From positions 1-64,000 of the forward strand of contig NZ_HG005141.1 in NCBI RefSeq assembly GCF_000455265.1: a stretch of DNA of 64,000 bases, written 5' to 3'. Below are positions 1 to 64,000 of the stretch, in pieces. Made by a program: the position numbers and the translations under genes. The DNA comes from Paenibacillus antibioticophila. GTDB lineage: Bacteria; Bacillota; Bacilli; Paenibacillales; Paenibacillaceae. The notes below the pieces were generated by a model. The model was not told where the DNA came from. It worked only from the letters and a program-made list of their open reading frames with translations, and made no database searches. Positions within the stretch are counted from its first letter, which is position 1. Each line of letters begins with the position of its first letter.

Positions 1-17
1 TCAAACTCTCCATTAAG
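1..17 (-). rRNA. 16S rRNA, first bases only
   Basis: On the minus strand the window ends in TGGAGAGTTTGA, the conserved 5' start of bacterial 16S rRNA (canonical AGAGTTTGATCCTGG). The gene continues past the left edge. The mature 5' end near position 17 is inferred by comparison with Bacillus 16S; the leader and promoters that follow support the call. Confidence 0.85.
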
Positions 18-225
18 ATGCGACGAATGTCGCGTCACCCGTTCGGAAGGCATCGTTCTCGTTAGAGCCGATCCTTCCGGACGATTAGGTGTTTGACTTG
101 CTCATTTCAAAAACTGACGATATAAAATCGTTTATTTATTGACGTGTTCCATCTGTTCAGTTTTCAAAGAACTTGCTTACAATATTCGACTCATCCATTA
201 CTCAGATCAGATTTTGTCGAACAGT
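18..225 (-). other. rRNA operon leader with hairpins and boxA
   Basis: This is the transcribed leader before the 16S gene. A GCGAC/GTCGC hairpin lies at 20-33, just before the mature end. A longer stem at 44-79 pairs CGGAAGG and ATCG with CGAT and CCTTCCG, as expected for an rRNA processing stem. At 157-173 the minus strand reads AGTTCTTTGAAAACTGAAC, a Firmicutes boxA antitermination signal. The small open frames here are not genes. Confidence 0.8.
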
Positions 226-230
226 TACTT

Positions 231-259
231 ATTATATTTACCTCACTTCGATATGTCAA
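231..259 (-). promoter_or_regulatory. Proximal rRNA promoter
   Basis: The minus strand has a consensus -35 TTGACA (259-254), a 17-nt spacer and a consensus -10 TATAAT (236-231). An A-rich stretch immediately upstream (about 262-285) resembles an UP element. Position and strength fit the main promoter of the rRNA operon. Confidence 0.85.
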
Positions 260-328
260 GATGTTTTTTCTTCCTATGTTTTTCTTCCCATCTTGTCCGG
301 CAGGGCGCCGTCCGAAGCGACAAATAAT

Positions 329-357
329 AATTTACCACGTATGCAATAGGATTACAA
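329..357 (-). promoter_or_regulatory. Possible second rRNA promoter
   Basis: TTGTAA (357-352) and TAAATT (334-329) are separated by 17 nt on the minus strand, about 100 bp upstream of the consensus promoter. Tandem promoters are usual for rRNA operons. Each box matches consensus at 4 of 6 positions, so this is a tentative call. Confidence 0.4.
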
Positions 358-390
358 TAAGTAAATGCTTCCAACGTAAAGGACGCAAAA

Positions 391-433
391 ATGGACCATA
401 AGGAGAAGCACAGCGCTTCTAATCATGGTCCAT
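391..433 (-). terminator. Terminator after solute-binding protein gene 1
   Basis: ATGGACCAT (391-399) pairs with ATGGTCCAT (425-433), and an inner AGAAGC/GCTTCT stem extends the hairpin. On the minus strand it is followed by TTTTGCG. It lies 13 bp after the stop of the lipoprotein gene and separates it from the rRNA promoters. The T-run is short. Confidence 0.6.
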
Positions 434-446
434 TCAGCTATTAAGT

Positions 447-1958
447 TTATTCTTCGTCTGTTGAGTCTACGGACTCGACTTCAACGCTTATACCGCCTCC
501 GGAGCTACTGCTTGACTCCGTGTCGTTGGTACCGGTATCTTCTTTTCCTTTATTGGCCTCCTGATCTTTAATGGCCTTATCCAAGATAACCTGTCCTTCC
601 TGCTCCATCGCCTGCAAGGCTTCCTCAACCGACTTCTTCTTCTCCTGCACCAGCTTCAATTGTTCCTCTTGAACCGCATAGAACTGCATGTAGAAGTCAT
701 TCGGTATCTTGCTCATTCGCTCATAAGATGAGCTTTGATCCAGCTTAGGCTTAAGTGCGTAGAAGGCCTCAAGACTGTGTCCATCGTACTCCTTTGAATA
801 TCCCATGCGTGACAGAAGTCCACTATTGAGCGTTCTGGACTTGACCTTCGCATATTCTTCTCCATTGATGAACTTAATGAAGTCCCAGGCTGCATCCGCA
901 TTCGGCGAATCGGCCCGGATTGCAAAAATATCGCTAAAGAAGATATTACGGGATATCTCAGGGTCTGCAGGATCTACCGGACCAGCCACGATACCAATCT
1001 CGAATGGTGTGTAATCCTTCATGTAGGAGCCGGACTCTTTCAAATTCTGCAAGGTATATGGATCGCCAATTGTCATGGCCATTCTGCCCATCAGGAACAA
1101 TTGACTCTTGTAATACTCCTCCATCGAACCGCCGGTAAACCCGCCATCCTCAGGGATGTACACACTGCCGGATTCCAGCGCATCAAATGCGAGCTTGTAG
1201 ACTCTTTTCCAGGCATCCGTATTCAGAGTCACCTTCATCGTATCCGGGTTCACCTGGTTAAGTCCCTCTGTAGAGGAGATCATGCTCACCAGGTTCGAGA
1301 AGTTCATGCCGTACTGCGCACCGTAGCCATATACTCTTGAATCCGCATCTCCATCAGTTGGAAATCGGCGGGCCAGATCGAGAATTTCCTGCCAGGTAAT
1401 ATTATTTTGCGGCGGATCAATACCGTATTTGTTGAACAGATCCACATTATAGAACAACGCTTGTCCATGGAAGGTCGGACTTAACCCGTATAATTTACCG
1501 GCTCCTTTTTCCTTCAACATTTCAATTAATGCAGGATAAATCGTCTCGGTGTCATACTTGTCGCGCGTAATGAATGAATCCAGCTCCATTAATCTTCCTT
1601 CAGAGACCATTTTTTCATAGCTACTGGAATCAATCATAAGCACATCCGGTTTCTGCTCTTCAATAAAATCTAACGTCGCCTGATACTGGTCTTCGATAAC
1701 TGCGCCACCGCTATACATACTATTTGTGCTGACTACTTCAATATCTACATCATCATATCTCATCGAGAACAAATCACCATATTGTTGAAAGAAATACCCT
1801 TCGTCCCAAAACATAACCTTCATGCTCCGTCGTACATCCGACTGTTTCGCAGGGGCTGGACCGCACCCGGCCAGCAGCACTAATACGGCGCAAATTGCCG
1901 CAATGGTCAGCTTCCGCATGCGGCTTCTATTCTTTCGTTCAGAAAACATAGTTAACAT
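447..1958 (-). CDS. Orphan extracellular solute-binding lipoprotein (family 1)
   Basis: This is a substrate-binding lipoprotein of the MalE-like family 1, anchored outside the membrane. A basic N-terminus is followed by a hydrophobic segment ending in the lipobox LLAGC near residue 32. The body has features typical of sugar-binding SBPs (YGLSPTFHGQALFYNVDLF, MTWQEIL-type and GRMAMTIGDPY segments). The last ~45 residues are a low-complexity acidic/Ser/Gly tail, which is unusual for this family. AGGAGG lies 4 nt before the ATG used here. It is clearly paralogous to the protein at 2649-4148 across its whole length. No permease or ATPase gene is nearby, so the substrate is unknown and a partner ABC transporter must be encoded elsewhere, or the protein is a sensor. 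Confidence 0.85.
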   Translation of the reverse strand: MLTMFSERKNRSRMRKLTIAAICAVLVLLAGCGPAPAKQSDVRRSMKVMFWDEGYFFQQYGDLFSMRYDDVDIEVVSTNSMYSGGAVIEDQYQATLDFIEEQKPDVLMIDSSSYEKMVSEGRLMELDSFITRDKYDTETIYPALIEMLKEKGAGKLYGLSPTFHGQALFYNVDLFNKYGIDPPQNNITWQEILDLARRFPTDGDADSRVYGYGAQYGMNFSNLVSMISSTEGLNQVNPDTMKVTLNTDAWKRVYKLAFDALESGSVYIPEDGGFTGGSMEEYYKSQLFLMGRMAMTIGDPYTLQNLKESGSYMKDYTPFEIGIVAGPVDPADPEISRNIFFSDIFAIRADSPNADAAWDFIKFINGEEYAKVKSRTLNSGLLSRMGYSKEYDGHSLEAFYALKPKLDQSSSYERMSKIPNDFYMQFYAVQEEQLKLVQEKKKSVEEALQAMEQEGQVILDKAIKDQEANKGKEDTGTNDTESSSSSGGGISVEVESVDSTDEE

Positions 1959-2160
1959 AATACCTCCTGATCAATTTAGAAAATGTAGTTCGGTTCTCCC
2001 TCATATGTAGCAGGATAACAAAGATAAAATATGCCTTCCGCTCCCCCTTCTTTTTATACGGTCTCTTTGGATATACGTATGAGTCCTCGGTCTGGTTACA
2101 ATATATCATCTATTATTTTCCAATAGAAGAATTTCTCTGGAAAGTAGGATAGGAGGCTCA
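1959..2160. other. Intergenic region upstream of solute-binding gene 1
   Basis: About 200 bp contain the ribosome binding site of the lipoprotein gene and presumably its promoter. I could not assign a convincing -35/-10 pair, and I see no other gene here. Confidence 0.4.
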
Positions 2161-2322
2161 TTAGTTAAGTAGCCTGCCTTCCATACCCCCGATTTTTAGA
2201 TACTTCTTGATCAGATCGATAACTCGTTTGTCCTCAATTTGTTTGCGCAAAAGATCCAGAAGCAGCTCATGATTCAACGTATCGAAGTATTTCGACAGGT
2301 CGATTTCTAACACGTAACTTAT
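2161..2322 (-). pseudogene. Group II intron reverse transcriptase fragment
   Basis: The frame contains YVLEIDLSKYFDTLNHELL followed by a helical segment rich in K and L. This matches the reverse transcriptase palm region of LtrA-type group II intron proteins, in which an IDL-KFFD motif holds a catalytic Asp. The homology covers only about 50 residues. It ends at a stop just before the region where the QGGPLSP motif is expected, and nothing upstream in the same frame (to 2502) resembles an RT. It is a decayed piece of a mobile element lying between the two paralogous lipoprotein genes. Confidence 0.75.
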
Positions 2323-2514
2323 CCCTCCGCTCTCATGCATACCCTTCGCGTTCCATGCTATCCCTTTGCCGGCAACAAGCTTTACTCTGTGTTTCGGATT
2401 TTTTTCCACAGCACATCTGTGGACCTCCCGGGGTAAGAACGATAACTTTCTCCTTATCCATCTGTCACATCTACATGATGAGATTCGGGCAGTATGGGAC
2501 ATACCGGACGCACC

Positions 2515-2558
2515 TAAAAAAGAGGCTAGCCTTAGTCATGACCTTGGCTAACCTCCTT
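2515..2558 (-). terminator. Terminator after solute-binding protein gene 2
   Basis: On the minus strand AGGAGGTTAGCC pairs with GGCTAGCCTC around a 14-nt loop and is followed by TTTTTT. It lies about 90 bp downstream of the second lipoprotein gene and is a well-formed intrinsic terminator. Confidence 0.75.
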
Positions 2559-2648
2559 TGAAGTTGCTATTTTTTTAGCGTCGGCCCCAGGCGCAGAATC
2601 GCGTAGGGGTCTATGTTATATTCGTTATCCATCTATAGATGGTAAGAG

Positions 2649-4148
2649 CTACTCTACCGTCACACTAACCTCATCTGCTGTATTATCCGCTGTGCCGGAT
2701 TCAGCGCCGCTCTCGCCAGATGTGGCTGCATCGTCAGCTTCGCCGGCTGTGCTGCCGTCATCAGAGCCTTTTTCCGCCGCCTCGTCCTTAATTGCCTTAT
2801 TCAGTAAAGCCTGCGACTCGTCCTCAATGGTCTGGAGGGCTTCTTCAATAGACTTCTTCTTGTCTTGAGCCAGTTGGATCTCTCGGGTCAGAATGCCGTA
2901 GTATTCCATATGAAATGCTTCCGGAATTTTGGTGTAATCCTCACTACTATCACTATTGAGACTTGGCTTCAGCTTATAAAATACATCCAGGTTTAACCCA
3001 TTGTATTCCTTGCTGACATTCATTCGAGATAACAGACCGCCGTTCATCGTTCTGGACTTGACCTTGGCAAATTTCTCGCTATTAACGAATTTGATAAATT
3101 CCCAAGCCGCATCCGCGTTAGGAGAGTTGGCCCGAATGCCAAAGATATCGTTGAAGAAAATATTCCGGGATGTCTCCGGGTCCGCCGGATCCACAGGTCC
3201 TGCTACAGCCCCAAGTTGGAACGGCTTATAATCATTAACCCGATCCTGTACGTCCTTGAGGTTTTGAAGCATATACGGGCCTTCTACTGTCATGGCCATG
3301 CGCCCCATCAAGAACAGTTGACTCTTATAATAATCCTCCATTGATCCCCCCTGGAACGCAGTATCACCTGGGTTATAGATGGCCTGAGAGTCTATCGCAT
3401 CCATAGCCAGCTTATAGGCTTGCTTCCATGAATCCGTGTTCAGTGTAACTTGCATGGTGTCTGTATTGATAAACTTCAAGCCTTGTGTAGCGGCTATGTT
3501 GGAAGCCAGTTGCTCCATCGTCATACCGTAATTCGTACCGAAGCCATATACCCGAGTGTCCGTGTCTCCATCGGTAGGAAAACGCCGAGCCGTGTCAAGA
3601 ATCTCCTGCCAGGTCATCCCGTCATGCGGCACTTCGATGCCATATTTGGTGAACAAATCAGCATTGTAGAAAATGACATTGCCATAAAAGGTTGGAGCTA
3701 AGCCATACAGCTTGCCGCCCCCCTTGTCCTTGAGGATTTCCATAAGAGCAGGATAAATGGACTGGGTATCATACTTATCCCGTTCGATCAGCGTATCCAT
3801 CTCTGCCAGCTTGCCTTCGGAAGCCATCCTCTCATAGGTCTCCGTATTTAACATAACGACATCAGGCTGTTCTTTCTCTATGAATTCCTCCAAAGCTTTA
3901 TTGTAGTCCACTAAGCCATCCGGATTGTCGCGATAGATGCGGTTTGTGCTGACAACCTCAATCTCGATGTTCGGCTTCTCCATCGCAAATAAATCGCCAT
4001 ATTGCTGGAAGAAGTACCCCTCATCCGAAAACATAACCTTTAAGCTGGATGTCTGCTCTGCTTCTGGTGCAGGACGGCTGGTACAGCCCGCAAGCACAGC
4101 AGATGCCAACACAACCATGAGCCCTTTATTCAACCATGATCCCTTCAT
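2649..4148 (-). CDS. Orphan extracellular solute-binding lipoprotein (paralog)
   Basis: This is a second MalE-like family 1 solute-binding lipoprotein, colinear with the one at 447-1958. They share, for example, DEGYFFQQYGDLF, RFPTDGD, YKSQLFLMGRMAMT and GPVDPADPE. A signal peptide ends in the lipobox VLAGC. The C-terminal ~50 residues form an acidic Ala/Ser/Gly/Asp tail ending VSVTVE, echoing the ISVEVE near the end of paralog 1. The start is ATG at 4148, 5 nt after GGAGG; the upstream TTG at 4160 overlaps that ribosome binding site and was rejected. The gene follows the radical SAM/peptide unit on the same strand, with a terminator between. No transport partner is encoded nearby. Confidence 0.85.
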   Translation of the reverse strand: MKGSWLNKGLMVVLASAVLAGCTSRPAPEAEQTSSLKVMFSDEGYFFQQYGDLFAMEKPNIEIEVVSTNRIYRDNPDGLVDYNKALEEFIEKEQPDVVMLNTETYERMASEGKLAEMDTLIERDKYDTQSIYPALMEILKDKGGGKLYGLAPTFYGNVIFYNADLFTKYGIEVPHDGMTWQEILDTARRFPTDGDTDTRVYGFGTNYGMTMEQLASNIAATQGLKFINTDTMQVTLNTDSWKQAYKLAMDAIDSQAIYNPGDTAFQGGSMEDYYKSQLFLMGRMAMTVEGPYMLQNLKDVQDRVNDYKPFQLGAVAGPVDPADPETSRNIFFNDIFGIRANSPNADAAWEFIKFVNSEKFAKVKSRTMNGGLLSRMNVSKEYNGLNLDVFYKLKPSLNSDSSEDYTKIPEAFHMEYYGILTREIQLAQDKKKSIEEALQTIEDESQALLNKAIKDEAAEKGSDDGSTAGEADDAATSGESGAESGTADNTADEVSVTVE

Positions 4149-4230
4149 CTTTACCTCCAAAATATAGATATTTTAGTAGAGTTCTCTATGGATAGAACGA
4201 ATCAAAGAAGTAATAGTTTCTTTATCCAGA

Positions 4231-4277
4231 AAAAATCCGACCCAAAACAGCTCTTAAGAACTGTACAGATCGGATTA
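4231..4277 (-). terminator. Terminator of the radical SAM/peptide unit
   Basis: On the minus strand AATCCGA pairs with TCGGATT, and an inner ACAG..TCTTAAGA..CTGT palindrome extends the stem. A TTTTTTC run follows. It lies about 25 bp after the small peptide gene, so maturase and peptide form a unit separate from the downstream lipoprotein gene. Confidence 0.8.
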
Positions 4278-4301
4278 AGGCAGGCATTCAAAGATGGAAA
4301 A

Positions 4302-4385
4302 TTAGCTCAAATTGCCTGGGACTGACTTAGTCAGACGTCCGGTTTTGACAAGAGCCGCTTGGGCTGCGGAACGAATTACTTTCAT
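4302..4385 (-). CDS. 27-residue candidate RiPP precursor peptide
   Basis: This short frame begins MKVIRSAAQAALVK and ends in a Thr/Gly/Arg/Lys/Ser-rich core finishing PGNLS. It is preceded by AAGGAGGTG, a near-perfect Shine-Dalgarno 6 nt before the ATG, stronger than that of most genes around it. It starts 55 bp after the stop of the radical SAM/SPASM maturase on the same strand and is followed by an intrinsic terminator. That arrangement is characteristic of a peptide natural product precursor. The peptide has no Cys, Trp, Tyr, Phe or His. Cys-based sactionine and lanthionine bridges, and Trp or Tyr crosslinks of the streptide or darobactin type, are therefore excluded. Epimerisation or an aliphatic C-C link remains possible. 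The product and any activity are unknown. Confidence 0.65.
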   Translation of the reverse strand: MKVIRSAAQAALVKTGRLTKSVPGNLS

Positions 4386-4440
4386 GCTGATCACCTCCTT
4401 ATCTAGATCAAGCGTGTGCCTGGATTCATGTGGCTGCCCA

Positions 4441-5814
4441 TCAGCCTAAAGTTCGGGCAAATTCCTCTTCCTGCTGCGATTGCAGCCAGATGGTCCGGAG
4501 TGTTTTTTTGATCTGCCGTTTCTCATAAGAGCATGGCCGCTGACCGGTACGCATTCGATATAACGGACAATGGTTGCCCTGACAGGCAGGGCGGAAAAAG
4601 CACGCCTGGCACTTCTCATCCGTCTCCTCACCCGATGTTGTCCAGAGGGCAAGCTTGTCATAATCGATCTCAAGCGTTCCATCCTGATGGACATGCCCAA
4701 GTCGATTGTCGTCCTGCTCCATGGCCACAGAGCATTTGTACAATACTCCGTCCGAGCCGATCACCAATGAATTGGGCTTGGCCGCATAGCATACAGCTCC
4801 TGTGGGCAGCAAAGTATCAGAGATAAAGCTGCTAACCGTAAGCCCCTCTGCAATCGCACGTTCATTGAATTCCCAAATCTTGATGTCCTTAGTTCGTTCG
4901 TCGCATACAGGCAAATTCAGGTCATTCTCTCCCCCCATACAGCCGACTGGACGGAAATACACCTTGAAACGGGGATCATCTCCAAACCATTCCTTAAGCA
5001 TGGGAATGAAGCGTTCTACAGAATCCAGATTACTATTGTCAAAGTTAACGCGAATATTAATTTCAAACGGACGATCTACTTCTTTAAGTGTTAATAGGTT
5101 CTGGAGGATCGTATCAAATGTCCCCCCGCCCCCATGAAGCCCGCGACGGCTGTCGTGCACCTGCGCTTCGCCATCCAGGGTGACCATAAACCGTTCCACG
5201 TGCAAATCCAGCATCTGCTCGAAGCGTTCTCTGGTTAAATAATAGCCGTTCGTGGACATTTCTGCCCCATATACGGCTCCATTGGCCTCACAGGAGTCCA
5301 TAAAGGAACGCGATAGGCGTTCAATCACATGGGGAGCCAACAGAGGTTCTCCGCCATGCCAGCTAATGGTCAAACGATTCAGGGTTCTTGCCCGTTCTTT
5401 CATATAAGCCTCAAGACCTTCGATAACCTCGGGGCGCATGGTAGCTCGCGGAAAGCTCTCATAGCAGTAAGTGCAGCGAAAATTGCACGCCTCCGTCACA
5501 AGCAGGACCAAATGCATCGTATCCTGTGCATGCATCGATTGGTGAAGGAATGTAGCGCGGCGTTCTTCGTCCACGGTTGTCTCAACCAGAAACCCGTGCT
5601 CTATCAAACTCGCGTACAGTGGGGGAGCCGGGTCCGGTGCCGGCATTCCAGGCCGCAGCCATTCCAGAACCTGAGTCCGTTCTTCAGGAGAAAAGGAAGC
5701 GATCGCTCCAGTGTAGCTGTTGTACAGCACTACTCCTCCTGCATCTTCTCCGCTCTGCGCATTAAAACGCGACGGTTTCCACTGTATTGCGTGCCGATTC
5801 ATTATGCATTCCAT
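4441..5814 (-). CDS. Radical SAM/SPASM peptide maturase
   Basis: The ~100-residue N-terminus (VVLYNSYTGAIASFSPEE) looks like the short RRE/PqqD-like region found in peptide-modifying radical SAM enzymes. The radical SAM core has CNFRCTYC (CxxxCxxC, the 4Fe-4S/SAM site) and WHGGEPLL. The C-terminus (about residues 330-430) carries many Cys (CYAAK, YKCSVA, CQACFFRPACQGNHC), a SPASM domain binding auxiliary Fe-S clusters. Such proteins modify ribosomal peptides or act as anaerobic sulfatase maturases; no sulfatase is nearby, while a 27-residue peptide gene follows immediately. The start is uncertain: ATG 5814 and ATG 5802 (MNRHAIQ) both have weak ribosome binding sites. Family assignment is firm; the substrate is inferred from position. 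Confidence 0.85.
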   Translation of the reverse strand: MECIMNRHAIQWKPSRFNAQSGEDAGGVVLYNSYTGAIASFSPEERTQVLEWLRPGMPAPDPAPPLYASLIEHGFLVETTVDEERRATFLHQSMHAQDTMHLVLLVTEACNFRCTYCYESFPRATMRPEVIEGLEAYMKERARTLNRLTISWHGGEPLLAPHVIERLSRSFMDSCEANGAVYGAEMSTNGYYLTRERFEQMLDLHVERFMVTLDGEAQVHDSRRGLHGGGGTFDTILQNLLTLKEVDRPFEINIRVNFDNSNLDSVERFIPMLKEWFGDDPRFKVYFRPVGCMGGENDLNLPVCDERTKDIKIWEFNERAIAEGLTVSSFISDTLLPTGAVCYAAKPNSLVIGSDGVLYKCSVAMEQDDNRLGHVHQDGTLEIDYDKLALWTTSGEETDEKCQACFFRPACQGNHCPLYRMRTGQRPCSYEKRQIKKTLRTIWLQSQQEEEFARTLG

Positions 5815-5958
5815 CTTTCATATCAGTGTGGTTCATGATTGCCGGAAAGACTGCGCCTTCCCCAAACCCTTACCTATCATGAAAGGAACCCAGCGGAAAT
5901 TTCAATGACTTGTATCACTTTTAAGTAAGGGCGTAATCATTGCAATACTGGACCATAG

Positions 5959-5988
5959 AAAAAAGCTATGCCAGGGCATAGCTTTTTT
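5959..5988. terminator. Symmetrical terminator between divergent genes
   Basis: AAAAAAGCTATGCC and GGCATAGCTTTTTT form a perfect hairpin with a tiny loop, active as a terminator in either direction. It lies between the divergent maturase and metE genes, so it does not follow either coding region. It may be an attenuator-like element in the metE leader or a relic of a lost gene. No S-box, T-box or SAM riboswitch sequence was recognised in this leader. Confidence 0.7.
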
Positions 5989-6054
5989 ATGTTTCCCGAT
6001 AGCAGCTTCCGCACTCTATACTAAAACCAACTATTCAGCAAGGAGCTGTTACCA

Positions 6055-8325
6055 TTGAAAACATCCATTATCGGTTATCCACGAGTCGGCGCGCTCAGAG
6101 AGCTTAAATTTGCATCCGAAAAATACTTCAAAGGCGTGCTTCCCGTCGAAGAACTGCAGCAGACGGCGGCTCAGCTTAGATCGGCGCACTGGAAGCTTCA
6201 GCAGGAGAACGGCGTCGATTTCATTCCATCCAACGATTTTTCCTTCTACGACGGACTGCTCGACACGGCTTGCTTGCTTGGAATCATTCCGCAAAGATAC
6301 CAAGCGCTCGGCCTAAGCCCGCTGGAGACGTACTTCGCAATGGCGAGAGGCTATCAAGGCGACAAAGGCGACGTTAAAGCGCTGGCGATGAAAAAATGGT
6401 TCAACACGAACTATCACTATATGGTGCCCGAAATCGACGATGCGACAAGCATCCGTTTGACCGGATCGAAGCTGTTCGACGAATTTACGGAAGCAAAGCA
6501 GCTTGGCATCGCAACCAAGCCTGTGCTGATTGGACCATTCACTCTGCTCAAGCTTGCGAGATTCACAGGCTCGAAGAACGCAAAAGATTTCGTGCCTGCG
6601 GTTATCGAGGCTTATACGGCTATCCTGAACCAATTGAACACGCTTGGCGCAGCATGGCTTCAACTGGATGAGCCTGCATTGGTAACGGATTTGACTGCGG
6701 AAGATATCGCGCTGTTCACAGAGCTGTATAAGGGTATCTTGTCCGCCAAAGGCAGCGTAAAGGTTGCCTTGCAATCGTATTTTGGAGACGTTCGCGACTG
6801 CTATCAGGCGCTTCAAGCGCTGCCGTTCGACGGAATCGGCATCGACTTCGTCGAGGGCAAGCAGTCTTTGGACCTCGTGCGCAAGCATGGCTTCGCAAGC
6901 GACAAGGTACTGTTCGCTGGTGTAATCAACGGCAAGAACATCTGGAAGAACCAATACAAGCAGACAATTGCCCTCGTTCGCGAGATCGGCAAGCATGCAA
7001 GCCAAGTCGTGCTCGGCACTTCATGCTCGCTGCTTCATGTCCCATACACGATTAAGCACGAAAAGAAACTGCCGGAGCAAAATAAGCAATATTTCGCGTT
7101 CGCGGAGGAAAAGCTGCGCGAGCTTGCAGAGCTCAAGTCGATCCTGGAGCAGGCGAGCCCTGAAGCCTCCGCTTTATATACGGAGAATGAGAAGCTGTTC
7201 AGTGCATCGCGCCTCACAAACGACAACTCGGTACAGAAGAGAGTGGCGGAATTGACGGAGGCCGACTTCACGAGACTTCCCGACTTCGCCGAGCGAGAAG
7301 CAATTCAGAAAGCGAAATTCAATCTGCCGCCGCTACCTACGACGACGATTGGTTCGTTCCCTCAGACCGCTGATGTCCGGGCGAATCGCGCAGCCTTCAA
7401 GAAAGGCAACATCACCGAGCAACAGTATAAGCAATTTAACTTTGACCGAATCGCAGAATGTATTGCACAGCAGGAAAAAATCGGAATTGACGTCATTGTC
7501 CATGGCGAATACGAGCGCAACGACATGGTTGAATACTTTGGCGAATGCCTGGATGGCTTTATCTTCACGGAGAACGCCTGGGTGCAGTCTTACGGAACGC
7601 GCTGCGTAAAACCGCCGGTTGTATGGGGCGACATTAGCCGCAGCAAGCCGATTACTGTAGAATATTCGGCGTTTGCGAAGAGCCGTACTAACAAGCTGGT
7701 CAAAGGTATGCTGACGGGTCCGGTGACGATCCTGAACTGGTCGTTCCCTCGCGAAGATATCAGCCTGAAGGAAAGCGCTCTTCAGATCGGTCTTGCGATT
7801 CGTGACGAAGTACTCGATCTCGAAGCCAACGGCATCGAGATGATCCAGATCGACGAAGCCGCATTAAGAGAAAAGCTTCCATTGCGTCATTCAGACTGGC
7901 AGAGCGAATACTTGAGCTGGGCGATTCCTGCCTTCAGACTTGTGCACAGCGGCGTTAAACCCGAAACGCAAATTCATACTCATATGTGCTACAGCCAGTT
8001 CAGCGATATCATTCGCGATATCGATGCGATGGATGCCGATGTCATTACTTTCGAAGCGTCCCGTTCGGATCTAGCCATCATCGATGCGATTAACGAATGC
8101 GGCTTCCGTACTGAAGTCGGCCCCGGCGTATACGACATCCATTCGCCTCGGATTCCTAGCGTCGACGAGCTTAAACAAGGGCTGAACCGCATGCTCGACA
8201 AGATCGAAGTCTCCAAGCTATGGGTGAACCCGGACTGCGGACTTAAAACTCGCGGTGTTACGGAAACGTGGGCCAGCCTGGAGAACCTTGTCCAAGCAGC
8301 CAAAGAAGTAAGAGCAACCCTGTAA
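6055..8325 (+). CDS. metE: Cobalamin-independent methionine synthase MetE
   Basis: This enzyme transfers a methyl group from 5-methyltetrahydropteroyl-triglutamate to homocysteine, the last step of methionine synthesis, without B12. The length of 756 residues is typical of the two-barrel family. The N-terminal barrel begins SIIGYPRVGALRELK. The C-terminal catalytic barrel starts LPTTTIGSFPQT and contains the zinc and substrate motifs IHTHMCYSQF (His-x-Cys) and VNPDCGLKTRG (last Cys). The start is TTG at 6055 with AAGGAG 9 nt upstream. The gene is monocistronic and convergent with a LysR regulator. A B12 riboswitch lies 3' of it on the other strand, upstream of that regulator (see findings). 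Confidence 0.95.
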   Translation: MKTSIIGYPRVGALRELKFASEKYFKGVLPVEELQQTAAQLRSAHWKLQQENGVDFIPSNDFSFYDGLLDTACLLGIIPQRYQALGLSPLETYFAMARGYQGDKGDVKALAMKKWFNTNYHYMVPEIDDATSIRLTGSKLFDEFTEAKQLGIATKPVLIGPFTLLKLARFTGSKNAKDFVPAVIEAYTAILNQLNTLGAAWLQLDEPALVTDLTAEDIALFTELYKGILSAKGSVKVALQSYFGDVRDCYQALQALPFDGIGIDFVEGKQSLDLVRKHGFASDKVLFAGVINGKNIWKNQYKQTIALVREIGKHASQVVLGTSCSLLHVPYTIKHEKKLPEQNKQYFAFAEEKLRELAELKSILEQASPEASALYTENEKLFSASRLTNDNSVQKRVAELTEADFTRLPDFAEREAIQKAKFNLPPLPTTTIGSFPQTADVRANRAAFKKGNITEQQYKQFNFDRIAECIAQQEKIGIDVIVHGEYERNDMVEYFGECLDGFIFTENAWVQSYGTRCVKPPVVWGDISRSKPITVEYSAFAKSRTNKLVKGMLTGPVTILNWSFPREDISLKESALQIGLAIRDEVLDLEANGIEMIQIDEAALREKLPLRHSDWQSEYLSWAIPAFRLVHSGVKPETQIHTHMCYSQFSDIIRDIDAMDADVITFEASRSDLAIIDAINECGFRTEVGPGVYDIHSPRIPSVDELKQGLNRMLDKIEVSKLWVNPDCGLKTRGVTETWASLENLVQAAKEVRATL

Positions 8326-8333
8326 TAGCAAGC

Positions 8334-8365
8334 AAGAGGATGGGCTCAGGCGAGCTCATCCTCTT
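8334..8365. terminator. Bidirectional hairpin between metE and lysR
   Basis: AAGAGGATG (8334-8342) pairs with CATCCTCTT (8357-8365), extended by GCT/AGC. It lies in the 20-bp gap between convergent stops and overlaps the end of the LysR gene. The T-tracts are poor on both strands, so efficiency is uncertain and readthrough into antisense of either gene is possible. Confidence 0.6.
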
Positions 8366-9287
8366 GGTTTATGATCGGATATCCGAAGTCTGTAATGACG
8401 GTTTTGAGCTTCGTTACATAGGCAGCTGCCAGCTGGCTCAAGCTTGCCTTCTGATTCACGATGTATCCTACCTGTATACTCTCGTCCGTACGAAGCCTTA
8501 CGGATTTGATTTGCTCTCCGTTAAGATCCTTATTCAGTACGCCCGAGCTAATGGTATAGCCATTGAGTCCGATCAGCAGGTTGAATAGGGTAGCGCGGTC
8601 ACTGACCAGTATTTTCTTCTTGTACGATCTTGTGCTGAGTATTTCCTCCGCGAAGTAAAAGGAATTATATTCGCCTTGCTCAAAAGCCAAGCACGGGTAG
8701 TCATCCAACTCTTCGATGTCCAGCAGCGACTTGGAGGCAAGCGGATGCCCCTCACTGATAAATACATGCGCTTCCGCTTGGAACAGCGGATGAAACCGCA
8801 GGTCCTTGTCTTTCAATATCTTCTGAATCACCTTACGGTTGAATTCGCTCATATAGATAATCCCGAGCTCGCTTTTCATATTCCGTACGTCTTCGATAAT
8901 CTCATGGGTACGTGTCTCGCGCAGCGTGCACTCGTACTCGTCCACGTCAAGCTCCTTCAGCAGTCCAACGAAAGCCTGCACAGAAAAAGCGTAATGCTGA
9001 GTTGAGATCGAGAACAGCTTCTTTGAGGGTTTACGATTCATGTACCGCTGCTCAAGAAGCTCGGCTTGCTCCACGACTTGCCTAGCGTAGGATAGAAACT
9101 CCGCTCCATCGCTCGATAGCACGATTCCTTTGGACGATCGAAGAAAAATCTCAATACCGGCCTCCGCCTCGATTTCTTTCACCGCGTTGGACAAGCTCGG
9201 CTGCGAAATATACAACCGTTTTGCCGCTTCGCTTATCGTACCGCAATTCACGATAGTCAGAATATATTTCAACTGCTGCAAGGTCAT
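8346..9287 (-). CDS. LysR-family transcriptional regulator
   Basis: This is a transcription factor with an N-terminal winged helix-turn-helix (LQQLKYILTIVNCGTISEAA, then LYISQPSLSNAVKEIE) and a C-terminal periplasmic-binding-like effector domain from about residue 90. Length after start correction is 313 residues, normal for the family. The ATG at 9287 has GGAGGGGG 6 nt upstream; a longer frame to 9329 lacks one. The gene is convergent with metE, and upstream on its own strand are a MITE-like element and a cobalamin riboswitch with terminator. A MetR-like role in controlling metE is an inference from context. The ligand is unknown. Confidence 0.88.
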   Translation of the reverse strand: MTLQQLKYILTIVNCGTISEAAKRLYISQPSLSNAVKEIEAEAGIEIFLRSSKGIVLSSDGAEFLSYARQVVEQAELLEQRYMNRKPSKKLFSISTQHYAFSVQAFVGLLKELDVDEYECTLRETRTHEIIEDVRNMKSELGIIYMSEFNRKVIQKILKDKDLRFHPLFQAEAHVFISEGHPLASKSLLDIEELDDYPCLAFEQGEYNSFYFAEEILSTRSYKKKILVSDRATLFNLLIGLNGYTISSGVLNKDLNGEQIKSVRLRTDESIQVGYIVNQKASLSQLAAAYVTKLKTVITDFGYPIINQEDELA

Positions 9288-9305
9288 TGGAATCCCCCTC
9301 CGCTT

Positions 9306-9528
9306 ACTTGAACTAATGATTATACACACGAGGCAACGTGTAAAGTGTTCTTACGATCGCTGTTGTTCGCGGATTTCTTGATTGAATTAACTCATCATAG
9401 AGTAGAAATCCGCTCGCAAAGGCGAACGCTGACGAGCCTATGCTCCCGAAGCAGCTTTCTTTCAGAAAACTTTTACTACAGAACACTTTACACTTATGCC
9501 TTTTTTGTGCAGTTATTTAGTTCAACAA
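9306..9528 (+). repeat. MITE-like inverted-repeat element, copy A
   Basis: The ends TTGAACTAA and TTAGTTCAA are inverted. Inside, GTAAAGTGTTCT is inverted to AGAACACTTTAC and GCGGATTTCT to AGAAATCCGC, so the whole ~225 bp can fold into one long hairpin. It is homologous to copies B, C and D and lies between the riboswitch terminator and the LysR gene. It carries no coding capacity. Confidence 0.8.
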
Positions 9529-9547
9529 ATATAGTTCTAACAATAAC

Positions 9548-9592
9548 AAAAGACGTCCTCCCTTTGAAACAGCCATAGGGAAAGACGCCTCC
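9548..9592 (-). terminator. Riboswitch-associated terminator
   Basis: On the minus strand AGGCGTC..CCCT pairs with AGGG..GACGTCT and is followed by TTTTG. It sits about 65 bp downstream of the B12 aptamer and is probably the expression platform: ligand-bound RNA would terminate here and free RNA would read on into copy A of the repeat and the LysR gene. Confidence 0.65.
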
Positions 9593-9654
9593 ATAATAAT
9601 GCATTATGACGGTTCATCTTAACACTTCCCTATCTACCGTAGGTACAGCAGTGC

Positions 9655-9845
9655 TGTCAGAACAGGCAGGTCTCCTGGCTCCGGAATCGTCACTCGGCAG
9701 CGGCCTTCCCGATCCATGCAGATCAGTGGCTGATTAAGCTGCCTGCTCCTCCGTTACAGTGGCGGGACCGCGTCGGTATTGCACCGACCTTCCCTTTTAA
9801 GTCAGAACGGCAAGCACGCTCGCCAACCCGACACCTGTTCTCCAT
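9655..9845 (-). promoter_or_regulatory. Cobalamin riboswitch
   Basis: The minus strand carries the B12 box GAGCCAGGAGACCTGCC (about 9664-9680), the upstream conserved AAAAGGGAAG and GCCACTGTAA elements, and the central ATCGGGAAGGC. AGAACAGG at the 5' end pairs with CCTGTTCT at the 3' end to close the aptamer. It senses adenosyl- or methylcobalamin. The next gene downstream on its strand is the LysR regulator, beyond a terminator and a MITE-like element. The aptamer begins 25 bp after the ligA stop. Confidence 0.92.
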
Positions 9846-9869
9846 GATGTGATTTGTAAAAAAATAATT

Positions 9870-11900
<2,031 letters not shown>

Positions 11901-11906
11901 TCAATT

Positions 11907-12133
11907 TATATAAGTTGAACTAAAGATTGTACACTGGAGGCAACGTGTGAAGTGTTCTTACGATCGCTGTTGTTCACGGATTTCTTTGACTGGACGAAGG
12001 TATCATAGAGTAGAAATCCGTTCACAAAGGCGAACGCTAACGCTTTATGCTTCCGAAGCAGCTTTCTTGCAGAAAGCTTTTAACACTTCACACTTTTGCC
12101 CTTTCTGTGTATTTTTCTAGTTCAACTTATATA
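11907..12133 (+). repeat. MITE-like element, copy B (intact, 16-bp TIRs)
   Basis: This is the best-preserved copy. TATATAAGTTGAACTA (11907-11922) is exactly inverted to TAGTTCAACTTATATA (12118-12133). Subterminal GTGTGAAGTGTT is inverted to AACACTTCACAC, and GGATTTCT to AGAAATCC. Near the right end AGCTTTCT..AGAAAGCTTTT forms a small terminator-like hairpin on the plus strand. The element fills the pcrA-ligA gap. The TA-rich ends suggest mobilisation by an IS630/Tc1-type transposase, which is an inference. Confidence 0.85.
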
Positions 12134-12148
12134 GCTCAATGATCTTCG

Positions 12149-14551
12149 TTATTCGGTCACTTTGGTGATGGGAGCGAAGCCGGCGAGAAGCCGCTTCACA
12201 CCTACCGGCGCCGGAAAAGCAATCTGCAGCTCCGTATCATTGCCGGTGCCTTTGACCGCTACCACGGTGCCGATGCCCCATTTGCCGTGCGACACCTTGT
12301 CGCCGGCAGCAAAGCCGCCGCTGGCACTGTCTCCGGCGGCAGGCTGCGCGCCCCGCGAGCCTGTGCGCGACGGGGCCATGCCCGGGATGCTCACCGTGAC
12401 GGGTGAGCTCCCGCTCGTACGGCCACCGGCTGGTGCCGGGGCGCCGCCCCGCAGCGGCGATGCTGCGCCCGCTGCCGGGCTGGCGGCACCACCGCTGCGG
12501 TGGCCGAAGTTGCTGCCGCTGGCGCTGCCAAAGCCGCGGCCGCCGTAAGCGCCGCCGATTCCCGCTCCGCGGCGGTATCGGTCGCGCGCGACTCCCGCTT
12601 CTTCCTTCAATTCCTCCGGAATTTCCTGCAGGAAGCGGGAAGGCGGGTTCGCCGTGGTGCGGCCGAACAGGGTGCGCATCTGGGCGCAGGAGAGGAACAG
12701 CCTCTCCTCGGCCCGGGTAATACCGACGTAGGCAAGCCGTCGCTCCTCCTCCAGCTCTTCGTTATCCAGGAAGGCCCGGCTATGCGGGAACACGCCTTCC
12801 TCCATGCCGACGATGAAGACCACCGGGAACTCCAGTCCCTTCGCGCTGTGCATCGTCATCAGCACGACAGCATCGTCGTTCGGCTTCTCTGCATCCTGGT
12901 TATCGTTCATGCTGTCGATATCGGCGATCAGCGCCAGATCGGTCAGGAATGAGACGAGGGTCTTATCCTCATTCTTATTCTCGAATTCCATGGTTACGGA
13001 CAGGAATTCGTCGATATTTTCCAGGCGGGACCGGGATTCCAGGGTGTTCTCATTTTGCAGCTCCATCCGGTAATGCGTCATTTCCAGCAGCTTCTCGGTC
13101 AGTTCGGTCACAGACAAGAACTCTACCATTTGATGAAGCGCCGCAATCATATCGAAGAACTCGACCAGTGCATTCCGTGTGCGTCCGGTAAAGCCGAGAT
13201 CATCGACGGTCTCCAGCACCCGGTAAATGGACGTTCCGCGCTGCGCTGCTTCCGCCGCCAGCTTCCCGACGGTCGTATCCCCGATCCCCCGCTTGGGCAC
13301 GTTGATAATCCGCATCAAGCTGATATCATCATCCAGATTGGACAAGAGGCGCAGGTATGCAAGCAGGTCTTTAATTTCCTTCCGGTCATAGAACTTGATT
13401 CCGCCAACGATTTGATAAGGAATATCTGACTTAATTAGAATTTCCTCAATAACCCGGGATTGGGCGTTCGTCCGGTATAGAATCGCATGGTCGCGGTAGC
13501 CCTTGCCCTTCTTGACGCTCTCTTGAATCTCGGAGGTAATAAAGTATCCTTCGTCATGCTCGGAATCGGCATGGTACACCTTGATCTTGTCTCCGTCTCC
13601 CTTGTCCGTCCACAGCTTCTTTGCTTTGCGGCCGGAATTCAGGCCAATCACTCCGTTCGCCGCGTTCAGAATCGTCGAGGTCGAGCGGTAGTTCTGCTCC
13701 AGCAGGATCGTGCTGGCCTCGGGATAATCCTTTTCAAAATTCAGGATATTCGTAATATCGGCACCGCGCCAGCGGTAGATCGACTGATCGCTATCCCCGA
13801 CCACGCAGATCCGGTGATGCTTGTCTGCCAGCATCCGGCACAGCATGTATTGGGCCCGGTTGGTATCCTGGTATTCATCGACGTGAATATACTGGAACTT
13901 CTTTTGGTAAAAATCGAGCACGTCCGGCGCTTCCTTGAACAGCTCGATGGTTTTCATGATCAGATCGTCAAAATCCAGCGAGTTGTTGCTGCGAAGACGC
14001 TGCTGGTACTTGGTATATACCTTCGCCACAATGCCTTCAAAATAATCACCGACCTTCTGCTCATATTGCTGGGGGGTGATCAGTTCGTTCTTGGCTGTGC
14101 TGATCATGGACTGAACGGCCTTCGGCTCGAATTTCTTGGTATCGAGGTTCATATCCTTCATACAATTGCGGATCACAGAGAGCTGGTCCGTGGAATCCAG
14201 AATCGAAAAGTTGGACGTGAAGCCGACCCGTTCAATATCACGGCGCAAAATCCTCACGCACATCGAGTGGAAGGTGGATACCCAGATATCGCGTCCCTCC
14301 GCCCCTCCGACAAGCCGGGAAACCCGGTCTTGCATCTCACGGGCAGCTTTATTGGTAAAGGTGATCGCCAGAATCGCCCAAGGCGGAGCTTTGCGCGTGG
14401 CAATCAGATAGGCAATGCGGTGCGTGAGCACGCGCGTCTTGCCGCTGCCCGCCCCCGCCATAATGAGCAGCGGGCCTTCGGTCGTAACAACCGCTTGGCG
14501 CTGCTGGGGATTGAGACGTTCCACTGCTTCTTGTATGTTAACAGGTTGCAT
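12149..14551 (-). CDS. pcrA: ATP-dependent DNA helicase PcrA
   Basis: This superfamily 1A 3'-5' helicase acts in repair and rolling-circle replication and removes RecA and stalled complexes. Motifs are in order: LNPQQRQAV (Q motif), [12 protein letters not shown] (Walker A), [11 protein letters not shown] (Walker B), [14 protein letters not shown] (III), [15 protein letters not shown] (IV), [16 protein letters not shown] (V) and [11 protein letters not shown] (VI). The C-terminus has a Gly/Ala/Ser/Pro-rich linker (about 660-750) and ends in the Tudor-like RNA polymerase-binding domain ([15 protein letters not shown]). The start is ATG 14551 with AAGGAG 10 nt upstream; the longer frame begins with a TTG lacking a ribosome binding site. 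It sits between pcrB and ligA. Confidence 0.95.
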
Positions 14552-14586
14552 CAGGAAACTGCTCCTTTCGTGATTCAAAATTGGTG

Positions 14587-14989
14587 TATAAGTTGAACAA
14601 ATAATTGTATGCTGGGGAGCAACGTGTGAATGTTCTTATGATCACTGTTGTGCGCGGATTCCTCTGACTGAACTTATGATGATGCATGCTGTTGGCAACG
14701 TGTGAAGTATTCCTACGATCGCTGTTGTTCGCGGATTTCCTTGATTGGATACTATTTTGGTAGAAATCCGCTCACAAAGGCGAACGCTTTCGAGCATATG
14801 CTTCCGAAGTAGCTTTCTTACAGAAAGCTTTTACTTCAGAACACTTCACACTTATGCCCTTCTGCAGAGCATCTTTAGTTCATTTGATAAATCCACTTAC
14901 AAGGGCTAACGCTTACACGCATATGCTTCCGAAGTTAGAACACTTCACACTTATGCCTATTCCACGCAGCTTTATTAGTTCAACTTATA
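14587..14989 (+). repeat. Nested MITE-like elements, copy C
   Basis: The outer ends TATAAGTTGAAC (14587-14598) and GTTCAACTTATA (14978-14989) match copy B. Within it, a second, nearly complete copy runs from about 14667 (CTGAACTTATGATGATGC) to about 14886 (TTTAGTTCA) and interrupts the outer copy in the middle. The outer right arm (from about 14887) lacks the AGCTTTCT hairpin segment. The ~400 bp fill most of the pcrB-pcrA gap. All copies in the window share one orientation. Confidence 0.8.
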
Positions 14990-15059
14990 GTTGATCTTCC
15001 TATAATTAGGGATGAGAACAAAGATGTGACCAGACATCAGCCAATCCTATCCGTTAGCA

Positions 15060-15785
15060 TTAGCCGCCGATAGAACTACTGCGAGTGCCCTTGACGGCTT
15101 CTACGGTCTCCAGCGCTCCTGCCAGGTCGGAATAGATGACATTGCCCACGACGACCGTATCGCTGACCGCCGCAGCCTGTCTGGCCGTCTCCGCATTTGT
15201 GATCCCGCCTCCGTAGAACAGTCTCGCCTGTGTCAGCTGTCGCCTTACTTCTCCAACAAGCTCCATATCGCCAAAGCGTCCGCTATATTCCACATATATA
15301 ATAGGCAGTTGCATCAGCTTGTCCGCAGCCCCCGCATACCCTGCCGCAGCAGCGGCATCGAGGGAGGTATCCGCCTCCGTAATCATGGCTACTGTAGCTT
15401 CTGGATTCAGCACGATGTATCCTTCCGAAACCAGCCTATCCCACGGGATGAAGGGGCCGTATTTCTCAATCGCCCGCGCATGATGGCCGATCAGCCACTC
15501 GGGACGCTTCGTATTAAGCACCATGGGGATCAAGTAAAGGTCAAAGCCCGGTACGATCGCATCCAGCTCTGACACCTCAAGCGCACAATCGATCTTGAAG
15601 CGGCGAATCCGCTCTAGCAGTGCTTCTGTATTTTCATAGGTTACACCGCTCGAGCCGCCGATGATGATCGCATCACTTCCCGAGGTGCATACGGCTTCAA
15701 GCTCCTGTTCACCAATGGTCCGGTCAGGGTCCAGCTTGAATACATGCCGCCAGGAATTCTCCATGGGTAAAGGCATAGAACGCAT
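15060..15785 (-). CDS. pcrB: Heptaprenylglyceryl phosphate synthase PcrB
   Basis: PcrB couples heptaprenyl diphosphate to sn-glycerol-1-phosphate, giving the G1P-linked ether lipid found in Bacillales. The 241-residue TIM barrel shows HVFKLDPDR near the N-terminus, DAIIIGGSSGVT, PMVLNTK, IIYVEYSGRFG and the phosphate-binding LFYGGGITNAE with VVGNVIYSD. It lies upstream of pcrA as in Bacillus. The start may be ATG 15785 or ATG 15776 (MPLPMENS), since AAGGA-type sites sit before both. A short derivative of the MITE-like repeat lies upstream. Confidence 0.93.
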   Translation of the reverse strand: MRSMPLPMENSWRHVFKLDPDRTIGEQELEAVCTSGSDAIIIGGSSGVTYENTEALLERIRRFKIDCALEVSELDAIVPGFDLYLIPMVLNTKRPEWLIGHHARAIEKYGPFIPWDRLVSEGYIVLNPEATVAMITEADTSLDAAAAAGYAGAADKLMQLPIIYVEYSGRFGDMELVGEVRRQLTQARLFYGGGITNAETARQAAAVSDTVVVGNVIYSDLAGALETVEAVKGTRSSSIGG

Positions 15786-15935
15786 CCTTCTTCACTTCCT
15801 TACAAGGCCTCTTAGCTATAAGCTCCAGATCGCGAAGCTCTCTTCTTCCGGCCGTAAAAGCGGGAGTGAACACGTTTCTGATCCACTCCCGCTTAGCTCC
15901 GGCTCTTAACCGTCCTTTTTTGTCATTACCAATTC

Positions 15936-16040
15936 TATATAAGTTAAACAAAGAATTTACGCTAGGGACAACAACGTGTAAGGGTGTCAGTACGCTTCAC
16001 ACATATGCCTTTTTCTACGCAGCTTCCTAAATTCAACTTC
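15936..16040 (+). repeat. MITE-like element, copy D (internally deleted)
   Basis: TATATAAGTTAAAC at the left and ATTCAACTT at the right are degenerate forms of the copy B ends. CAACGTGTAAGG and GCTTCACACATATGCC are remnants of the subterminal repeats. The centre is missing, leaving about 105 bp. It lies upstream of pcrB. Confidence 0.65.
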
Positions 16041-16169
16041 TCATAGAGGTTGTTCAAAAAGTCAGCTTTTAAACTCGCAATTCTAGTCTAAGTGACCACA
16101 GGAAGGCTGTCAATGTTCGTGTTTTCTACACAAAAATGCGAACAGAATGGACCGCAATAACACACAAAA

Positions 16170-16208
16170 GGATACGCCGCTGCCCGTTCAAACAGTGTGC
16201 GTATCCTC
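16170..16208 (-). terminator. Terminator after GDPD gene
   Basis: AGGATACGC (16170-16178) pairs with GCGTATCCT (16200-16208); on the minus strand TTTTGTG follows. It lies 14 bp after the phosphodiesterase stop and ends the WcaJ-like/GDPD transcript. Confidence 0.65.
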
Positions 16209-16222
16209 GCAGTTGCTGATGC

Positions 16223-17107
16223 TTATAATCCTAAATATTGAAGCCAGCCGGAGGATTCCACATCCTTTTCCTCCAAAAAGTCGGTATAGAAGCCGTAGAC
16301 GCCCATCCGTTTGAATTTCAACACTTGATCCCGATCGTTAATCGTATGCACATAGCTCGGAATTCCGAGCTCATTCAACGAGGCAACCAGGCCGGCATTT
16401 GCACGGGTCTCCGACATCGTAATCGCCGCGATCCCCTTTTCCTTGGCAAACTCTACTATAGCTTCATCGCTATCATGGGTCTGATAGAGGGTGAAGATCA
16501 CTGAATCAAAAGAATAAATAGCCTCAATCGCATCCCACATGGATTGATAGTAAATTTGCGGTACAATCCGCTTTAATAGCTCCGGGTTCTTCTGCTCTGC
16601 GGCTTCGGTAATCAGGGTGAAAATCTGATCAATCTCTTCAGGCTCAATCTGCTTCGTATCTGTAATCAGGTACATATCCGGATACTGTTCCATGAGATCA
16701 AGAATATCTTCCCATCCCAGCGGCTCATAACGGCCCATAATTTTGGCGTTTTTGAATTCCTCGTACGTCCAGACCGCCCCATGGGTTCCAGGATCCATCA
16801 CTTCCTCCTGCCCAAGCATCACCGTAAAGCTCTCCCCCCACTCATGGCGGGCAATAAGCTGGTTATCCTTGCTGAGCAGCAAGTCAGCCTCGAATACGCG
16901 TATCCCCTTTTCATAGTTGGCAGCAAAGGCCTCATAGGTATTGCTATAGGTCAGCCCGTCAATGCCTCCCATGGCATGGGCAACCAGCCGGTGAGCGGTA
17001 AAGCCGTCCTTCGGATCGCGGTCCTGCGGCTTGTACAGCGTGGCGACGAGCAAAAACCCGAGGCCCGCCAGCATTAGCAGGCTGTATATTATTTTTTTTC
17101 TCCTCAT
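16223..17107 (-). CDS. Membrane-anchored glycerophosphodiester phosphodiesterase-like protein
   Basis: A single N-terminal membrane segment (residues 5-25) is followed by a GDPD/PI-PLC-like TIM barrel facing outside. Visible catalytic-type residues are His in LVAHAMGG, Glu-x-Asp in VFEADLLLSKD, His in ARHEWGE and Asp in LITDTKQ. GDPDs hydrolyse glycerophosphodiesters to glycerol-3-phosphate. The motifs deviate from the classical HRG/E-x-D/HD set, so activity on polymeric substrates such as teichoic acid or glycan phosphodiesters is possible but unproven. It follows the sugar-phosphate transferase gene by 18 bp, so the two are probably cotranscribed, which suggests a role in cell-surface polymer turnover. 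Confidence 0.8.
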   Translation of the reverse strand: MRRKKIIYSLLMLAGLGFLLVATLYKPQDRDPKDGFTAHRLVAHAMGGIDGLTYSNTYEAFAANYEKGIRVFEADLLLSKDNQLIARHEWGESFTVMLGQEEVMDPGTHGAVWTYEEFKNAKIMGRYEPLGWEDILDLMEQYPDMYLITDTKQIEPEEIDQIFTLITEAAEQKNPELLKRIVPQIYYQSMWDAIEAIYSFDSVIFTLYQTHDSDEAIVEFAKEKGIAAITMSETRANAGLVASLNELGIPSYVHTINDRDQVLKFKRMGVYGFYTDFLEEKDVESSGWLQYLGL

Positions 17108-17125
17108 TCCAGTACATTCCTATCT

Positions 17126-18532
17126 CTAGTAAGCATTTTTGTTAATAAATCCATTGAAGACGGTCTTTACGATAATTTTGATGTCCAATAAAATCGACCA
17201 GTTCTCGATATAAAAAATGTCGTGCTCAATCCGCTCTTCGATGGAGGTATCGCCGCGCAGCCCGTTGGCTTGGGCATATCCTGTAATACCCGGGCGGACA
17301 TGGTGCTTCACCATGTACTTCGGAACTTCCTCACGGAATTGCTCCACATAATAAGGACGCTCCGGTCTGGGACCGACGACGCTCATATGACCGGCAAGAA
17401 CATTGAAGAACTGCGGCAACTCATCCAGACTGGTCTTCCTCAGAAACGCGCCAAACTTGGTGCGGCGAGGGTCATTTTCTGTTGTCCATCCGGTATCCGG
17501 CACCCCCTCTGGCAACACCTTCATAGAGCGGAACTTATACATATGAAAGTGCCTGCGATTGAGGCCGACCCGTTCTTGCTTGAAAATAATCGGCCCCTTC
17601 GAGGTCAGCTTGATACCGATGGCTGTCAGCAGCATGACCGGCGATGTGATGATGATGGCAAAGAGGCTGAACACGATATCAAAGGCCCGCTTCAGCAATC
17701 GGTTGCCCGTAAGATCCAGCGGAATGTCACGCACATTGATGAGCGGCATTCCAGCAAAATTGTCGAAGTAGGGACGAGCAGGCAGAAAGTCAAAGAAATC
17801 CGGGATGATGAGGGTACGGACGCCTTCTTTTTCACAAATCGCTATAATTCGGGCATATCTGGAGTGAGCAGTCAGAGGCAGTGCCAATACGACCTCGTCA
17901 ATCAGCTTTGCTTCCAAGATCTGTTCCAACTGATCCACCCTGCCCAGGATAGGCTTATATCGCAGCTTCTCCTCGTCTGACCAGGCAGCGTGGTCGTCCA
18001 GAAACCCGATGGTCTCATAGCCCAATTCCGGATACTGCCTCAAGTTGTCATGGAATTTGCGCCCGAGGGAGCCTGCGCCGATGATCAGCACGAATTGCTT
18101 GTTGTAGCCTTTCTTGCGCAGCTGCTTCAGCGAGCTTTTCAAAAAATAACGGTACAGCAGGATGGACAGCACGTTGATCACCATGTAAATGGCCAAATAC
18201 ATCCGTGAAATATCAATTTGCCGGACAAAGAACATCAAGCTGAGCAGAACGAACAAGCTTGCCACATGGACTTGCATCAGCTTCATCACTTCATCCGCAA
18301 ACCGTTTTTTGCGTTTCGGAATGTACAGCGACAGAAGTACTCCGACGATTGCCGCTATCACGCCATAGGCAATGCTCCAGAAAGCGTAAATTTCAGCCGG
18401 TAGCGGACGCTCGTATGGGATCCAGCCGCTCTCAAATTTCAACCACCAGGATAACAGGAAAGAAATCTGGATGAACGCAAAATCCGTCAAAATATACAAT
18501 TGGGTCAAAAAACGTTGATTTTTGCGGATCAT
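17126..18532 (-). CDS. Undecaprenyl-phosphate sugar phosphotransferase (WcaJ/WbaP type)
   Basis: This is the initiating enzyme of polyprenol-linked glycan synthesis: it moves a hexose-1-phosphate from a UDP-sugar to undecaprenyl phosphate. At 468 residues it has four N-terminal membrane segments, a central Rossmann-like domain (VLIIGAGSLGRKF) and a C-terminal catalytic bacterial sugar transferase domain with KRAFDIVFS, FKQERVGLNRRHFHMYKFRSM, KTSLDELPQFFNVL, GPRPERPYYV and RPGITGYAQANGLRG. It shares a 4-bp ATGA overlap with the GT2 gene upstream. In S-layer glycan loci the homologous WsaP/WsfP enzyme starts the chain on galactose; the sugar here cannot be read from sequence. Confidence 0.93.
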   Translation of the reverse strand: MIRKNQRFLTQLYILTDFAFIQISFLLSWWLKFESGWIPYERPLPAEIYAFWSIAYGVIAAIVGVLLSLYIPKRKKRFADEVMKLMQVHVASLFVLLSLMFFVRQIDISRMYLAIYMVINVLSILLYRYFLKSSLKQLRKKGYNKQFVLIIGAGSLGRKFHDNLRQYPELGYETIGFLDDHAAWSDEEKLRYKPILGRVDQLEQILEAKLIDEVVLALPLTAHSRYARIIAICEKEGVRTLIIPDFFDFLPARPYFDNFAGMPLINVRDIPLDLTGNRLLKRAFDIVFSLFAIIITSPVMLLTAIGIKLTSKGPIIFKQERVGLNRRHFHMYKFRSMKVLPEGVPDTGWTTENDPRRTKFGAFLRKTSLDELPQFFNVLAGHMSVVGPRPERPYYVEQFREEVPKYMVKHHVRPGITGYAQANGLRGDTSIEERIEHDIFYIENWSILLDIKIIVKTVFNGFINKNAY

Positions 18533-19458
18533 TGCTTCACCTCCGTCTGGCGGTTTGATGTCTCTGTGCGCGAATCCAGGGTGCGTGTTGCCGGGGTGCC
18601 TGGTTTAAGTTTATTGCTGATCACGGATAAGGAGAACTTCAGTCCGATACCGCTAAATACGGCCATGTTCGTGAACCAGGAATAGCGCTGTTTGAAGTGC
18701 TTGCGGTGGAACACCCACATCGCTCTATGAAACTCGTAGATGATTTTCATAGGCTTGCGGCGACTGCTTGCTCCCTTGTAATGAACAATATAGGTGGCCG
18801 GATGATAATGGATCTCCCATCCCGCCTGTTTGATGCGGTAGCACCAATCTATGTCTTCCCCGTACATAAAAAAGGTCTCATCCAGAACCCCCACCTGCCG
18901 AATCGTCTCCTGACGCAGCAGCATAAAAGCGCCGACAAGGCAATCGACCGGATAAGTCTCATTCGGATCGAGATAACTGAGATGATATTGATTGAACCGC
19001 GGGTTCTCCGGAAAAAGCTTCGAAAATCCGAATGCGTAGTAAAAAGAAGCCGACGGCGTAGGAAAGCCCCTTCTGCACGCTTTATCCAGTGAGCCATCGG
19101 GCAGAATCACCTTGCAGCCTGACGCCCCTACCGTCGGATGTTCTTCCATGTAGGCGAGCATAGTCTGAAGCGTGTCCGGCTGTACAATGGTGTCCGAGTT
19201 CAGCAGCAACACATAGCGACCCTTCGCTATTTCCATCGCTTGATTGTTCGCTTTGGCAAAGCCCGTGTTGGTGTGGTTCTCGATCAAGCGAACCTCCGGG
19301 AACTGTTCTTTGATAACCGGAACAGAGTCATCCCTTGAAGCATTGTCCACGACAATAACCTCATAAGTATATTCCGTGTCCGAGTCGAACACAGATTTCA
19401 AACAATCTATGGTTAAGTCCCGCGTATTGTAGCTGACGATGATAATGCTCAAATCCAT
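18529..19458 (-). CDS. GT2 glycosyltransferase, WbbL-like
   Basis: Cytoplasmic GT-A fold enzyme with LSIIIVSYNTRDL, VVDNASRDDS, NHTNTGFAKANNQA, the DxD-type LLLNSDTI and YGEDIDWCYRIKQAGW near the catalytic base. The pattern matches WbbL-type rhamnosyltransferases, and rmlABCD is in the same locus. The ATG at 19458 has AGGAG 9 nt upstream; the longer frame to 19500 has none. The stop overlaps the start of the sugar-phosphate transferase gene, so the two are cotranscribed. It probably adds an early sugar of the chain. Acceptor and donor are not determined. Confidence 0.88.
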   Translation of the reverse strand: MDLSIIIVSYNTRDLTIDCLKSVFDSDTEYTYEVIVVDNASRDDSVPVIKEQFPEVRLIENHTNTGFAKANNQAMEIAKGRYVLLLNSDTIVQPDTLQTMLAYMEEHPTVGASGCKVILPDGSLDKACRRGFPTPSASFYYAFGFSKLFPENPRFNQYHLSYLDPNETYPVDCLVGAFMLLRQETIRQVGVLDETFFMYGEDIDWCYRIKQAGWEIHYHPATYIVHYKGASSRRKPMKIIYEFHRAMWVFHRKHFKQRYSWFTNMAVFSGIGLKFSLSVISNKLKPGTPATRTLDSRTETSNRQTEVKQ

Positions 19459-19631
19459 AACAAAAGACTCCTGACAAATATAGTAATCTATCGACAACAT
19501 TATAGCATAGGTGAAGGAGTTGGGGGAGGATGGGAGGGTGAGAAGAAATGAGAGTGGGATGGTGAATCATATTTTGATCATAGGAATAGGCCTGTTGCAA
19601 AGAAAAAGAGCCCTCAAAATTGGGCCCATGG

Positions 19632-19637
19632 TATAAT
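19632..19637 (+). promoter_or_regulatory. Extended -10 promoter of the toxin gene
   Basis: TGGTATAAT is an extended -10 box (TGnTATAAT) on the plus strand about 60 bp before the small peptide start. No convincing -35 box was found at the expected place. The predicted transcript starts near 19644. Confidence 0.55.
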
Positions 19638-19672
19638 ATGTCTTGTACAACTGAACTTGGGTGGGAAGTATC

Positions 19673-19690
19673 GCCTCCAGATTGGAGGTG
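19673..19690 (+). promoter_or_regulatory. Hairpin hiding the toxin Shine-Dalgarno
   Basis: CGCCTCC (19673-19679) pairs with GGAGGTG (19684-19690) around a 5-nt loop, with one G-U pair. This sequesters the whole ribosome binding site of the following peptide gene, a common way to hold type I toxin mRNAs untranslated. Confidence 0.6.
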
Positions 19691-19696
19691 ATGCAT

Positions 19697-19777
19697 ATGA
19701 CATTTTCACTTTCAGAAGTGATCATGCTTGGGATGTTTATCCTTGCGTTGCTTACTTATCTGAGTAAACGAAAATAA
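19697..19777 (+). CDS. 26-residue holin-like type I toxin
   Basis: The peptide reads MTFSLSEVIMLGMFILALL and then TYLSKRK: a short polar N-terminus, one membrane helix and a basic tail. This is the pattern of the putative holin-like toxin family (TxpA/BsrG-type peptides, typically ending ALLTYxxK) that depolarise or damage the membrane. The ATG at 19697 has GGAGG 8 nt upstream; the in-frame ATG at 19691 overlaps that site. It lies alone on the plus strand between two minus-strand glycan genes, with its own promoter and terminator and a facing promoter downstream for an antisense RNA. Confidence 0.75.
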   Translation: MTFSLSEVIMLGMFILALLTYLSKRK

Positions 19778-19812
19778 CCCGCCCAGGTTAGCGCCAAGGC
19801 GCGGGTTATTTT
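19771..19812. terminator. Terminator at the end of the toxin gene
   Basis: AAAATAACCCGC (19771-19782) pairs with GCGGGTTATTTT (19801-19812). The hairpin is symmetrical with T-tracts on both strands, so it can end both the toxin mRNA and the facing antisense RNA. Another hairpin, GGAGGCTG/CAGCCTCC at 19856-19876, is followed by TTGTTTCT on the plus strand and may be a second stop. Confidence 0.75.
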
Positions 19813-19884
19813 CAAGGTATTTTCTTGGAGGTACCCCACCAAGTGTTTGTGCCGGGGAGGCTGTGGCGCAGCCTCCTTGTTTCT
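19771..19884 (-). ncRNA. Predicted antisense RNA antitoxin
   Basis: On the minus strand TTGAGG (19919-19914), a 17-nt spacer and TAAGAT (19896-19891) form a plausible promoter facing the toxin gene. A transcript starting near 19884 and ending at the symmetrical hairpin 19771-19812 would overlap the 3' end of the toxin mRNA. This is the layout of txpA/RatA and bsrG/SR4. The RNA itself is a prediction. Confidence 0.45.
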
Positions 19885-19919
19885 ATTGTTATCTTAACAT
19901 ATCATGGGGTATACCTCAA

Positions 19920-20684
19920 TCATGGGCTGTGGCGCGATTCATTTTGCACTGTTTAGCTTTTGGGTAATTTCTCTATAGCATAGGCGGGAGGCTTGGAGGA
20001 TGATTATTCGAAATAGTGCCTCCTCGAAGCGCCATCGGTATGCTGGAAAAAGAGAATCAAAAATTCCACCTAGGTCAATCAAAAATGAAGGGATTCATCG
20101 AGGAAGAAAGGATAGTCGAAGAGTTCCGAAAGAAGGGAGTAAATAAAGTGGCTCAGAAAATAGAAAGCAAAATGAAGAGGTCAAGGAACGTGGTAAGAGA
20201 ATCGATGTTCTTAGTTTAAAAAAAGAAATGGGATTGCATGTTGTAGGAAGAGTTGAATAGAAAGAGCGCAACAGTCCCTTATGCTTGTTGCGCTCTTTCT
20301 TCCGTTTATCGGACATATCCATAAATGCTGAATATCAATATTTATGGGCAATAATAAAGATAAATCTCTACAACTGCGCATTAATTCTAAAACGATATGA
20401 GGGAGGATTATGATCGCCAGAGAGGCGTTAGCTTAACTCATGACTTCCTTCAGGTTTTCCGTATTTTAGAGAGACTGAAGGGATCAGATGAAGTAGCTTT
20501 TCAGGCAATGTAGCAACTGGTTGAAGAAAACCTAGAATTGCAACAAAACTCTTCGTACAGTTCCGGGTCTAAAGTAATGTTGTATCTGGACGTAGCCAAT
20601 CCCCCAACCTATGGTAACATTGTCCAATATGTAGGTATGAAGATCAATACACACTAATACAAACTAGTGCGCAGTTTCGTCCAA
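19920..20684. other. Degraded intergenic region
   Basis: There is no intact gene. On the plus strand about 20170-20259 reads KERGKRIDVLSLKKEMGL in one frame, reminiscent of the FeoB G-domain segment (RG-x-ID-x-LS-x-LG), then a stop and a strong hairpin GAAAGAGCGCAACA/TGTTGCGCTCTTTC at 20260-20299. From about 20401, GGGAGG precedes ATGATCGCC, a frame that stops after 8 codons; frames after it contain further stops. These look like remnants of lost genes; identities are uncertain. Confidence 0.4.
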
Positions 20685-21680
20685 CTATGAAATATTACTT
20701 TTTGCTAAAATTCTTTTCAAGCTTCCAGTTACTTTATCAGAAGCCTTTTGTAAGTAAATCGAAATAATAAGTATTACAATACACGTCAATAAAAACAATG
20801 TGTAAGTTTCTGTTGTGCTCAGTTCCTTACCTTTAAATCGACCTAGAAAATGATATATTATCACATGATGCGTCAAAAATATGGCAAATGAATATTTGCT
20901 TATTACGGAAATTATTCTTTGTATGTTATCCCACTTAATAAAGTTTGAAATGAATACCAATACAAAGAACAACGATATTCCGCTTAGCGTTAATTCATAC
21001 ATATGATTAATATTTACATCAAAAAAGAGCAGTATCACGCTAATAATTAGGGCTGGAATAAAATGATATATTTTCACTTTCTTTATATACTGAATAAAGT
21101 ACATACCGACGAGCATGTCCGGTACTCTCATTATAAAATTACGCCCCATATTCATCTTAAACGGATAAAAGTTCACCAATCCAAAATACAATACAACTAC
21201 GCAAATTAATAGAATCAAAGGCTTTTCAATTACTAATTTTCTCAGCAAAGGAAAACAAACATAAAGAAGTATTATACATCCCAAAAACCACTCACCTAAA
21301 ATATAAAATCCGGGTATCCAATAATTCAAATAACCATCCATCCCAACGAGAGTTAAAATTAAATTTACCTTAGGGGCTGTAAATACAATGCCTTTATTAA
21401 GATAAAAGTAATATAAAAACGCTGCTACATAGGCTATCCAAAACATAGGATAAATTCCTAAGAAACGTTTTATGAAGAACTCTTTAGCTGAAAAGTTTTG
21501 GGTATAGGTGTACATTAGTGCCGCACCTGAGATTATGAAAAATAAAGAAACGCCAATATCACCAAGATTTACGTTTGAAAAATACTGAATGAAAATAGGC
21601 ATTGCAAAGTGAAATACAACTATTGAAACTACCGAGACCGCGCGAATGAAGTCCAAGTAAAAAAGTCTATCTTTCTTCAT
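20685..21680 (-). CDS. Acyltransferase 3 family membrane protein
   Basis: A 331-residue integral membrane protein with about ten helices. It begins FYLDFIRAVSVVSIVVFHF, the AT3 motif with the His in the first helix used for acyl transfer, followed by GDIGVSLFFIISGAAL and FFIKRFLGIYPMFW (R-K/R motif). Such enzymes O-acetylate sugars of exopolysaccharides or peptidoglycan. It is AT-rich and next to a pectate-lyase-fold pseudogene. It probably modifies the glycan of this locus. Acceptor unknown. Confidence 0.85.
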   Translation of the reverse strand: MKKDRLFYLDFIRAVSVVSIVVFHFAMPIFIQYFSNVNLGDIGVSLFFIISGAALMYTYTQNFSAKEFFIKRFLGIYPMFWIAYVAAFLYYFYLNKGIVFTAPKVNLILTLVGMDGYLNYWIPGFYILGEWFLGCIILLYVCFPLLRKLVIEKPLILLICVVVLYFGLVNFYPFKMNMGRNFIMRVPDMLVGMYFIQYIKKVKIYHFIPALIISVILLFFDVNINHMYELTLSGISLFFVLVFISNFIKWDNIQRIISVISKYSFAIFLTHHVIIYHFLGRFKGKELSTTETYTLFLLTCIVILIISIYLQKASDKVTGSLKRILAKSNIS

Positions 21681-21741
21681 TTTACACCCCCACGACCTAG
21701 TATAAGATTCGCCTTACTTTTACACAAGACATTCTATGTCC

Positions 21742-22876
21742 TTATACAACTATATTGTTAGCATTAACATTGTTTGTACCTACCATAGCAATAGCAAGCA
21801 CTGAATTATTCCTAAACACATTACCCGTTACACACCAATAATCAGCGTTGTTTACAGTCTCTAACGGTCGTCCGGTGTTGTCGACTATAGTATTCCCAGT
21901 ACAAGATATGCTCGTACATCCTGTGCCGGTATCCGTGGCATAAATCCTTCTATTTCCACAGCCATTTACCTGATTATTGGATATTACTCCCTTAATACAA
22001 GTCTGTACTCTTATCCCTGTTCCCGCTGCTTTGATGTTATTGCCGTTCGCTATGAAGTGGGTGCATCTGTCAATAAGCACTCCTGATCCATTAGTGGTCG
22101 ATAGGACAGAATTGTTGTTGACCTTAACATTAGTATGGTTGACAACAAGTATCCCGTGTGTGGTTGCTACAACTATAATGTTGTCAGATATAACAGAGTC
22201 GAAACCGGCACCGTCCGATGCAACCCATAAAGAGATCCCGTTATACCGTCGGATGCAGTGTTTTCGGTTGTATTATTAGAAATAATGACTCCCGATGATG
22301 TATCAATTAAGTTAATTGCTGATGCTAAGGTACTGTAGGCATGGTTGTTATCAATGTGTACGTTGGTAGCTTGACCTACACCAATGCCATTTCTACTGCA
22401 AGAGTATACAGTGTTATGCAGAATTTTTATATCGTCTCCTAGGGCATAAATCCCATCGAGACCAACATCGTGAACTTTACAGTTGGAAATAGTTATATTT
22501 TTAGTTCCCGTAAGGGATAAGCCGATTCCGTGATTTGTTACTGTCTTGTTCGTTTTATTTCCGTCTATCTCTATGGAGTCTATGCAAATATATGCACCAG
22601 ATACTTGAATCACTGCCCCTGATGTATTCGCGACCTGTTTAAAAGAAAATCCATTTGTTCCGAATAAACATTACTTTTCACTAACAGTGTTGTGACCATA
22701 TAAATGCCGGAGGGTCCCGAAACTGTGCCTCCACCAGATGCATTAGCCGCATCAATGGTGTTTGAATTGCTAATGTATCATCGGTTACCCCGTCACCAAC
22801 GGCACCATAATCTTTTATGTCAAACCATCGATTATTCGCTTTTTCTGCCAACTGCGCATCATCATTAGACTACTTC
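21742..22876 (-). pseudogene. Broken pectate-lyase-fold (right-handed beta-helix) gene
   Basis: Pieces of one protein lie in order on the minus strand in different frames. Near 22760-22850 is RWFDIKDYGAVGDGVTDD followed by TLAIQ, the signature of the Pectate_lyase_3 family. Around 22690-22760 is IDAANASGGGTV then SGIYMVTTLLVKSNV. From 22613 to about 22230 is a parallel beta-helix with repeated NNT/GI motifs, and 21742-22080 holds the last coils (ISNNQVNGCG, CTGNTIVDNTG). The apparent ATG near 22876 meets a TAG at codon 3, and at least three further frameshifts separate the pieces. The original may have been a secreted glycan hydrolase/lyase or epimerase acting on the locus polysaccharide. Confidence 0.8.
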
Positions 22877-22882
22877 ATTTAA

Positions 22883-23821
22883 TCACACGTTATTTTGTCT
22901 TCTTCCTTGAATCCACTTCCGCTTCTCCTTTAATTCCGGAAGCCGCTTGCGGAAATCAAGCCAAGCGCCGAGAACCTTCGGTTCTCTTAATAGCATATAG
23001 CCATGAACGGCTATTTCGTAGGCCAGCAAAGGTAGAAGCTGCTTCTTCCATGCTGAAGGACGCAGATTTTTATACATCATCTTGTAGCGATTGATGAAGG
23101 AACAACGGCGAATGAACAAAGGCTGCTGCTTGCGACTCCCCTTTTTCCAGCCGCGTTTATGATAACCAACAGCCTCTGCGCAGTAATATGACTTAAAACC
23201 TAACAACCTTCCTCGCCAAGCGACATCCACGTCCTCTTTATAGGCAAAAAAATCATCGTCAAAAAATTGACCCTGAACGGAGATGGCTTCAATCATCGTT
23301 CTTGAGTACATGGCCGCAGCACCCGACACACCGAATACATCCCCGGACAGCTTCCAGTTAGACGCTGATTCGCCTGCTCCCCGATCAAAGGCTCTCCAGA
23401 TCCGGTTCATGACAAGTCCTGTAGAGTCGATGATTTCCGGATGACTCTGGAATACCAGCATGCCTGTGGCACTTCCGATTCCTTGATCCTTGTTCATGAT
23501 ACTTACAAGATACTCCACATAAGTTGGAGTGAGAATCACATCCGGGTTAAGGATTAGCATATAATCCGCTCTGGACAATCGTACTGCCTGATTATGAGCC
23601 GGGGCGAAGCCTACATTCTTCCTATTGGGAATCACTAAGATCTCCTTGCCTGAATGAGTGCGCATCGCCTCAGTGCGTTCAAGCGTATCATCCCCGGAAT
23701 CATTATCGACAAGAATAATTTGCTCCACTGGATAAGTTTGCTGGATTACAGCCTCCAGACAGGATTCTATATCTTTGCTGCTATTATAAGTCACGATATG
23801 TACGCTGACAGTTGCAGTCAT
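22883..23821 (-). CDS. GT2 glycosyltransferase, rhamnosyltransferase-like
   Basis: GT-A fold with VSVHIVTYNSSKDIE, LVDNDSGDDT, NRKNVGFAPAHNQAV, the DxD-like LILNPDVI and FFAYKEDVDVAWRGRLLGF. The overall pattern is that of WbbL-type rhamnosyltransferases, and the gene follows rmlD by about 100 bp. The ATG at 23821 has GGGAG 5 nt upstream; two earlier in-frame starts lack one. The C-terminal ~90 residues are basic with one hydrophobic stretch. Probably uses dTDP-L-rhamnose; this is inferred from neighbours. Confidence 0.87.
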   Translation of the reverse strand: MTATVSVHIVTYNSSKDIESCLEAVIQQTYPVEQIILVDNDSGDDTLERTEAMRTHSGKEILVIPNRKNVGFAPAHNQAVRLSRADYMLILNPDVILTPTYVEYLVSIMNKDQGIGSATGMLVFQSHPEIIDSTGLVMNRIWRAFDRGAGESASNWKLSGDVFGVSGAAAMYSRTMIEAISVQGQFFDDDFFAYKEDVDVAWRGRLLGFKSYYCAEAVGYHKRGWKKGSRKQQPLFIRRCSFINRYKMMYKNLRPSAWKKQLLPLLAYEIAVHGYMLLREPKVLGAWLDFRKRLPELKEKRKWIQGRRQNNV

Positions 23822-23927
23822 GGCGGCTCCCTTCATACACAAAAAATAAAGGAGCACCTCTTATTCAGCGCCCCGTACGTTAATGATACTCATGTTTTTA
23901 TATCAAAGTTCATTATATCAAACTGCA

Positions 23928-24794
23928 CTATTTCTTCAAATACTGCTGCAAAAAGTCTTGCAGCCCCTCCTGCCACGATCTCAAATCCTTAAATCCGCTA
24001 TTTCGAATGGATAAATGCTCCATGACTGAATTCGCCGGCCTAGGAGCAGGGAGCGGAAACTCCTCCGTCGTGCAGGGAATGAGTCTTGCCTTTAGGGGGC
24101 GATTCAAAATTTCTGCAGCCTCGGCAAAAATCTCCGAAGCGAACTCATACCATGTGCATGTATCTGAGTTGGAAGCATGATAGATGCCGTATTGCTCCGT
24201 TGCGATCAACTGTAGCAGAAACTCAGACAAGTCTGGTGTGTACGTCGGCGATCCTTTCTGATCATGGACAACCTTCATTTCATCACGTTCTTGCCCCAGT
24301 CTAAGCATCGTTTTAACAAAGTTATGCCCATGCAGACCAAATACCCAGGATGTTCTTACAATAAAATAGCGTGAGGATAAGGTCTGAACAAGCTGTTCTC
24401 CTGCTCGTTTGGATTTTCCGTATATAGTCTGCGGGTTCGTATCGTCATACTCGCGGTAAGGCGAGTCAGAACGCCCATCAAACACATAATCCGTACTAAT
24501 ATAGCAAAACTTGGCCCCAATCCGTTCACTCGCTACGACCATATTCCGCGTCCCCGTAGCATTTACAGCATAGGCGGCTCCCACCTCTGTTTCCGCCCGG
24601 TCCACGGCTGTGTAGGCTGCACAGTGAATTACAGCTTCCGGCCGAAATTGTTGAATGAAGGATTGACAGGCAGCCGCATTAGTAATGTCTAATGTATCTC
24701 GATCTGAAGCAATGACTTCATGACCACTATGCTTCAAATGTGCTACAACATCCGTCCCCAATTGGCCTGAAGCCCCTGTAACCAGCACTTTCAT
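23928..24794 (-). CDS. rfbD: dTDP-4-dehydrorhamnose reductase RmlD
   Basis: RmlD reduces dTDP-4-keto-L-rhamnose to dTDP-L-rhamnose with NAD(P)H, the last step of the pathway. The SDR-type fold shows MKVLVTGASGQLGTD (GxxGxxG), AAYTAVDRAE, YISTDYVFDG, and the catalytic Tyr/Lys in YGKSKRAGE. Length (288) is normal. It starts inside the rmlB stop (4-bp overlap) and ends the rmlACBD set. Confidence 0.95.
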   Translation of the reverse strand: MKVLVTGASGQLGTDVVAHLKHSGHEVIASDRDTLDITNAAACQSFIQQFRPEAVIHCAAYTAVDRAETEVGAAYAVNATGTRNMVVASERIGAKFCYISTDYVFDGRSDSPYREYDDTNPQTIYGKSKRAGEQLVQTLSSRYFIVRTSWVFGLHGHNFVKTMLRLGQERDEMKVVHDQKGSPTYTPDLSEFLLQLIATEQYGIYHASNSDTCTWYEFASEIFAEAAEILNRPLKARLIPCTTEEFPLPAPRPANSVMEHLSIRNSGFKDLRSWQEGLQDFLQQYLKK

Positions 24795-25816
24795 GCCAGA
24801 TCACCATCAAGGCGTTCGCCGTATTGCTTCGCATAATAGTCCTGATAAGCCCCGCTCTGAGTCCGTGTCCACCAGTCTTTATTTTCCAAATACCAGCGAA
24901 TCGTTTCCTGAATTCCCGTCTCGAAGGAGTACTTCGGCTTCCAGCCAAGCTCCTGTATCATCTTCGTCGGATCGATTCCATATCGGCGGTCATGGCCTGG
25001 GCGGTCTTGCACATGCTTAATCAGGGAATCTGGCTTACCAAGTTGCTTCAGAATCGTTCTTACAATATGCAGATTCGTTCTTTCGTTATTTCCGCCAATA
25101 TTATACACTTCTCCATTGCGCCCATTATGGATTACGAGGTCAATAGCACTGCAGTGATCCTCCACGTAAAGCCAGTCGCGAATGTTTAACCCATCACCAT
25201 ACACTGGAAGCGCCTCGTCGGCAAGCGCCTTGGAAATCATTAATGGAATTAACTTCTCCGGAAATTGGTAAGGTCCATAATTGTTTGAGCAACGCGTAAT
25301 GTTTACTGGTAAACCAAAAGTCTCATGATAGGCACGGACTAGCAAATCTCCACCAGCTTTGCTGGCAGAGTAAGGGCTATTCGGTTGAAGCGGAGTCTCT
25401 TCCGTAAATAATCCAGTTTCTCCTAATGTCCCATATACTTCATCTGTTGATACCTGAACAAACTTTTCAACATTATGCTTGCGAGCAGCCTCCAAGAGTA
25501 CTTGAGTGCCTAGCACATTGGTTTTCACAAAAACATCTGGCTCAAGTATGCTCCGGTCTACATGCGATTCAGCTGCAAAATTGACGATCACATCAACATC
25601 TTGGCCCATTAGTTCTTCCATAGCCTTGGCGTCTGTAATATCCGCCTTCACAAAGGTATGATTCGGATTGTCTTCCACTGACTTCAGATTCTCTAGGTTT
25701 CCGGCATAAGTAAGTGCATCCACGTTTACAATTTGATAGTCGGGATGTTGGCGGAGCATATATAATATAAAGTTACTGCCGATAAAACCGGCACCGCCTG
25801 TTACAAGCAGCTTCAT
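24791..25816 (-). CDS. rfbB: dTDP-glucose 4,6-dehydratase RmlB
   Basis: RmlB converts dTDP-glucose to dTDP-4-keto-6-deoxyglucose. The NAD-binding motif is TGGAGFIGSNF, with FAAESHVDRSI, STDEVYGTLG and the catalytic YSASKAGGD. Asp-Glu of the dehydratase site is in STDEVYG. At 341 residues it is standard. It is 12 bp after rmlC and overlaps rmlD by 4 bp, so the four rml genes form one translationally coupled block. Confidence 0.96.
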   Translation of the reverse strand: MKLLVTGGAGFIGSNFILYMLRQHPDYQIVNVDALTYAGNLENLKSVEDNPNHTFVKADITDAKAMEELMGQDVDVIVNFAAESHVDRSILEPDVFVKTNVLGTQVLLEAARKHNVEKFVQVSTDEVYGTLGETGLFTEETPLQPNSPYSASKAGGDLLVRAYHETFGLPVNITRCSNNYGPYQFPEKLIPLMISKALADEALPVYGDGLNIRDWLYVEDHCSAIDLVIHNGRNGEVYNIGGNNERTNLHIVRTILKQLGKPDSLIKHVQDRPGHDRRYGIDPTKMIQELGWKPKYSFETGIQETIRWYLENKDWWTRTQSGAYQDYYAKQYGERLDGDLA

Positions 25817-25828
25817 TTATAAGTCCCC

Positions 25829-26377
25829 CTAATCAAAATTAATCTCCGCATCAGCGAATGTCGGATGGAGCCTGTCTTTATCCGAAAGTAGCGGCTCACT
25901 TATCGGCCAGTCGATTCCCAGAGCCGGATCATTCCATAGTATGCCGCGGTCGTGTTCAGGGGAATAATATTCGTCCACTTTGTATAGAACTTGGGTGTTT
26001 GGAGCAAGTGTGCAAAATGCGTGTGCAAACCCCTTTGGAACCAGAAGTTGGCGTTTGTTGTACTCACTAAGGATAACCCCTACCCATTGGCCGAATGTAG
26101 GCGAACTTTTGCGAAGGTCGAGGATGACGTCGTAAATTGCTCCGGTTAAAACACGAATCAGTTTTGTCTGAGCTTTCGGGTTCAATTGATAATGCAAGCC
26201 GCGCAATACTCCCGGTTCAGCGGATAAAGAGTGATTATCCTGAATGAAGTTATACTTCAGTCCAAGTGAATGCATGACTTCCTCATTGTAACTCTCCATA
26301 AAAAAACCCCGGTGATCCCCATGTACTACCGGTTCAAGCAATGCAGCCCCTTCTAACTTAAACGAAGTGAGTTTCAT
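25829..26377 (-). CDS. rfbC: dTDP-4-dehydrorhamnose 3,5-epimerase RmlC
   Basis: This cupin-fold epimerase inverts C3 and C5 of the 4-keto sugar. Key motifs are DHRGFFMESYN, QDNHSLS, VLRGLHYQ (catalytic His), VLTGAIYDVILDLR and VPKGFAHAFCTL, with the catalytic Tyr in KVDEYYSPEHDRGI. The ATG at 26377 is used, with GGAGG 10 nt upstream; a TTG two codons earlier is possible. It sits between rmlA and rmlB. Confidence 0.95.
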   Translation of the reverse strand: MKLTSFKLEGAALLEPVVHGDHRGFFMESYNEEVMHSLGLKYNFIQDNHSLSAEPGVLRGLHYQLNPKAQTKLIRVLTGAIYDVILDLRKSSPTFGQWVGVILSEYNKRQLLVPKGFAHAFCTLAPNTQVLYKVDEYYSPEHDRGILWNDPALGIDWPISEPLLSDKDRLHPTFADAEINFD

Positions 26378-26396
26378 TGACAAGTATCCTCCCTAT

Positions 26397-27140
26397 CTAA
26401 AGCTTAAGTTTCCCAAACTCTTCCCCAAATACGATATCCTTTGCGAGTTCGTTAGCACGCGCTAGAGAAGTATGTGTTCCTGCATCGGTCCACCAGCCTT
26501 GGAGAACACCAAAACTAAGCTCTCCACGTTCAATATATGCATTGTTGACGTCGGTGATTTCCAATTCTCCCCGTTTAGAAGGTTTTAGAGATTTTATGAT
26601 CTCAAAGACTTTGTGGTCAAACATGTAAATACCTGTTACGGCATAGTTAGACCTAGGGCTCTGTGGTTTTTCTTCAATTGATATAATTCGGTCTCCTTCA
26701 AGTGCAGGAACTCCGAAACGATTTGGATCAGGAACCTCTTGAATAAGTATTTTCGCTCCTGTACGCTGATTCTTGAAATTAACGACGTATGAAGAAATAT
26801 CATCTGCAAATACATTATCACCCAGGATAACAACCATCTGATCATCACCCACAAAATGTTCAGCCAAGCCTAAAGCCTGCGCAATCCCTCCAGCTTCATC
26901 CTGGACTTTATAAGTAAAGAAAACCCCCATTTCACTGCCACTTCCAAGAAGATTCACGACATCCCCCATATGATCTTTTCCGGTAACTACGAGAATATCG
27001 GCAATTCCTGCCCGCTTAAGCTTACTAACGGAGTGGAAAATCATAGGATATTTACCTACTGGCAGTAAGTGCTTATTTGTTACTTTCGTTAATGGGTACA
27101 GCCGTGAGCCCGTCCCGCCTGCTAGTATTATTCCTTTCAT
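26397..27140 (-). CDS. rfbA: Glucose-1-phosphate thymidylyltransferase RmlA
   Basis: RmlA makes dTDP-glucose from dTTP and glucose-1-phosphate. The nucleotidyltransferase signature is GIILAGGTGSRLYPLT with KHLLPVGKYPMI, followed by ILGDNVFAD and TGIYMFD. At 247 residues it is the short type seen in many Gram-positive loci, lacking the C-terminal allosteric extension of the ~290-residue enterobacterial enzyme, so feedback control by dTDP-rhamnose may differ. AAGGAGG precedes the ATG, which overlaps the upstream GT2 stop by 4 bp. Confidence 0.94.
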   Translation of the reverse strand: MKGIILAGGTGSRLYPLTKVTNKHLLPVGKYPMIFHSVSKLKRAGIADILVVTGKDHMGDVVNLLGSGSEMGVFFTYKVQDEAGGIAQALGLAEHFVGDDQMVVILGDNVFADDISSYVVNFKNQRTGAKILIQEVPDPNRFGVPALEGDRIISIEEKPQSPRSNYAVTGIYMFDHKVFEIIKSLKPSKRGELEITDVNNAYIERGELSFGVLQGWWTDAGTHTSLARANELAKDIVFGEEFGKLKL

Positions 27141-27949
27141 TGCTCCTCCTTAATAAAGCCACTATTTATTAACTTCACATCATACTTCTTGAAAAATAAG
27201 CTGCACAAAATTTTGATAAGTAACCAATTCCCACGAAGTGGGCTAATTTTGGTAGGTACTTTACCTTTAGGATAAGAACGAGTAACAGGAATCTCAATTA
27301 CCTTATATCCCAATTTTGGAGCCTTAACAGATAAATATGCCAATAATTCATAGGTATCAAACACATCTCGGAACGGCTGCAGTCTATGATCCTGTAAAAA
27401 ATCAATTGAATGGCCTCTAAATCCATTCGTTGTATCAGTATAACGAAATCTAGCCATCAGAGAGATGAATGGAGCATGTATTAGCTTAATCGCCAGTTTG
27501 CGTGACAATGGGGTATTAATTTCTTTACCCCCTGGAACGTAACGTGAGCCTTGAATAAAATCATAACCTTCATCCAGTTTTTTTATGAAGTCGGGGATCG
27601 ATTCAACGCTGTCTTTATTGTTTCCATCAACAGTTACAATTCCTTTATAACCCTCTTCAAGAGCATAAGCAAACCCCATCCTTAATTGAGCGCTTAATTT
27701 TCCTTTATCTTGTTTTGTTAGTAATGCTCTAACCCGGTTTTCCAGCAAAACATGTTCATTAAGGGAACCATCTGTGCTTCCACCGTCAAGTATAATGATA
27801 TCAATTTCATTTGATAGTTGTTTTAATTTCTCTAATTGTTTTTGAATTTTTGATCCTTCATTTATTACTGGAATACATACACAATAATCATGTGCTTTTG
27901 GTCTTAACTCCTTCAAGTTGTAATTTGGAACTTCCCAATTCGATCTCAT
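27137..27949 (-). CDS. GT2 glycosyltransferase, DPM1-like
   Basis: A 270-residue GT-A enzyme of the dolichyl-phosphate-mannose synthase-like group: CVCIPVINEGSKI, IIILDGGSTDGS, GFAYALEEGYKGIVTVDGNN (DxN metal site) and DFIQGSRYVPGG. It lacks the C-terminal membrane pair of the GtrB-like enzyme at 29570-30544. It may load a sugar on polyprenyl phosphate or act on a soluble donor. The ribosome binding site is weak (AAGGAG 13 nt away). It overlaps rmlA by 4 bp and belongs to the same transcript. Confidence 0.82.
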   Translation of the reverse strand: MRSNWEVPNYNLKELRPKAHDYCVCIPVINEGSKIQKQLEKLKQLSNEIDIIILDGGSTDGSLNEHVLLENRVRALLTKQDKGKLSAQLRMGFAYALEEGYKGIVTVDGNNKDSVESIPDFIKKLDEGYDFIQGSRYVPGGKEINTPLSRKLAIKLIHAPFISLMARFRYTDTTNGFRGHSIDFLQDHRLQPFRDVFDTYELLAYLSVKAPKLGYKVIEIPVTRSYPKGKVPTKISPLRGNWLLIKILCSLFFKKYDVKLINSGFIKEEQ

Positions 27950-27969
27950 AATAACAAGTTCGCTCCTTA

Positions 27970-28782
27970 CTATATATAGGTCTCCAATGCATAGGTTAGA
28001 GCCTTCTCAACACTATCAAGATTGTTTGGAAGTAAGTTGTTCTTCATTTCAATGGAGACATAATTTTCATACCCTAAAGCTTTCAATGCCCGCGATATTT
28101 GTTTATGATCAGTCGCTCCCGATCCAACCAAATTTAAGTATGGCTCACTAATATGAAAATGTTGCAGATAAGGCGTGCTACGTTCAATACTCAAGTAAAT
28201 ATCCTCTTCATTTATCGCCATTGCTCCTGCATCCAAGTGAAGCCGAAATCCAGGATTGCCTACCTCATGTACTAGCGATATTGCTTCTTCCGTATTGGTA
28301 ATAAAGTCACACCCATACTGCTTAGGATTAGCCTCAATACAGAAAGTGACTCCTGACCTTTCCGCAACAGTTCCCAATTCATTGAAAAAAGGAACTGCAA
28401 TCTCCATTTGCTCTCTATAGGAAAGTGACCCGGCAATTCTATTTTTAGGGGACCCAAAAACAAGTGAATCAACACCTAATTTCCCTGCTAAGGAGATAAT
28501 TCCCGATAAATAAAGTAACATCATCTGGCGGGATTCCTCCGAAGCAAACAAATTTAAATGGCTTTGCCCAAATAGTAGGGATTGCATTGCGACAAAACTA
28601 ATTCCTTTAGAAAGCCATTCATTTTTCAAAGTCTCTACTTCTAGATCCGATATCTCTAATGGCCGTTCCCAAAATTTCGTAGGAGCAATTTCTATTTCTT
28701 CAAGCCCCATCTTTTTTAACAACGGAATAACCAGTTCATTTTCTTCCGTATCCCAGGCAATATTGGAAATCGACATTCTCAT
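27970..28782 (-). CDS. TIM-barrel sugar phosphate isomerase/epimerase family protein
   Basis: A 270-residue AP endonuclease 2/xylose-isomerase-like barrel. Metal-ligand patterns include SLVFGSPKNR, FCIEANPKQYG, FRLHLDAGAMAIN, LQHFHISEPYL and YVSIEMKN (Glu, Asp, His, Glu). Members isomerise or epimerise sugars, inosose or hydroxypyruvate-like compounds. The neighbours are a SDR-type NAD-dependent enzyme (4-bp ATGA overlap) and an FAD oxidoreductase, so it likely takes part in making an unusual sugar or cyclitol. The reaction cannot be deduced from sequence. Confidence 0.8.
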   Translation of the reverse strand: MRMSISNIAWDTEENELVIPLLKKMGLEEIEIAPTKFWERPLEISDLEVETLKNEWLSKGISFVAMQSLLFGQSHLNLFASEESRQMMLLYLSGIISLAGKLGVDSLVFGSPKNRIAGSLSYREQMEIAVPFFNELGTVAERSGVTFCIEANPKQYGCDFITNTEEAISLVHEVGNPGFRLHLDAGAMAINEEDIYLSIERSTPYLQHFHISEPYLNLVGSGATDHKQISRALKALGYENYVSIEMKNNLLPNNLDSVEKALTYALETYI

Positions 28783-29558
28783 AGATGTTTCCTCTCTTCT
28801 AAAATGAACGAGCGAATTTCACCTAATATTTCTTCTTTTGAAGACATATACCCATTAGGAGCGTCAGGGTTAAATAAATGAGCAAATTTACTCTTCATGT
28901 TATAACGAACCGGTGATTTTCCCGTCTCGTTTGTGAATGTCGTGCCAATTGACTGGTATGCAATTTCTTTAGGGGTAACCGGTTCTGTTGCAAAATTAAC
29001 GAGCGATAGTTTATGATTGAAAGCAATTTGAACATCGTTCCAAAGTCGATCCATATTATAAAATTGGAATTCGCTCTGAAAATGGGTAAGATGTAGGGCA
29101 TTATTATGAATAATATCGTAAATAAAATTCTTCTTTAACCCCTTACCAAATAAACCAGGCAGGCGAATAATCAAGTTGTCCTTGAAGTTTTCCTGAACAA
29201 ACCTTTCCAAGTAGAATCTATGTTTTCCATAAGGCTCTGTAAGTTCAGGATCAATAATCGTGGTCTCATCCACCTCGACTGGATTCCTGTATACATCTAC
29301 GGTTGAGATTAATACAAAGTTATTCACTTTAACATTTTTTAATGCGCCCATTAATTTTTCGATATTGTCCAAGTCTTCAACTGGGGCTTGATTAGCTTTC
29401 CATTTCACAGCAGGTGCTGCAGCGCAAACAATAAGATCATACTCTTTCCCTTTGATAGCTTCTATATTCTTAGAGTTATATAGATCGTCAAAATGCGTCT
29501 GTGATAGTAGTGTCGAACCAACATAACCTGTGAAGCCAAGCAAACACCGTTTATTCAT
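28779..29558 (-). CDS. NAD-dependent epimerase/dehydratase family protein
   Basis: A 259-residue extended-SDR-like protein, shorter than UDP-sugar epimerases. It begins CLLGFTGYVGSTL (GxxGxxG-like), has VCAAAPAVKW, FVLISTVDVYRNP (the S-T-D-V-Y position) and PYGKHRFYLERFV, giving a plausible YxxxK site, and LIIRLPGLFG. It is coupled to the TIM-barrel gene and follows the GtrB-like GT2 gene by 11 bp. It probably oxidises, reduces or epimerises a nucleotide- or lipid-linked sugar. Substrate unknown. Confidence 0.78.
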   Translation of the reverse strand: MNKRCLLGFTGYVGSTLLSQTHFDDLYNSKNIEAIKGKEYDLIVCAAAPAVKWKANQAPVEDLDNIEKLMGALKNVKVNNFVLISTVDVYRNPVEVDETTIIDPELTEPYGKHRFYLERFVQENFKDNLIIRLPGLFGKGLKKNFIYDIIHNNALHLTHFQSEFQFYNMDRLWNDVQIAFNHKLSLVNFATEPVTPKEIAYQSIGTTFTNETGKSPVRYNMKSKFAHLFNPDAPNGYMSSKEEILGEIRSFILEERKHL

Positions 29559-29569
29559 TCCGATCCCCC

Positions 29570-30544
29570 CTATTGATTTGAAACGTGATTCCGATCTTTG
29601 ATTAATTCGAGACGCGGCTTCTTCTCTTTATACATTTCTACCGATTTTGTACTATAAAATGGTCGGTTTTGGATTTCAATCAGAATTCGAGAGGTATATT
29701 CTCCGATAACACCACCTATAAAGAACAAGCCAGCAAAGCCGAGAGAAATCAATATCATTAATGTAGTCCAGCCCTGAACTACCGATTGATTAAAAAAGTA
29801 ATTATATAGAGCATACCCCCCCATAAACAAAGAAAATACGAAGAATATGCCCGTTAAAAGATGTGCGGTTCTTAAACCAAAATGAGAGAATGAAACTAAC
29901 GCATCCATAGCTAATGAAACATTTTCACGATTAACTCTTCTACTTGGAGTTTTACTTATAGCATTGTACTGATGTAAAGTTTTTGAATAACCCGTCAATT
30001 CATAGAGAGCTTTTCGATATCTAACCTTTTCTTTCAAATTCAGCATTGCATTCAATGCTCTACGAGTTACCAAGCGTACTGACTCTGTAGATAAAGATAG
30101 GTTTAAATAAGAAACTCTATTCAACACCTTGTAAAACAACCTTGATTTCCAACTAGCCTGTCCGGATGAAGCTGCAACGATATCAAAGCCTTTTGACGTT
30201 GAAATTTTAAACATCTCATATAACATTTCCATATCGAAGTCCACTGAAAGAGATTCCACTTCAAAAACAAAATCTCCCATCGATCTGTTTAATCCGGCCA
30301 TCATGGCGTGTTCAACACCATGCTTCCTCGATAGGTTGATAATTGTCGTATCTCCGTGCATGTCCTGAATTACATTATGCGCTTCTTCTAATGTATTATC
30401 TTCACTAAAATCATTGACTAAGATGATTTCAAAATTTTTAAAATGACTCATCATCGCTCGATCGACATCAACTAATGCTTGAGCAATTTCACGCTCGTTG
30501 TTTTGTGCATAAAGAACAACCGAAACAAACACTTGTTCTTTCAT
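29570..30544 (-). CDS. GtrB-like polyprenyl-phosphate glycosyltransferase
   Basis: An N-terminal GT2 domain (VSVVLYAQNNEREI, ILVNDFSEDNT, HGVEHAMMAGLNRSMGDFVF) is followed by two C-terminal membrane helices (about residues 225-290) containing GGVIGEYTSRILIEIQNRP, the typical end of GtrB/CsbB/ArnC-type enzymes. These move a sugar from a nucleotide donor onto undecaprenyl phosphate for flipping to the outer face. The usual DxD is replaced by FEVESLSVDFD, an oddity. It overlaps the FAD oxidoreductase gene by 4 bp and shares the transcript with an EamA-type protein and large membrane proteins. Confidence 0.85.
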   Translation of the reverse strand: MKEQVFVSVVLYAQNNEREIAQALVDVDRAMMSHFKNFEIILVNDFSEDNTLEEAHNVIQDMHGDTTIINLSRKHGVEHAMMAGLNRSMGDFVFEVESLSVDFDMEMLYEMFKISTSKGFDIVAASSGQASWKSRLFYKVLNRVSYLNLSLSTESVRLVTRRALNAMLNLKEKVRYRKALYELTGYSKTLHQYNAISKTPSRRVNRENVSLAMDALVSFSHFGLRTAHLLTGIFFVFSLFMGGYALYNYFFNQSVVQGWTTLMILISLGFAGLFFIGGVIGEYTSRILIEIQNRPFYSTKSVEMYKEKKPRLELIKDRNHVSNQ

Positions 30545-31653
30545 AGTACTTCCTCCAAATCGTAAATAGTATTAAATTTTCCGGAGAATACTGACAAAAA
30601 TCGTGGAGTTTCTGAAAACTCCTTGATTACCGTGGGGCGTGAATCATCAAGTTCTGAAGCACTAATCAAAGCTTTTACGGCAAAAAGTGATCCTTTATAA
30701 GTCACTTCTATTTCTGGAATTAAATATTTTTTGGAAAGTTGGTGCATTCTTGTCCAAGCCGATTGCGGTCTAGCAACACAAACATTACAGTTATACAACT
30801 GATTTGCGGAGCACTTATCCGTATACTGTTGGCAAGTGAATTCCGGCAGTGACCCAAACGATGATTCATGCGGCGTATGTCCAACTGAAGTTAACGAGTG
30901 ATAGCCGCTTTCTCCAAAAGGCATAAGAGAGAAGAAAGGCCCATCCATAACTGTAATACCCACGTCTCTAATATTATTAGTTACGTGAGTCATGATAACT
31001 TCACAAATTTCATATTTTGTAGTAAACATTTCATAGTCAAATTTCTTTAAGATTTGATTAATGCTCGCATATGTTGCATTTAAAATATTTGAAGTAACGC
31101 ATGTTGATCCATCAACAAATTGAAGAATAAATTCCGATTCATTTTTTTGAACGCTAACGAGTTTTTTATTATAATTTAATGATACATTTTTAAATTCACC
31201 CAATTCCTTAGTATACCAATTGCGAATAAGATTGGCATCGTAACTATATTCCAAAGTTTCAAACGTTGCTTCAACTGTACCCGGATTAAAATAAGACTTG
31301 CTATTAATTTCATCAGCAGGAATATCAACGTATTGGCAAAAATTCAAAAATTGTTCCGCATTCGTTAAGGAATCATTAGCTGAAATTGCATAAACTTTTT
31401 TGAAGCGATCGTTGATCGCAAAGGAAAAATCACGAACAAATCTTTCGTAATAATGAGCTGATTTCACAGCAGTTGACACGCTACGAGGATAGTGATATCC
31501 ATTATGGACTCTTGCTTGATTGATATAACTGGCTCTTTGCAAAGGTTTATCATCAAACTCTATGACTGCAACCTTCATATCTTTGTTCGCTAACAAGTGT
31601 GCCGCATAAAGACCATATATGCCTGCTCCAAAAATCACATAATCATATCTCAA
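30541..31653 (-). CDS. FAD-dependent oxidoreductase (DAO-like)
   Basis: The N-terminal dinucleotide-binding motif YVIFGAGIYGLYAAHLL (GxGxxG) with VAVIEFDDKP marks an FAD protein of the D-amino-acid oxidase/glycine oxidase superfamily. RVHNGYHYPRS follows, like the second FAD motif of capsule-locus oxidoreductases. The central region contains four Cys (NCNVC, CQQY and others). Length is 370. The start is TTG at 31653. It is the first of a tightly coupled set (GT2, SDR, TIM barrel) and probably oxidises a sugar or amino-sugar intermediate. Substrate unknown. Confidence 0.78.
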   Translation of the reverse strand: MRYDYVIFGAGIYGLYAAHLLANKDMKVAVIEFDDKPLQRASYINQARVHNGYHYPRSVSTAVKSAHYYERFVRDFSFAINDRFKKVYAISANDSLTNAEQFLNFCQYVDIPADEINSKSYFNPGTVEATFETLEYSYDANLIRNWYTKELGEFKNVSLNYNKKLVSVQKNESEFILQFVDGSTCVTSNILNATYASINQILKKFDYEMFTTKYEICEVIMTHVTNNIRDVGITVMDGPFFSLMPFGESGYHSLTSVGHTPHESSFGSLPEFTCQQYTDKCSANQLYNCNVCVARPQSAWTRMHQLSKKYLIPEIEVTYKGSLFAVKALISASELDDSRPTVIKEFSETPRFLSVFSGKFNTIYDLEEVL

Positions 31654-31690
31654 AAAAAGTCATTTCCTTTCATCAATTCTTAATAGTATC

Positions 31691-32041
31691 TCAGTAGAAG
31701 ATAATTATGGTTCCTGCTATTAAAAACAATAATCCTAAAATTTTGTAAGCAGTTAATGGTTCATGGAACACCAAAACGGATACTGTCACAATCCCCATAG
31801 TAGTTAAAGCCTGGGAAACAGGAGAAACTCTCCCCAACTCCCCCTTAGATAAAGCAAAAATGTAAAATACAAAGCTAATACCATACATAAACGCCCCAGA
31901 CCATAAATAAGGTGAAGATACCATTTTTGTAATTGTGTGAAGATTAATTCCATCAAGGTTAATAAGGTTAATTCCATGTTTTAAAGCAATTTGTGCAGCG
32001 ATGTTAAAAACCATGGCTAGTAGTAACAGTACAATTAACAT
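31691..32041 (-). CDS. Small EamA/SMR-like membrane protein
   Basis: A 116-residue protein with four predicted membrane helices, resembling one EamA repeat or the ArnE/EmrE type. It contains AAQIALKHGIN, SPYLWSGAFMYGISF, SKGELGRVSPVSQALTTMG and AYKILGLLFLIAGTII. ArnE-type proteins flip undecaprenyl-phosphate-linked sugars. Its place between a GtrB-like transferase set and large membrane glycosyltransferase-like proteins suggests the flippase of a three-component pathway. GGAGA lies 5 nt before the ATG. The function is inferred from context. Confidence 0.78.
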   Translation of the reverse strand: MLIVLLLLAMVFNIAAQIALKHGINLINLDGINLHTITKMVSSPYLWSGAFMYGISFVFYIFALSKGELGRVSPVSQALTTMGIVTVSVLVFHEPLTAYKILGLLFLIAGTIIIFY

Positions 32042-32128
32042 TTAATTCTCCTACATTCGACATATTATTTATACTATCATTATTTTCAATGTCATCAAAC
32101 ACCAAATATTACGCATCATATTTAAAAG

Positions 32129-34399
32129 CTACAATAATTCAAAAAGATCAATATTTCCCTCCAATGGTTGATTTATATGGACGTGTATCCAATTTGAATC
32201 TTTAATCTCTAATTTCTCTATTGAATAAGTTATTCCATTGATATTAATATTTTTTGTATTTTTCAAACTTAGTTGAGTATTCATTGTATTTTCAAATAAT
32301 AAAATTGTCTTATTTCCTCGATTAATACCATTCTCCCAGTTCGCATCAGTAAAACCAGAAAGATTAACCACTTCCTTATCATAAGCATTTTTAAGTCGAT
32401 CATCTTTCAGCATTTTCTCTTCAACAATTCTATAGTCTACTCTATCGTTAAACAGTTGATTTACAGTTATTTGATCAACAACCAAATTAGTCAAGTCTAC
32501 TGGATAAGAAGTAATTTTCACTATACCTTCTCCATTGATAATTCGTACTGGTAATGCATAGTTATTATGTTGTTCCGGAATATTATATCCTCCTTCACCC
32601 TCATCATTCCAACCATCTGAGATATTAACAATTTTTCTTATTCCGAATCCCTTCCATCTTTTCTCGTTCCAATGACTCGAATAATTAATCGTAATATCGG
32701 CTACGGCATTAGTGATTTGGGGGACCGTTTTCACATGAATCTCCACAGTACTATTATTTACTTGTTGTACTTTTACATCTTTTACTGCTGTATCTAAAGT
32801 TAAATCTTTATTTGTTTTTTCCCATAAAACATTGTATTCCGTAACTGCAATGGGTTCATAACTCCCCAAAAACTCTCTGTAAAAATACCAATTCTCCCGT
32901 TTAACCCAGTATTCCCAATTCGTGAAATCTTCTCGAATCGTTGTAATATATTCAGGATTAGTCTCGTGAAAACTCTTTAGATACTTTTCTCTATATTGGT
33001 CACCTAAAACATGAATAATATAATCAATTCCTGAGGGTTGAAATTTATTTGACATTACATCAAGTGCAGAAGAGTAAGTTGAGAATAATTCCCCATCTTT
33101 CACAAAATACTTCGAAAGTAGTTGAAGTGATTCTCCATAACGTGACAAACTCCCTCCAAGCTCCTTAACGTAAACTCCTCTGCTTGTATCTAATTGATTA
33201 ATTGAACTTCCAAGCCTTGGGACTAACACTAGTAGGATCGTAATTGGAATAATTATTTTTATATATGCTGATAATTTCTTGTTAACAAAAGAAGATATTT
33301 TTAGATGATTAACTATTAATGAGAAGACCGAAATATAAAAGACCATATAAAAGGGAATAAATTGGCCTCCTTTTAAGCTACCTACAGCGTAAGCATATCC
33401 AGCTATAAGAGTGCTTAGCATAACTAATAATAATAAAGTATCCCTTTTTGAAGCCGTGCCTTTTCTGATCTTAAATGAAAGAAAGAGCGAAAATAAAAAA
33501 CCGCAGATAATTTCAAAATTTATAGGCAAATCAGACAATACCAAAAATTTACTCGAAGCATTTCTTTCATAGTACCAAAATTGGTCTTTTGCTACTCCTA
33601 AGAAATTATAATCTATCCAATTAGGTAGGTTTCCTAATGTTAATAAGGAACCCAAAAACACTACTCCTATAAATATAAATAATACATATAATAAAAGTTG
33701 TTTCAGAAAGACTGTATTCCACTGCATTTTTTTTATCACGAAAATATAACTTATTGTTAGACATACACTTATTCCGTAATCATTAGTCCATAATAAACAT
33801 ATACCTGATAGTAATCCCAATAAAATAATATGTGTCGATTCTTTACTTAATATATTTCCTCTTTTTCTTTTATTTATCAAAAGCATAACCAGTGCTATTA
33901 AAAAAGGTAAAAACGCCCTCTGCATTCTTAATGAAACACCAGGCAAAGCATAGTTTAGAAAATTAAATTTTTCAAAAAAAACATGGAGATTCAACGGATC
34001 CTTAAAGCCTAATCCAAAAGCCGTTATAAAAAAAGTAAGAAGTAAAGCAATACTACTTTTAATACGATTTAATTTAAATACGACAAATATAGCTACTGAA
34101 AACATTATTGCAGTTATCGAATTAGTAATAAATAAGCTATTCGTAAAACTATCACCAAATAGCAACAAAAATAATGAATTTATATATAATGGGCCAAATC
34201 CTAAGTAAAAATAAAAATCTTTAAATGGAATTTGACCTTCCAAGAGACGCCTAAGCCCGTTATATGTTTGAAAGTCGCCGTTAATTGGTACAAAATCGGC
34301 AAGGTATATTCTCTTTATTCCTGTTAAAAGACATAGACATATAATTAAAATAACCATAACTAAGTTAAATATAGTATTTAGTGATATATTTTTTTTCAC
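32129..34399 (-). CDS. Large GT-C-like membrane protein (756 aa)
   Basis: About 11-12 membrane helices occupy residues 10-400, followed by a ~350-residue soluble C-terminal region rich in beta strands. The first extracellular loop has LADFVPINGDFQTYNGLRR; an acidic residue there is typical of GT-C enzymes that use polyprenyl-phosphate sugars. No closer family was recognised. GTG start with AAGGGG 6 nt upstream. The gene is AT-rich. It lies before the EamA-type gene and after an IS630 remnant. Likely an extracytoplasmic glycosyltransferase, or a membrane protein that only resembles one. Confidence 0.7.
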   Translation of the reverse strand: MKKNISLNTIFNLVMVILIICLCLLTGIKRIYLADFVPINGDFQTYNGLRRLLEGQIPFKDFYFYLGFGPLYINSLFLLLFGDSFTNSLFITNSITAIMFSVAIFVVFKLNRIKSSIALLLTFFITAFGLGFKDPLNLHVFFEKFNFLNYALPGVSLRMQRAFLPFLIALVMLLINKRKRGNILSKESTHIILLGLLSGICLLWTNDYGISVCLTISYIFVIKKMQWNTVFLKQLLLYVLFIFIGVVFLGSLLTLGNLPNWIDYNFLGVAKDQFWYYERNASSKFLVLSDLPINFEIICGFLFSLFLSFKIRKGTASKRDTLLLLVMLSTLIAGYAYAVGSLKGGQFIPFYMVFYISVFSLIVNHLKISSFVNKKLSAYIKIIIPITILLVLVPRLGSSINQLDTSRGVYVKELGGSLSRYGESLQLLSKYFVKDGELFSTYSSALDVMSNKFQPSGIDYIIHVLGDQYREKYLKSFHETNPEYITTIREDFTNWEYWVKRENWYFYREFLGSYEPIAVTEYNVLWEKTNKDLTLDTAVKDVKVQQVNNSTVEIHVKTVPQITNAVADITINYSSHWNEKRWKGFGIRKIVNISDGWNDEGEGGYNIPEQHNNYALPVRIINGEGIVKITSYPVDLTNLVVDQITVNQLFNDRVDYRIVEEKMLKDDRLKNAYDKEVVNLSGFTDANWENGINRGNKTILLFENTMNTQLSLKNTKNININGITYSIEKLEIKDSNWIHVHINQPLEGNIDLFELL

Positions 34400-34441
34400 G
34401 TATATCCCCTTAACGACTTTGGTTTATTTATCTAAATAGAT

Positions 34442-34651
34442 GAACCCGAGGTAAAGGCTAGTATGGACGCCTATAATCGCTTCCACGATAAGTTTCTCCT
34501 GGCAGCGTAATCCGAAGGGAAAAATTCCATGATTTTAGACAACAGTCGCATTCATCATACCACCGGGTTACAGCTTTTTCTTAAAGAACATCCAAATCTG
34601 CACTTGGTCTTTCTACCGTCATATAGTCCAACACTGAACCTAACCGACTGA
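34442..34651 (+). pseudogene. IS630-family transposase remnant
   Basis: In one plus-strand frame the region reads MILDNSRIHHTTGL, then LHLVFLPSYSPTLNL, the DDE region of IS630/Tc1-type transposases (usual form LDNARIHHA...FLPPYSPQLNPIE). An in-frame TAA at 34508 and a TGA just before the expected final Glu, plus the absent N-terminal half, show it is dead. It lies between two large membrane protein genes on the opposite strand. Confidence 0.82.
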
Positions 34652-34870
34652 CTTTGTGTGTAACTTAAACCCGATGAGGGCAATGATGATTTTTTTGAGA
34701 TATTCTTTATGCTTCATGTCGACCAGTTTACAAAGCAAATCAATAAGCATACGATGGATACTACCGATTGACCAAGTTTAATCTTAATTACGTTTTATAC
34801 ATTCTCTTTCACCATAAACCGTTTATTTTGAGGATCTTCCTATTAATGTAATAGCAAGATCCTCATTTTG
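34652..34870. other. Intergenic remnant region with hairpin
   Basis: On the minus strand a ~40-codon open stretch (about 34645-34775) reads MLIDLLCKLVDMKHKEYLKK and on to KLHTKSVG; I do not recognise it and it has no ribosome binding site. GAGGATCTT (34830-34838) pairs with AAGATCCTC (34856-34864), a hairpin 7 bp after the 1012-residue gene but without a T-run in that direction. Confidence 0.4.
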
Positions 34871-37800
34871 CTAATGTACAAGATTATAAAATTGAACTGA
34901 TTTCACTTTAAACTTAGCCCTTCCTAGTCCATCCAAATCCAATCTAAATTTGGTGATATTTTGATTTAGCCAATACGGTGAGGAACCAAGTGGCAGCAAA
35001 ACAGCCCCATTGTGTAAATCAAACTTGAATGACCTTTCCTCAGAAAAATTACCTTCTTCTGCAAAGAAAACTTGACCTCTTATAGACCCTGTCGTCGACC
35101 CACTTATTTCAATATCTATAAGCGCAAATTCATGAACCGCTCCGTTTATCCCTTTATTAAAGTTCCATTCAATATAGGGGTCTTTACCAGTTGCCTCATT
35201 CCATTGCTCACTTGTTACCGACAGATCATGTAAAGAAACTTGCTTCATGGAACTTTCGACTAAATTAAATCTTTCTTGCATATATTTAAAGCTGTTCCCC
35301 CATGCAATTGGTATTTTCCTTAGTTCAGTAATATGAAAGACTTTTGCCAAGTTATTAGAATAATCTCTCTCCGAGTCTCCCAAACTAAGTTCATCATAAC
35401 GATCTGGCCGTATCATAAACTGAAAATTATTTTTCTCATAATAGACATACTCATTATCCAACAACCACTTATATAGTCTATATGATCGTATCGAGGCCGG
35501 ACCTCCATCTAGACGTGTTGCTGGACCAATAAAAGCAATCGGAGGGTTATTTTTTTCAACTTGACCGATCACTTTGGACTGCATCGAATAATTTGCTGAC
35601 ACATAATCAGCGGAATATAAGCTAGGTACAGGTTTGTTGACATAATAGTACAACGCCGAGCGATTAGTTAAATCAAAATAGGTTTCGTCGTCTTTCAATA
35701 AGCTGTTAATAGTATCTTTAAAACTGACAATTTCGTTTAACTTTTCTTTATCAATAAAGATTGTACCTAAGTTAGGTAAACCAATATCACTACCATCTAC
35801 AAAGATTGTACTATTAGGGACTTTAATAGTCTCAATAGCTCTAGAAGGAAGTTTTTCAAATTGATAAAAAGAGAATGCAGATCTATAACCAATAATAACT
35901 GCTATGATAGCGATAAACATCCACTTATTAAATAATCGTCGACTTACGATCAACATGAAGAAAAGTAGGGTTCCAAAACTAAGCAAAGATAGAACGCCTG
36001 GTCTACTTATACTCCCAGTATCAATCCTTCCAAAACTGTATGGAATCAGAAATAGAATTAGTAAAATCCCACCTAAAGATAAGTAGTAAATTTGAAAACG
36101 CTGGCTAAAATCAATCTCCTCACTATTATTTGAGGAGTGAAATTTTAGAATTACATAGGTCAACAAAACAAAACATAGAATTGTCGGGCCTGATCTAATC
36201 ATTTGCCAAAAAATCCAATTAAACAACTCAGAATCAAACCAATTTGGAAACCATTTTGGAACAATCTTACCTTCAAACATACTAATCCCATAGGCCAATG
36301 TATTCGTGCTACTATTATCTAATAAAAACTTTATGAGTTGAAGCATGTAGGGTAACAGTAAAGTAACGGCAAGCACATGAAATATAACAAGAGAAAAGAT
36401 TGTTATTTTACTTGATCTCCATAGTTGTACAATTTTCTTTGTAGAAAATAGTCTCACTAACATATATATCGCAAAAGGTAAAGTAGCTAGCGTCAGAGCA
36501 GGTCCAAAATTAGGACTATAGAAACAGTGAATTAGTGAGAGCCAACTCCATGTTAAAAACCAGCTTAGTGGGTTTCTAATAAGTTTTCTATTCAATAATA
36601 TGAGGAATACCGGAAAGATTAGGGTGCTCCTATCCAAAACTGGGTACGCCAGTAGGCTAAACAGCATTCCCCAGGCACTTCCAAAAACATTACATACAAT
36701 TCCTGTAGTAATAACTCCAAATAAAACAACAATAAACATGGCTGCCATAGGAAATGAAGAGGACGTACCTTCAAAAAACAAGTTGTTGACCCCGCCATAT
36801 AGCAAACCAAGCAATCCTTGGACAGACACAAATTCACTATAAGAGTGTTGGTTAAATTGAATGATTTGTTGCCAGGGTAATATTATTTCTCCAAAATGAA
36901 AGTCATCTCTAAGAAGAGAAGAAAAAGCTGGTGTTCTATATGATAAAAAGCATGAAGTAGCCAAAGCGGTTGGCCATAATACTAACTTGTCTACTCTAAA
37001 CTCCGTGCAACGATTTTTTTTAAACTTTATAATGCAATACCAAATAAAAAACAAAGTAAGTCCCCAAACAAAAAACTTGGTATATATTGGAATGTTCATT
37101 TCTATTATTTTATTACCCTGTTGATAAACATCATTTATTACAATCAATAGTAACAACGGTATTGGAATTTGAATAAAATACGTAAATTTAAATATTTTAT
37201 TCATATCTACTTTTTTTAGAACAGCATACACAAAAAATAGAATCCCAACAACTATTGTAAAAGATACTATCCAAAGCGCCTTTTTGGGATGATTGATGAA
37301 ACTCAAAGGGAAGCATTGCTTAATAAAAACTAATATTGCATTTCCAGATAAATATAGAAAAATGGTGTTTACAAGCGCTAAGGATAACACTGTGGTAAGA
37401 GGGCCAATACTCGTATCTTTACTTTTATTGACCACAAATTTATAAAGAAAAGCCAATAAAAGCATGGCAAGTGATAACGTGGTTATAAAACCAAACTTAG
37501 TATAGTCCCCAGTAAATAACCATATCGATACAGAATAGATGAAACCAACTACGATTACATTGAATATCCAGCCAAAAGGAGGCTCATCATCAATCACACT
37601 GATTTTATTTGTTTTAGAACCAAAAATCTTATTAAACATAAATAGAAACGGAAAGAGAAAGAATAAAAATAAAGATAAGAAAGTGTAAATAAGAAAATAG
37701 TCCGAACTCTTGTAAAAATTAATCCAGGTAATATGTCCAACAATAATATCGGTATAGCTTTCACTTTTATTTTTCATGAAAAACCATAGTATAATAGAAA

Positions 37801-37909
37801 GTAATGATGAACATATAATACTAGAAAAGATGCTCAAAACGAGTGATTTTGTAGTCGTAGTGTTCTTAATGAACGATAATAAATTTGATAGTTTTATTCT
37901 TAATTTCAA
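34871..37909 (-). CDS. Very large GT-C-like membrane protein (1012 aa)
   Basis: At least 16 hydrophobic segments span residues 10-680, followed by a ~330-residue soluble region ending in a beta-rich domain. After helix 9 or so comes SLLRDDFHFGEIILPWQQ, an acidic DD motif in an outer loop as in GT-C glycosyltransferases. The organisation parallels the 756-residue protein at 32129-34399 but the sequence is only distantly similar. TTG start with GGAGG 7 nt upstream. The gene is AT-rich. It starts a transcript after the terminator at 38064-38106. Probably a polyprenyl-phosphate-sugar-dependent glycosyltransferase of the outer membrane face. Confidence 0.68.
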   Translation of the reverse strand: MKLRIKLSNLLSFIKNTTTTKSLVLSIFSSIICSSLLSIILWFFMKNKSESYTDIIVGHITWINFYKSSDYFLIYTFLSLFLFFLFPFLFMFNKIFGSKTNKISVIDDEPPFGWIFNVIVVGFIYSVSIWLFTGDYTKFGFITTLSLAMLLLAFLYKFVVNKSKDTSIGPLTTVLSLALVNTIFLYLSGNAILVFIKQCFPLSFINHPKKALWIVSFTIVVGILFFVYAVLKKVDMNKIFKFTYFIQIPIPLLLLIVINDVYQQGNKIIEMNIPIYTKFFVWGLTLFFIWYCIIKFKKNRCTEFRVDKLVLWPTALATSCFLSYRTPAFSSLLRDDFHFGEIILPWQQIIQFNQHSYSEFVSVQGLLGLLYGGVNNLFFEGTSSSFPMAAMFIVVLFGVITTGIVCNVFGSAWGMLFSLLAYPVLDRSTLIFPVFLILLNRKLIRNPLSWFLTWSWLSLIHCFYSPNFGPALTLATLPFAIYMLVRLFSTKKIVQLWRSSKITIFSLVIFHVLAVTLLLPYMLQLIKFLLDNSSTNTLAYGISMFEGKIVPKWFPNWFDSELFNWIFWQMIRSGPTILCFVLLTYVILKFHSSNNSEEIDFSQRFQIYYLSLGGILLILFLIPYSFGRIDTGSISRPGVLSLLSFGTLLFFMLIVSRRLFNKWMFIAIIAVIIGYRSAFSFYQFEKLPSRAIETIKVPNSTIFVDGSDIGLPNLGTIFIDKEKLNEIVSFKDTINSLLKDDETYFDLTNRSALYYYVNKPVPSLYSADYVSANYSMQSKVIGQVEKNNPPIAFIGPATRLDGGPASIRSYRLYKWLLDNEYVYYEKNNFQFMIRPDRYDELSLGDSERDYSNNLAKVFHITELRKIPIAWGNSFKYMQERFNLVESSMKQVSLHDLSVTSEQWNEATGKDPYIEWNFNKGINGAVHEFALIDIEISGSTTGSIRGQVFFAEEGNFSEERSFKFDLHNGAVLLPLGSSPYWLNQNITKFRLDLDGLGRAKFKVKSVQFYNLVH

Positions 37910-38063
37910 TCAAAGACCTCCAAATATCAAATTAATATTAATCTTAGATTCTACTTCCACTTTTCACGTTCTGCTAAAAATCAGAACACTGTCAAATTTA
38001 TACAAATTAAAGTGATGCATTAATTGTAATTATGAAAACTCTGCATAGGGTAGCCACAGTACC
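37910..38063. other. AT-rich intergenic region
   Basis: Between the 1012-residue gene and the terminator of the ugd transcript there is only AT-rich sequence with the ribosome binding site and presumably the promoter of the large membrane protein gene. A TTGACA on the minus strand near 37990 has no good -10 partner. Confidence 0.35.
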
Positions 38064-38106
38064 CAAAAAAATACGTGTTCTTCAGAAATAAGGTTCAAGA
38101 ACACGT
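38064..38106 (-). terminator. Terminator of the wzm-wzt-GT-ugd transcript
   Basis: ACGTGTTCTT (38073-38082) pairs with AAGAACACGT (38097-38106); on the minus strand ATTTTTTTGGG follows. It is a strong intrinsic terminator about 115 bp after ugd, dividing the locus into two transcripts. Confidence 0.8.
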
Positions 38107-38222
38107 TTGAAAATTCCTTACACGATTTATGTCATAATAATATAATAAAGGACAAATTCTTAGACGGTTGTTACTTAAAAGTCAAAATAAACCTCCTTAT
38201 CGCCTCCACAAAGGCACTAAGG

Positions 38223-39527
38223 TCACTTACGAATTTTCTTTCTACCAATACCTATATAAACTCCCCCTTCATCCTCACACAAGTCCAGGCAGTTTCTTCC
38301 GTCAATAACTACGCTCGTCTTCATTAACTTAATAAGTTCGGGCCAGTCTTGATCAACGATTTCTTTCCACTCAGTGACGATAATAACGGCATCCGCTTCA
38401 ATTATTGCATTTTCAACAGAGGAACAATATTCAACTTGATCCGGCAACAATTCTCTTGCTTCCCTCATTGAAATTGGATCATATGTTCTAACTTCAATAT
38501 TTCCATTTGCAAGGTTATACAATTCGTTAATGATCTTTATAGAAGGAGCTTCCCGAAGATCATTCGTATTTGGTTTAAAGGACAACCCAAGTACAGCTAT
38601 AGTTTTGCCTGAAAGATCAGAATAAATCTCCTGCAACTTCTCTGTAACTCTTAAATATTGTTTCCTGTTAACATTCACGACTTCTTTCATAATGGTAAAA
38701 TCGTGGCCTACTTGGTCAGCGATGTTTATAAGTCCAAGAGTATCCTTTGGAAAACATGCACCGCCGAACCCTATTCCTGCATTTAAAAATTTATTACCGA
38801 TCCTACTATCACTTCCAATACCTTTAGCAACTTCCAGAACATCGGCACCAACCTTTTCAGCCAAATTTGCTATTTCGTTTATAAACGAAATCTTCATGGC
38901 TAGAAAAGAATTGGCTGCGTATTTTATTAATTCTGCACTCGGAATATCCGTTACTTGTATAGGTATTCCAAATGGTTGGTGAACTTGCAATAACATATCT
39001 TTTGCCTTTTCTGAATCTACTCCAATTACAATTCTTTCTCCATTTAAAACATCTTTAACCGCAGAGCCTTCCCTTAAAAATTCGGGAACGGAAGCCATGT
39101 CAAACGGGATTGGAGTCAGTTTCTGTATAATTCCTCTTACCTTCTCTGCAGAACCCACTGGAACCGTACTTTTGTTAACAATAACCTTATAGTCTTTAAT
39201 AACCCTTCCTATTTTTTCAGCAACTTCTTCAACAAAAGACATATCTACACTTCCATCCGAAAGCGAGGGAGTTCCAACAGCAATCATAATTATATCTGAG
39301 GAATTAACTGCCGCTTCAATATCCGTAGTAAAGGATAAGTTGCCTCTTAATCTGTTTTTTTCAATTAACTCCTGTAATCCGGGTTCATAAATGGGGCAGT
39401 GATTTGCTTGAAGTTCATCTATTTTTTCTTCGTCAATATCGGCACAAATCACTTTGTGTCCCATTTCCGAATAACAAGTTCCAGAAGTTAGTCCAACGTA
39501 ACCTGTACCTATCATTGTAATATTCAT
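38223..39527 (-). CDS. UDP-glucose 6-dehydrogenase
   Basis: This enzyme oxidises UDP-glucose to UDP-glucuronic acid in two NAD+-dependent steps. The N-terminal Rossmann motif is ITMIGTGYVGLTSG. SVPEFLREGSAV, the central GFGGACFPKDT with the catalytic Cys, and AVLGLSFKPNTNDLREAPS of the C-terminal domain are all present. The ATG at 39527 has GGAGG 5 nt upstream; the longer frame starts at a TTG inside that site. With galU at the end of the locus it implies that glucuronic acid (or a derivative) is part of the glycan. Confidence 0.95.
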   Translation of the reverse strand: MNITMIGTGYVGLTSGTCYSEMGHKVICADIDEEKIDELQANHCPIYEPGLQELIEKNRLRGNLSFTTDIEAAVNSSDIIMIAVGTPSLSDGSVDMSFVEEVAEKIGRVIKDYKVIVNKSTVPVGSAEKVRGIIQKLTPIPFDMASVPEFLREGSAVKDVLNGERIVIGVDSEKAKDMLLQVHQPFGIPIQVTDIPSAELIKYAANSFLAMKISFINEIANLAEKVGADVLEVAKGIGSDSRIGNKFLNAGIGFGGACFPKDTLGLINIADQVGHDFTIMKEVVNVNRKQYLRVTEKLQEIYSDLSGKTIAVLGLSFKPNTNDLREAPSIKIINELYNLANGNIEVRTYDPISMREARELLPDQVEYCSSVENAIIEADAVIIVTEWKEIVDQDWPELIKLMKTSVVIDGRNCLDLCEDEGGVYIGIGRKKIRK

Positions 39528-39569
39528 GGCTTCCTCCAAAAATCATGGTTACTAATTATTTGTCCAATC

Positions 39570-42500
39570 TTAGAGCCGTGCATTTATAATCTCCAAAAAC
39601 CTAGCAACACGTTGTTTATACGTATGTTTCTCAAGAACTATTTGTGCTCCTTTTTTAGCCTTGTCTTTTCTATGTTCAGGATGGGATAAATAATATTCAA
39701 CGAGTTCTTTCAGTTCCTCTGGTGTATTGTAAGTTACGATGCTGTCTCCGAATTCCTTTTCAAGCCCCCGGACCTTATCCGAAATAATAAAAGCCTCAGT
39801 TGCTAGCGCGTCAAATATTCGATTAGAAATGAAACCTTTATCTCTCATCTCATCCCAATGATCGTTTAATAATATATCTGAGGATCCATAGTAATTATAC
39901 AATTCTGTGTTGGATATGTGTTTCCCTTTAATGTATTTCGAATCAACAAACGCTTCCCAATTAGTTCCATAGATACTCAAATCTCTATCTGTGGGCAACA
40001 AGTCTTTAATAATTTTCCTGAATATTTTACGAGAATTACCAACAAACAAAACTTCCTTTTTATACTGCTCAACATGCTGATTCTCAGGGATTCTGAATAT
40101 TTCCGGATCCGTGCATTGAAGCATTGCTTCCACCGGTACATTGAGCATACTTTTCATTTGTTCGGCCCAATATTCTGATGAAATGAAGACGTAATCGTAA
40201 GCGTTCATCTCGTCGGTAGTGATTTTATCCGGATGTGAGATATTCCACATTATATTAAAATGGTGCTTTTTAGGTTTGTAAGCATTTAATCCTCTAAGCA
40301 CAATAACAATATTACAGTTCTCATCTTCTCCATTATCCCATTCATACAACAACTGGATGATAACTCTGTGGCCTAGAGCTTCAAATTGCCGCTTCAATCC
40401 CAAGGCCATATGGTAGTCTCCCCATTCATGTACCGTCTCCCATTTTGGTGCAGCTATTTTAATAGCGATCCGGTGGTTAGCAACAAAAGAAGATAGAATA
40501 CCTTTTAACTCAATGGCCCTGTGCTGGTAAGTATGATTGTTTAGAACTATATTTTGGAGGCTTTGCACCTTCTCTTGTCTTGCTTCTTCATTCGAAAGGT
40601 AATAGTTCACGATACTTTCAAGTTCATCGGAACTTGTGAAAACCGGAAGTTCACCATCAAAAGCATCTTGGGAACCTAAACCTCCGTTGGTAATCACTAA
40701 TGCTCCGGCAGCGATGGCGTCGAAAACCCTACTATTTACCGCCCCATACGGTTTTGTGACTCGATTAGCGTCATCAATAACTATCTTAGTGGACTTATAT
40801 ATATTGGGCATTTTATCGTAAGGTACAAATCCATAATGATATGGTTTGAATTCACTAATAGAATCCCAGTTTTTCCCGTAAATATGAAGTTTATAGTTTA
40901 TATTTTGCGGCTTTAATAAATCCATGATCTCACGGGCGTCATTCCAGTAGCTTCCAGTGAAACAATAATCGCATAGCATTTCTTGCTCCCGAGTTCCCTG
41001 TAAGAACCTATCTGCGTTTGTCGCTATTCTCAATAATTCAACCTTCCGCCCGGTCTTCTCTTGAACCAAGTCACATGCTATTTTACTGGAGGCCAACAAT
41101 ATATCATATTCATTAAAATTAGGTTTCTCTGCCCACCGTTCAAACCAATTTCTCATCCAAGCAATTTTAATCAAATTAGGATTACCTGAACGCACCTTTG
41201 CCGGGTCGTATGCATCCAGTAAAGAAACAAGCACATCAACATCCTCGCTTATTACATACCAATTACCATTCCCTTTTCTAGGGATATACTCAACTTCCCA
41301 ACCTATCTTATTTAAGCTTTGACCTAATTCAAGCGCAGTAAAATAATCACCTGCTGTGACGTTGTCCCCACATTCAGTTACAATCATTGCGACTTTTAGC
41401 GATTCTTTTGAAATTATAAAATTATGGTTTAACTTATCCAGGAATAGCTCTCTATTTATCCATTTATTCCATTTTTTATATAGAAGATTTCTGTTTGCAA
41501 TTCTTCTGTCCCTAAGTTCGTGTCTAGAATTTTCTTTTTGTGTTCCAAATTCATAATGAAACAGGACGGAAGTCGGACAGTAAATATTTTTGAATCCTGC
41601 CGAAAGAACCTTTAAACCAAAATCAACATCTTCATAACCATAAACGTAACCTTCATCTAATCCTTGTAAATCCATATACAGATTTTTTCTAACCAACAAG
41701 CATGCAGCTGTTACTGCTGCACATTCTTGTTGTTCCATTACTTCGGTTGAATCATAGGCCACTCCCTTATTTAGATTATATGGCTGCAGCAATCCATCTT
41801 TTCTTTGAAAGGCAATACCCGTATGTTGAATAGTTAATTCAAAAGGCTTATTCATGCTCCCTTCAGGCTGTATGGAATAAATTAGTCTCGAACCACAGGT
41901 GCCTACCAAAGGATTCTGCTGCATGCATCTAACTAATTCAGAAAGCCACCCTTTCGTCGGCTCTACATCGTTATTCATTAATAACAAATATTCACCATTA
42001 GCAGCCTTAGCTGCCTGGTTATTGGCTTCAGAAAAGCTCGCATTATATTCATTTTTAATGATTTTTATATTAAAATGATTTGAATACCCATTTATAACCT
42101 CCACTGATTTATCTGTAGAATTATTGTCTACCACAATAAACTCTATATTTTTGTATTCATTATATTTTAAAATCGAACTAAGAAGTCTTGCTAAGTGTTT
42201 TTGGCCATTTCGATTTATTACGATTATTGAGACAAGTGGGGGAGTTCCTGGAAGTAGCCAATCAATGTTTTCTTGTTTGTCTATGATTTCTTGGTATAAT
42301 CTTCTGGGATCAGCATTTTTTGCAGGAGTAGATACTATCTCCCGATCAAGTTTCTTTTTTAAATCCACCGAACGATTTTTGTCAATTCTCATTTTCCTTT
42401 TTCTGAATCCATGCAAAAGCAATTTAGCAATCCTAACAGGCATCAAAAAGGTGTTTTTAGATGGCTTTAATCCTGAGACGATAATGTCTCCAAGTCTGTA

Positions 42501-43562
42501 TCTAATAGAATTCAGGTGAATTGCTGCAGTATTTTCGGCTCTTTTTAAAGAAGATAATAAATTTGAATTCTTCTCATTCAGTCTAACTATATCAAGTTGT
42601 AATTTTTCAACAATTTTATTAGTCTGCTTTAATTCGTTTTCTAAATTCCTTTGAGATTCTTGTAATTGACTCCTTTCCAAATTATATTGTTCTAAGTTCA
42701 ATTTATATTTTTGCTCCTCAATTTCACGCTCGAGATTTTCATTGAGAATTTGTAGTTTTCTATTGAGATCTTGAATATCTTTAATTGAATAATTTAGACC
42801 ATCAATCATTTTTCTTTTATTCTCAACATCCATCAATTGTTCAATCCGGCTTTTCTCCGCAGCTTCCAGCAGTTCATAAACCCAGTTTTCATTTTGAAAA
42901 AGAGGTAATGTCTCACTTGTACCAAATGTCAGTATTCCCAACCCGTGGAATACAGGAATTTTATAGAAGTTAACAACTAGATCGGTCTCGCTAATGAAAT
43001 CCTCAATTGCAGTTAAAATACCGTTTTTAGGGTTGTTTTCATATATAGAATTAAAAAGGTGGCTATTAAACCCCTCGTCGGATAAATTTAAATCATATGG
43101 TAGGACCCCGCTCTTTTTGTAGGCCTGTCTATATGCAATAGGAATATTATCGGGATTATAATATAAATCTCTTCTACCATAAGGCCAGCCGATATCGTGT
43201 AGAAAAACGATCGGGCTACTATTTCTATTCTTGATATTATCCTCAATTATTTTAAGTTCATTAAACACAGTATACCAATTATGATCGCCATCAATTAATA
43301 CAGCATCGTATTCTTTAATAAGGGGGAGAACAGACAGACTTAAACCGGAATAAAAGGAAAGGTAACCTTCGTACTCCAGCTTCCATTCATCAATATTTTT
43401 AGGAGTCAAGGGGTCGATACAAACCAAATGCCCTTCGTTCTCTTTGCAATAATTCAAAATCTTAACTGTATTTTTTCCACTTTGAGTTCCTATTTCAACT
43501 ATATTTTTTACACTTTTATCCTCAAACACGGGCTTAATAATAGCATTCCAAAACCTATTCAT
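39570..43562 (-). CDS. Methyltransferase-coiled coil-GT2-double CgeB glycosyltransferase fusion
   Basis: A 1330-residue cytoplasmic protein. Residues ~1-220 are a class I methyltransferase (IVEIGTQSGKNTVKI, LVCIDPL, AVLIDGDHNWYTVFNEL; Methyltransf_24 type). Residues ~235-350 form a long coiled coil rich in E, K, L, N and Q. Residues ~445-700 are a GT2 domain (PLVSIIVINRNGQKHL, VDNNSTDKS, LLMNNDVEP, YGYEDVDFGLKVL). Residues ~740-1045 and ~1050-1330 are two related CgeB/DUF3880-type glycosyltransferase domains, sharing SRVFDAIAAGALVITN and NRIFDALATEAFIISD. GGAGGTAAATA precedes the ATG. Geobacillus WsaE, a trifunctional methyltransferase/rhamnosyltransferase of S-layer glycan synthesis, is the nearest known design. 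It probably extends and caps the chain, with the coiled coil as a possible length ruler. Confidence 0.85.
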   Translation of the reverse strand: MNRFWNAIIKPVFEDKSVKNIVEIGTQSGKNTVKILNYCKENEGHLVCIDPLTPKNIDEWKLEYEGYLSFYSGLSLSVLPLIKEYDAVLIDGDHNWYTVFNELKIIEDNIKNRNSSPIVFLHDIGWPYGRRDLYYNPDNIPIAYRQAYKKSGVLPYDLNLSDEGFNSHLFNSIYENNPKNGILTAIEDFISETDLVVNFYKIPVFHGLGILTFGTSETLPLFQNENWVYELLEAAEKSRIEQLMDVENKRKMIDGLNYSIKDIQDLNRKLQILNENLEREIEEQKYKLNLEQYNLERSQLQESQRNLENELKQTNKIVEKLQLDIVRLNEKNSNLLSSLKRAENTAAIHLNSIRYRLGDIIVSGLKPSKNTFLMPVRIAKLLLHGFRKRKMRIDKNRSVDLKKKLDREIVSTPAKNADPRRLYQEIIDKQENIDWLLPGTPPLVSIIVINRNGQKHLARLLSSILKYNEYKNIEFIVVDNNSTDKSVEVINGYSNHFNIKIIKNEYNASFSEANNQAAKAANGEYLLLMNNDVEPTKGWLSELVRCMQQNPLVGTCGSRLIYSIQPEGSMNKPFELTIQHTGIAFQRKDGLLQPYNLNKGVAYDSTEVMEQQECAAVTAACLLVRKNLYMDLQGLDEGYVYGYEDVDFGLKVLSAGFKNIYCPTSVLFHYEFGTQKENSRHELRDRRIANRNLLYKKWNKWINRELFLDKLNHNFIISKESLKVAMIVTECGDNVTAGDYFTALELGQSLNKIGWEVEYIPRKGNGNWYVISEDVDVLVSLLDAYDPAKVRSGNPNLIKIAWMRNWFERWAEKPNFNEYDILLASSKIACDLVQEKTGRKVELLRIATNADRFLQGTREQEMLCDYCFTGSYWNDAREIMDLLKPQNINYKLHIYGKNWDSISEFKPYHYGFVPYDKMPNIYKSTKIVIDDANRVTKPYGAVNSRVFDAIAAGALVITNGGLGSQDAFDGELPVFTSSDELESIVNYYLSNEEARQEKVQSLQNIVLNNHTYQHRAIELKGILSSFVANHRIAIKIAAPKWETVHEWGDYHMALGLKRQFEALGHRVIIQLLYEWDNGEDENCNIVIVLRGLNAYKPKKHHFNIMWNISHPDKITTDEMNAYDYVFISSEYWAEQMKSMLNVPVEAMLQCTDPEIFRIPENQHVEQYKKEVLFVGNSRKIFRKIIKDLLPTDRDLSIYGTNWEAFVDSKYIKGKHISNTELYNYYGSSDILLNDHWDEMRDKGFISNRIFDALATEAFIISDKVRGLEKEFGDSIVTYNTPEELKELVEYYLSHPEHRKDKAKKGAQIVLEKHTYKQRVARFLEIINARL

Positions 43563-43583
43563 TATTTACCTCCTGCTTTAATC

Positions 43584-44318
43584 TTAATTCCTAAACTTCT
43601 CCAAAACATCTGATGTATTGCCTATCATTTTCACTTCACCTTTTTCTAACCAAACAGTACGAGTACACAATTTCTCGACTTCTCCAAGAGAATGCGAGAC
43701 AAAAAGAACCGTAGTTCCACCGTTAAGCAACTCCTGCATACGTTCCTGGCATTTTTGTTGGAATTTAAAATCTCCTACTGAAAGTACTTCATCAACAATT
43801 AAAACATCAGGATTAACACAAGTAGCGATAGAAAATCCTAATCTAGCTTTCATTCCAGAGGAATAGTTCTTAACAGGTACATCAATAAATTCATTCAGTT
43901 CAGCAAAACGAATGATCGATTCTTCTCTTTCTTTCATGTATTTATTTGAATGGCCCAGCAAGGAACCGTTCAAATAAATGTTTTCTCTGCCCGTCAACTG
44001 TTCGTCAAAACCAGCTCCCAATTCAATGAGTGGTGCCATACTTCCATGCACTGTAACTTGGCCTGAGGTTGGCTTTAGAATCCCTGCTACAATTTTCAGC
44101 AGTGTACTCTTACCCGCACCATTTAATCCGATTACTCCAAGAATCTCACTCTTTTTTACCTGAAAGGAAATATGCTTCAATGCCTCATATTCCTTGTACT
44201 GTAGCTTCTGCTTGAGCATCCTAACAAAGTATTCCTTAATTGAATCAACCTTTTCCTGGTATAAGCGATACGTCATGACTATATCTGATACATCAATAGC
44301 AATATCCTCTTTATTCAT
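43584..44318 (-). CDS. Polysaccharide ABC exporter ATPase (Wzt/TagH type, no sugar-binding domain)
   Basis: The ATPase that powers glycan export. Walker A is IGLNGAGKSTLL, the signature YSSGMKARLGFS, Walker B DVLIVDEVLSVGD, and the H-loop FVSHSLG. The N-terminus (VMTYRLYQEKVDSIKEYF) is typical of the Wzt/TagH group. The protein ends about residue 244 right after the nucleotide-binding domain, so the C-terminal carbohydrate-binding domain of Wzt from O9a-type systems is absent. ATG 44318 is preferred (AGAGGAG just upstream); a TTG at 44339 is an alternative. It is cotranscribed with the permease. Confidence 0.92.
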   Translation of the reverse strand: MNKEDIAIDVSDIVMTYRLYQEKVDSIKEYFVRMLKQKLQYKEYEALKHISFQVKKSEILGVIGLNGAGKSTLLKIVAGILKPTSGQVTVHGSMAPLIELGAGFDEQLTGRENIYLNGSLLGHSNKYMKEREESIIRFAELNEFIDVPVKNYSSGMKARLGFSIATCVNPDVLIVDEVLSVGDFKFQQKCQERMQELLNGGTTVLFVSHSLGEVEKLCTRTVWLEKGEVKMIGNTSDVLEKFRN

Positions 44319-44335
44319 ATGCTCCTCTTGGTTTC

Positions 44336-45112
44336 TCAAAGGTATAGTATAAAGTTATTTTGTTTTTTACGAAAAACAAGCAAGCCAACTATCATAGTCA
44401 GAAGAGAAATGCCTATACACAAAAAGTGCGTCCCCCAACTACCCATTGTTCCGTCCAGAACTATACTTCTAAATAACGAAACATAATAGTACATAGGATT
44501 ACAATCTATGATCAGCCTAAATTTATCCGGAATAATGTCTATAGGGTAAATAATCGGAGTTAAATACATCCATGCAGTTATCATTACTCCATATAAATGA
44601 TTCAGATCCTTAAAATAGACAGCATACGCGGACAGAATTAATCCGACCCCAACAGCGAAGATAAATAAGTACAGAATCGGCAATGGGAATAACAAGATGC
44701 TCCATGACCATTCAGAGTTTGAAAACAACATAATTGCAAGCATTATGATTAAAGCAAATAAAAGGTTTATTAAAGAAAGGAAAACTTTTGATATGGGGAA
44801 CAAATATCTAGGCACATAAATTTTTCTAATTAACGCTGCATTTCCGTTAATTGATCTCATTGCAGCACTAGTAGATTCAGAAAAAAAGTCGAACATTAAT
44901 TTTCCCGTTAATAAATACAATATATAATTGGGAATATGCCGATTAAATAAAGTCGAAAAAACGATAGATAAAACAGTTATCATTAAGAGTGGATTAAGTA
45001 AACTCCATAAAACTCCAAGCCTGGATCTTCTATATTTAAACTTGAAATCTTTCTTTACTAATTCTTTTAGAAAATGTCTATATTTCAGAAAATTCTGTAT
45101 ATAACTTCTCAT
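44336..45112 (-). CDS. Polysaccharide ABC exporter permease (Wzm/TagG type)
   Basis: ABC-2 type membrane subunit with six predicted helices: 258 residues, N-terminal amphipathic segment FKFKYRRSRLGVLWSLLNPL (the conserved LGxLWxxLxPL motif), LYLLTGKLMFDFF and YLTPIIYPIDIIPDKF near the C-terminus. With the following ATPase it forms an exporter for undecaprenyl-linked glycan. GAGG lies 8 nt before the ATG. It heads the transcript that runs to the terminator at 38064-38106. Confidence 0.92.
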   Translation of the reverse strand: MRSYIQNFLKYRHFLKELVKKDFKFKYRRSRLGVLWSLLNPLLMITVLSIVFSTLFNRHIPNYILYLLTGKLMFDFFSESTSAAMRSINGNAALIRKIYVPRYLFPISKVFLSLINLLFALIIMLAIMLFSNSEWSWSILLFPLPILYLFIFAVGVGLILSAYAVYFKDLNHLYGVMITAWMYLTPIIYPIDIIPDKFRLIIDCNPMYYYVSLFRSIVLDGTMGSWGTHFLCIGISLLTMIVGLLVFRKKQNNFILYL

Positions 45113-45221
45113 TCACTCAACCTCACTGATAAATTCAAAATACAAAAACTGGAAAGTAGTTCTCCGAGTTGTAAATATGCTAAAATACTAACGTATCTAC
45201 TAGCAAAGGAGCAAAAAATAC

Positions 45222-47678
45222 GTGTCGAATCCAGTATACGGGAAAAAGGCGGCAACGTCGAGAAAGCGGGAGAATTTCCCTGCTGCGTTGTGGCTATTAA
45301 TTGTCGGGTTAATTATGTTTCTGGTGTGGGCGCCGTTTCAAGCCGGACTATTTAACGGATTAGTTCAAAACTTTGAAGGCCCCATCTATTGGTCTGTGTT
45401 CATCGGAGGGATCCTCGCGCTTGTATGGGTATGGGCGTACTTCAAGAAATTCAGGTTGGAGGATCAACGAGACTGGACAGCGGTGTGGGTGCTGCTTATT
45501 CCTGTCACTTATTGTCTCGCCTTGATTTCGGCGGCCAGTCATTATTTTGCCATGAACGCCGTGCTGATTCAGTGTCTGTATGCGATCATTTTTGTAATTG
45601 GGCTTTACGTCCTGCAAAATAAACGGGCTAATGCCATTATTGAGACTTCTCTTATCTGTGTTTCTTATCTTATTGTCCTGTTCGGCCTGTTCAACTGGCT
45701 GGGACAAGGAAGAACCGTTTCCGCACTCGTCGGTTGGTTTACGAAGACGGTTATCGGAGGTCAATACAATCAAGCAGTATGGGTTGATGCGAACGGTCCG
45801 CGGCTGGCTTCAGTCTTCCAGTATCCAAATACATACGCAGCTTACTTGATGGCTTTTCTGTTCGTAGCTGTGTTTGCTATTACTCGTTCTACAAAATGGT
45901 ATGTCCAGGTCATCCATGCCTTCATGCTGGTGCCGATTATTCTGTCGTTACTGCTGACCTTGTCACGCGGCGGGCTTGTCTTCTTGCCGGTCGTATTCAT
46001 CTTGCTGTTGCTGTTCCTGAAGCCGGCCAAGCAAATTCTGTGGATCATCTATGTCCTGATCTCCGGAGTAGCCACACTTGTCATTTCCAAGCCTGTTACT
46101 GAGCTCGGACAGCAATTCCATCTGGGGCAGATTAATAACCCCGCAAAGGGCTGGGGGTATGTGCTTGCCGCATCCATTATTGTAGCCTTGTTGGCTTGGG
46201 TCATTCAACGCTACGTGTCACCTTGGTTAGACCAAATTACAGAACGCTGGGCTTCCAAAAAGCTTGGCGGCCTATGGCTGCCTGTGGTTTCTGTTCTGGC
46301 CTCGGTTGTTCTTGTAGCACTCTTGCTCGGAACTAATCTGAAGCATGTTCTTCCGGGCAACATCGGCGACCGTTTGGAGAATATCAACTTCCAACAGCAC
46401 AGTGTGCTGGAACGCTTTACGTTCTATAAAGATGCCGTTAAGGTTATTAAGGATTATCCAGTGCTCGGAGCTGGCGGTGGTGCCTGGGCTTCCATCTATG
46501 AGAAATACCAGAACAACCCTTATTCAAGCCGTCAAGCACATAGCTTTGCCATGCAATACCTGGTAGAGGTTGGTCTCTTAGGCTTTATTGTTCTCTTTGC
46601 TGGCATCGGATTCATCTTTTACAAATATATTCGCGGATATTTTAAATCCGGGGAAGCACAGCGCAATTCGTATTTCGTGTATTTTATCATTGTCCTATCG
46701 ATCCTGATTCACAGCTTAATGGACTTTAACATGAGTTATGTCTTTATCGGAGTACTAGTCTTCCTTGGTCTTGGGGGCATGTCTGCAGCAATGGATGCTC
46801 AGCCGGTCAAACGTCTTTCACTGAAAGGTTCGACTGCCCGCGTACTATATAGCGGTGTTATTGTGATCAGTTCCTTGCTGTTGATTTTCACTTCCATCCG
46901 TTATGTCCAGGCGAACAATGCCCTGCAGAAGGGGCAGGAGTTGATGGCAACAAGCTCGAACTTCCAGGAGATTCAGACTCCTTTTGCCCAAGCCCTGAAT
47001 AAGCGGAAGAATCACCCAACGGCTGTGCTTAACTATAATGTCCTTCTGCGATCCGCCTATGAGCAAACACAGGAAGAGGCCTTTTATACTCAAAATCTGA
47101 GTTTGTTGACAAGCGCCTTGAAGCAAGAACCCTTCGATAAAAATCTATACGCCCAGCTTGCAACGTTATACAAGAGCAAGGGCGAGTATGCTAAAGCTTA
47201 TGATGTTCTTAAGGATAACGCGAGCCGCTATGCTTATGATCAAAACTGGTATGAACAGTTGATTGTTGAGTCCTATGAACTCGGATACCAAAGCCTTGGC
47301 AGTGGTGCAGTTGAAGAAAAGGAGAAGTATTTCTTCTCCGGACTTCAAGCCTTTGATCATGTCGTACAAGGTGTAGAGCATTTGAAGACCCTGCCCAAAG
47401 GCCAGCTTCAGGGGAATCCATTTGCGGTTACTATGAATATGGCGCTTCATGCCGGTAAGATGCAGTATATGATGGGCGATCCTGCTGAGGCAGCCGCTAT
47501 CTTCCGCCAAGGCCTTCCGCAGGACTTTAGTGATCCGAACAATCGAGAAATTGTCCGCTGGTACCTAGCCGCTTTGCAGGTCTCCGGTGGCAGTGATCAG
47601 GCAATCTATGATCAATTGATCCAGGCAGATCCCGGGGAGAAAGCTTCCATCGATCAAATCGCACAACTAACTTTTTAA
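45222..47678 (+). CDS. O-antigen ligase family protein with TPR-like C-terminus
   Basis: An 818-residue membrane protein with about 12 helices in residues 20-570. A large loop contains VLERFTFYKDAV and YPVLGAGGGAW, then QAHSFAMQYLVEVGLLGF, the Wzy_C (O-antigen ligase/polymerase) signature with its His. Residues ~580-818 are soluble helical repeats (AQLATLYKSKGEYAKAYDVL, DPAEAAAIFRQG), TPR-like. GTG start with AAGGAG 10 nt upstream. It is the only intact glycan gene of the locus on the plus strand, and its base composition is like the core flanks. In P. alvei and G. stearothermophilus S-layer loci, Wzy_C proteins act as oligosaccharide:protein transferases, so this is the best candidate for attaching the finished glycan. 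Confidence 0.88.
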   Translation: MSNPVYGKKAATSRKRENFPAALWLLIVGLIMFLVWAPFQAGLFNGLVQNFEGPIYWSVFIGGILALVWVWAYFKKFRLEDQRDWTAVWVLLIPVTYCLALISAASHYFAMNAVLIQCLYAIIFVIGLYVLQNKRANAIIETSLICVSYLIVLFGLFNWLGQGRTVSALVGWFTKTVIGGQYNQAVWVDANGPRLASVFQYPNTYAAYLMAFLFVAVFAITRSTKWYVQVIHAFMLVPIILSLLLTLSRGGLVFLPVVFILLLLFLKPAKQILWIIYVLISGVATLVISKPVTELGQQFHLGQINNPAKGWGYVLAASIIVALLAWVIQRYVSPWLDQITERWASKKLGGLWLPVVSVLASVVLVALLLGTNLKHVLPGNIGDRLENINFQQHSVLERFTFYKDAVKVIKDYPVLGAGGGAWASIYEKYQNNPYSSRQAHSFAMQYLVEVGLLGFIVLFAGIGFIFYKYIRGYFKSGEAQRNSYFVYFIIVLSILIHSLMDFNMSYVFIGVLVFLGLGGMSAAMDAQPVKRLSLKGSTARVLYSGVIVISSLLLIFTSIRYVQANNALQKGQELMATSSNFQEIQTPFAQALNKRKNHPTAVLNYNVLLRSAYEQTQEEAFYTQNLSLLTSALKQEPFDKNLYAQLATLYKSKGEYAKAYDVLKDNASRYAYDQNWYEQLIVESYELGYQSLGSGAVEEKEKYFFSGLQAFDHVVQGVEHLKTLPKGQLQGNPFAVTMNMALHAGKMQYMMGDPAEAAAIFRQGLPQDFSDPNNREIVRWYLAALQVSGGSDQAIYDQLIQADPGEKASIDQIAQLTF

Positions 47679-47695
47679 ATTAGCAAATTAACAAA

Positions 47696-47729
47696 AAATC
47701 GGCTTCTCCTGTTCAGGAGAGGCCGATTT
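47696..47729. terminator. Bidirectional terminator between ligase-like gene and galU
   Basis: AAATCGGC..TCTCCTG and AGGAGAG..GCCGATTT form a long stem with a 4-nt loop, flanked by A-rich and T-rich sequence on both sides. It overlaps the end of galU and serves both convergent genes. Confidence 0.8.
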
Positions 47730-48597
47730 CATTTCGGAGCACCAGCTCCGCCAAATATTTTAACAGATCATCATGCAGTTCTTCTCTTTGCAAGGCATAG
47801 TGAATGCTGGTCTTAATAAAACCAAGCCTTTCGCCCACATCATGTCTCAAGCCATCAAAATGATAGGCAAGAATCCGCTCTCGCTCACCAAGCCGTGCAA
47901 TCGCATCTGTTAGCTGAATCTCACCGCCGACACCCTCCTGCTGATTATTGAGGATTTCAAAGATAGCCGGAGTAAGAATATAGCGTCCCATAATAGCAAG
48001 ATTAGATGGCGATTGTCCAACGGGCGGCTTCTCCACAAGCTGCCTTGATTCGTAAACCCGATCTCTGACTTTGATGCCATCAACAACTCCGTATCGGGAT
48101 ACCTCTTCCCATGGAACCGGTTGAACGCCCACGATAGAAGCCCGCTCTTCATTGTAAACATCAATCATTTGCTTGAGACAAGGCTCGTCAGATTCCACGA
48201 CATCGTCACCAAGCAGTACAGCAAACGGCTCGTCTCCTATAAACTTGCGAGCACACCAGATGGCATGGCCCAGGCCGCGAGGTTCCTTTTGCCGAATATA
48301 ATGAATGTCTGCCAAATTGGAGGATTTCTGAACCTCATTCAGCAGATCCCATTTAGATTTATCGCTCAAAAAATACTCCAGTTCAAATGAGTTGTCGAAG
48401 TGATCTTCGATGGCCCGTTTGCCTTTCCCTGTTACGATGATGATATCCTCAATCCCTGAAGCAACGGCCTCCTCCACGATGTACTGAATCGTTGGCTTGT
48501 CCACGATCGGCAGCATCTCCTTGGGCATCGCTTTGGTCGCCGGCAAAAAGCGGGTCCCTAGTCCTGCAGCAGGGATAATTGCCTTACGGATTCTCAT
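47713..48597 (-). CDS. galU: UTP-glucose-1-phosphate uridylyltransferase GalU
   Basis: Makes UDP-glucose from UTP and glucose-1-phosphate. Signature [21 protein letters not shown], then [28 protein letters not shown] and [12 protein letters not shown]. 294 residues, normal. It is monocistronic at the edge of the glycan locus, convergent with the ligase-like gene. UDP-glucose from GalU feeds the UDP-glucose dehydrogenase of the locus as well as teichoic acid and glycolipid synthesis. Confidence 0.95.
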
Positions 48598-48705
48598 TAT
48601 TCTTTTAATCCCCTCTCGTTACATCAAAATCTCATCTATATCGACATTATAGCATATCACCAACCACGAACCGACATCGTATTGAATCAGTAATTTGCTC
48701 AAAAC

Positions 48706-48743
48706 AAAGACGCCCCCTGCAGAACAAGATCTGCAAGAGGCAT
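48706..48743 (-). terminator. Terminator after small gene 48817-49014
   Basis: On the minus strand GCCTCTTGCAGA pairs with TCTGCAGGGGGC (one or two mismatches) and is followed by GTCTTTGTTTTG. It lies about 75 bp after the stop of the small gene. Confidence 0.6.
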
Positions 48744-48816
48744 CCAGGCGAGAATGTTGAGCCGCAATCGCTATAGCTACCACACTATTTTTTTGAAGGG
48801 GCTCTGCTCAATCTAG

Positions 48817-49014
48817 TTAGATGGTCCAGAACTTAAAGCGGGATACGAATGACTGAGGCGCTTCCTCGGCATGGCGTCTGCTTCCTGGCTCCGGTGTATG
48901 AAGATGGCGTTCTGTACCGAATTCGAGCTTGCGGTAAGCTTGATCGCCCTCAAGTTCTAACCGTCCATGAACCTTTGTAACTACCGATTGCATTTCGAGG
49001 AATCCTTCAAACAT
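48817..49014 (-). CDS. Small hypothetical protein (65 aa)
   Basis: Not recognised. It begins MFEGFLEMQSVVTKVHGRLE and is followed by a polar, His/Glu/Arg-rich half ending in FVSRFKFWTI. No membrane segment or signal. The ATG at 49014 has AGGAGG 9 nt upstream, a strong site; the longer frame starts with GTG inside that site. It has its own terminator and stands alone between galU and hmp, so it is probably a real monocistronic gene. Confidence 0.6.
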   Translation of the reverse strand: MFEGFLEMQSVVTKVHGRLELEGDQAYRKLEFGTERHLHTPEPGSRRHAEEAPQSFVSRFKFWTI

Positions 49015-49465
49015 CACATTCACCCTCCTAGACCCGAAAAATTTTTACTCATTCCTTACTTCCTGTGTACGCTTTTATTATATCATCATCAAGATTTTTT
49101 TGCTTGCTGATAAATAGGACTTATCGCCCTATTTTAAGTGCTTTTCACAATTTATTCACAGTAAAAAACGCCTTAATAACGCGGTTTTTAAGCATGTCTC
49201 CGGATTATGAACAGCTGTCCTCGTTTGGAGAACGATTTGTCTTTAGAGACAAATACAGGATATTCAACCCTTTGTCTCCGTGGAATAGACTCTCGTCCAC
49301 CCTAAAAGTATACATATTTTTCTAGTCATATTTATCCATATAATTTGTGTCTCTATGCACTTAAGTCTGATGGCTAAACCATTCCTAATCAGCAGAAAAT
49401 ATAAACGCCGTCTGTGATAAACATCATTGCAAAAGCGTTTATGTTCACATTTCGTTCCTTTTTAA
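49015..49465. other. Intergenic region upstream of hmp
   Basis: About 450 bp without a gene. A perfect 8-bp palindrome, ATTTGTCT-ttag-AGACAAAT, lies at 49235-49254 with no T-run, so it could be an operator rather than a terminator. The rest shows nothing recognisable. Confidence 0.4.
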
Positions 49466-49509
49466 CGTGACCAGTATCACAATAACTTGCTTTTACATGT
49501 TCCTATACT
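49466..49509 (+). promoter_or_regulatory. FNR/CRP-like site and -10 box before hmp
   Basis: CGTGA-CCAGTA-TCACA (49466-49481) matches the TGTGA-N6-TCACA consensus of CRP/FNR regulators at 9 of 10 positions. TATACT at 49504-49509 is a good -10, giving a start near 49516 and placing the site centre about 42 bp upstream, the class II activator position. No -35 box is present. An Fnr-type oxygen-responsive regulator is the likely partner. Confidence 0.55.
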
Positions 49510-49550
49510 GTTTAAGGAATCGACAATATCGCAGAAAGAAGGGTTCGATT

Positions 49551-50765
49551 ATGCTCGATGCAAGAACGATTGAAGTTATCAAATCCACTGTTCCGGTACT
49601 CGAAGTCCATGGGCAGACGATTACTACACAATTTTATCAAATGATGTTTAAAAACCATCCTGAGCTGTTAAACATTTTCAACCACGCTAACCAGCGGCAA
49701 GGCAAGCAATCCGCAGCACTCGCCAACGCGGTATATGCAGCCGCGGCTCACATCGACCGTCTGGAGGAGATCCTTCCTGTCGTCAAAGGCATTGCACAGA
49801 AGCATCGCGCACTCGGTATTATGCCTGAGCATTATCCGATCGTTGGCCAGAACCTATTAGCCGCCATCAAGACTGTGCTTGGAGATGCCGCGACTGATGA
49901 GATCATGGATGCTTGGTCCCAGGCTTACGGCGTTATCGCCGATGTATTCATCAGTGTGGAAGCTGAAATGTACCAAGAGGCCGAGCAAAAAGAGGGCGGC
50001 TGGCGCGGTTTCCGGCGCTTTGTCGTCGAACGCAAGGTGAAGGAGAGCGATGTGATCACCTCCTTCTATCTGAAGCCGGAAGATGGCGGCGAGATTGCCA
50101 CGTATCAACCAGGCCAATATATTACAGTGCGGGTAAAACCGGAAGGCCAGGAATTTACTCATCTCCGTCATTACAGCCTGTCTACTTCACCAGGTCATGC
50201 TTACTATCGGATTTCGGTGAAGCGAGAGGATGCCGTCGGGAACCAGCCTGCCGGTGTCGTATCTGTACACTTGCATGACAAGGTGAAGGAAGGCGATGTG
50301 CTGGATATTAGTGCGCCGGCCGGTGATTTTACGCTTGATCAGTCAAAAAGCAGTCCGGTCGTCCTCCTCAGCGGCGGCGTCGGTCTCACTCCGATGATCA
50401 GCATGCTGGAAACGCTGTTGACAAGCAGTGACAAACGGGATGTCGTGTATATCCATGCCGCCCGGTGCGGAAGCCATCACGCGATGAAGGAGCATGTCGA
50501 ACAGCTCACCAATGACCATGCAGACCAGCTCCGCTCTTATCACGTCTACGAAGCCCCGGCCGCGGGCGAGAGCTGCCACAAGACCGGATTTATTGACCTG
50601 CCATGGCTCCAAACAGTAGCTAATAATAACGCCGACTTTTACTTCTGCGGACCTACACCGTTCATGAAGGCGATCAACCACGCTTTGAAAAAATGGGGCG
50701 TACCTGACAATCGGATTCACTTCGAATTCTTTGGTCCGGCCTCCAGCCTGAATAACGAGGGGTAG
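49551..50765 (+). CDS. hmp: Flavohaemoprotein (nitric oxide dioxygenase) Hmp
   Basis: Converts nitric oxide to nitrate using O2 and NAD(P)H. The N-terminal globin domain (residues 1-140) has VLEVHGQTITTQFYQMMF, HPELLNIFNHANQRQGKQ and the proximal His in IAQKHRALGI. The FAD domain contains RHYSLSTSP and PAGVVSVHLHD; the NAD domain contains VVLLSGGVGLTPMISML and FYFCGPTPFMKAI. The ATG at 49551 has AGAAGGG upstream and gives the usual globin start; the longer frame to 49467 runs through the promoter. Monocistronic with a strong terminator. Confidence 0.95.
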   Translation: MLDARTIEVIKSTVPVLEVHGQTITTQFYQMMFKNHPELLNIFNHANQRQGKQSAALANAVYAAAAHIDRLEEILPVVKGIAQKHRALGIMPEHYPIVGQNLLAAIKTVLGDAATDEIMDAWSQAYGVIADVFISVEAEMYQEAEQKEGGWRGFRRFVVERKVKESDVITSFYLKPEDGGEIATYQPGQYITVRVKPEGQEFTHLRHYSLSTSPGHAYYRISVKREDAVGNQPAGVVSVHLHDKVKEGDVLDISAPAGDFTLDQSKSSPVVLLSGGVGLTPMISMLETLLTSSDKRDVVYIHAARCGSHHAMKEHVEQLTNDHADQLRSYHVYEAPAAGESCHKTGFIDLPWLQTVANNNADFYFCGPTPFMKAINHALKKWGVPDNRIHFEFFGPASSLNNEG

Positions 50766-50779
50766 GCCCTCTTGCAACT

Positions 50780-50822
50780 AAAAAAGTCCAGCCAGGAATA
50801 AATATCCTTGGCTGGATTTTTT
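50780..50822. terminator. Bidirectional terminator after hmp
   Basis: AAAAAAGTCCAGCCAGGA (50780-50797) pairs with TCCTTGGCTGGATTTTTT (50805-50822). Long stem with A/T tracts on both sides; serves hmp and the convergent U32 gene. Confidence 0.85.
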
Positions 50823-50871
50823 GTCGCAGGGATCGACTTGCCTGTATCGTTACAGTTTTAAGCTTTGATAA

Positions 50872-53391
50872 TTATTTTATCAGTTGACCGCGCGTTACGC
50901 CGAGTTGATTCGTCGCCTTCAACGTCTTCCATACCTGTGTCCCGCTAATCTCTCCGCGCAGGGCCTGATTATACAGGGAGATCACTTGCTGCACCTGCTC
51001 CGGTGTCTCCTCCAGAAACTCAACCCGGTAACTAGGAACACCCAGCTCCAGAAAATGACCCAGATATTCTGCGCCGGATTGCTCAATCGCGTTATACACC
51101 GTATTACGGCAGCCCTCATCGACGCGCACCGGATGGCTCATGCCAATCCGGTCCTGGAGAGAAGCGCGCTGCTCCTCGCAAGGGCGGCCGCAGTTCGTAT
51201 AGTTCGTGCCCTCACTCAGGAAAGTACAGTATACGCAGTGCTCCGTATGGAACATCGGCAAATGCTGATGAATGACGATCTCCATCTTAGAGGTTCTACT
51301 CTTGCCCAGCAAATCCACCATCTGCTGAATGTTCAGGTCATAGGACGGTGTAACCGTGTCGCAGCCGGCCTCCAGGAACAACTCCACCGCTTTGTGATTG
51401 GCGATATTCAGCGAGAAATCTCCAATTAGCCGCGGATGAACAGCGGATGGGTTCTCTTGCCGATGGCGCAGGTAGTAATAGAGCGCGCCGGTATTGCGCA
51501 CCAGCACTGCGTCAGGTGCAAGACGCAGGATGTTGTCATGGTAGCCGTTCTCGCCCGGCATATGGATGCGTGGTGTCACTAGCGCAATCTGTTTGCCGGC
51601 AGCCCGAACGGCTTCCACTGCTGCCGGGAACTGCTTGATAAATTCGAAGTCGGCGTAAATGAACTCCACGCCGGCCTCCAGTGCAGCCTGCACCTGCGGC
51701 AGGCTGCGGCACAGCGCGGTGAGCTTCGCCTCACCGCGCGCCAGCGGCGCGCCCTGCACAGCAGCAGGCGCCGCCGCTACCCGGGCCGCCCGCGTGTACA
51801 CGGGCTGCTTCGGCCGCTCGCCGGCTAGCAGCTCCACTGCGCGCCGGCGAAGAGCATTCAGCTCTCGCATGGGAAGGATCACGTCGCCATGCAGCTCCGT
51901 GTCCAGCCGCTCAAGCTGGAACACCGTGCCGCCGAGACGGCCAAACTGCTCTTCGAGCAGGGCATCGTCCATCGGCCGCTTCTGCGCGGTCTCGAGCAAC
52001 AGCTCCGAGTCCACGCGCACCGTCGCCCCCTTCTGGATATCCGTCCAGAAGGTTGCCAGCGGCTCGCCAGCCTGGCCGGACACCTGCACATGTACCGGGA
52101 ATACCCGGTACGGCTTGTCGGTCTCATAGCTTTGGCGCAGCCGCTTGTCGAGTGCCGGATCATTCGTCTTCCAGATCCGGTCCCCTACATGCACCCGGCG
52201 CAGATCGATATCATTGCGCCCCGGCACAATATCAACGATCCACGTCTCGTCGGCCTCGCCCTCCAGCTTCACGCCTTTGCGCCGCAGATCGTAGACGCGT
52301 CCGCCTTCTTCCTTTTTCGTCGGATCGCCCGCATCAAACACGATGCCATCCCCGCGCTTCACTGGCGCTTCAAGCTTGCAGACAACGCCGTCGCGCAGCA
52401 CCTGCTCTACCCGCCCCAGGTAGACGCCGCGACTCTTCGGGAACGTCCCGTCCAGCAACTGCTTGTTGTTCGTTCCTTCCAGGAAGCCATGGGTGAACCC
52501 GCGCGAGAAGCTTTGCTGCAGCTCGCGGATTTCTTCTTTCGAAGGCGGCGTGCTGTCTCCGTCAAAATACCGGTCAATCGCCTGACGGTATTTACTGACT
52601 ACATTCGCTACGTACTCCGGTGTTTTCATCCGGCCTTCGATCTTGAACGAGGTGACGCCGGCTTCGATCAGCTCAGGCATGATATCAATGGCCGCAAGAT
52701 CCTTCGGGGACAGCAGGTAAGCTACGTCTCCCATCGGCTTCTGTACGCCGTCTACAATCAAGTCATAGGGCAGCCGGCAGGCCTGCGCACATTCTCCCCT
52801 GTTGGCTGAACGTCCACCCCACATTTCCGAAGTCAGGCACTGCCCTGAATACGACACACAGAGCGCTCCATGCACGAATACCTCCATAGGCAGCCTTGCC
52901 TGCTCACCGATCGTCCGGATCTGCTTCAGGTTGTTTTCCCGGCCAAGCACGACTCGCTCCATCCCCCACGGCTTGGTAAATTCCACCGCCTCAGGCGAAG
53001 TGATCGTCATCTGGGTTGAGCCATGGATCGGGAAATCCGGCGACAGCTCGCGAATCAGCTTCACCAGGCCCAAATCCTGTACAATTACCGCATCAACGCC
53101 TGCTTCCATACACGCTTCAATCAGCTCCTGCGCGTCCGCAAGCTCATTTTCGAATACTAGAATATTGAAGGTCAAAAAACCCTTAACACCATAGCTATGC
53201 AAAAAGGCCATAATCTCCGGAAGCTCGTCCATCCGAAAATTGTTCGCCCGCGCCCTTGCATTAAATTTTTCCACACCAAAAAATATCGCATCTGCTCCAT
53301 TCGCTACCGCTGCCCGCATGCAATCCCAATCCCCTGCGGGGGCGAGCAGTTCTACATCCTGCCTGGTCAAGGCTACTGCCGACTTGCTCAT
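50872..53391 (-). CDS. U32 family protein with DUF3656 (RlhA-like)
   Basis: Residues ~10-300 form the U32 domain: VELLAPAGDWDCMRAAVANG, IFFGVEKFNARARANNF, HGALCVSYSGQC (the conserved Cys region), RGECAQACRLPY and TSFKIEGRMKTPEYVANV. A DUF3656-type region follows (~380-540), then a second barrel-like half containing HCVYCTFLSEGTNYTNCGRPC, a Cys cluster. U32 proteins with this layout (E. coli RlhA) hydroxylate 23S rRNA C2501 and use an Fe-S cluster and prephenate; relatives act on tRNA. The peptidase name is historical. 839 residues, longer than RlhA. Function is assigned by family. Single gene, flanked by intergenic repeats. Confidence 0.85.
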   Translation of the reverse strand: MSKSAVALTRQDVELLAPAGDWDCMRAAVANGADAIFFGVEKFNARARANNFRMDELPEIMAFLHSYGVKGFLTFNILVFENELADAQELIEACMEAGVDAVIVQDLGLVKLIRELSPDFPIHGSTQMTITSPEAVEFTKPWGMERVVLGRENNLKQIRTIGEQARLPMEVFVHGALCVSYSGQCLTSEMWGGRSANRGECAQACRLPYDLIVDGVQKPMGDVAYLLSPKDLAAIDIMPELIEAGVTSFKIEGRMKTPEYVANVVSKYRQAIDRYFDGDSTPPSKEEIRELQQSFSRGFTHGFLEGTNNKQLLDGTFPKSRGVYLGRVEQVLRDGVVCKLEAPVKRGDGIVFDAGDPTKKEEGGRVYDLRRKGVKLEGEADETWIVDIVPGRNDIDLRRVHVGDRIWKTNDPALDKRLRQSYETDKPYRVFPVHVQVSGQAGEPLATFWTDIQKGATVRVDSELLLETAQKRPMDDALLEEQFGRLGGTVFQLERLDTELHGDVILPMRELNALRRRAVELLAGERPKQPVYTRAARVAAAPAAVQGAPLARGEAKLTALCRSLPQVQAALEAGVEFIYADFEFIKQFPAAVEAVRAAGKQIALVTPRIHMPGENGYHDNILRLAPDAVLVRNTGALYYYLRHRQENPSAVHPRLIGDFSLNIANHKAVELFLEAGCDTVTPSYDLNIQQMVDLLGKSRTSKMEIVIHQHLPMFHTEHCVYCTFLSEGTNYTNCGRPCEEQRASLQDRIGMSHPVRVDEGCRNTVYNAIEQSGAEYLGHFLELGVPSYRVEFLEETPEQVQQVISLYNQALRGEISGTQVWKTLKATNQLGVTRGQLIK

Positions 53392-53582
53392 CTATTTCCT
53401 CCTGAATGCCGAATGAACTCGGCTAATCGATTTCTCCAATAACCTATCTATTTTAGCAGACATTCCTCTAACACTCTAGCAAGTAATAACTGCTAAAAAC
53501 ACTTATTACTCCCTACCCTGGACCCATCTCCTACCCTCATCAAGAATAGTTGAACAAATTGCAGAGTTGGGAGCTAGTTGGG

Positions 53583-53790
53583 CAATTTTAGTGCCGAAAG
53601 GCATTAATTTTGCCTGCGTGAGCGCTACTCCGACAATTTTAGTGCCGAAAAGCATCAAATTTGCTGGCGTTAGGGGCTTGTACGTTAATTTTAGTGCCAA
53701 AAGGCATTAGATTTGCCAACTCAGGGCCTCGTGCGACAATTTTAATGCCAAAAGGCATTAATTTTGCCTGCGCGAGGCTCGTGTTGAGCT
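53583..53790. repeat. Four tandem ~51-bp hairpin repeats
   Basis: AATTTTAGTGCCgaaaGGCATTAATTTTGCC recurs with small changes from 53584, 53635, 53687 and 53738, a period of 51-52 bp. Each unit has a TGCC-NNNN-GGCA stem flanked by AATTTT/AAATTT-like arms, so each can fold into a hairpin. The spacers (GCGTGAGCGCTACTCC and similar) vary more than the hairpins. It is intergenic, between the U32 gene and a small membrane protein gene, with no CRISPR-like spacer structure. Confidence 0.8.
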
Positions 53791-53874
53791 CCTCCGACGA
53801 AACAAGCAAAAGACACCTTATCCCTTCCGGAACAAAGTGCCTCCCTCAAAGTCCAAGTAACACGGCTTCTGAGC

Positions 53875-53990
53875 GTCATCCAGTCGTCATTCAGTCATCG
53901 CGGAATCATCACCCAGTTCCACTGAATCATCACCCAGTTCTACTGAGTTATCATTCAGTCATTGCTGAACCATCACTCAATCTCATTATC
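53875..53990. repeat. Degenerate ~21-bp tandem repeat
   Basis: AATCATCACCCAGTTCCACTG (53904-53924) is followed directly by a copy differing at one base (53925-53945), flanked by decayed copies such as AGTTATCATTCAGTCATTG and CATCACTCAATCTC. It lies in the same gene-free region as the hairpin repeats. No coding function is apparent; some frames stay open because 21 is a multiple of 3. Confidence 0.7.
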
Positions 53991-54081
53991 CAGCTATCCG
54001 CGGAGCCATTGCTCACTCACAGTTCAACTACCATTCTTCAGTGAAGCGCACCGCCGGAACTCCGGCTGCATCTCACTGCCT

Positions 54082-54288
54082 CTAGCTGAACCAGGCCATC
54101 ACCATGACGGCATCGGAAGCCAAAAAGACGAGCAGGCTAAATAGTCCGAAGCCGATCGCAAACAGATTCTTTTTCGGTTCCTTCAACAGCCGTAGTACGC
54201 CGATCAGGATAACAATCGTAAACAGGATCATGAAAATATCAAACCCGTTAAAGGTTGTTGTGACTTCCCCAGGTGCAGCGAGTAACAT
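54082..54288 (-). CDS. Small two-helix membrane protein (DUF2759-like)
   Basis: 68 residues with two hydrophobic helices: FDIFMILFTIVILIGVLRLL and LFAIGFGLFSLLVFLASDAV, joined by the basic loop KEPKKN. The layout and the KKNLFAIGFGL segment resemble the DUF2759 family of small Bacillales membrane proteins; the match is by eye. AGGAGGGC lies 5 nt before the ATG, which strongly supports expression. Function unknown. Confidence 0.65.
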   Translation of the reverse strand: MLLAAPGEVTTTFNGFDIFMILFTIVILIGVLRLLKEPKKNLFAIGFGLFSLLVFLASDAVMVMAWFS

Positions 54289-54458
54289 GGCAAGCCCTCC
54301 TCAGCATTGTTCACGGATTATTCCATCTTCTTCTATGTTAGCGGTTCATTCAAGCGCTTGCAAGTGAAAAGTCGATAAATTGTTAAAAATTTCGCTGCAA
54401 ACCCGCATTTATTGTGAAATTACTTATTGATTTTATTCGCTACCCGATTCGCCTATTC

Positions 54459-54541
54459 GTTTCATTCCGATTCTTCTACCTACTTCATTCCAATGCTTCA
54501 ACCTACTTCATTCCGATGCATCTACCTGCTTCGTTTCATCC
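54459..54541. repeat. 23-bp tandem repeat running into the SEC-C gene end
   Basis: CTTCATTCCGATGCTTCTACCTA-like units of 23-24 bp recur at 54459, 54483, 54506 and partly at 54529. The last units cover the final codons and stop of the SEC-C gene (stop at 54522-54524), so the repeat has probably reshaped the protein end (WMKRSR). There are three short-repeat types within 1 kb. Confidence 0.65.
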
Positions 54542-55973
54542 AATCCTTTAGTCCGGACAGATTGCGATTAGACCACAGCAATTGATGGCTCAGAGCATAT
54601 TCAATAGCTTCATTCTCATCTCCTATCCCGATATACTGAGGACGTTGCTTAGGAAGCCGTTTCTTACCCAACAAATAGGCAGGAACGTGAGGATTTGACC
54701 GTTTCGCCTGCTTATATAACGTATCCAGATCGCCAAGGTAACCGTTCTTTAAATAACTCAACACGACCCGGTCATAGCAGAATGAAGCGGAATCTTCCAT
54801 GTCAAATTGCTGCATAAGCTTCTCTGCACGGTCAAGCTTCTGATCGGCAAGATAGAGCATCAACAAATCATATCGTGCGCCGATATTATCATTCGGACAG
54901 AGCTCCAGCATCTCTTCAAGCTCTTGCATAGCCGCAGCGATGTCTCCCTGTTCCTTCAGCAGATCCGCATAGCAGAACTTCAGTCTCATATAAGGCCGGG
55001 TCTCGATCAGTCCCCAGAAATGGCCCTTGTTTTCTTCAAAATATCCGGGACCCAGACTTGCTGCGGCTGCATTCAGACCTTCCTCAGCCACTTTCAGTGC
55101 CTCAGGAAGCGTATTTGCTTCCATGACCAGCATCACATAAGCATCCCCATTTCCTTTGTCCAGCCTGAGCGCCTCTTTGACAAGCTGAATGCGTCTGGCC
55201 GGAAGAGGCTCCTGCTCCGCCTTAACAAGCAGTTCTACCGCTTTCTGCTCATCGCTTAATTCCGCATCTACCAGCTTGTCTATATGGTCCATATGTTGAC
55301 TCAAAAAGGCATTGACCTCATCTGGAGATTCAAATTGCTTCTCTTCGATCAGCTTGGCAAGCTTATGCATGAACTGCTCATTCTCCAATTGAGAAAAGCC
55401 CGCCGTCCCTCCGAAATTAGGCATACCGTCCTTCTGTTCAGCGAGCCAGTCTTCGGCAAGCATTTTTTCTTCAGCAAAATCCAGCAAATTTCCGTAACAG
55501 CGCGACAAAGTTCCCGTAGACACCCCATGCTTGTCCGCGAGCTCTGTTTGCGTGACCCATTGTCTCCGTACATTCATTACGAAGTACTCCAAAGCGCCTG
55601 CATATCCGCCTGGCTTACGATACTTCGGTTGCTTCTGGCTGGAAAAATCATTCCATAGCATTACAATGCTCATCAACTCGTCCAAATCATCCTGGCGGCG
55701 CATCCGGTATTCCTTCCAAATTTGCGGAAAAAGACTCAGGGCCAGCTCTTGATACTCCTGATTTTCCCATTCCAATTCATTCGAAATAAAACGCCTCAGC
55801 TCATTGACAAATTTATCCGCTTCCTTGGAGGCTTTATTTCCCCCAGGAAAGGGGATCACATTGCTGATTGACGCGCCGCGTTCCTGTTCAGCCAGCCTGT
55901 CCTTTTCAAGACAGCATTTTTTGTACTTTTTCCCACTACCGCAGTGGCAAGGCTCATTCCTGCCCAAGGTCAT
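54522..55973 (-). CDS. SEC-C zinc motif protein with helical repeat domain
   Basis: The N-terminus LGRNEPCHCGSGKKYKKCC is a SEC-C motif (CxCx8CC), which binds zinc as in the SecA C-terminus. The next ~100 residues include WVTQTELADKHGVSTGTLSRCY, a helix-turn-helix-like stretch. From about 250 to 450 the protein consists of TPR-like helices (AMQELEEMLELCPNDNIGARYDLL). The ATG at 55973 has GGGAG 9 nt upstream; the longer frame to 56051 adds sequence without similarity. Function unknown; SEC-C/TPR proteins are thought to bind ribosomes, SecB-like clients or peptides. Confidence 0.82.
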   Translation of the reverse strand: MTLGRNEPCHCGSGKKYKKCCLEKDRLAEQERGASISNVIPFPGGNKASKEADKFVNELRRFISNELEWENQEYQELALSLFPQIWKEYRMRRQDDLDELMSIVMLWNDFSSQKQPKYRKPGGYAGALEYFVMNVRRQWVTQTELADKHGVSTGTLSRCYGNLLDFAEEKMLAEDWLAEQKDGMPNFGGTAGFSQLENEQFMHKLAKLIEEKQFESPDEVNAFLSQHMDHIDKLVDAELSDEQKAVELLVKAEQEPLPARRIQLVKEALRLDKGNGDAYVMLVMEANTLPEALKVAEEGLNAAAASLGPGYFEENKGHFWGLIETRPYMRLKFCYADLLKEQGDIAAAMQELEEMLELCPNDNIGARYDLLMLYLADQKLDRAEKLMQQFDMEDSASFCYDRVVLSYLKNGYLGDLDTLYKQAKRSNPHVPAYLLGKKRLPKQRPQYIGIGDENEAIEYALSHQLLWSNRNLSGLKDWMKRSR

Positions 55974-56078
55974 GATTGAAATCTCCCTTTGCTTGGTTTT
56001 GTTAGTTATATTATACATTATAAAGCAAAGGAACCTTTCCAGTTCATTCACGTACTTATTTACAAAGGAGTTGATGTC

Positions 56079-56282
56079 ATGTACGTGTTCTTAGGACTAG
56101 TGATTATTGGGATTGGTTGTCTTAATCTCTTCTTCCCTTCCTTGGGTTGGCATATGAAAGAAGGCTGGAAGGTCGATGGGGATTCAGAGCCAAGCGACAG
56201 CTACTTAGCGATGACGCGCCTTAGCGGACTATTTGCCCTTTTCATCGGATTTATTTTTCTTGTTAGTCAATTCTTCTCTTGA
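56079..56282 (+). CDS. Small membrane protein (DUF6199-like)
   Basis: 67 residues: helix 1 MYVFLGLVIIGIGCLNLFFP, a loop with WHMKEGWKVDGDSEPSDSYL, and helix 2 LSGLFALFIGFIFLVSQFF. The W-x-x-x-x-W-K..EPSD pattern between two helices is that of the DUF6199 family, by eye. ATG 56079 has AAGGAG 8 nt upstream; the longer frame from 55989 overlaps the divergent SEC-C gene region. Function unknown. Confidence 0.7.
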   Translation: MYVFLGLVIIGIGCLNLFFPSLGWHMKEGWKVDGDSEPSDSYLAMTRLSGLFALFIGFIFLVSQFFS

Positions 56283-56338
56283 GGCACCTCATGTACATCT
56301 CCCTATCATTTAACATTAAAACTCCAGTATTTTCGCGC

Positions 56339-56393
56339 AAAAAAAGCTCTCTTGAAATCGGCCTTACCGATCTCCAAGAGAGCCTGTACTATG
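56339..56393 (-). terminator. Terminator of uvrBA
   Basis: On the minus strand GCTCTCTTG..ATCGG pairs with CCGAT..CAAGAGAGC, followed by TTTTTTTGCGCG. Strong intrinsic terminator about 25 bp after the uvrA stop. Confidence 0.85.
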
Positions 56394-56415
56394 TTATGTT
56401 CGTTAAAAGGGTTGC

Positions 56416-59283
56416 CTACGAATGCACTTTGATGGCACGCGTCCGTTCAGAATCGCGCTGCAGAACCGGCGAAAGATATCGGCCCGTATAGGATTCCTCC
56501 ACCTGCGTGACCTCCTCCGGCGTACCTGTAGCAATGATGGTCCCGCCGCCGCTGCCTCCCTCGGGTCCCAGGTCAATGAGATAATCCGCGGTCTTGATCA
56601 CATCGAGATTATGCTCAATGACAAGCACGGTCTCTCCGGAATCCACGAGCCGATGAAGTACGTTCAGCAGACGATCGATATCATCGACATGCAGACCTGT
56701 GGTCGGCTCATCCAGAATGTAGATGGTTCTGCCCGTACTGCGGCGATACAATTCGGAGGCCAGCTTGACGCGTTGGGCTTCCCCGCCGGACAGTGTGGTC
56801 GCCGGTTGTCCCAGATTGATGTACCCAAGGCCAACATCGAGCAAGGTTTGCAGCTTCCGGTGAATCTTCGGAATATTCTCGAAGAATTGGGTCGCATCCT
56901 CCACCGTCATCTCCAGCACATCTGCGATGCTTTTTCCTTTATATTTAACCTCCAGTGTCTCCCGGTTATACCGTTTACCCGCACATACTTCACATGGCAC
57001 ATAGACATCAGGAAGGAAATGCATTTCGATCTTGAGAATGCCGTCTCCGCGGCAGGCTTCACAACGCCCGCCTTTAATATTGAAGCTGAAGCGGCCCTTC
57101 TTATAGCCCCGAACCTTGGCTTCGTTCGTCTGTGAGAAAAGATCCCGGATATCGTCAAAGACACCGGTATAGGTCGCCGGATTGGAGCGGGGAGTCCGTC
57201 CGATTGGCGACTGGTCGATATCGACTACCTTCTCCACATGCTCCAGGCCGCGAATCTCCCGATACTGCCCCGGTCGAACCTTCGCACGGTTCAGATCTCG
57301 CGCCAACGTTTTGTACAGAATCTCATTCACCAGCGTAGATTTGCCCGAACCGGACACTCCGGTAACGGCCGCAAACACGCCGATCGGGAACTTGACGTTA
57401 ATGTTCTTCAGGTTGTTCTCCTTGGCCCCGCGCACTTCGATCCAGCGTCCGTCCGGCTTGCGCCGCTGCTCGGGCACCTCAATGAACTTCCGTCCGCTTA
57501 AGTATTGGCCGGTCAAAGAGTTCGGGTCCTCCATAACCTCCTGCGGAGTACCTTGGGAGACAACCTGGCCGCCATGAATCCCCGCTCCCGGCCCAATATC
57601 AATAATATAATCGGAAGCCAGCATCGTATCCTCATCATGCTCAACGACAATTAAGGTATTCCCCAAATCGCGCATATGAGCCAATGTCGTGATCAAACGG
57701 TCATTATCCCGCTGGTGCAATCCAATGCTAGGCTCATCAAGGATATACAATACGCCCATCAGACTGGAGCCGATCTGCGTTGCCAGCCTGATGCGCTGCG
57801 CTTCGCCTCCGGAGAGTGTTCCTGCTGCACGGCTCATCGTCAAATACTCGAGTCCTACGTTAACGAGAAAGCCCAGTCGGCTATTAATCTCCTTCAAGAT
57901 CATATGAGAAATTGCCTTCTCTTTCTCATTTAACTCCAGACCGTCAAAGAACCTCATGGCCTCGCCGATGGACAGCGATGTTACATGAGCGATGTTCTCT
58001 CCATTCACGGTAACTGCGAGAATCTCCTTTTTCAGGCGATGTCCTTTGCAGGTACCGCATGGTTTGGAGCCCATAAAACCTTCGATAAACTCCCGAATTC
58101 CTTCGGAAGCCGTATCCCGATATCGGCGCTCCAGATTATGCACGATGCCTTCAAACGTAACATAAGCATCCTTGCTGATGCCAAAATCGTTCTCATAGCG
58201 GAAGCGCACCTTGGTTGTGCCCGTTCCGTACAGGAGCTTGTCCATTTGATCCTTGGTCAGCTCCGATACCGGCACATCCTGAGGAATATGGAAATGCTCG
58301 CACACCGAGCGAAGGAATTGCGGATAATAATTGGACGTACTGCCTGCCCACGCTTCGAAAGCCCCTTGTTCAATACTTTTCGACGGATCAGGAACAAGCA
58401 GCTCCGGATCGATGATCATTTTCATACCAAGTCCGTCGCATTCCGGACAGGCTCCGAACGGACTGTTGAATGAGAACATTCGCGGCGACAGCTCCTCGAT
58501 GCTGAAGCCGCAGATCGGGCAGGCGTAATTAGAGCTGAAGCGGAGCTCCTCCTGGCCGATAATGTCGACCAGCAGTTGACCTCCTGACATTTTCAGCGCA
58601 GTTTCGATAGAGTCCGCCAGGCGGCTTCTGACATCCTCCTTCACCACGATCCGGTCTACGATAACCTCGATGGAATGCTTCTTATTCTTTTCAAGCTCGA
58701 TATTCTCCGACAAGTCCCGCTGCTCACCATTCACCCGTACGCGGACAAAGCCCTGCTTGGCAATTTCGCTGAACAGGCTCTTATGCTCTCCCTTCTTGCC
58801 AGAGATCACCGGAGCAAGAATCTGCAGACGGGTACGCTCCGGATATTGCATAATCCGGTCAACCATCTGTTCAACGGTCTGCGAGGTAATCTCCACCCCA
58901 TGCTCCGGACAATGCGGATGGCCAATCCGGGCAAACAATAGACGAAGATAATCATAAATTTCCGTCACTGTACCCACTGTAGAGCGGGGATTCCGGCTTG
59001 TTGTCTTCTGGTCAATGGAGATGGCAGGAGATAATCCTTCAATCGAATCCACATCCGGCTTCTCCATTTGACCAAGAAACTGGCGCGCATAAGCCGACAA
59101 AGACTCTACATAACGTCGCTGTCCTTCTGCATAAATCGTGTCAAATGCAAGCGAAGATTTCCCCGATCCACTCAAGCCGGTCAAGACAACAAATTTATCA
59201 CGCGGAATCGTAATATCTATATTTTTCAGGTTGTGCGCTCTCGCACCTTTAATGACGATATTCTCAATGGCCAAGTGGTTCAT
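56416..59283 (-). CDS. uvrA: Excinuclease ABC subunit UvrA
   Basis: Damage-recognition ATPase of nucleotide excision repair. Two ABC modules: Walker [21 protein letters not shown] (residue ~33) and [15 protein letters not shown] (~640); signatures [12 protein letters not shown] and [12 protein letters not shown]; Walker [15 protein letters not shown] and [14 protein letters not shown]. Zinc modules CPICGF..CPEC and [12 protein letters not shown]. 955 residues, normal. Follows uvrB by 30 bp in one operon. Confidence 0.97.
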
Positions 59284-59313
59284 CTCCCATTATCTATTTA
59301 ATCCGCTATCTAT

Positions 59314-61311
59314 TTAATCCGCTGCACGCAATTCCATAATTGCATCGCGCAGTTCAGCGGCCCGTTCAAATTGCAGGTTCTTGGCGGCTTCCTTCATCTC
59401 GGATTCAAGACGTCCGATCATCGCTTCACGATCACGCTTGGACATCTTGCTCTTAGCCGCATCAGCCAGATAATCACTCTTGCTTTCGGCCACCTTGGTA
59501 GCCTCGATCACATCCCGAACCTTCTTGCGAATGGTCTGCGGAGTGATGCCATGCTTCTCATTATAAGCGACCTGGATCGAGCGGCGCCGCTCTGTCTCCT
59601 TGATGGCCCGATCCATAGAATCGGTAATCTGATCCCCATACATCAGCACCCGTCCCTCGGAGTTCCGCGCAGCCCGGCCGATCGTCTGAATCAGCGACCG
59701 CTCCGAACGAAGGAAGCCCTCCTTGTCGGCATCCAGAATCGCAACGAGCGAAACCTCCGGCAAATCAAGGCCTTCCCGAAGCAGGTTAATGCCGATCAGC
59801 ACATGAAACGTTCCGAGCCGCAGATCACGCAAAATACTCATCCGCTCCAAGGTCTTGATATCGGAGTGCAGGTACCTTACCTTAATACCGACCTCTTTTA
59901 AATAATCGGTCAGGTCCTCGGACATCTTCTTTGTCAATGTGGTAACAAGCACCCGTTCATCGCGATCGATCCGCTCGCGGATCTCGCCGATCAAATCATC
60001 GATCTGCCCCTTGGTCGGACGAACCTCGATAATCGGATCCAGCAATCCGGTCGGACGAATGATCTGCTGAACCATCGTATTGCAATGCTCCAGTTCATAC
60101 GGCCCCGGTGTTGCAGACACGTAAATCAATTGATTGGCCTTGGCTTCGAATTCCTCGAATTGCAGCGGCCGGTTGTCCAGCGCCGACGGCAAGCGGAATC
60201 CATGGTCCACAAGCACGGTCTTCCGCGCCCGGTCACCGTTATACATCGCACGAATCTGCGGCAGTGTCACATGGGATTCATCGATTACGATCAGCATATC
60301 ATCCGGAAAGTAATCCATAAGCGTGTAAGGGGTTGCCCCCGCTTCCCGGAAGGTCAGGGGGCCCGAATAGTTCTCGATGCCGGAGCAGAAGCCGACCTCC
60401 TTCATCATTTCGATATCATAACGGGTGCGCTGCTCCAGCCGCTGCGCCTCCAGCAGCTTGCCCTGCTCGCGGAACAAGGCCAGACGCTCCTCTAGCTCCC
60501 GTTCGATGTTACCGATAGCGATCCGCATCGTCTCCTCCTGCGTTACAAAGTGAGACGCCGGGAAAATGGCAATATGCTCACGTTCGCCAACCAGCTCGCC
60601 AGTCAGGACATCGATCTCGGTAATCCGTTCAATTTCGTCGCCGAAAAATTCCACTCGCACCGCCTGTTCTCCCCGGGAGGCCGGGAAGATTTCCAGCACA
60701 TCGCCGCGCACGCGGAATGTGCCGCGCACAAAATTGATGTCATTCCGCTGATACTGGATATCCACCAGCCGAGCCAGGATCTCGTTGCGCGGCTTTTCCA
60801 TTCCGATACGCAGCGACAGCACCAAGTTCCGGTACTCCATCGGAGAACCGAGACCGTAAATACAGGATACACTCGCTACAATGATCACGTCGCGCCGTTC
60901 GAACAGCGAGCTGGTCGCGGAGTGTCTCAGTTTATCAATCTCTTCGTTGATGCTGGAGTCTTTTTCAATGTAAGTATCTGAGGATGGAATATAGGCTTCC
61001 GGCTGGTAGTAGTCATAGTAGCTGACGAAGTAATCAACGGAGTTATTGGGGAAGAATTCCTTGAACTCGCTGGCAAGCTGTGCGGCCAACGTCTTATTAT
61101 GGGCAATGACCAGTGTAGGTCTTCCAAGCTTCGCTATAGTATGAGCAATCGTGAACGTCTTGCCGGTGCCTGTAGCTCCCAGAAGGGTCTGGTGCTTTTT
61201 TCCCATTTTTACCCCTTCCACTAATTGGTCTACAGCCCGCGGCTGGTCGCCCTGTGGCGAAAAATCGGAGATTAGCTCGAATTTATTATTACTGAAGACA
61301 ATTTCACTCAT
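59314..61311 (-). CDS. uvrB: Excinuclease ABC subunit UvrB
   Basis: Helicase-like subunit that verifies damage and recruits UvrC. Walker [16 protein letters not shown], the beta-hairpin [19 protein letters not shown], motif [14 protein letters not shown], motif [21 protein letters not shown], and the C-terminal UVR domain [20 protein letters not shown] that contacts UvrC. 665 residues. First gene of uvrBA. I found no clean CGAAC-N4-GTTCG LexA box upstream; a degenerate one near 61446 is noted as rejected. Confidence 0.97.
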
Positions 61312-61526
61312 TGTCCAACATCACCCTTATCGTCTAAAATGGAAAAGTGAATTTCTATGTTATGGTTTCTCTATCTATATTAACCCTATTTCATTAGTTT
61401 CAACGGAATAGTAGACAAACTGTCTATCTTTGTAAAATAAAAATAAGAATAAGTGTTCCCATTGATTATACCTTCTTTGCATCCGGGATGCAACCAAAGT
61501 CAACGAATGGAGCTGTGTGTGAACGA

Positions 61527-62318
61527 ATGGAAATATCCACAATTATTGGTATTATTATCGGCTTGGCCGCGCTGATCGGCGGCTTTATCTGGGAGGGCGG
61601 AGAGCTCGGCGGACTGATGCAGTGGGCTGCTGCCTTAATCGTGTTCGGCGGCACCTTTGCCGCAGTCATGATCAGTTTCCCCTTAGCGAAGCTGAAGACG
61701 ATTCCCAAGGCTCTTTCGTTAGCCTTCACCAAGGGATCGCAGGATATGGAGGAGCTTATTTCAGATCTGGAAGGGATGTCCGTGATTTCCCGGCGGCAGG
61801 GCGTTCTTGCGTTGGAAAAAAAATCGGAGGAGCATGCCGATCCTTTTCTGCGTGAGGGCATTCAGCTTGTCGTGGATGGTACGGAGCCGGCCATCGTGCG
61901 GCAGGTGCTCGATCTGGAGATTGAGGCGGTTCATCTTAAATATGAGGGCTATGCCAAAATTTTCGATTCTGCCGGCGGCTATGCCCCTACTATGGGTATC
62001 ATCGGTACGGTCATGGGATTAATCCACGTCCTGGGCAGTCTGACGGAGCCGACCTCGCTCGGGCCCTCCATCGCGCTTGCTTTTACGGCTACCTTATACG
62101 GCGTCGCCAGTGCAAACCTGATTTTCCTGCCGATTGCATCGAAGATTCGCGCCCGTGGCGAGGATGAGACATCACGGATGGAACTGATGCTGGAAGGTAT
62201 GATTTCGCTGCAAAACGGAGATCACCCGATGCTGGTCCGCCGCAAGCTGGAGTCCTTTTTGACAGATCGGGAACGGAAGCCGCAGCTGTCGGCCTCATCC
62301 GAGGAGTCAGAGCTGTGA
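61527..62318 (+). CDS. motA: Flagellar motor stator protein MotA
   Basis: Stator subunit with four membrane helices: TIIGIIIGLAALIGGFIWEGG, AAALIVFGGTFAAVMISFPL, then GYAPTMGIIGTVMGLIHVL and ALAFTATLYGVASANLIFLP. The cytoplasmic loop between helices 2 and 3 has the basic/acidic residues contacting FliG. The start is unclear: ATG 61527 (MEISTIIG) fits the family; GTG 61515 is closer to a GGAG site. motB follows with a 1-bp stop/start overlap. The pair stands alone, away from the main flagellar operon. Confidence 0.92.
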   Translation: MEISTIIGIIIGLAALIGGFIWEGGELGGLMQWAAALIVFGGTFAAVMISFPLAKLKTIPKALSLAFTKGSQDMEELISDLEGMSVISRRQGVLALEKKSEEHADPFLREGIQLVVDGTEPAIVRQVLDLEIEAVHLKYEGYAKIFDSAGGYAPTMGIIGTVMGLIHVLGSLTEPTSLGPSIALAFTATLYGVASANLIFLPIASKIRARGEDETSRMELMLEGMISLQNGDHPMLVRRKLESFLTDRERKPQLSASSEESEL

Positions 62319-63184
62319 TGCGCGGCAGAGACAGAGATATCCGGTCAGGTACAGGACGCCGTCGTTCTGCAGGACCGAAAGATACCAAAGACCGCTGGAT
62401 GATTACCTATGCCGACTTGATCACGCTGCTGTTGATCTTTTTCGTGGTCATGTATGCGATGAGCCGGCTTGATGTCGAGAAATATGAAGTGGTTACCCAA
62501 TCTCTTCAACATACCTTCAAGAGCGGTAATTCTCTGCTGGATAAAGGCACCGGTGTTCTGGGCAGTGAGGATCAATACGATTACAATAATCCGCCGGACA
62601 GACAAGGCGCCGAGAATGGACAGGGACCGGAAAGTACAGGCGGCGAGGGCAGCGGCAACACCTCTCCCCCCTCCACTCAGCAGCCGTTAACCGAGCGGGA
62701 GCTGGCGTTTCGCGAGCAGGAACAGGAATTAGCGACATTAATGGGACGGATTGAATCCTATATTAAAGATAATCAACTGGACGATCAGATCAAGGTAACC
62801 GATCTTCCGAAAGGAATTTCGATCACATTAAGCGACCGGTTTCTGTTCGACACTGGCAGAGCCGATCTGAAATCCGGATCCGAGGTGACTCTTGCGCAGC
62901 TCGCCAGCCTGTTTAAAGAGCTCGATACCGTCATCAGCATCGAGGGACACACCGATAACCAGCCTATCGGCCGGGCCTCCTCCTTTGAGGATAACTGGGA
63001 GCTGTCCGGCGCCCGGGCACTGTCCGTGCTTCGTTTCTTCCTAGAGAAAGAGCAGCTTGACCCGGAAGTCTTTCAGTATGCCGGTTATGCCGATACCCGG
63101 CCCGCCGCCGACAACACTACTTCAGCCGGGAGGCAAAAGAACCGCCGCGTAGAAATTACCGTACTTCGGCAGCTGCAGCAATAG
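62318..63184 (+). CDS. motB: Flagellar motor stator protein MotB
   Basis: MotB anchors the stator to peptidoglycan and conducts ions. A basic N-terminus is followed by a single helix WMITYADLITLLLIFFVVMYA containing the ion-binding Asp (position ~30). A Gly/Ser/Pro/Glu-rich linker spans ~80-135. The C-terminal OmpA-like domain has FDTGRADLKSGSEV, SIEGHTDNQPIG and LSGARALSVLRFF. ATG 62318 overlaps the MotA stop (TGATG); GTG one codon earlier is possible. The coupling ion is not decided by sequence here. Confidence 0.93.
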   Translation: MRGRDRDIRSGTGRRRSAGPKDTKDRWMITYADLITLLLIFFVVMYAMSRLDVEKYEVVTQSLQHTFKSGNSLLDKGTGVLGSEDQYDYNNPPDRQGAENGQGPESTGGEGSGNTSPPSTQQPLTERELAFREQEQELATLMGRIESYIKDNQLDDQIKVTDLPKGISITLSDRFLFDTGRADLKSGSEVTLAQLASLFKELDTVISIEGHTDNQPIGRASSFEDNWELSGARALSVLRFFLEKEQLDPEVFQYAGYADTRPAADNTTSAGRQKNRRVEITVLRQLQQ

Positions 63185-63188
63185 ACAG

Positions 63189-63236
63189 AAAAAGCACCGT
63201 TTGCCTTTTTTCACTAAGGCGTGAACGGTGCTTTTT
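63189..63236. terminator. Terminator after motAB
   Basis: AAAAAGCACCGTT (63189-63201) pairs with AACGGTGCTTTTT (63224-63236), with an inner GCC/GGC extension. Well-formed and symmetrical, so it can also serve the convergent Fic gene. Confidence 0.85.
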
Positions 63237-63308
63237 GTAATACCCCATCAGACAAGCAACTTTTACACCTAAGGGCCGCAATTTTTTCCTTCGTTTATCT
63301 CTTCCTTC

Positions 63309-64000
63309 TTACACAATCAGTATACTTTCCAAAAATTCATCTGAAATCCTATAACTTTTAGGCCTTTGGCTAATCAGGATCACATATCCCTCTTCCTCCA
63401 AGTTACTCATCATCTGATTTACTTTATATCTTGACTGTCCGGATATTTCCATCAACATGTTCACAGGAAAATCGGCTTCATTTACAAACACATTAAGGCT
63501 TGTCATAATACGCAATAAACTGCTTTCTTCACGGCGCCCATCCCATTTATTTGTCTCAAAAAAGTCATTTATGCGTTGATATTTGGATAGATTCAAGTCT
63601 AAATCCTCAATGATCCCCTCTTGACCTGATGAAAGTAAAGCCAGCATATCCATCAAATAAAATGTTAATTCCCCTTTATTCAAGGGCGAAGGAATCTCTT
63701 CCAGCGCTTTATAATACTTTGATCTGTTCTTATTAATAGCATAAGAAAAAGTGATTGCAGAATATCTATCTAAGTATCTCGATAAGTAACTGCACACGAG
63801 TAAACGCCCTGTTCTTCCATTCCCATCATAAAATGGGTGTATATACTCATAATAATAGTGGGCAGCCATAAAGCGGTATAATTCCGGATGTTGCTCATCA
63901 TTCAGAAACTTTATTAATGTATTTAACATTTCAATAATTTTATTTTCAGAGATAACACCTATGTGAGTGGTATGGCTGCCATCATTTACTTCTACGTAGC
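63309..64000 (-). CDS. Fic/DOC family protein, N-terminus beyond the window
   Basis: Fic proteins transfer AMP (or other nucleotide phosphates) to hydroxyl groups of target proteins. The catalytic motif HPFYDGNGRTGRLLVCSYL is intact (HxFxDGNGR). The frame is open to the right edge (YVEVNDGSHTTHIGVIS upstream of the first internal ATG at 63929), so the gene continues outside. The C-terminal ~90 residues form a winged-helix-like domain (GRREESSLLRIMTSL..SRYKVNQMMSNLEEEGYVIL), typical of Fic proteins that bind DNA. The inhibitory (S/T)xxxE(G/N) helix, if N-terminal, is not in view. Convergent with motAB. Confidence 0.88.
   Translation of the reverse strand, partial: YVEVNDGSHTTHIGVISENKIIEMLNTLIKFLNDEQHPELYRFMAAHYYYEYIHPFYDGNGRTGRLLVCSYLSRYLDRYSAITFSYAINKNRSKYYKALEEIPSPLNKGELTFYLMDMLALLSSGQEGIIEDLDLNLSKYQRINDFFETNKWDGRREESSLLRIMTSLNVFVNEADFPVNMLMEISGQSRYKVNQMMSNLEEEGYVILISQRPKSYRISDEFLESILIV

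Follow-up and report, generated by a model that had tools for sequence, protein, structure and literature searches.

Here we describe a two-gene locus of Paenibacillus antibioticophila, found in the window, by which we mean the whole 64,000-nucleotide stretch of contig NZ_HG005141.1 that was analysed. The gene for a radical SAM/SPASM maturase is followed, on the same strand, by a short frame for a peptide of 27 residues, and the pair is bordered by a hairpin on one side and a palindrome on the other:

447..1958, minus strand: second copy of an SBP_bac_1 protein (Pfam and the loci of relatives)
2649..4160, minus strand: SBP_bac_1 lipoprotein-type protein, adjoining the unit beyond the hairpin (Pfam and the loci of relatives)
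4229..4276, minus strand: intrinsic-terminator-type hairpin with T tail, 3′ of the peptide (sequence and folding)
4302..4385, minus strand: putative precursor peptide MKVIRSAAQAALVKTGRLTKSVPGNLS, 27 codons, with MKVIRSA read as leader and KSVPGNL(S) as core
4392..4400, minus strand: Shine-Dalgarno sequence AAGGAGGTG of the peptide (from sequence, with similar ones in relatives)
4441..5814, minus strand: radical SAM/SPASM maturase with an N-terminal RRE-type domain (longest frame, 457 amino acids)
5521..5802, minus strand: putative RRE-type domain of the maturase (AlphaFold model and VIA-align rows)
5876..5881, minus strand: −10-like hexamer CATGAT, its spacing from the palindrome near class II
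5904..5919, minus strand: Fnr/CRP-type palindrome AGTGATACAAGTCATT, matching 7 of 10 consensus bases and lying 5′ of the maturase

The stop of the maturase at 4441 and the peptide frame are separated by 55 bp. The true start of the maturase may instead be the ATG at 5802 (MNRH...), the position at which the longest frame starts in several relatives. Behind the peptide, the hairpin stem runs from 4276 to 4234 and is followed by TTTTC, giving a run of six T of which two lie inside the stem. The 96-nt hairpin stretch folds at −25.7 kcal/mol against a shuffle mean of −15.85 (z −3.54; 2 of 200 shuffles equal it). A separate terminator pattern scan did not list this hairpin and returned one other terminator-like site, where shuffles average 2.7. 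Maturase, SPASM cysteine cluster, 55-bp gap, Shine-Dalgarno sequence and terminator had all been named in an initial annotation made from the letters alone, and all are confirmed by the frames, by the folding score and by the cysteines of the relatives described below. The source assembly measures 5.58 Mb and contains no further close copy of the enzyme, the second-best match in it being 27% identical; the closest named relative is Paenibacillus brevis MSJ-6, at 97% identity.

Enzyme and peptide stay together across genomes. We call maturases at about 45% identity and more the group, and in every genome with a group maturase (45/45, its own included) a homologous frame of 27-30 residues lies downstream on the same strand. 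These 45 genomes comprise 37 from a search of the order, in which 41 of 392 genomes matched at 1e-70, six from a search of the class, in which 19 of 398 matched at 1e-80, and two from the first search, of 59 genomes, in which 19 matched at 1e-30; 13 named loci were taken besides. Omitted from the order search were G057 and G291, which are partial matches at 37-38% identity, and G082 and G099, which have a sister-type enzyme only, while the 19 class matches divide into six new genomes, six repeats, six of sister type and one distant. Across the phylum, 2 of 398 genomes matched, namely the window's own and one with a sister-type enzyme. The 13 named records all carry the peptide frame (13/13), but for the most part they evidently come from assemblies counted already, and they are not additional. 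At L147, the locus of G480, the enzyme is broken into two frames and the peptide is still present, as it is in G011, which has a second, split maturase copy. The short frame that had been foreseen behind the maturase of relatives is thus found throughout the group, and the opposite case, a maturase without a frame, does not occur within it; distant and sister homologues that have no KSVPGNL-type peptide do exist, however. The distant ones include the enzymes of G026, G033 and G057, three of the 19 genomes matched in the first search, which have nothing closer than 31-37% identity, and a distant enzyme that G022 has besides its own; these are without the peptide.

The linkage was also followed in reverse. 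With a profile built from 16 peptides, 26 of 27 matches in 296 genomes of the order adjoin a maturase, and the 27th, with an E-value of 0.0036 and a position inside a 1724-residue frame, looks spurious. Precursor gene and modifying enzyme are therefore linked in both directions, as the genes of a RiPP system are. Because it is conserved in 45 of 45 group genomes, the peptide frame is not a product of chance, and this linkage together with the RRE-type domain makes maturase and peptide a near certain pair. We also considered a plasmid or phage origin and rejected it, since the matches, in 10 plasmid records at up to 42% and in 3 phage records at up to 29%, are all distant. Two Deinococcus plasmid loci have other neighbours, and a motif scan of them found no KSVPGNL-type peptide.

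For the peptide itself 46 loci were taken, of which a length filter dropped four, their peptides being Cys-free too. The remaining 42, window included, encode peptides of 27 (24 loci), 28 (15), 29 (1) or 30 (2) residues, and each contains K-x-x-P-G-x-L (42/42), as KSVPGNL in 34, KSVPGSL in 3, KNNPGGL in 2, and KAVPGNL, KSVPGHL and KAVPGSL in 1 each. In the 16-peptide alignment M1, K20, P23, G24 and L26 never change, and I4, R5, A7 and V22 hardly do. The last residue is S, K, R, A or H, or absent. We read the amino-terminal consensus MK-phi-I-R-x-A as a leader and K-x-x-P-G-x-L as the core. The frame is conserved as protein: between 21 distinct peptide genes, 3211 of 5291 pairwise differences (61%) fall on third codon positions, and over the 42 loci the core uses all 4 Pro, all 4 Gly and all 6 Leu codons. 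We rejected a chance frame or an untranslated RNA in view of these third-position changes, the codon freedom and the reverse linkage. The initial annotation had described a peptide lacking Cys and aromatic residues, which is true of the window peptide and, for Cys, Phe, Trp and Tyr, of the last 12 residues of all 42 (0/42), but not of every whole peptide, since Cys occurs in 4 of them, Trp in 8 and His in 9, with Phe and Tyr in none. It had also placed the modification in a C-terminal half rich in Thr, Gly, Arg, Lys and Ser. What is conserved is the K-x-x-P-G-x-L core and no such rich stretch, Thr15 and Arg17 being variable. The window peptide has no match in Pfam, in NCBIfam (also at E up to 10) or among PDB sequences.

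The maturase matches known families at the level of the superfamily. Pfam gives Radical_SAM (3.9e-16), with Fer4_12 below threshold, and 75 NCBIfam models match at E up to 0.1, none of the best 25 of the 75 coming near its cut-off. The best of them, TIGR04463, a model of radical SAM/SPASM RiPP maturases, scores 208 bits against a cut-off of 525 (223 bits for the L050 enzyme). A named family was sought in Pfam, NCBIfam and PDB sequences and rejected, no named family's cut-off having been reached. The radical SAM cysteines C110, C114 and C117 are invariant in the 29 group enzymes compared, as are seven SPASM-type cysteines, C342, C361, C402, C405, C411, C416 and C428 (29/29 each), and together these suggest three clusters. 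The same radical SAM and seven-Cys pattern is present in 11 of 11 sister enzymes checked. C304 lies outside both motifs and is Cys in 29/29 group enzymes, compared with 6/11 sister enzymes.

An RRE-like N-terminus had been proposed, and the modelled fold supports it with modest scores. Residues 5-98, modelled by AlphaFold at a pLDDT of 86.4, align in VIA-align best with the N-terminus of TigE (Z 7.6), then with MccB, TbiB1, a lasso B1 protein, PbtF, ThcOx and McbB (Z 6.7-5.0), and lower down with LynD/TruD-type heterocyclases, SuiB (3.7) and CteB (3.1); all Z scores for this region are below 8, where a score can reflect a common arrangement. Foldseek returned nothing below E 0.001 for the same residues, the best being TigE at 0.028. 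Since the rows converge on RiPP proteins known for RRE-type domains, and strands and helices follow one another in a fitting order, we take the N-terminus to be an RRE-type domain and a putative leader binder. The model of the whole maturase is weak (pLDDT 62.3). Its fold matches are anSMEcpe (Z 19.4), ChlB (18.9), CteB (18.6), TigE (14.8) and EpeE (13.5), and absence from such lists does not rule a family out. With linkage in both directions, an RRE-type fold and conservation as protein, the reading of the maturase and its Cys-free precursor as a RiPP unit is strongly supported by sequence and model.

Most radical SAM peptide enzymes use Cys or aromatic residues. The core of this group has neither: no Cys donor of the kind used in sactipeptides and ranthipeptides lies in any of the 42 cores (0/42), nor any Trp, Tyr or Phe as in streptide, the cyclophanes and darobactin (0/42). 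With these residues missing, neither a thioether nor an aromatic cross-link can form within the core. CteB (5WGG/5WHY), anSMEcpe and ChlB are the best PDB matches by fold and sequence and share the common radical SAM and SPASM fold, but their likeness to the maturase, as that of EpeE, is one of fold only and implies no shared reaction. As its name says, anSME matures a sulfatase. CteB, in the passages of PMC8326336 drawn on here, uses a Cys in its peptide to make a thioether, and the group core has no such residue. TigE (8VPO) is alone among the 50 rows listed in spanning the RRE region and the barrel together (model residues 8-439, Z 14.8), with 14% identity to the maturase in the alignment. 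EpeE (YydG) is not known to have an N-terminal RRE. It too is a radical SAM enzyme, and the part of its Bacillus peptide that it acts on is aliphatic (passages of PMC8326336).

Setting the possible chemistries out as Cys or aromatic, as had been done at the start, leaves out aliphatic cases that are known, including the poly-cyclopropylglycine peptide (passages of PMC9062424) and the TQQ family, in which a Thr oxygen is joined as an ether to the alpha-carbon of Gln (passages of PMC13361665). Among the streptococcal RaS-RiPPs, TQQ (threoglucin/rotapeptide) and HGH also have short precursors named by a constant motif, and ether or N-C chemistry without Cys, according to the same parts of PMC13361665. 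Thr-Gln inside K-x-x-P-G-x-L is found in 0 of 42 peptides, L140 having TQ just before the core, and KSVPGNL is absent among the 16 RaS-RiPP subfamilies in those passages. The RaS-RiPPs are described there (PMC13361665) as mostly under Rgg/SHP control, whereas the group has a candidate Fnr-type site. The unit may be a case in which the promoter of a RiPP responds to oxygen and not to quorum sensing. In open PMC main texts, motif strings and family names led to no paper on the system, and word searches to none, among the papers listed, that names it in its title; a description elsewhere is possible. Among the matches listed, the string VPGNL led there to human proteins, judged by title.

What is new is the promoter, with an Fnr/CRP-type palindrome in 30 of 47 loci, together with anaerobic neighbours in some relatives. 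The pattern GTGA-N6-TCAY or its mirror lies upstream of the maturase in 30/47 loci, where 200 shuffled sets give a mean of 0.67 and a maximum of 4; it was fixed after a first inspection of the same loci, many of which are close relatives and not independent. With one representative per lineage, the count is 11/21 (500 shuffled sets, mean 0.40, maximum 3). In the other 17/47 loci (L049, L050, L092, L097-L100, L106-L110, L137-L140 and L147) it is absent within about 320 nt, and in seven of these the gene stands directly behind ywiC. Taken alone, the window palindrome is no evidence, because its 7 of 10 consensus bases match the level of chance (shuffles of the same stretch average 6.7); it gains support from the conservation of its place in relatives. 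At 12 of 20 sites a −10-like hexamer that shares 4 or more of its 6 bases with TATAAT begins 29 nt past the palindrome centre, the next best offset reaching 5/20, and at other sites, the window's included, it lies one base further on; L095, L096 and two of the three L091 sites listed have no such hexamer at that offset. By this spacing, which is of the class II kind, the palindrome would lie between about −41.5 and −42.5, and the window site near −42.5 as counted from CATGAT. A promoter scan of the window lists TTGAAA-18-CATGAT as one of 3 sites, where shuffles average 2.3.

The same genome contains sites and genes of this kind elsewhere. TGTGA-N6-TCACA, with at most one mismatch, occurs 111 times in the whole genome, against 56 for the reversed control, and similar palindromes precede several genes (pflB, adhE, the Fnr-like regulator and nirB) of an island that we read from translations as pflA, pflB, adhE, an Fnr-like regulator, nirC, nirD and nirB. 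The regulator has a C-terminal Cys cluster (tail CHCELCPNEIC) and reached the cut-off of no Fnr or CRP model. All 36 genomes examined in the genus have the Fnr-like protein, and 22 of the 36 lack the two-gene system; enrichment of this protein or of PflB in carriers was tried and is uninformative, because all 36 have both. A CRP-like site for Bacillus Fnr is indicated in a passage of PMC1274295. The Rex sites TTGTGAAW4TTCACAA, as given in part of PMC2883068, resemble the palindrome, and Rex is a possible alternative reader, although the inner bases of the window palindrome do not fit the Rex type. The two-gene unit is probably under oxygen control.

Among the neighbours, no protease or exporter had been seen beside the unit. 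That is true in the window as read, and no constant protease, exporter, immunity or tailoring gene was seen in the neighbourhoods of relatives. All 18 own-genus-type loci have SBP_bac_1 genes close to the pair, in one to five copies and with no permease noticed, although L042 is partly masked, L047 has fragments and in L038 four other genes intervene; a 2146-residue SBP in L042 was discarded as an artefact of the masked stretch. Outside the own-genus-type group, no SBP genes were seen beside the unit, and the pair mostly stands alone. L050, L095, L096, L098 (and near copies), L138, L139 and L147 have anaerobic-type neighbours, not all in each: ScdA/hemerythrin, NrdD, an activase-like radical SAM protein, YwiC, a globin, DUF2249, a TIGR04053 radical SAM protein, ThiH, ThiO and an MFS protein read as NarK-like. 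L050, L095, L096 and L098 are not independent, since they form one subclade (100/100). ThiH/ThiO adjacency was seen in some relatives, with ThiG as a reading of ours; the two proteins scanned reached none of the thiazole-synthase models. No anaerobic island was recognised around own-genus loci. The neighbours of some relatives point to anaerobic physiology, short of proof.

We therefore favour, with reasonable confidence, a minimal chromosomal two-gene RiPP system that is anaerobically induced and whose core chemistry is neither thioether nor aromatic. An Fnr-type regulator, as the promoter suggests, would turn the pair on when oxygen is absent, a state that would suit an enzyme with labile Fe-S clusters. 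The RRE-type domain would bind the peptide leader, as the conserved pairing and the division into leader and core imply, and a 5′-deoxyadenosyl radical would take a hydrogen from a backbone or aliphatic C-H within K20-L26, the segment that appears to carry a P-G turn. The outcome might be an aliphatic cross-link or ring, in which the side chain of Lys or Ser/Asn, or an amide of the backbone, is bonded to a carbon on the other side of the P-G turn, or else an epimerised residue or a desaturation in K20-L26. The cross-link or ring is ranked slightly first, at somewhat under an even chance; epimerisation and any other modification are each possible though on the unlikely side, and nothing observed favours epimerisation, which the initial annotation had put forward, over other outcomes. 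That the peptide stays so uniform from one family to the next speaks for a role in physiology (signal, cofactor, Fe-S/NO physiology) and against a weapon such as a diversifying antibiotic. A fuller reading, in which an Fnr-controlled, non-diversifying RiPP with an undescribed aliphatic modification at the Lys-x-x-Pro-Gly-x-Leu turn serves as an anaerobic or nitrogen-oxide peptide factor across Bacilli, is speculative and, taken whole, rather unlikely.

Several other explanations have to be weighed against this. The maturase might be epipeptide-like and epimerise V22, N25 and/or L26 to the D form, with C304 as the candidate hydrogen donor. An aliphatic, Cys-free core fits an epimerase, C304 lies apart from the cluster motifs with the distribution given above, and a Cys is critical to EpeE and PoyD alike (passages of PMC8326336). 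But EpeE has two clusters, is leader-independent and acts on a secreted peptide with export, by the same passages of PMC8326336, whereas the group maturase combines an RRE-type domain with sufficient cysteines for three clusters; EpeE structures match lower (Z 13.5, against 19.4-18.3 for anSMEcpe, ChlB and CteB), though this compares fold only. C304 may equally ligate an auxiliary cluster, and the invariant residues are P, G and L, not beta-branched ones, so we hold this explanation to be doubtful, a shade more so than the fuller reading above. Less likely still is a peptide-derived cofactor or electron carrier like PQQ or mycofactocin, whose trimmed core would serve anaerobic or NO-stress enzymes. 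It would account for a core that is not diversified across several Bacilli families, for the want of any constant exporter or immunity gene seen, and for the ScdA, NrdD, DUF2249, TIGR04053 radical SAM and ThiH/ThiO neighbours of some relatives. It sits poorly with the lack of a constant protease or tailoring gene, with own-genus and many other loci that have no anaerobic neighbours, with a core that offers no aromatic residue for a quinone-type product, and with a last residue that varies, unlike a fixed, decarboxylated C-terminal one.

Another explanation is that the RiPP is secreted, as a signal or in the manner of a bacteriocin, and that the lipoproteins encoded nearby receive or import it. 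In its favour are the SBP genes of all 18 own-genus-type loci and the MFS-like gene in 7 of the 18. In the window, however, the SBP genes are separated from the unit by the terminator-type hairpin, they do not accompany it outside the own-genus-type group, and their relatives of known structure are mostly sugar-binding proteins by name; no leader-cleaving exporter was noticed and the core is not diversified, which leaves this explanation quite improbable. It is barely conceivable that the small frame goes untranslated and is conserved as an RNA element at the 3′ end of the maturase message: the frame is short and has a hairpin behind it, but its ribosome-binding sites are conserved, and changes at third positions, with synonymous codons free where residues are constant, are those of a translated gene. 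The anaerobically induced two-gene RiPP system, which we prefer, would provide a clean test case for radical SAM peptide chemistry, with one enzyme, one 27-residue substrate, and four invariant residues (Lys20, Pro23, Gly24 and Leu26) in a core without Cys, Phe, Trp or Tyr.

For a study of substrate change on a single scaffold, the sister enzymes are a natural comparison: they share the radical SAM and seven-Cys pattern with the group, but their peptides, where found, have Cys tails in place of the Cys-free KSVPGNL. In the enzyme tree, from which L147 was left out, the group is one clade (29 of 46 rows, support 99/100); with some long end branches and a distant outgroup, the order of the sister lines is not fixed. 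The 13 sister loci (L101, L102, L104, L105, L111, L141-L146, L148 and L150) have enzymes 36-45% identical by tblastn, and the four scanned (L101, L111, L145 and L146) also fall under the TIGR04463 cut-off. No convincing peptide was found at L104, L142, L146 and L148 (4/13), and the other nine (L101, L102, L105, L111, L141, L143, L144, L145 and L150) have Cys-tailed peptides ending in CNGC, CHIC, NCNC or CHNC. At L101, L102, L105, L111 and L141 the peptide lies upstream, has 37-42 residues and carries a different leader; only L143, L144 and L145 have downstream peptides, of 21-23 residues, with a group-like leader (MKWIVKA, MKLVKKA). Leader recognition may thus be old in part of the family. Nine columns split the group clade (29) from 11 sister enzymes, among them R208, M210, W314 and H415, and we infer that the core and the barrel residues R208 and M210 may have changed together. 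A flavoprotein gene lies near several of the sister enzymes.

In several genomes the maturase/peptide pair (a radical SAM/SPASM maturase and a 27-30-residue peptide frame with the core K-x-x-P-G-x-L, mostly KSVPGNL) is adjoined by genes of the thiamine thiazole type, at the following loci:

L050, 7940-12558: thiamine thiazole-type genes including ThiH
L147, 9124-11060: thiamine thiazole-type genes including ThiH
L138, 7056-8210: ThiO

A ThiG-like gene lies alongside ThiH in both L050 and L147. In L138 the peptide stop is separated from the ThiO start by 21 or 36 nt. A 68-residue frame in L096 (~9000) reads like a C-terminal remnant of ThiH.

Sister maturases, which are related enzymes outside the pair's clade, occur with peptides of 21-24 residues ending in NCNC or CHNC (L143, L144, L145 and L150), and in L145 the Cys-tailed peptide is present three times in tandem, downstream of 9135 (-). 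Close to L101, L104, L105, L111, L141, L146, L148 and L150 there are MFS-like genes and a flavoprotein gene, the latter matching Pfam Flavoprotein in L146; we read these flavoprotein genes as EpiD-like. A further radical SAM enzyme of the genus (L054, 8318-9688, -) is of a type followed by two 28-residue frames with C-terminal LCCV and NCCR, seen in L023, and this arrangement differs from the pair with its KSVPGNL peptide.

Genome G011 holds a second, split maturase (L047, 9328-10679, -), behind which the peptide frame is still intact; several SBP frames in L047 are broken. Between the window's two SBP genes sits a reverse-transcriptase-like fragment (2161-2502, -; RVT_1, E 0.0011, below the curated cut-off), perhaps a group II intron remnant. 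Elsewhere in the window's own genome, an anaerobic-type island (L199, 9400-18300) contains genes resembling pflB, adhE, fnr and nirB, with TGTGA-N6-TCACA-type palindromes around them.
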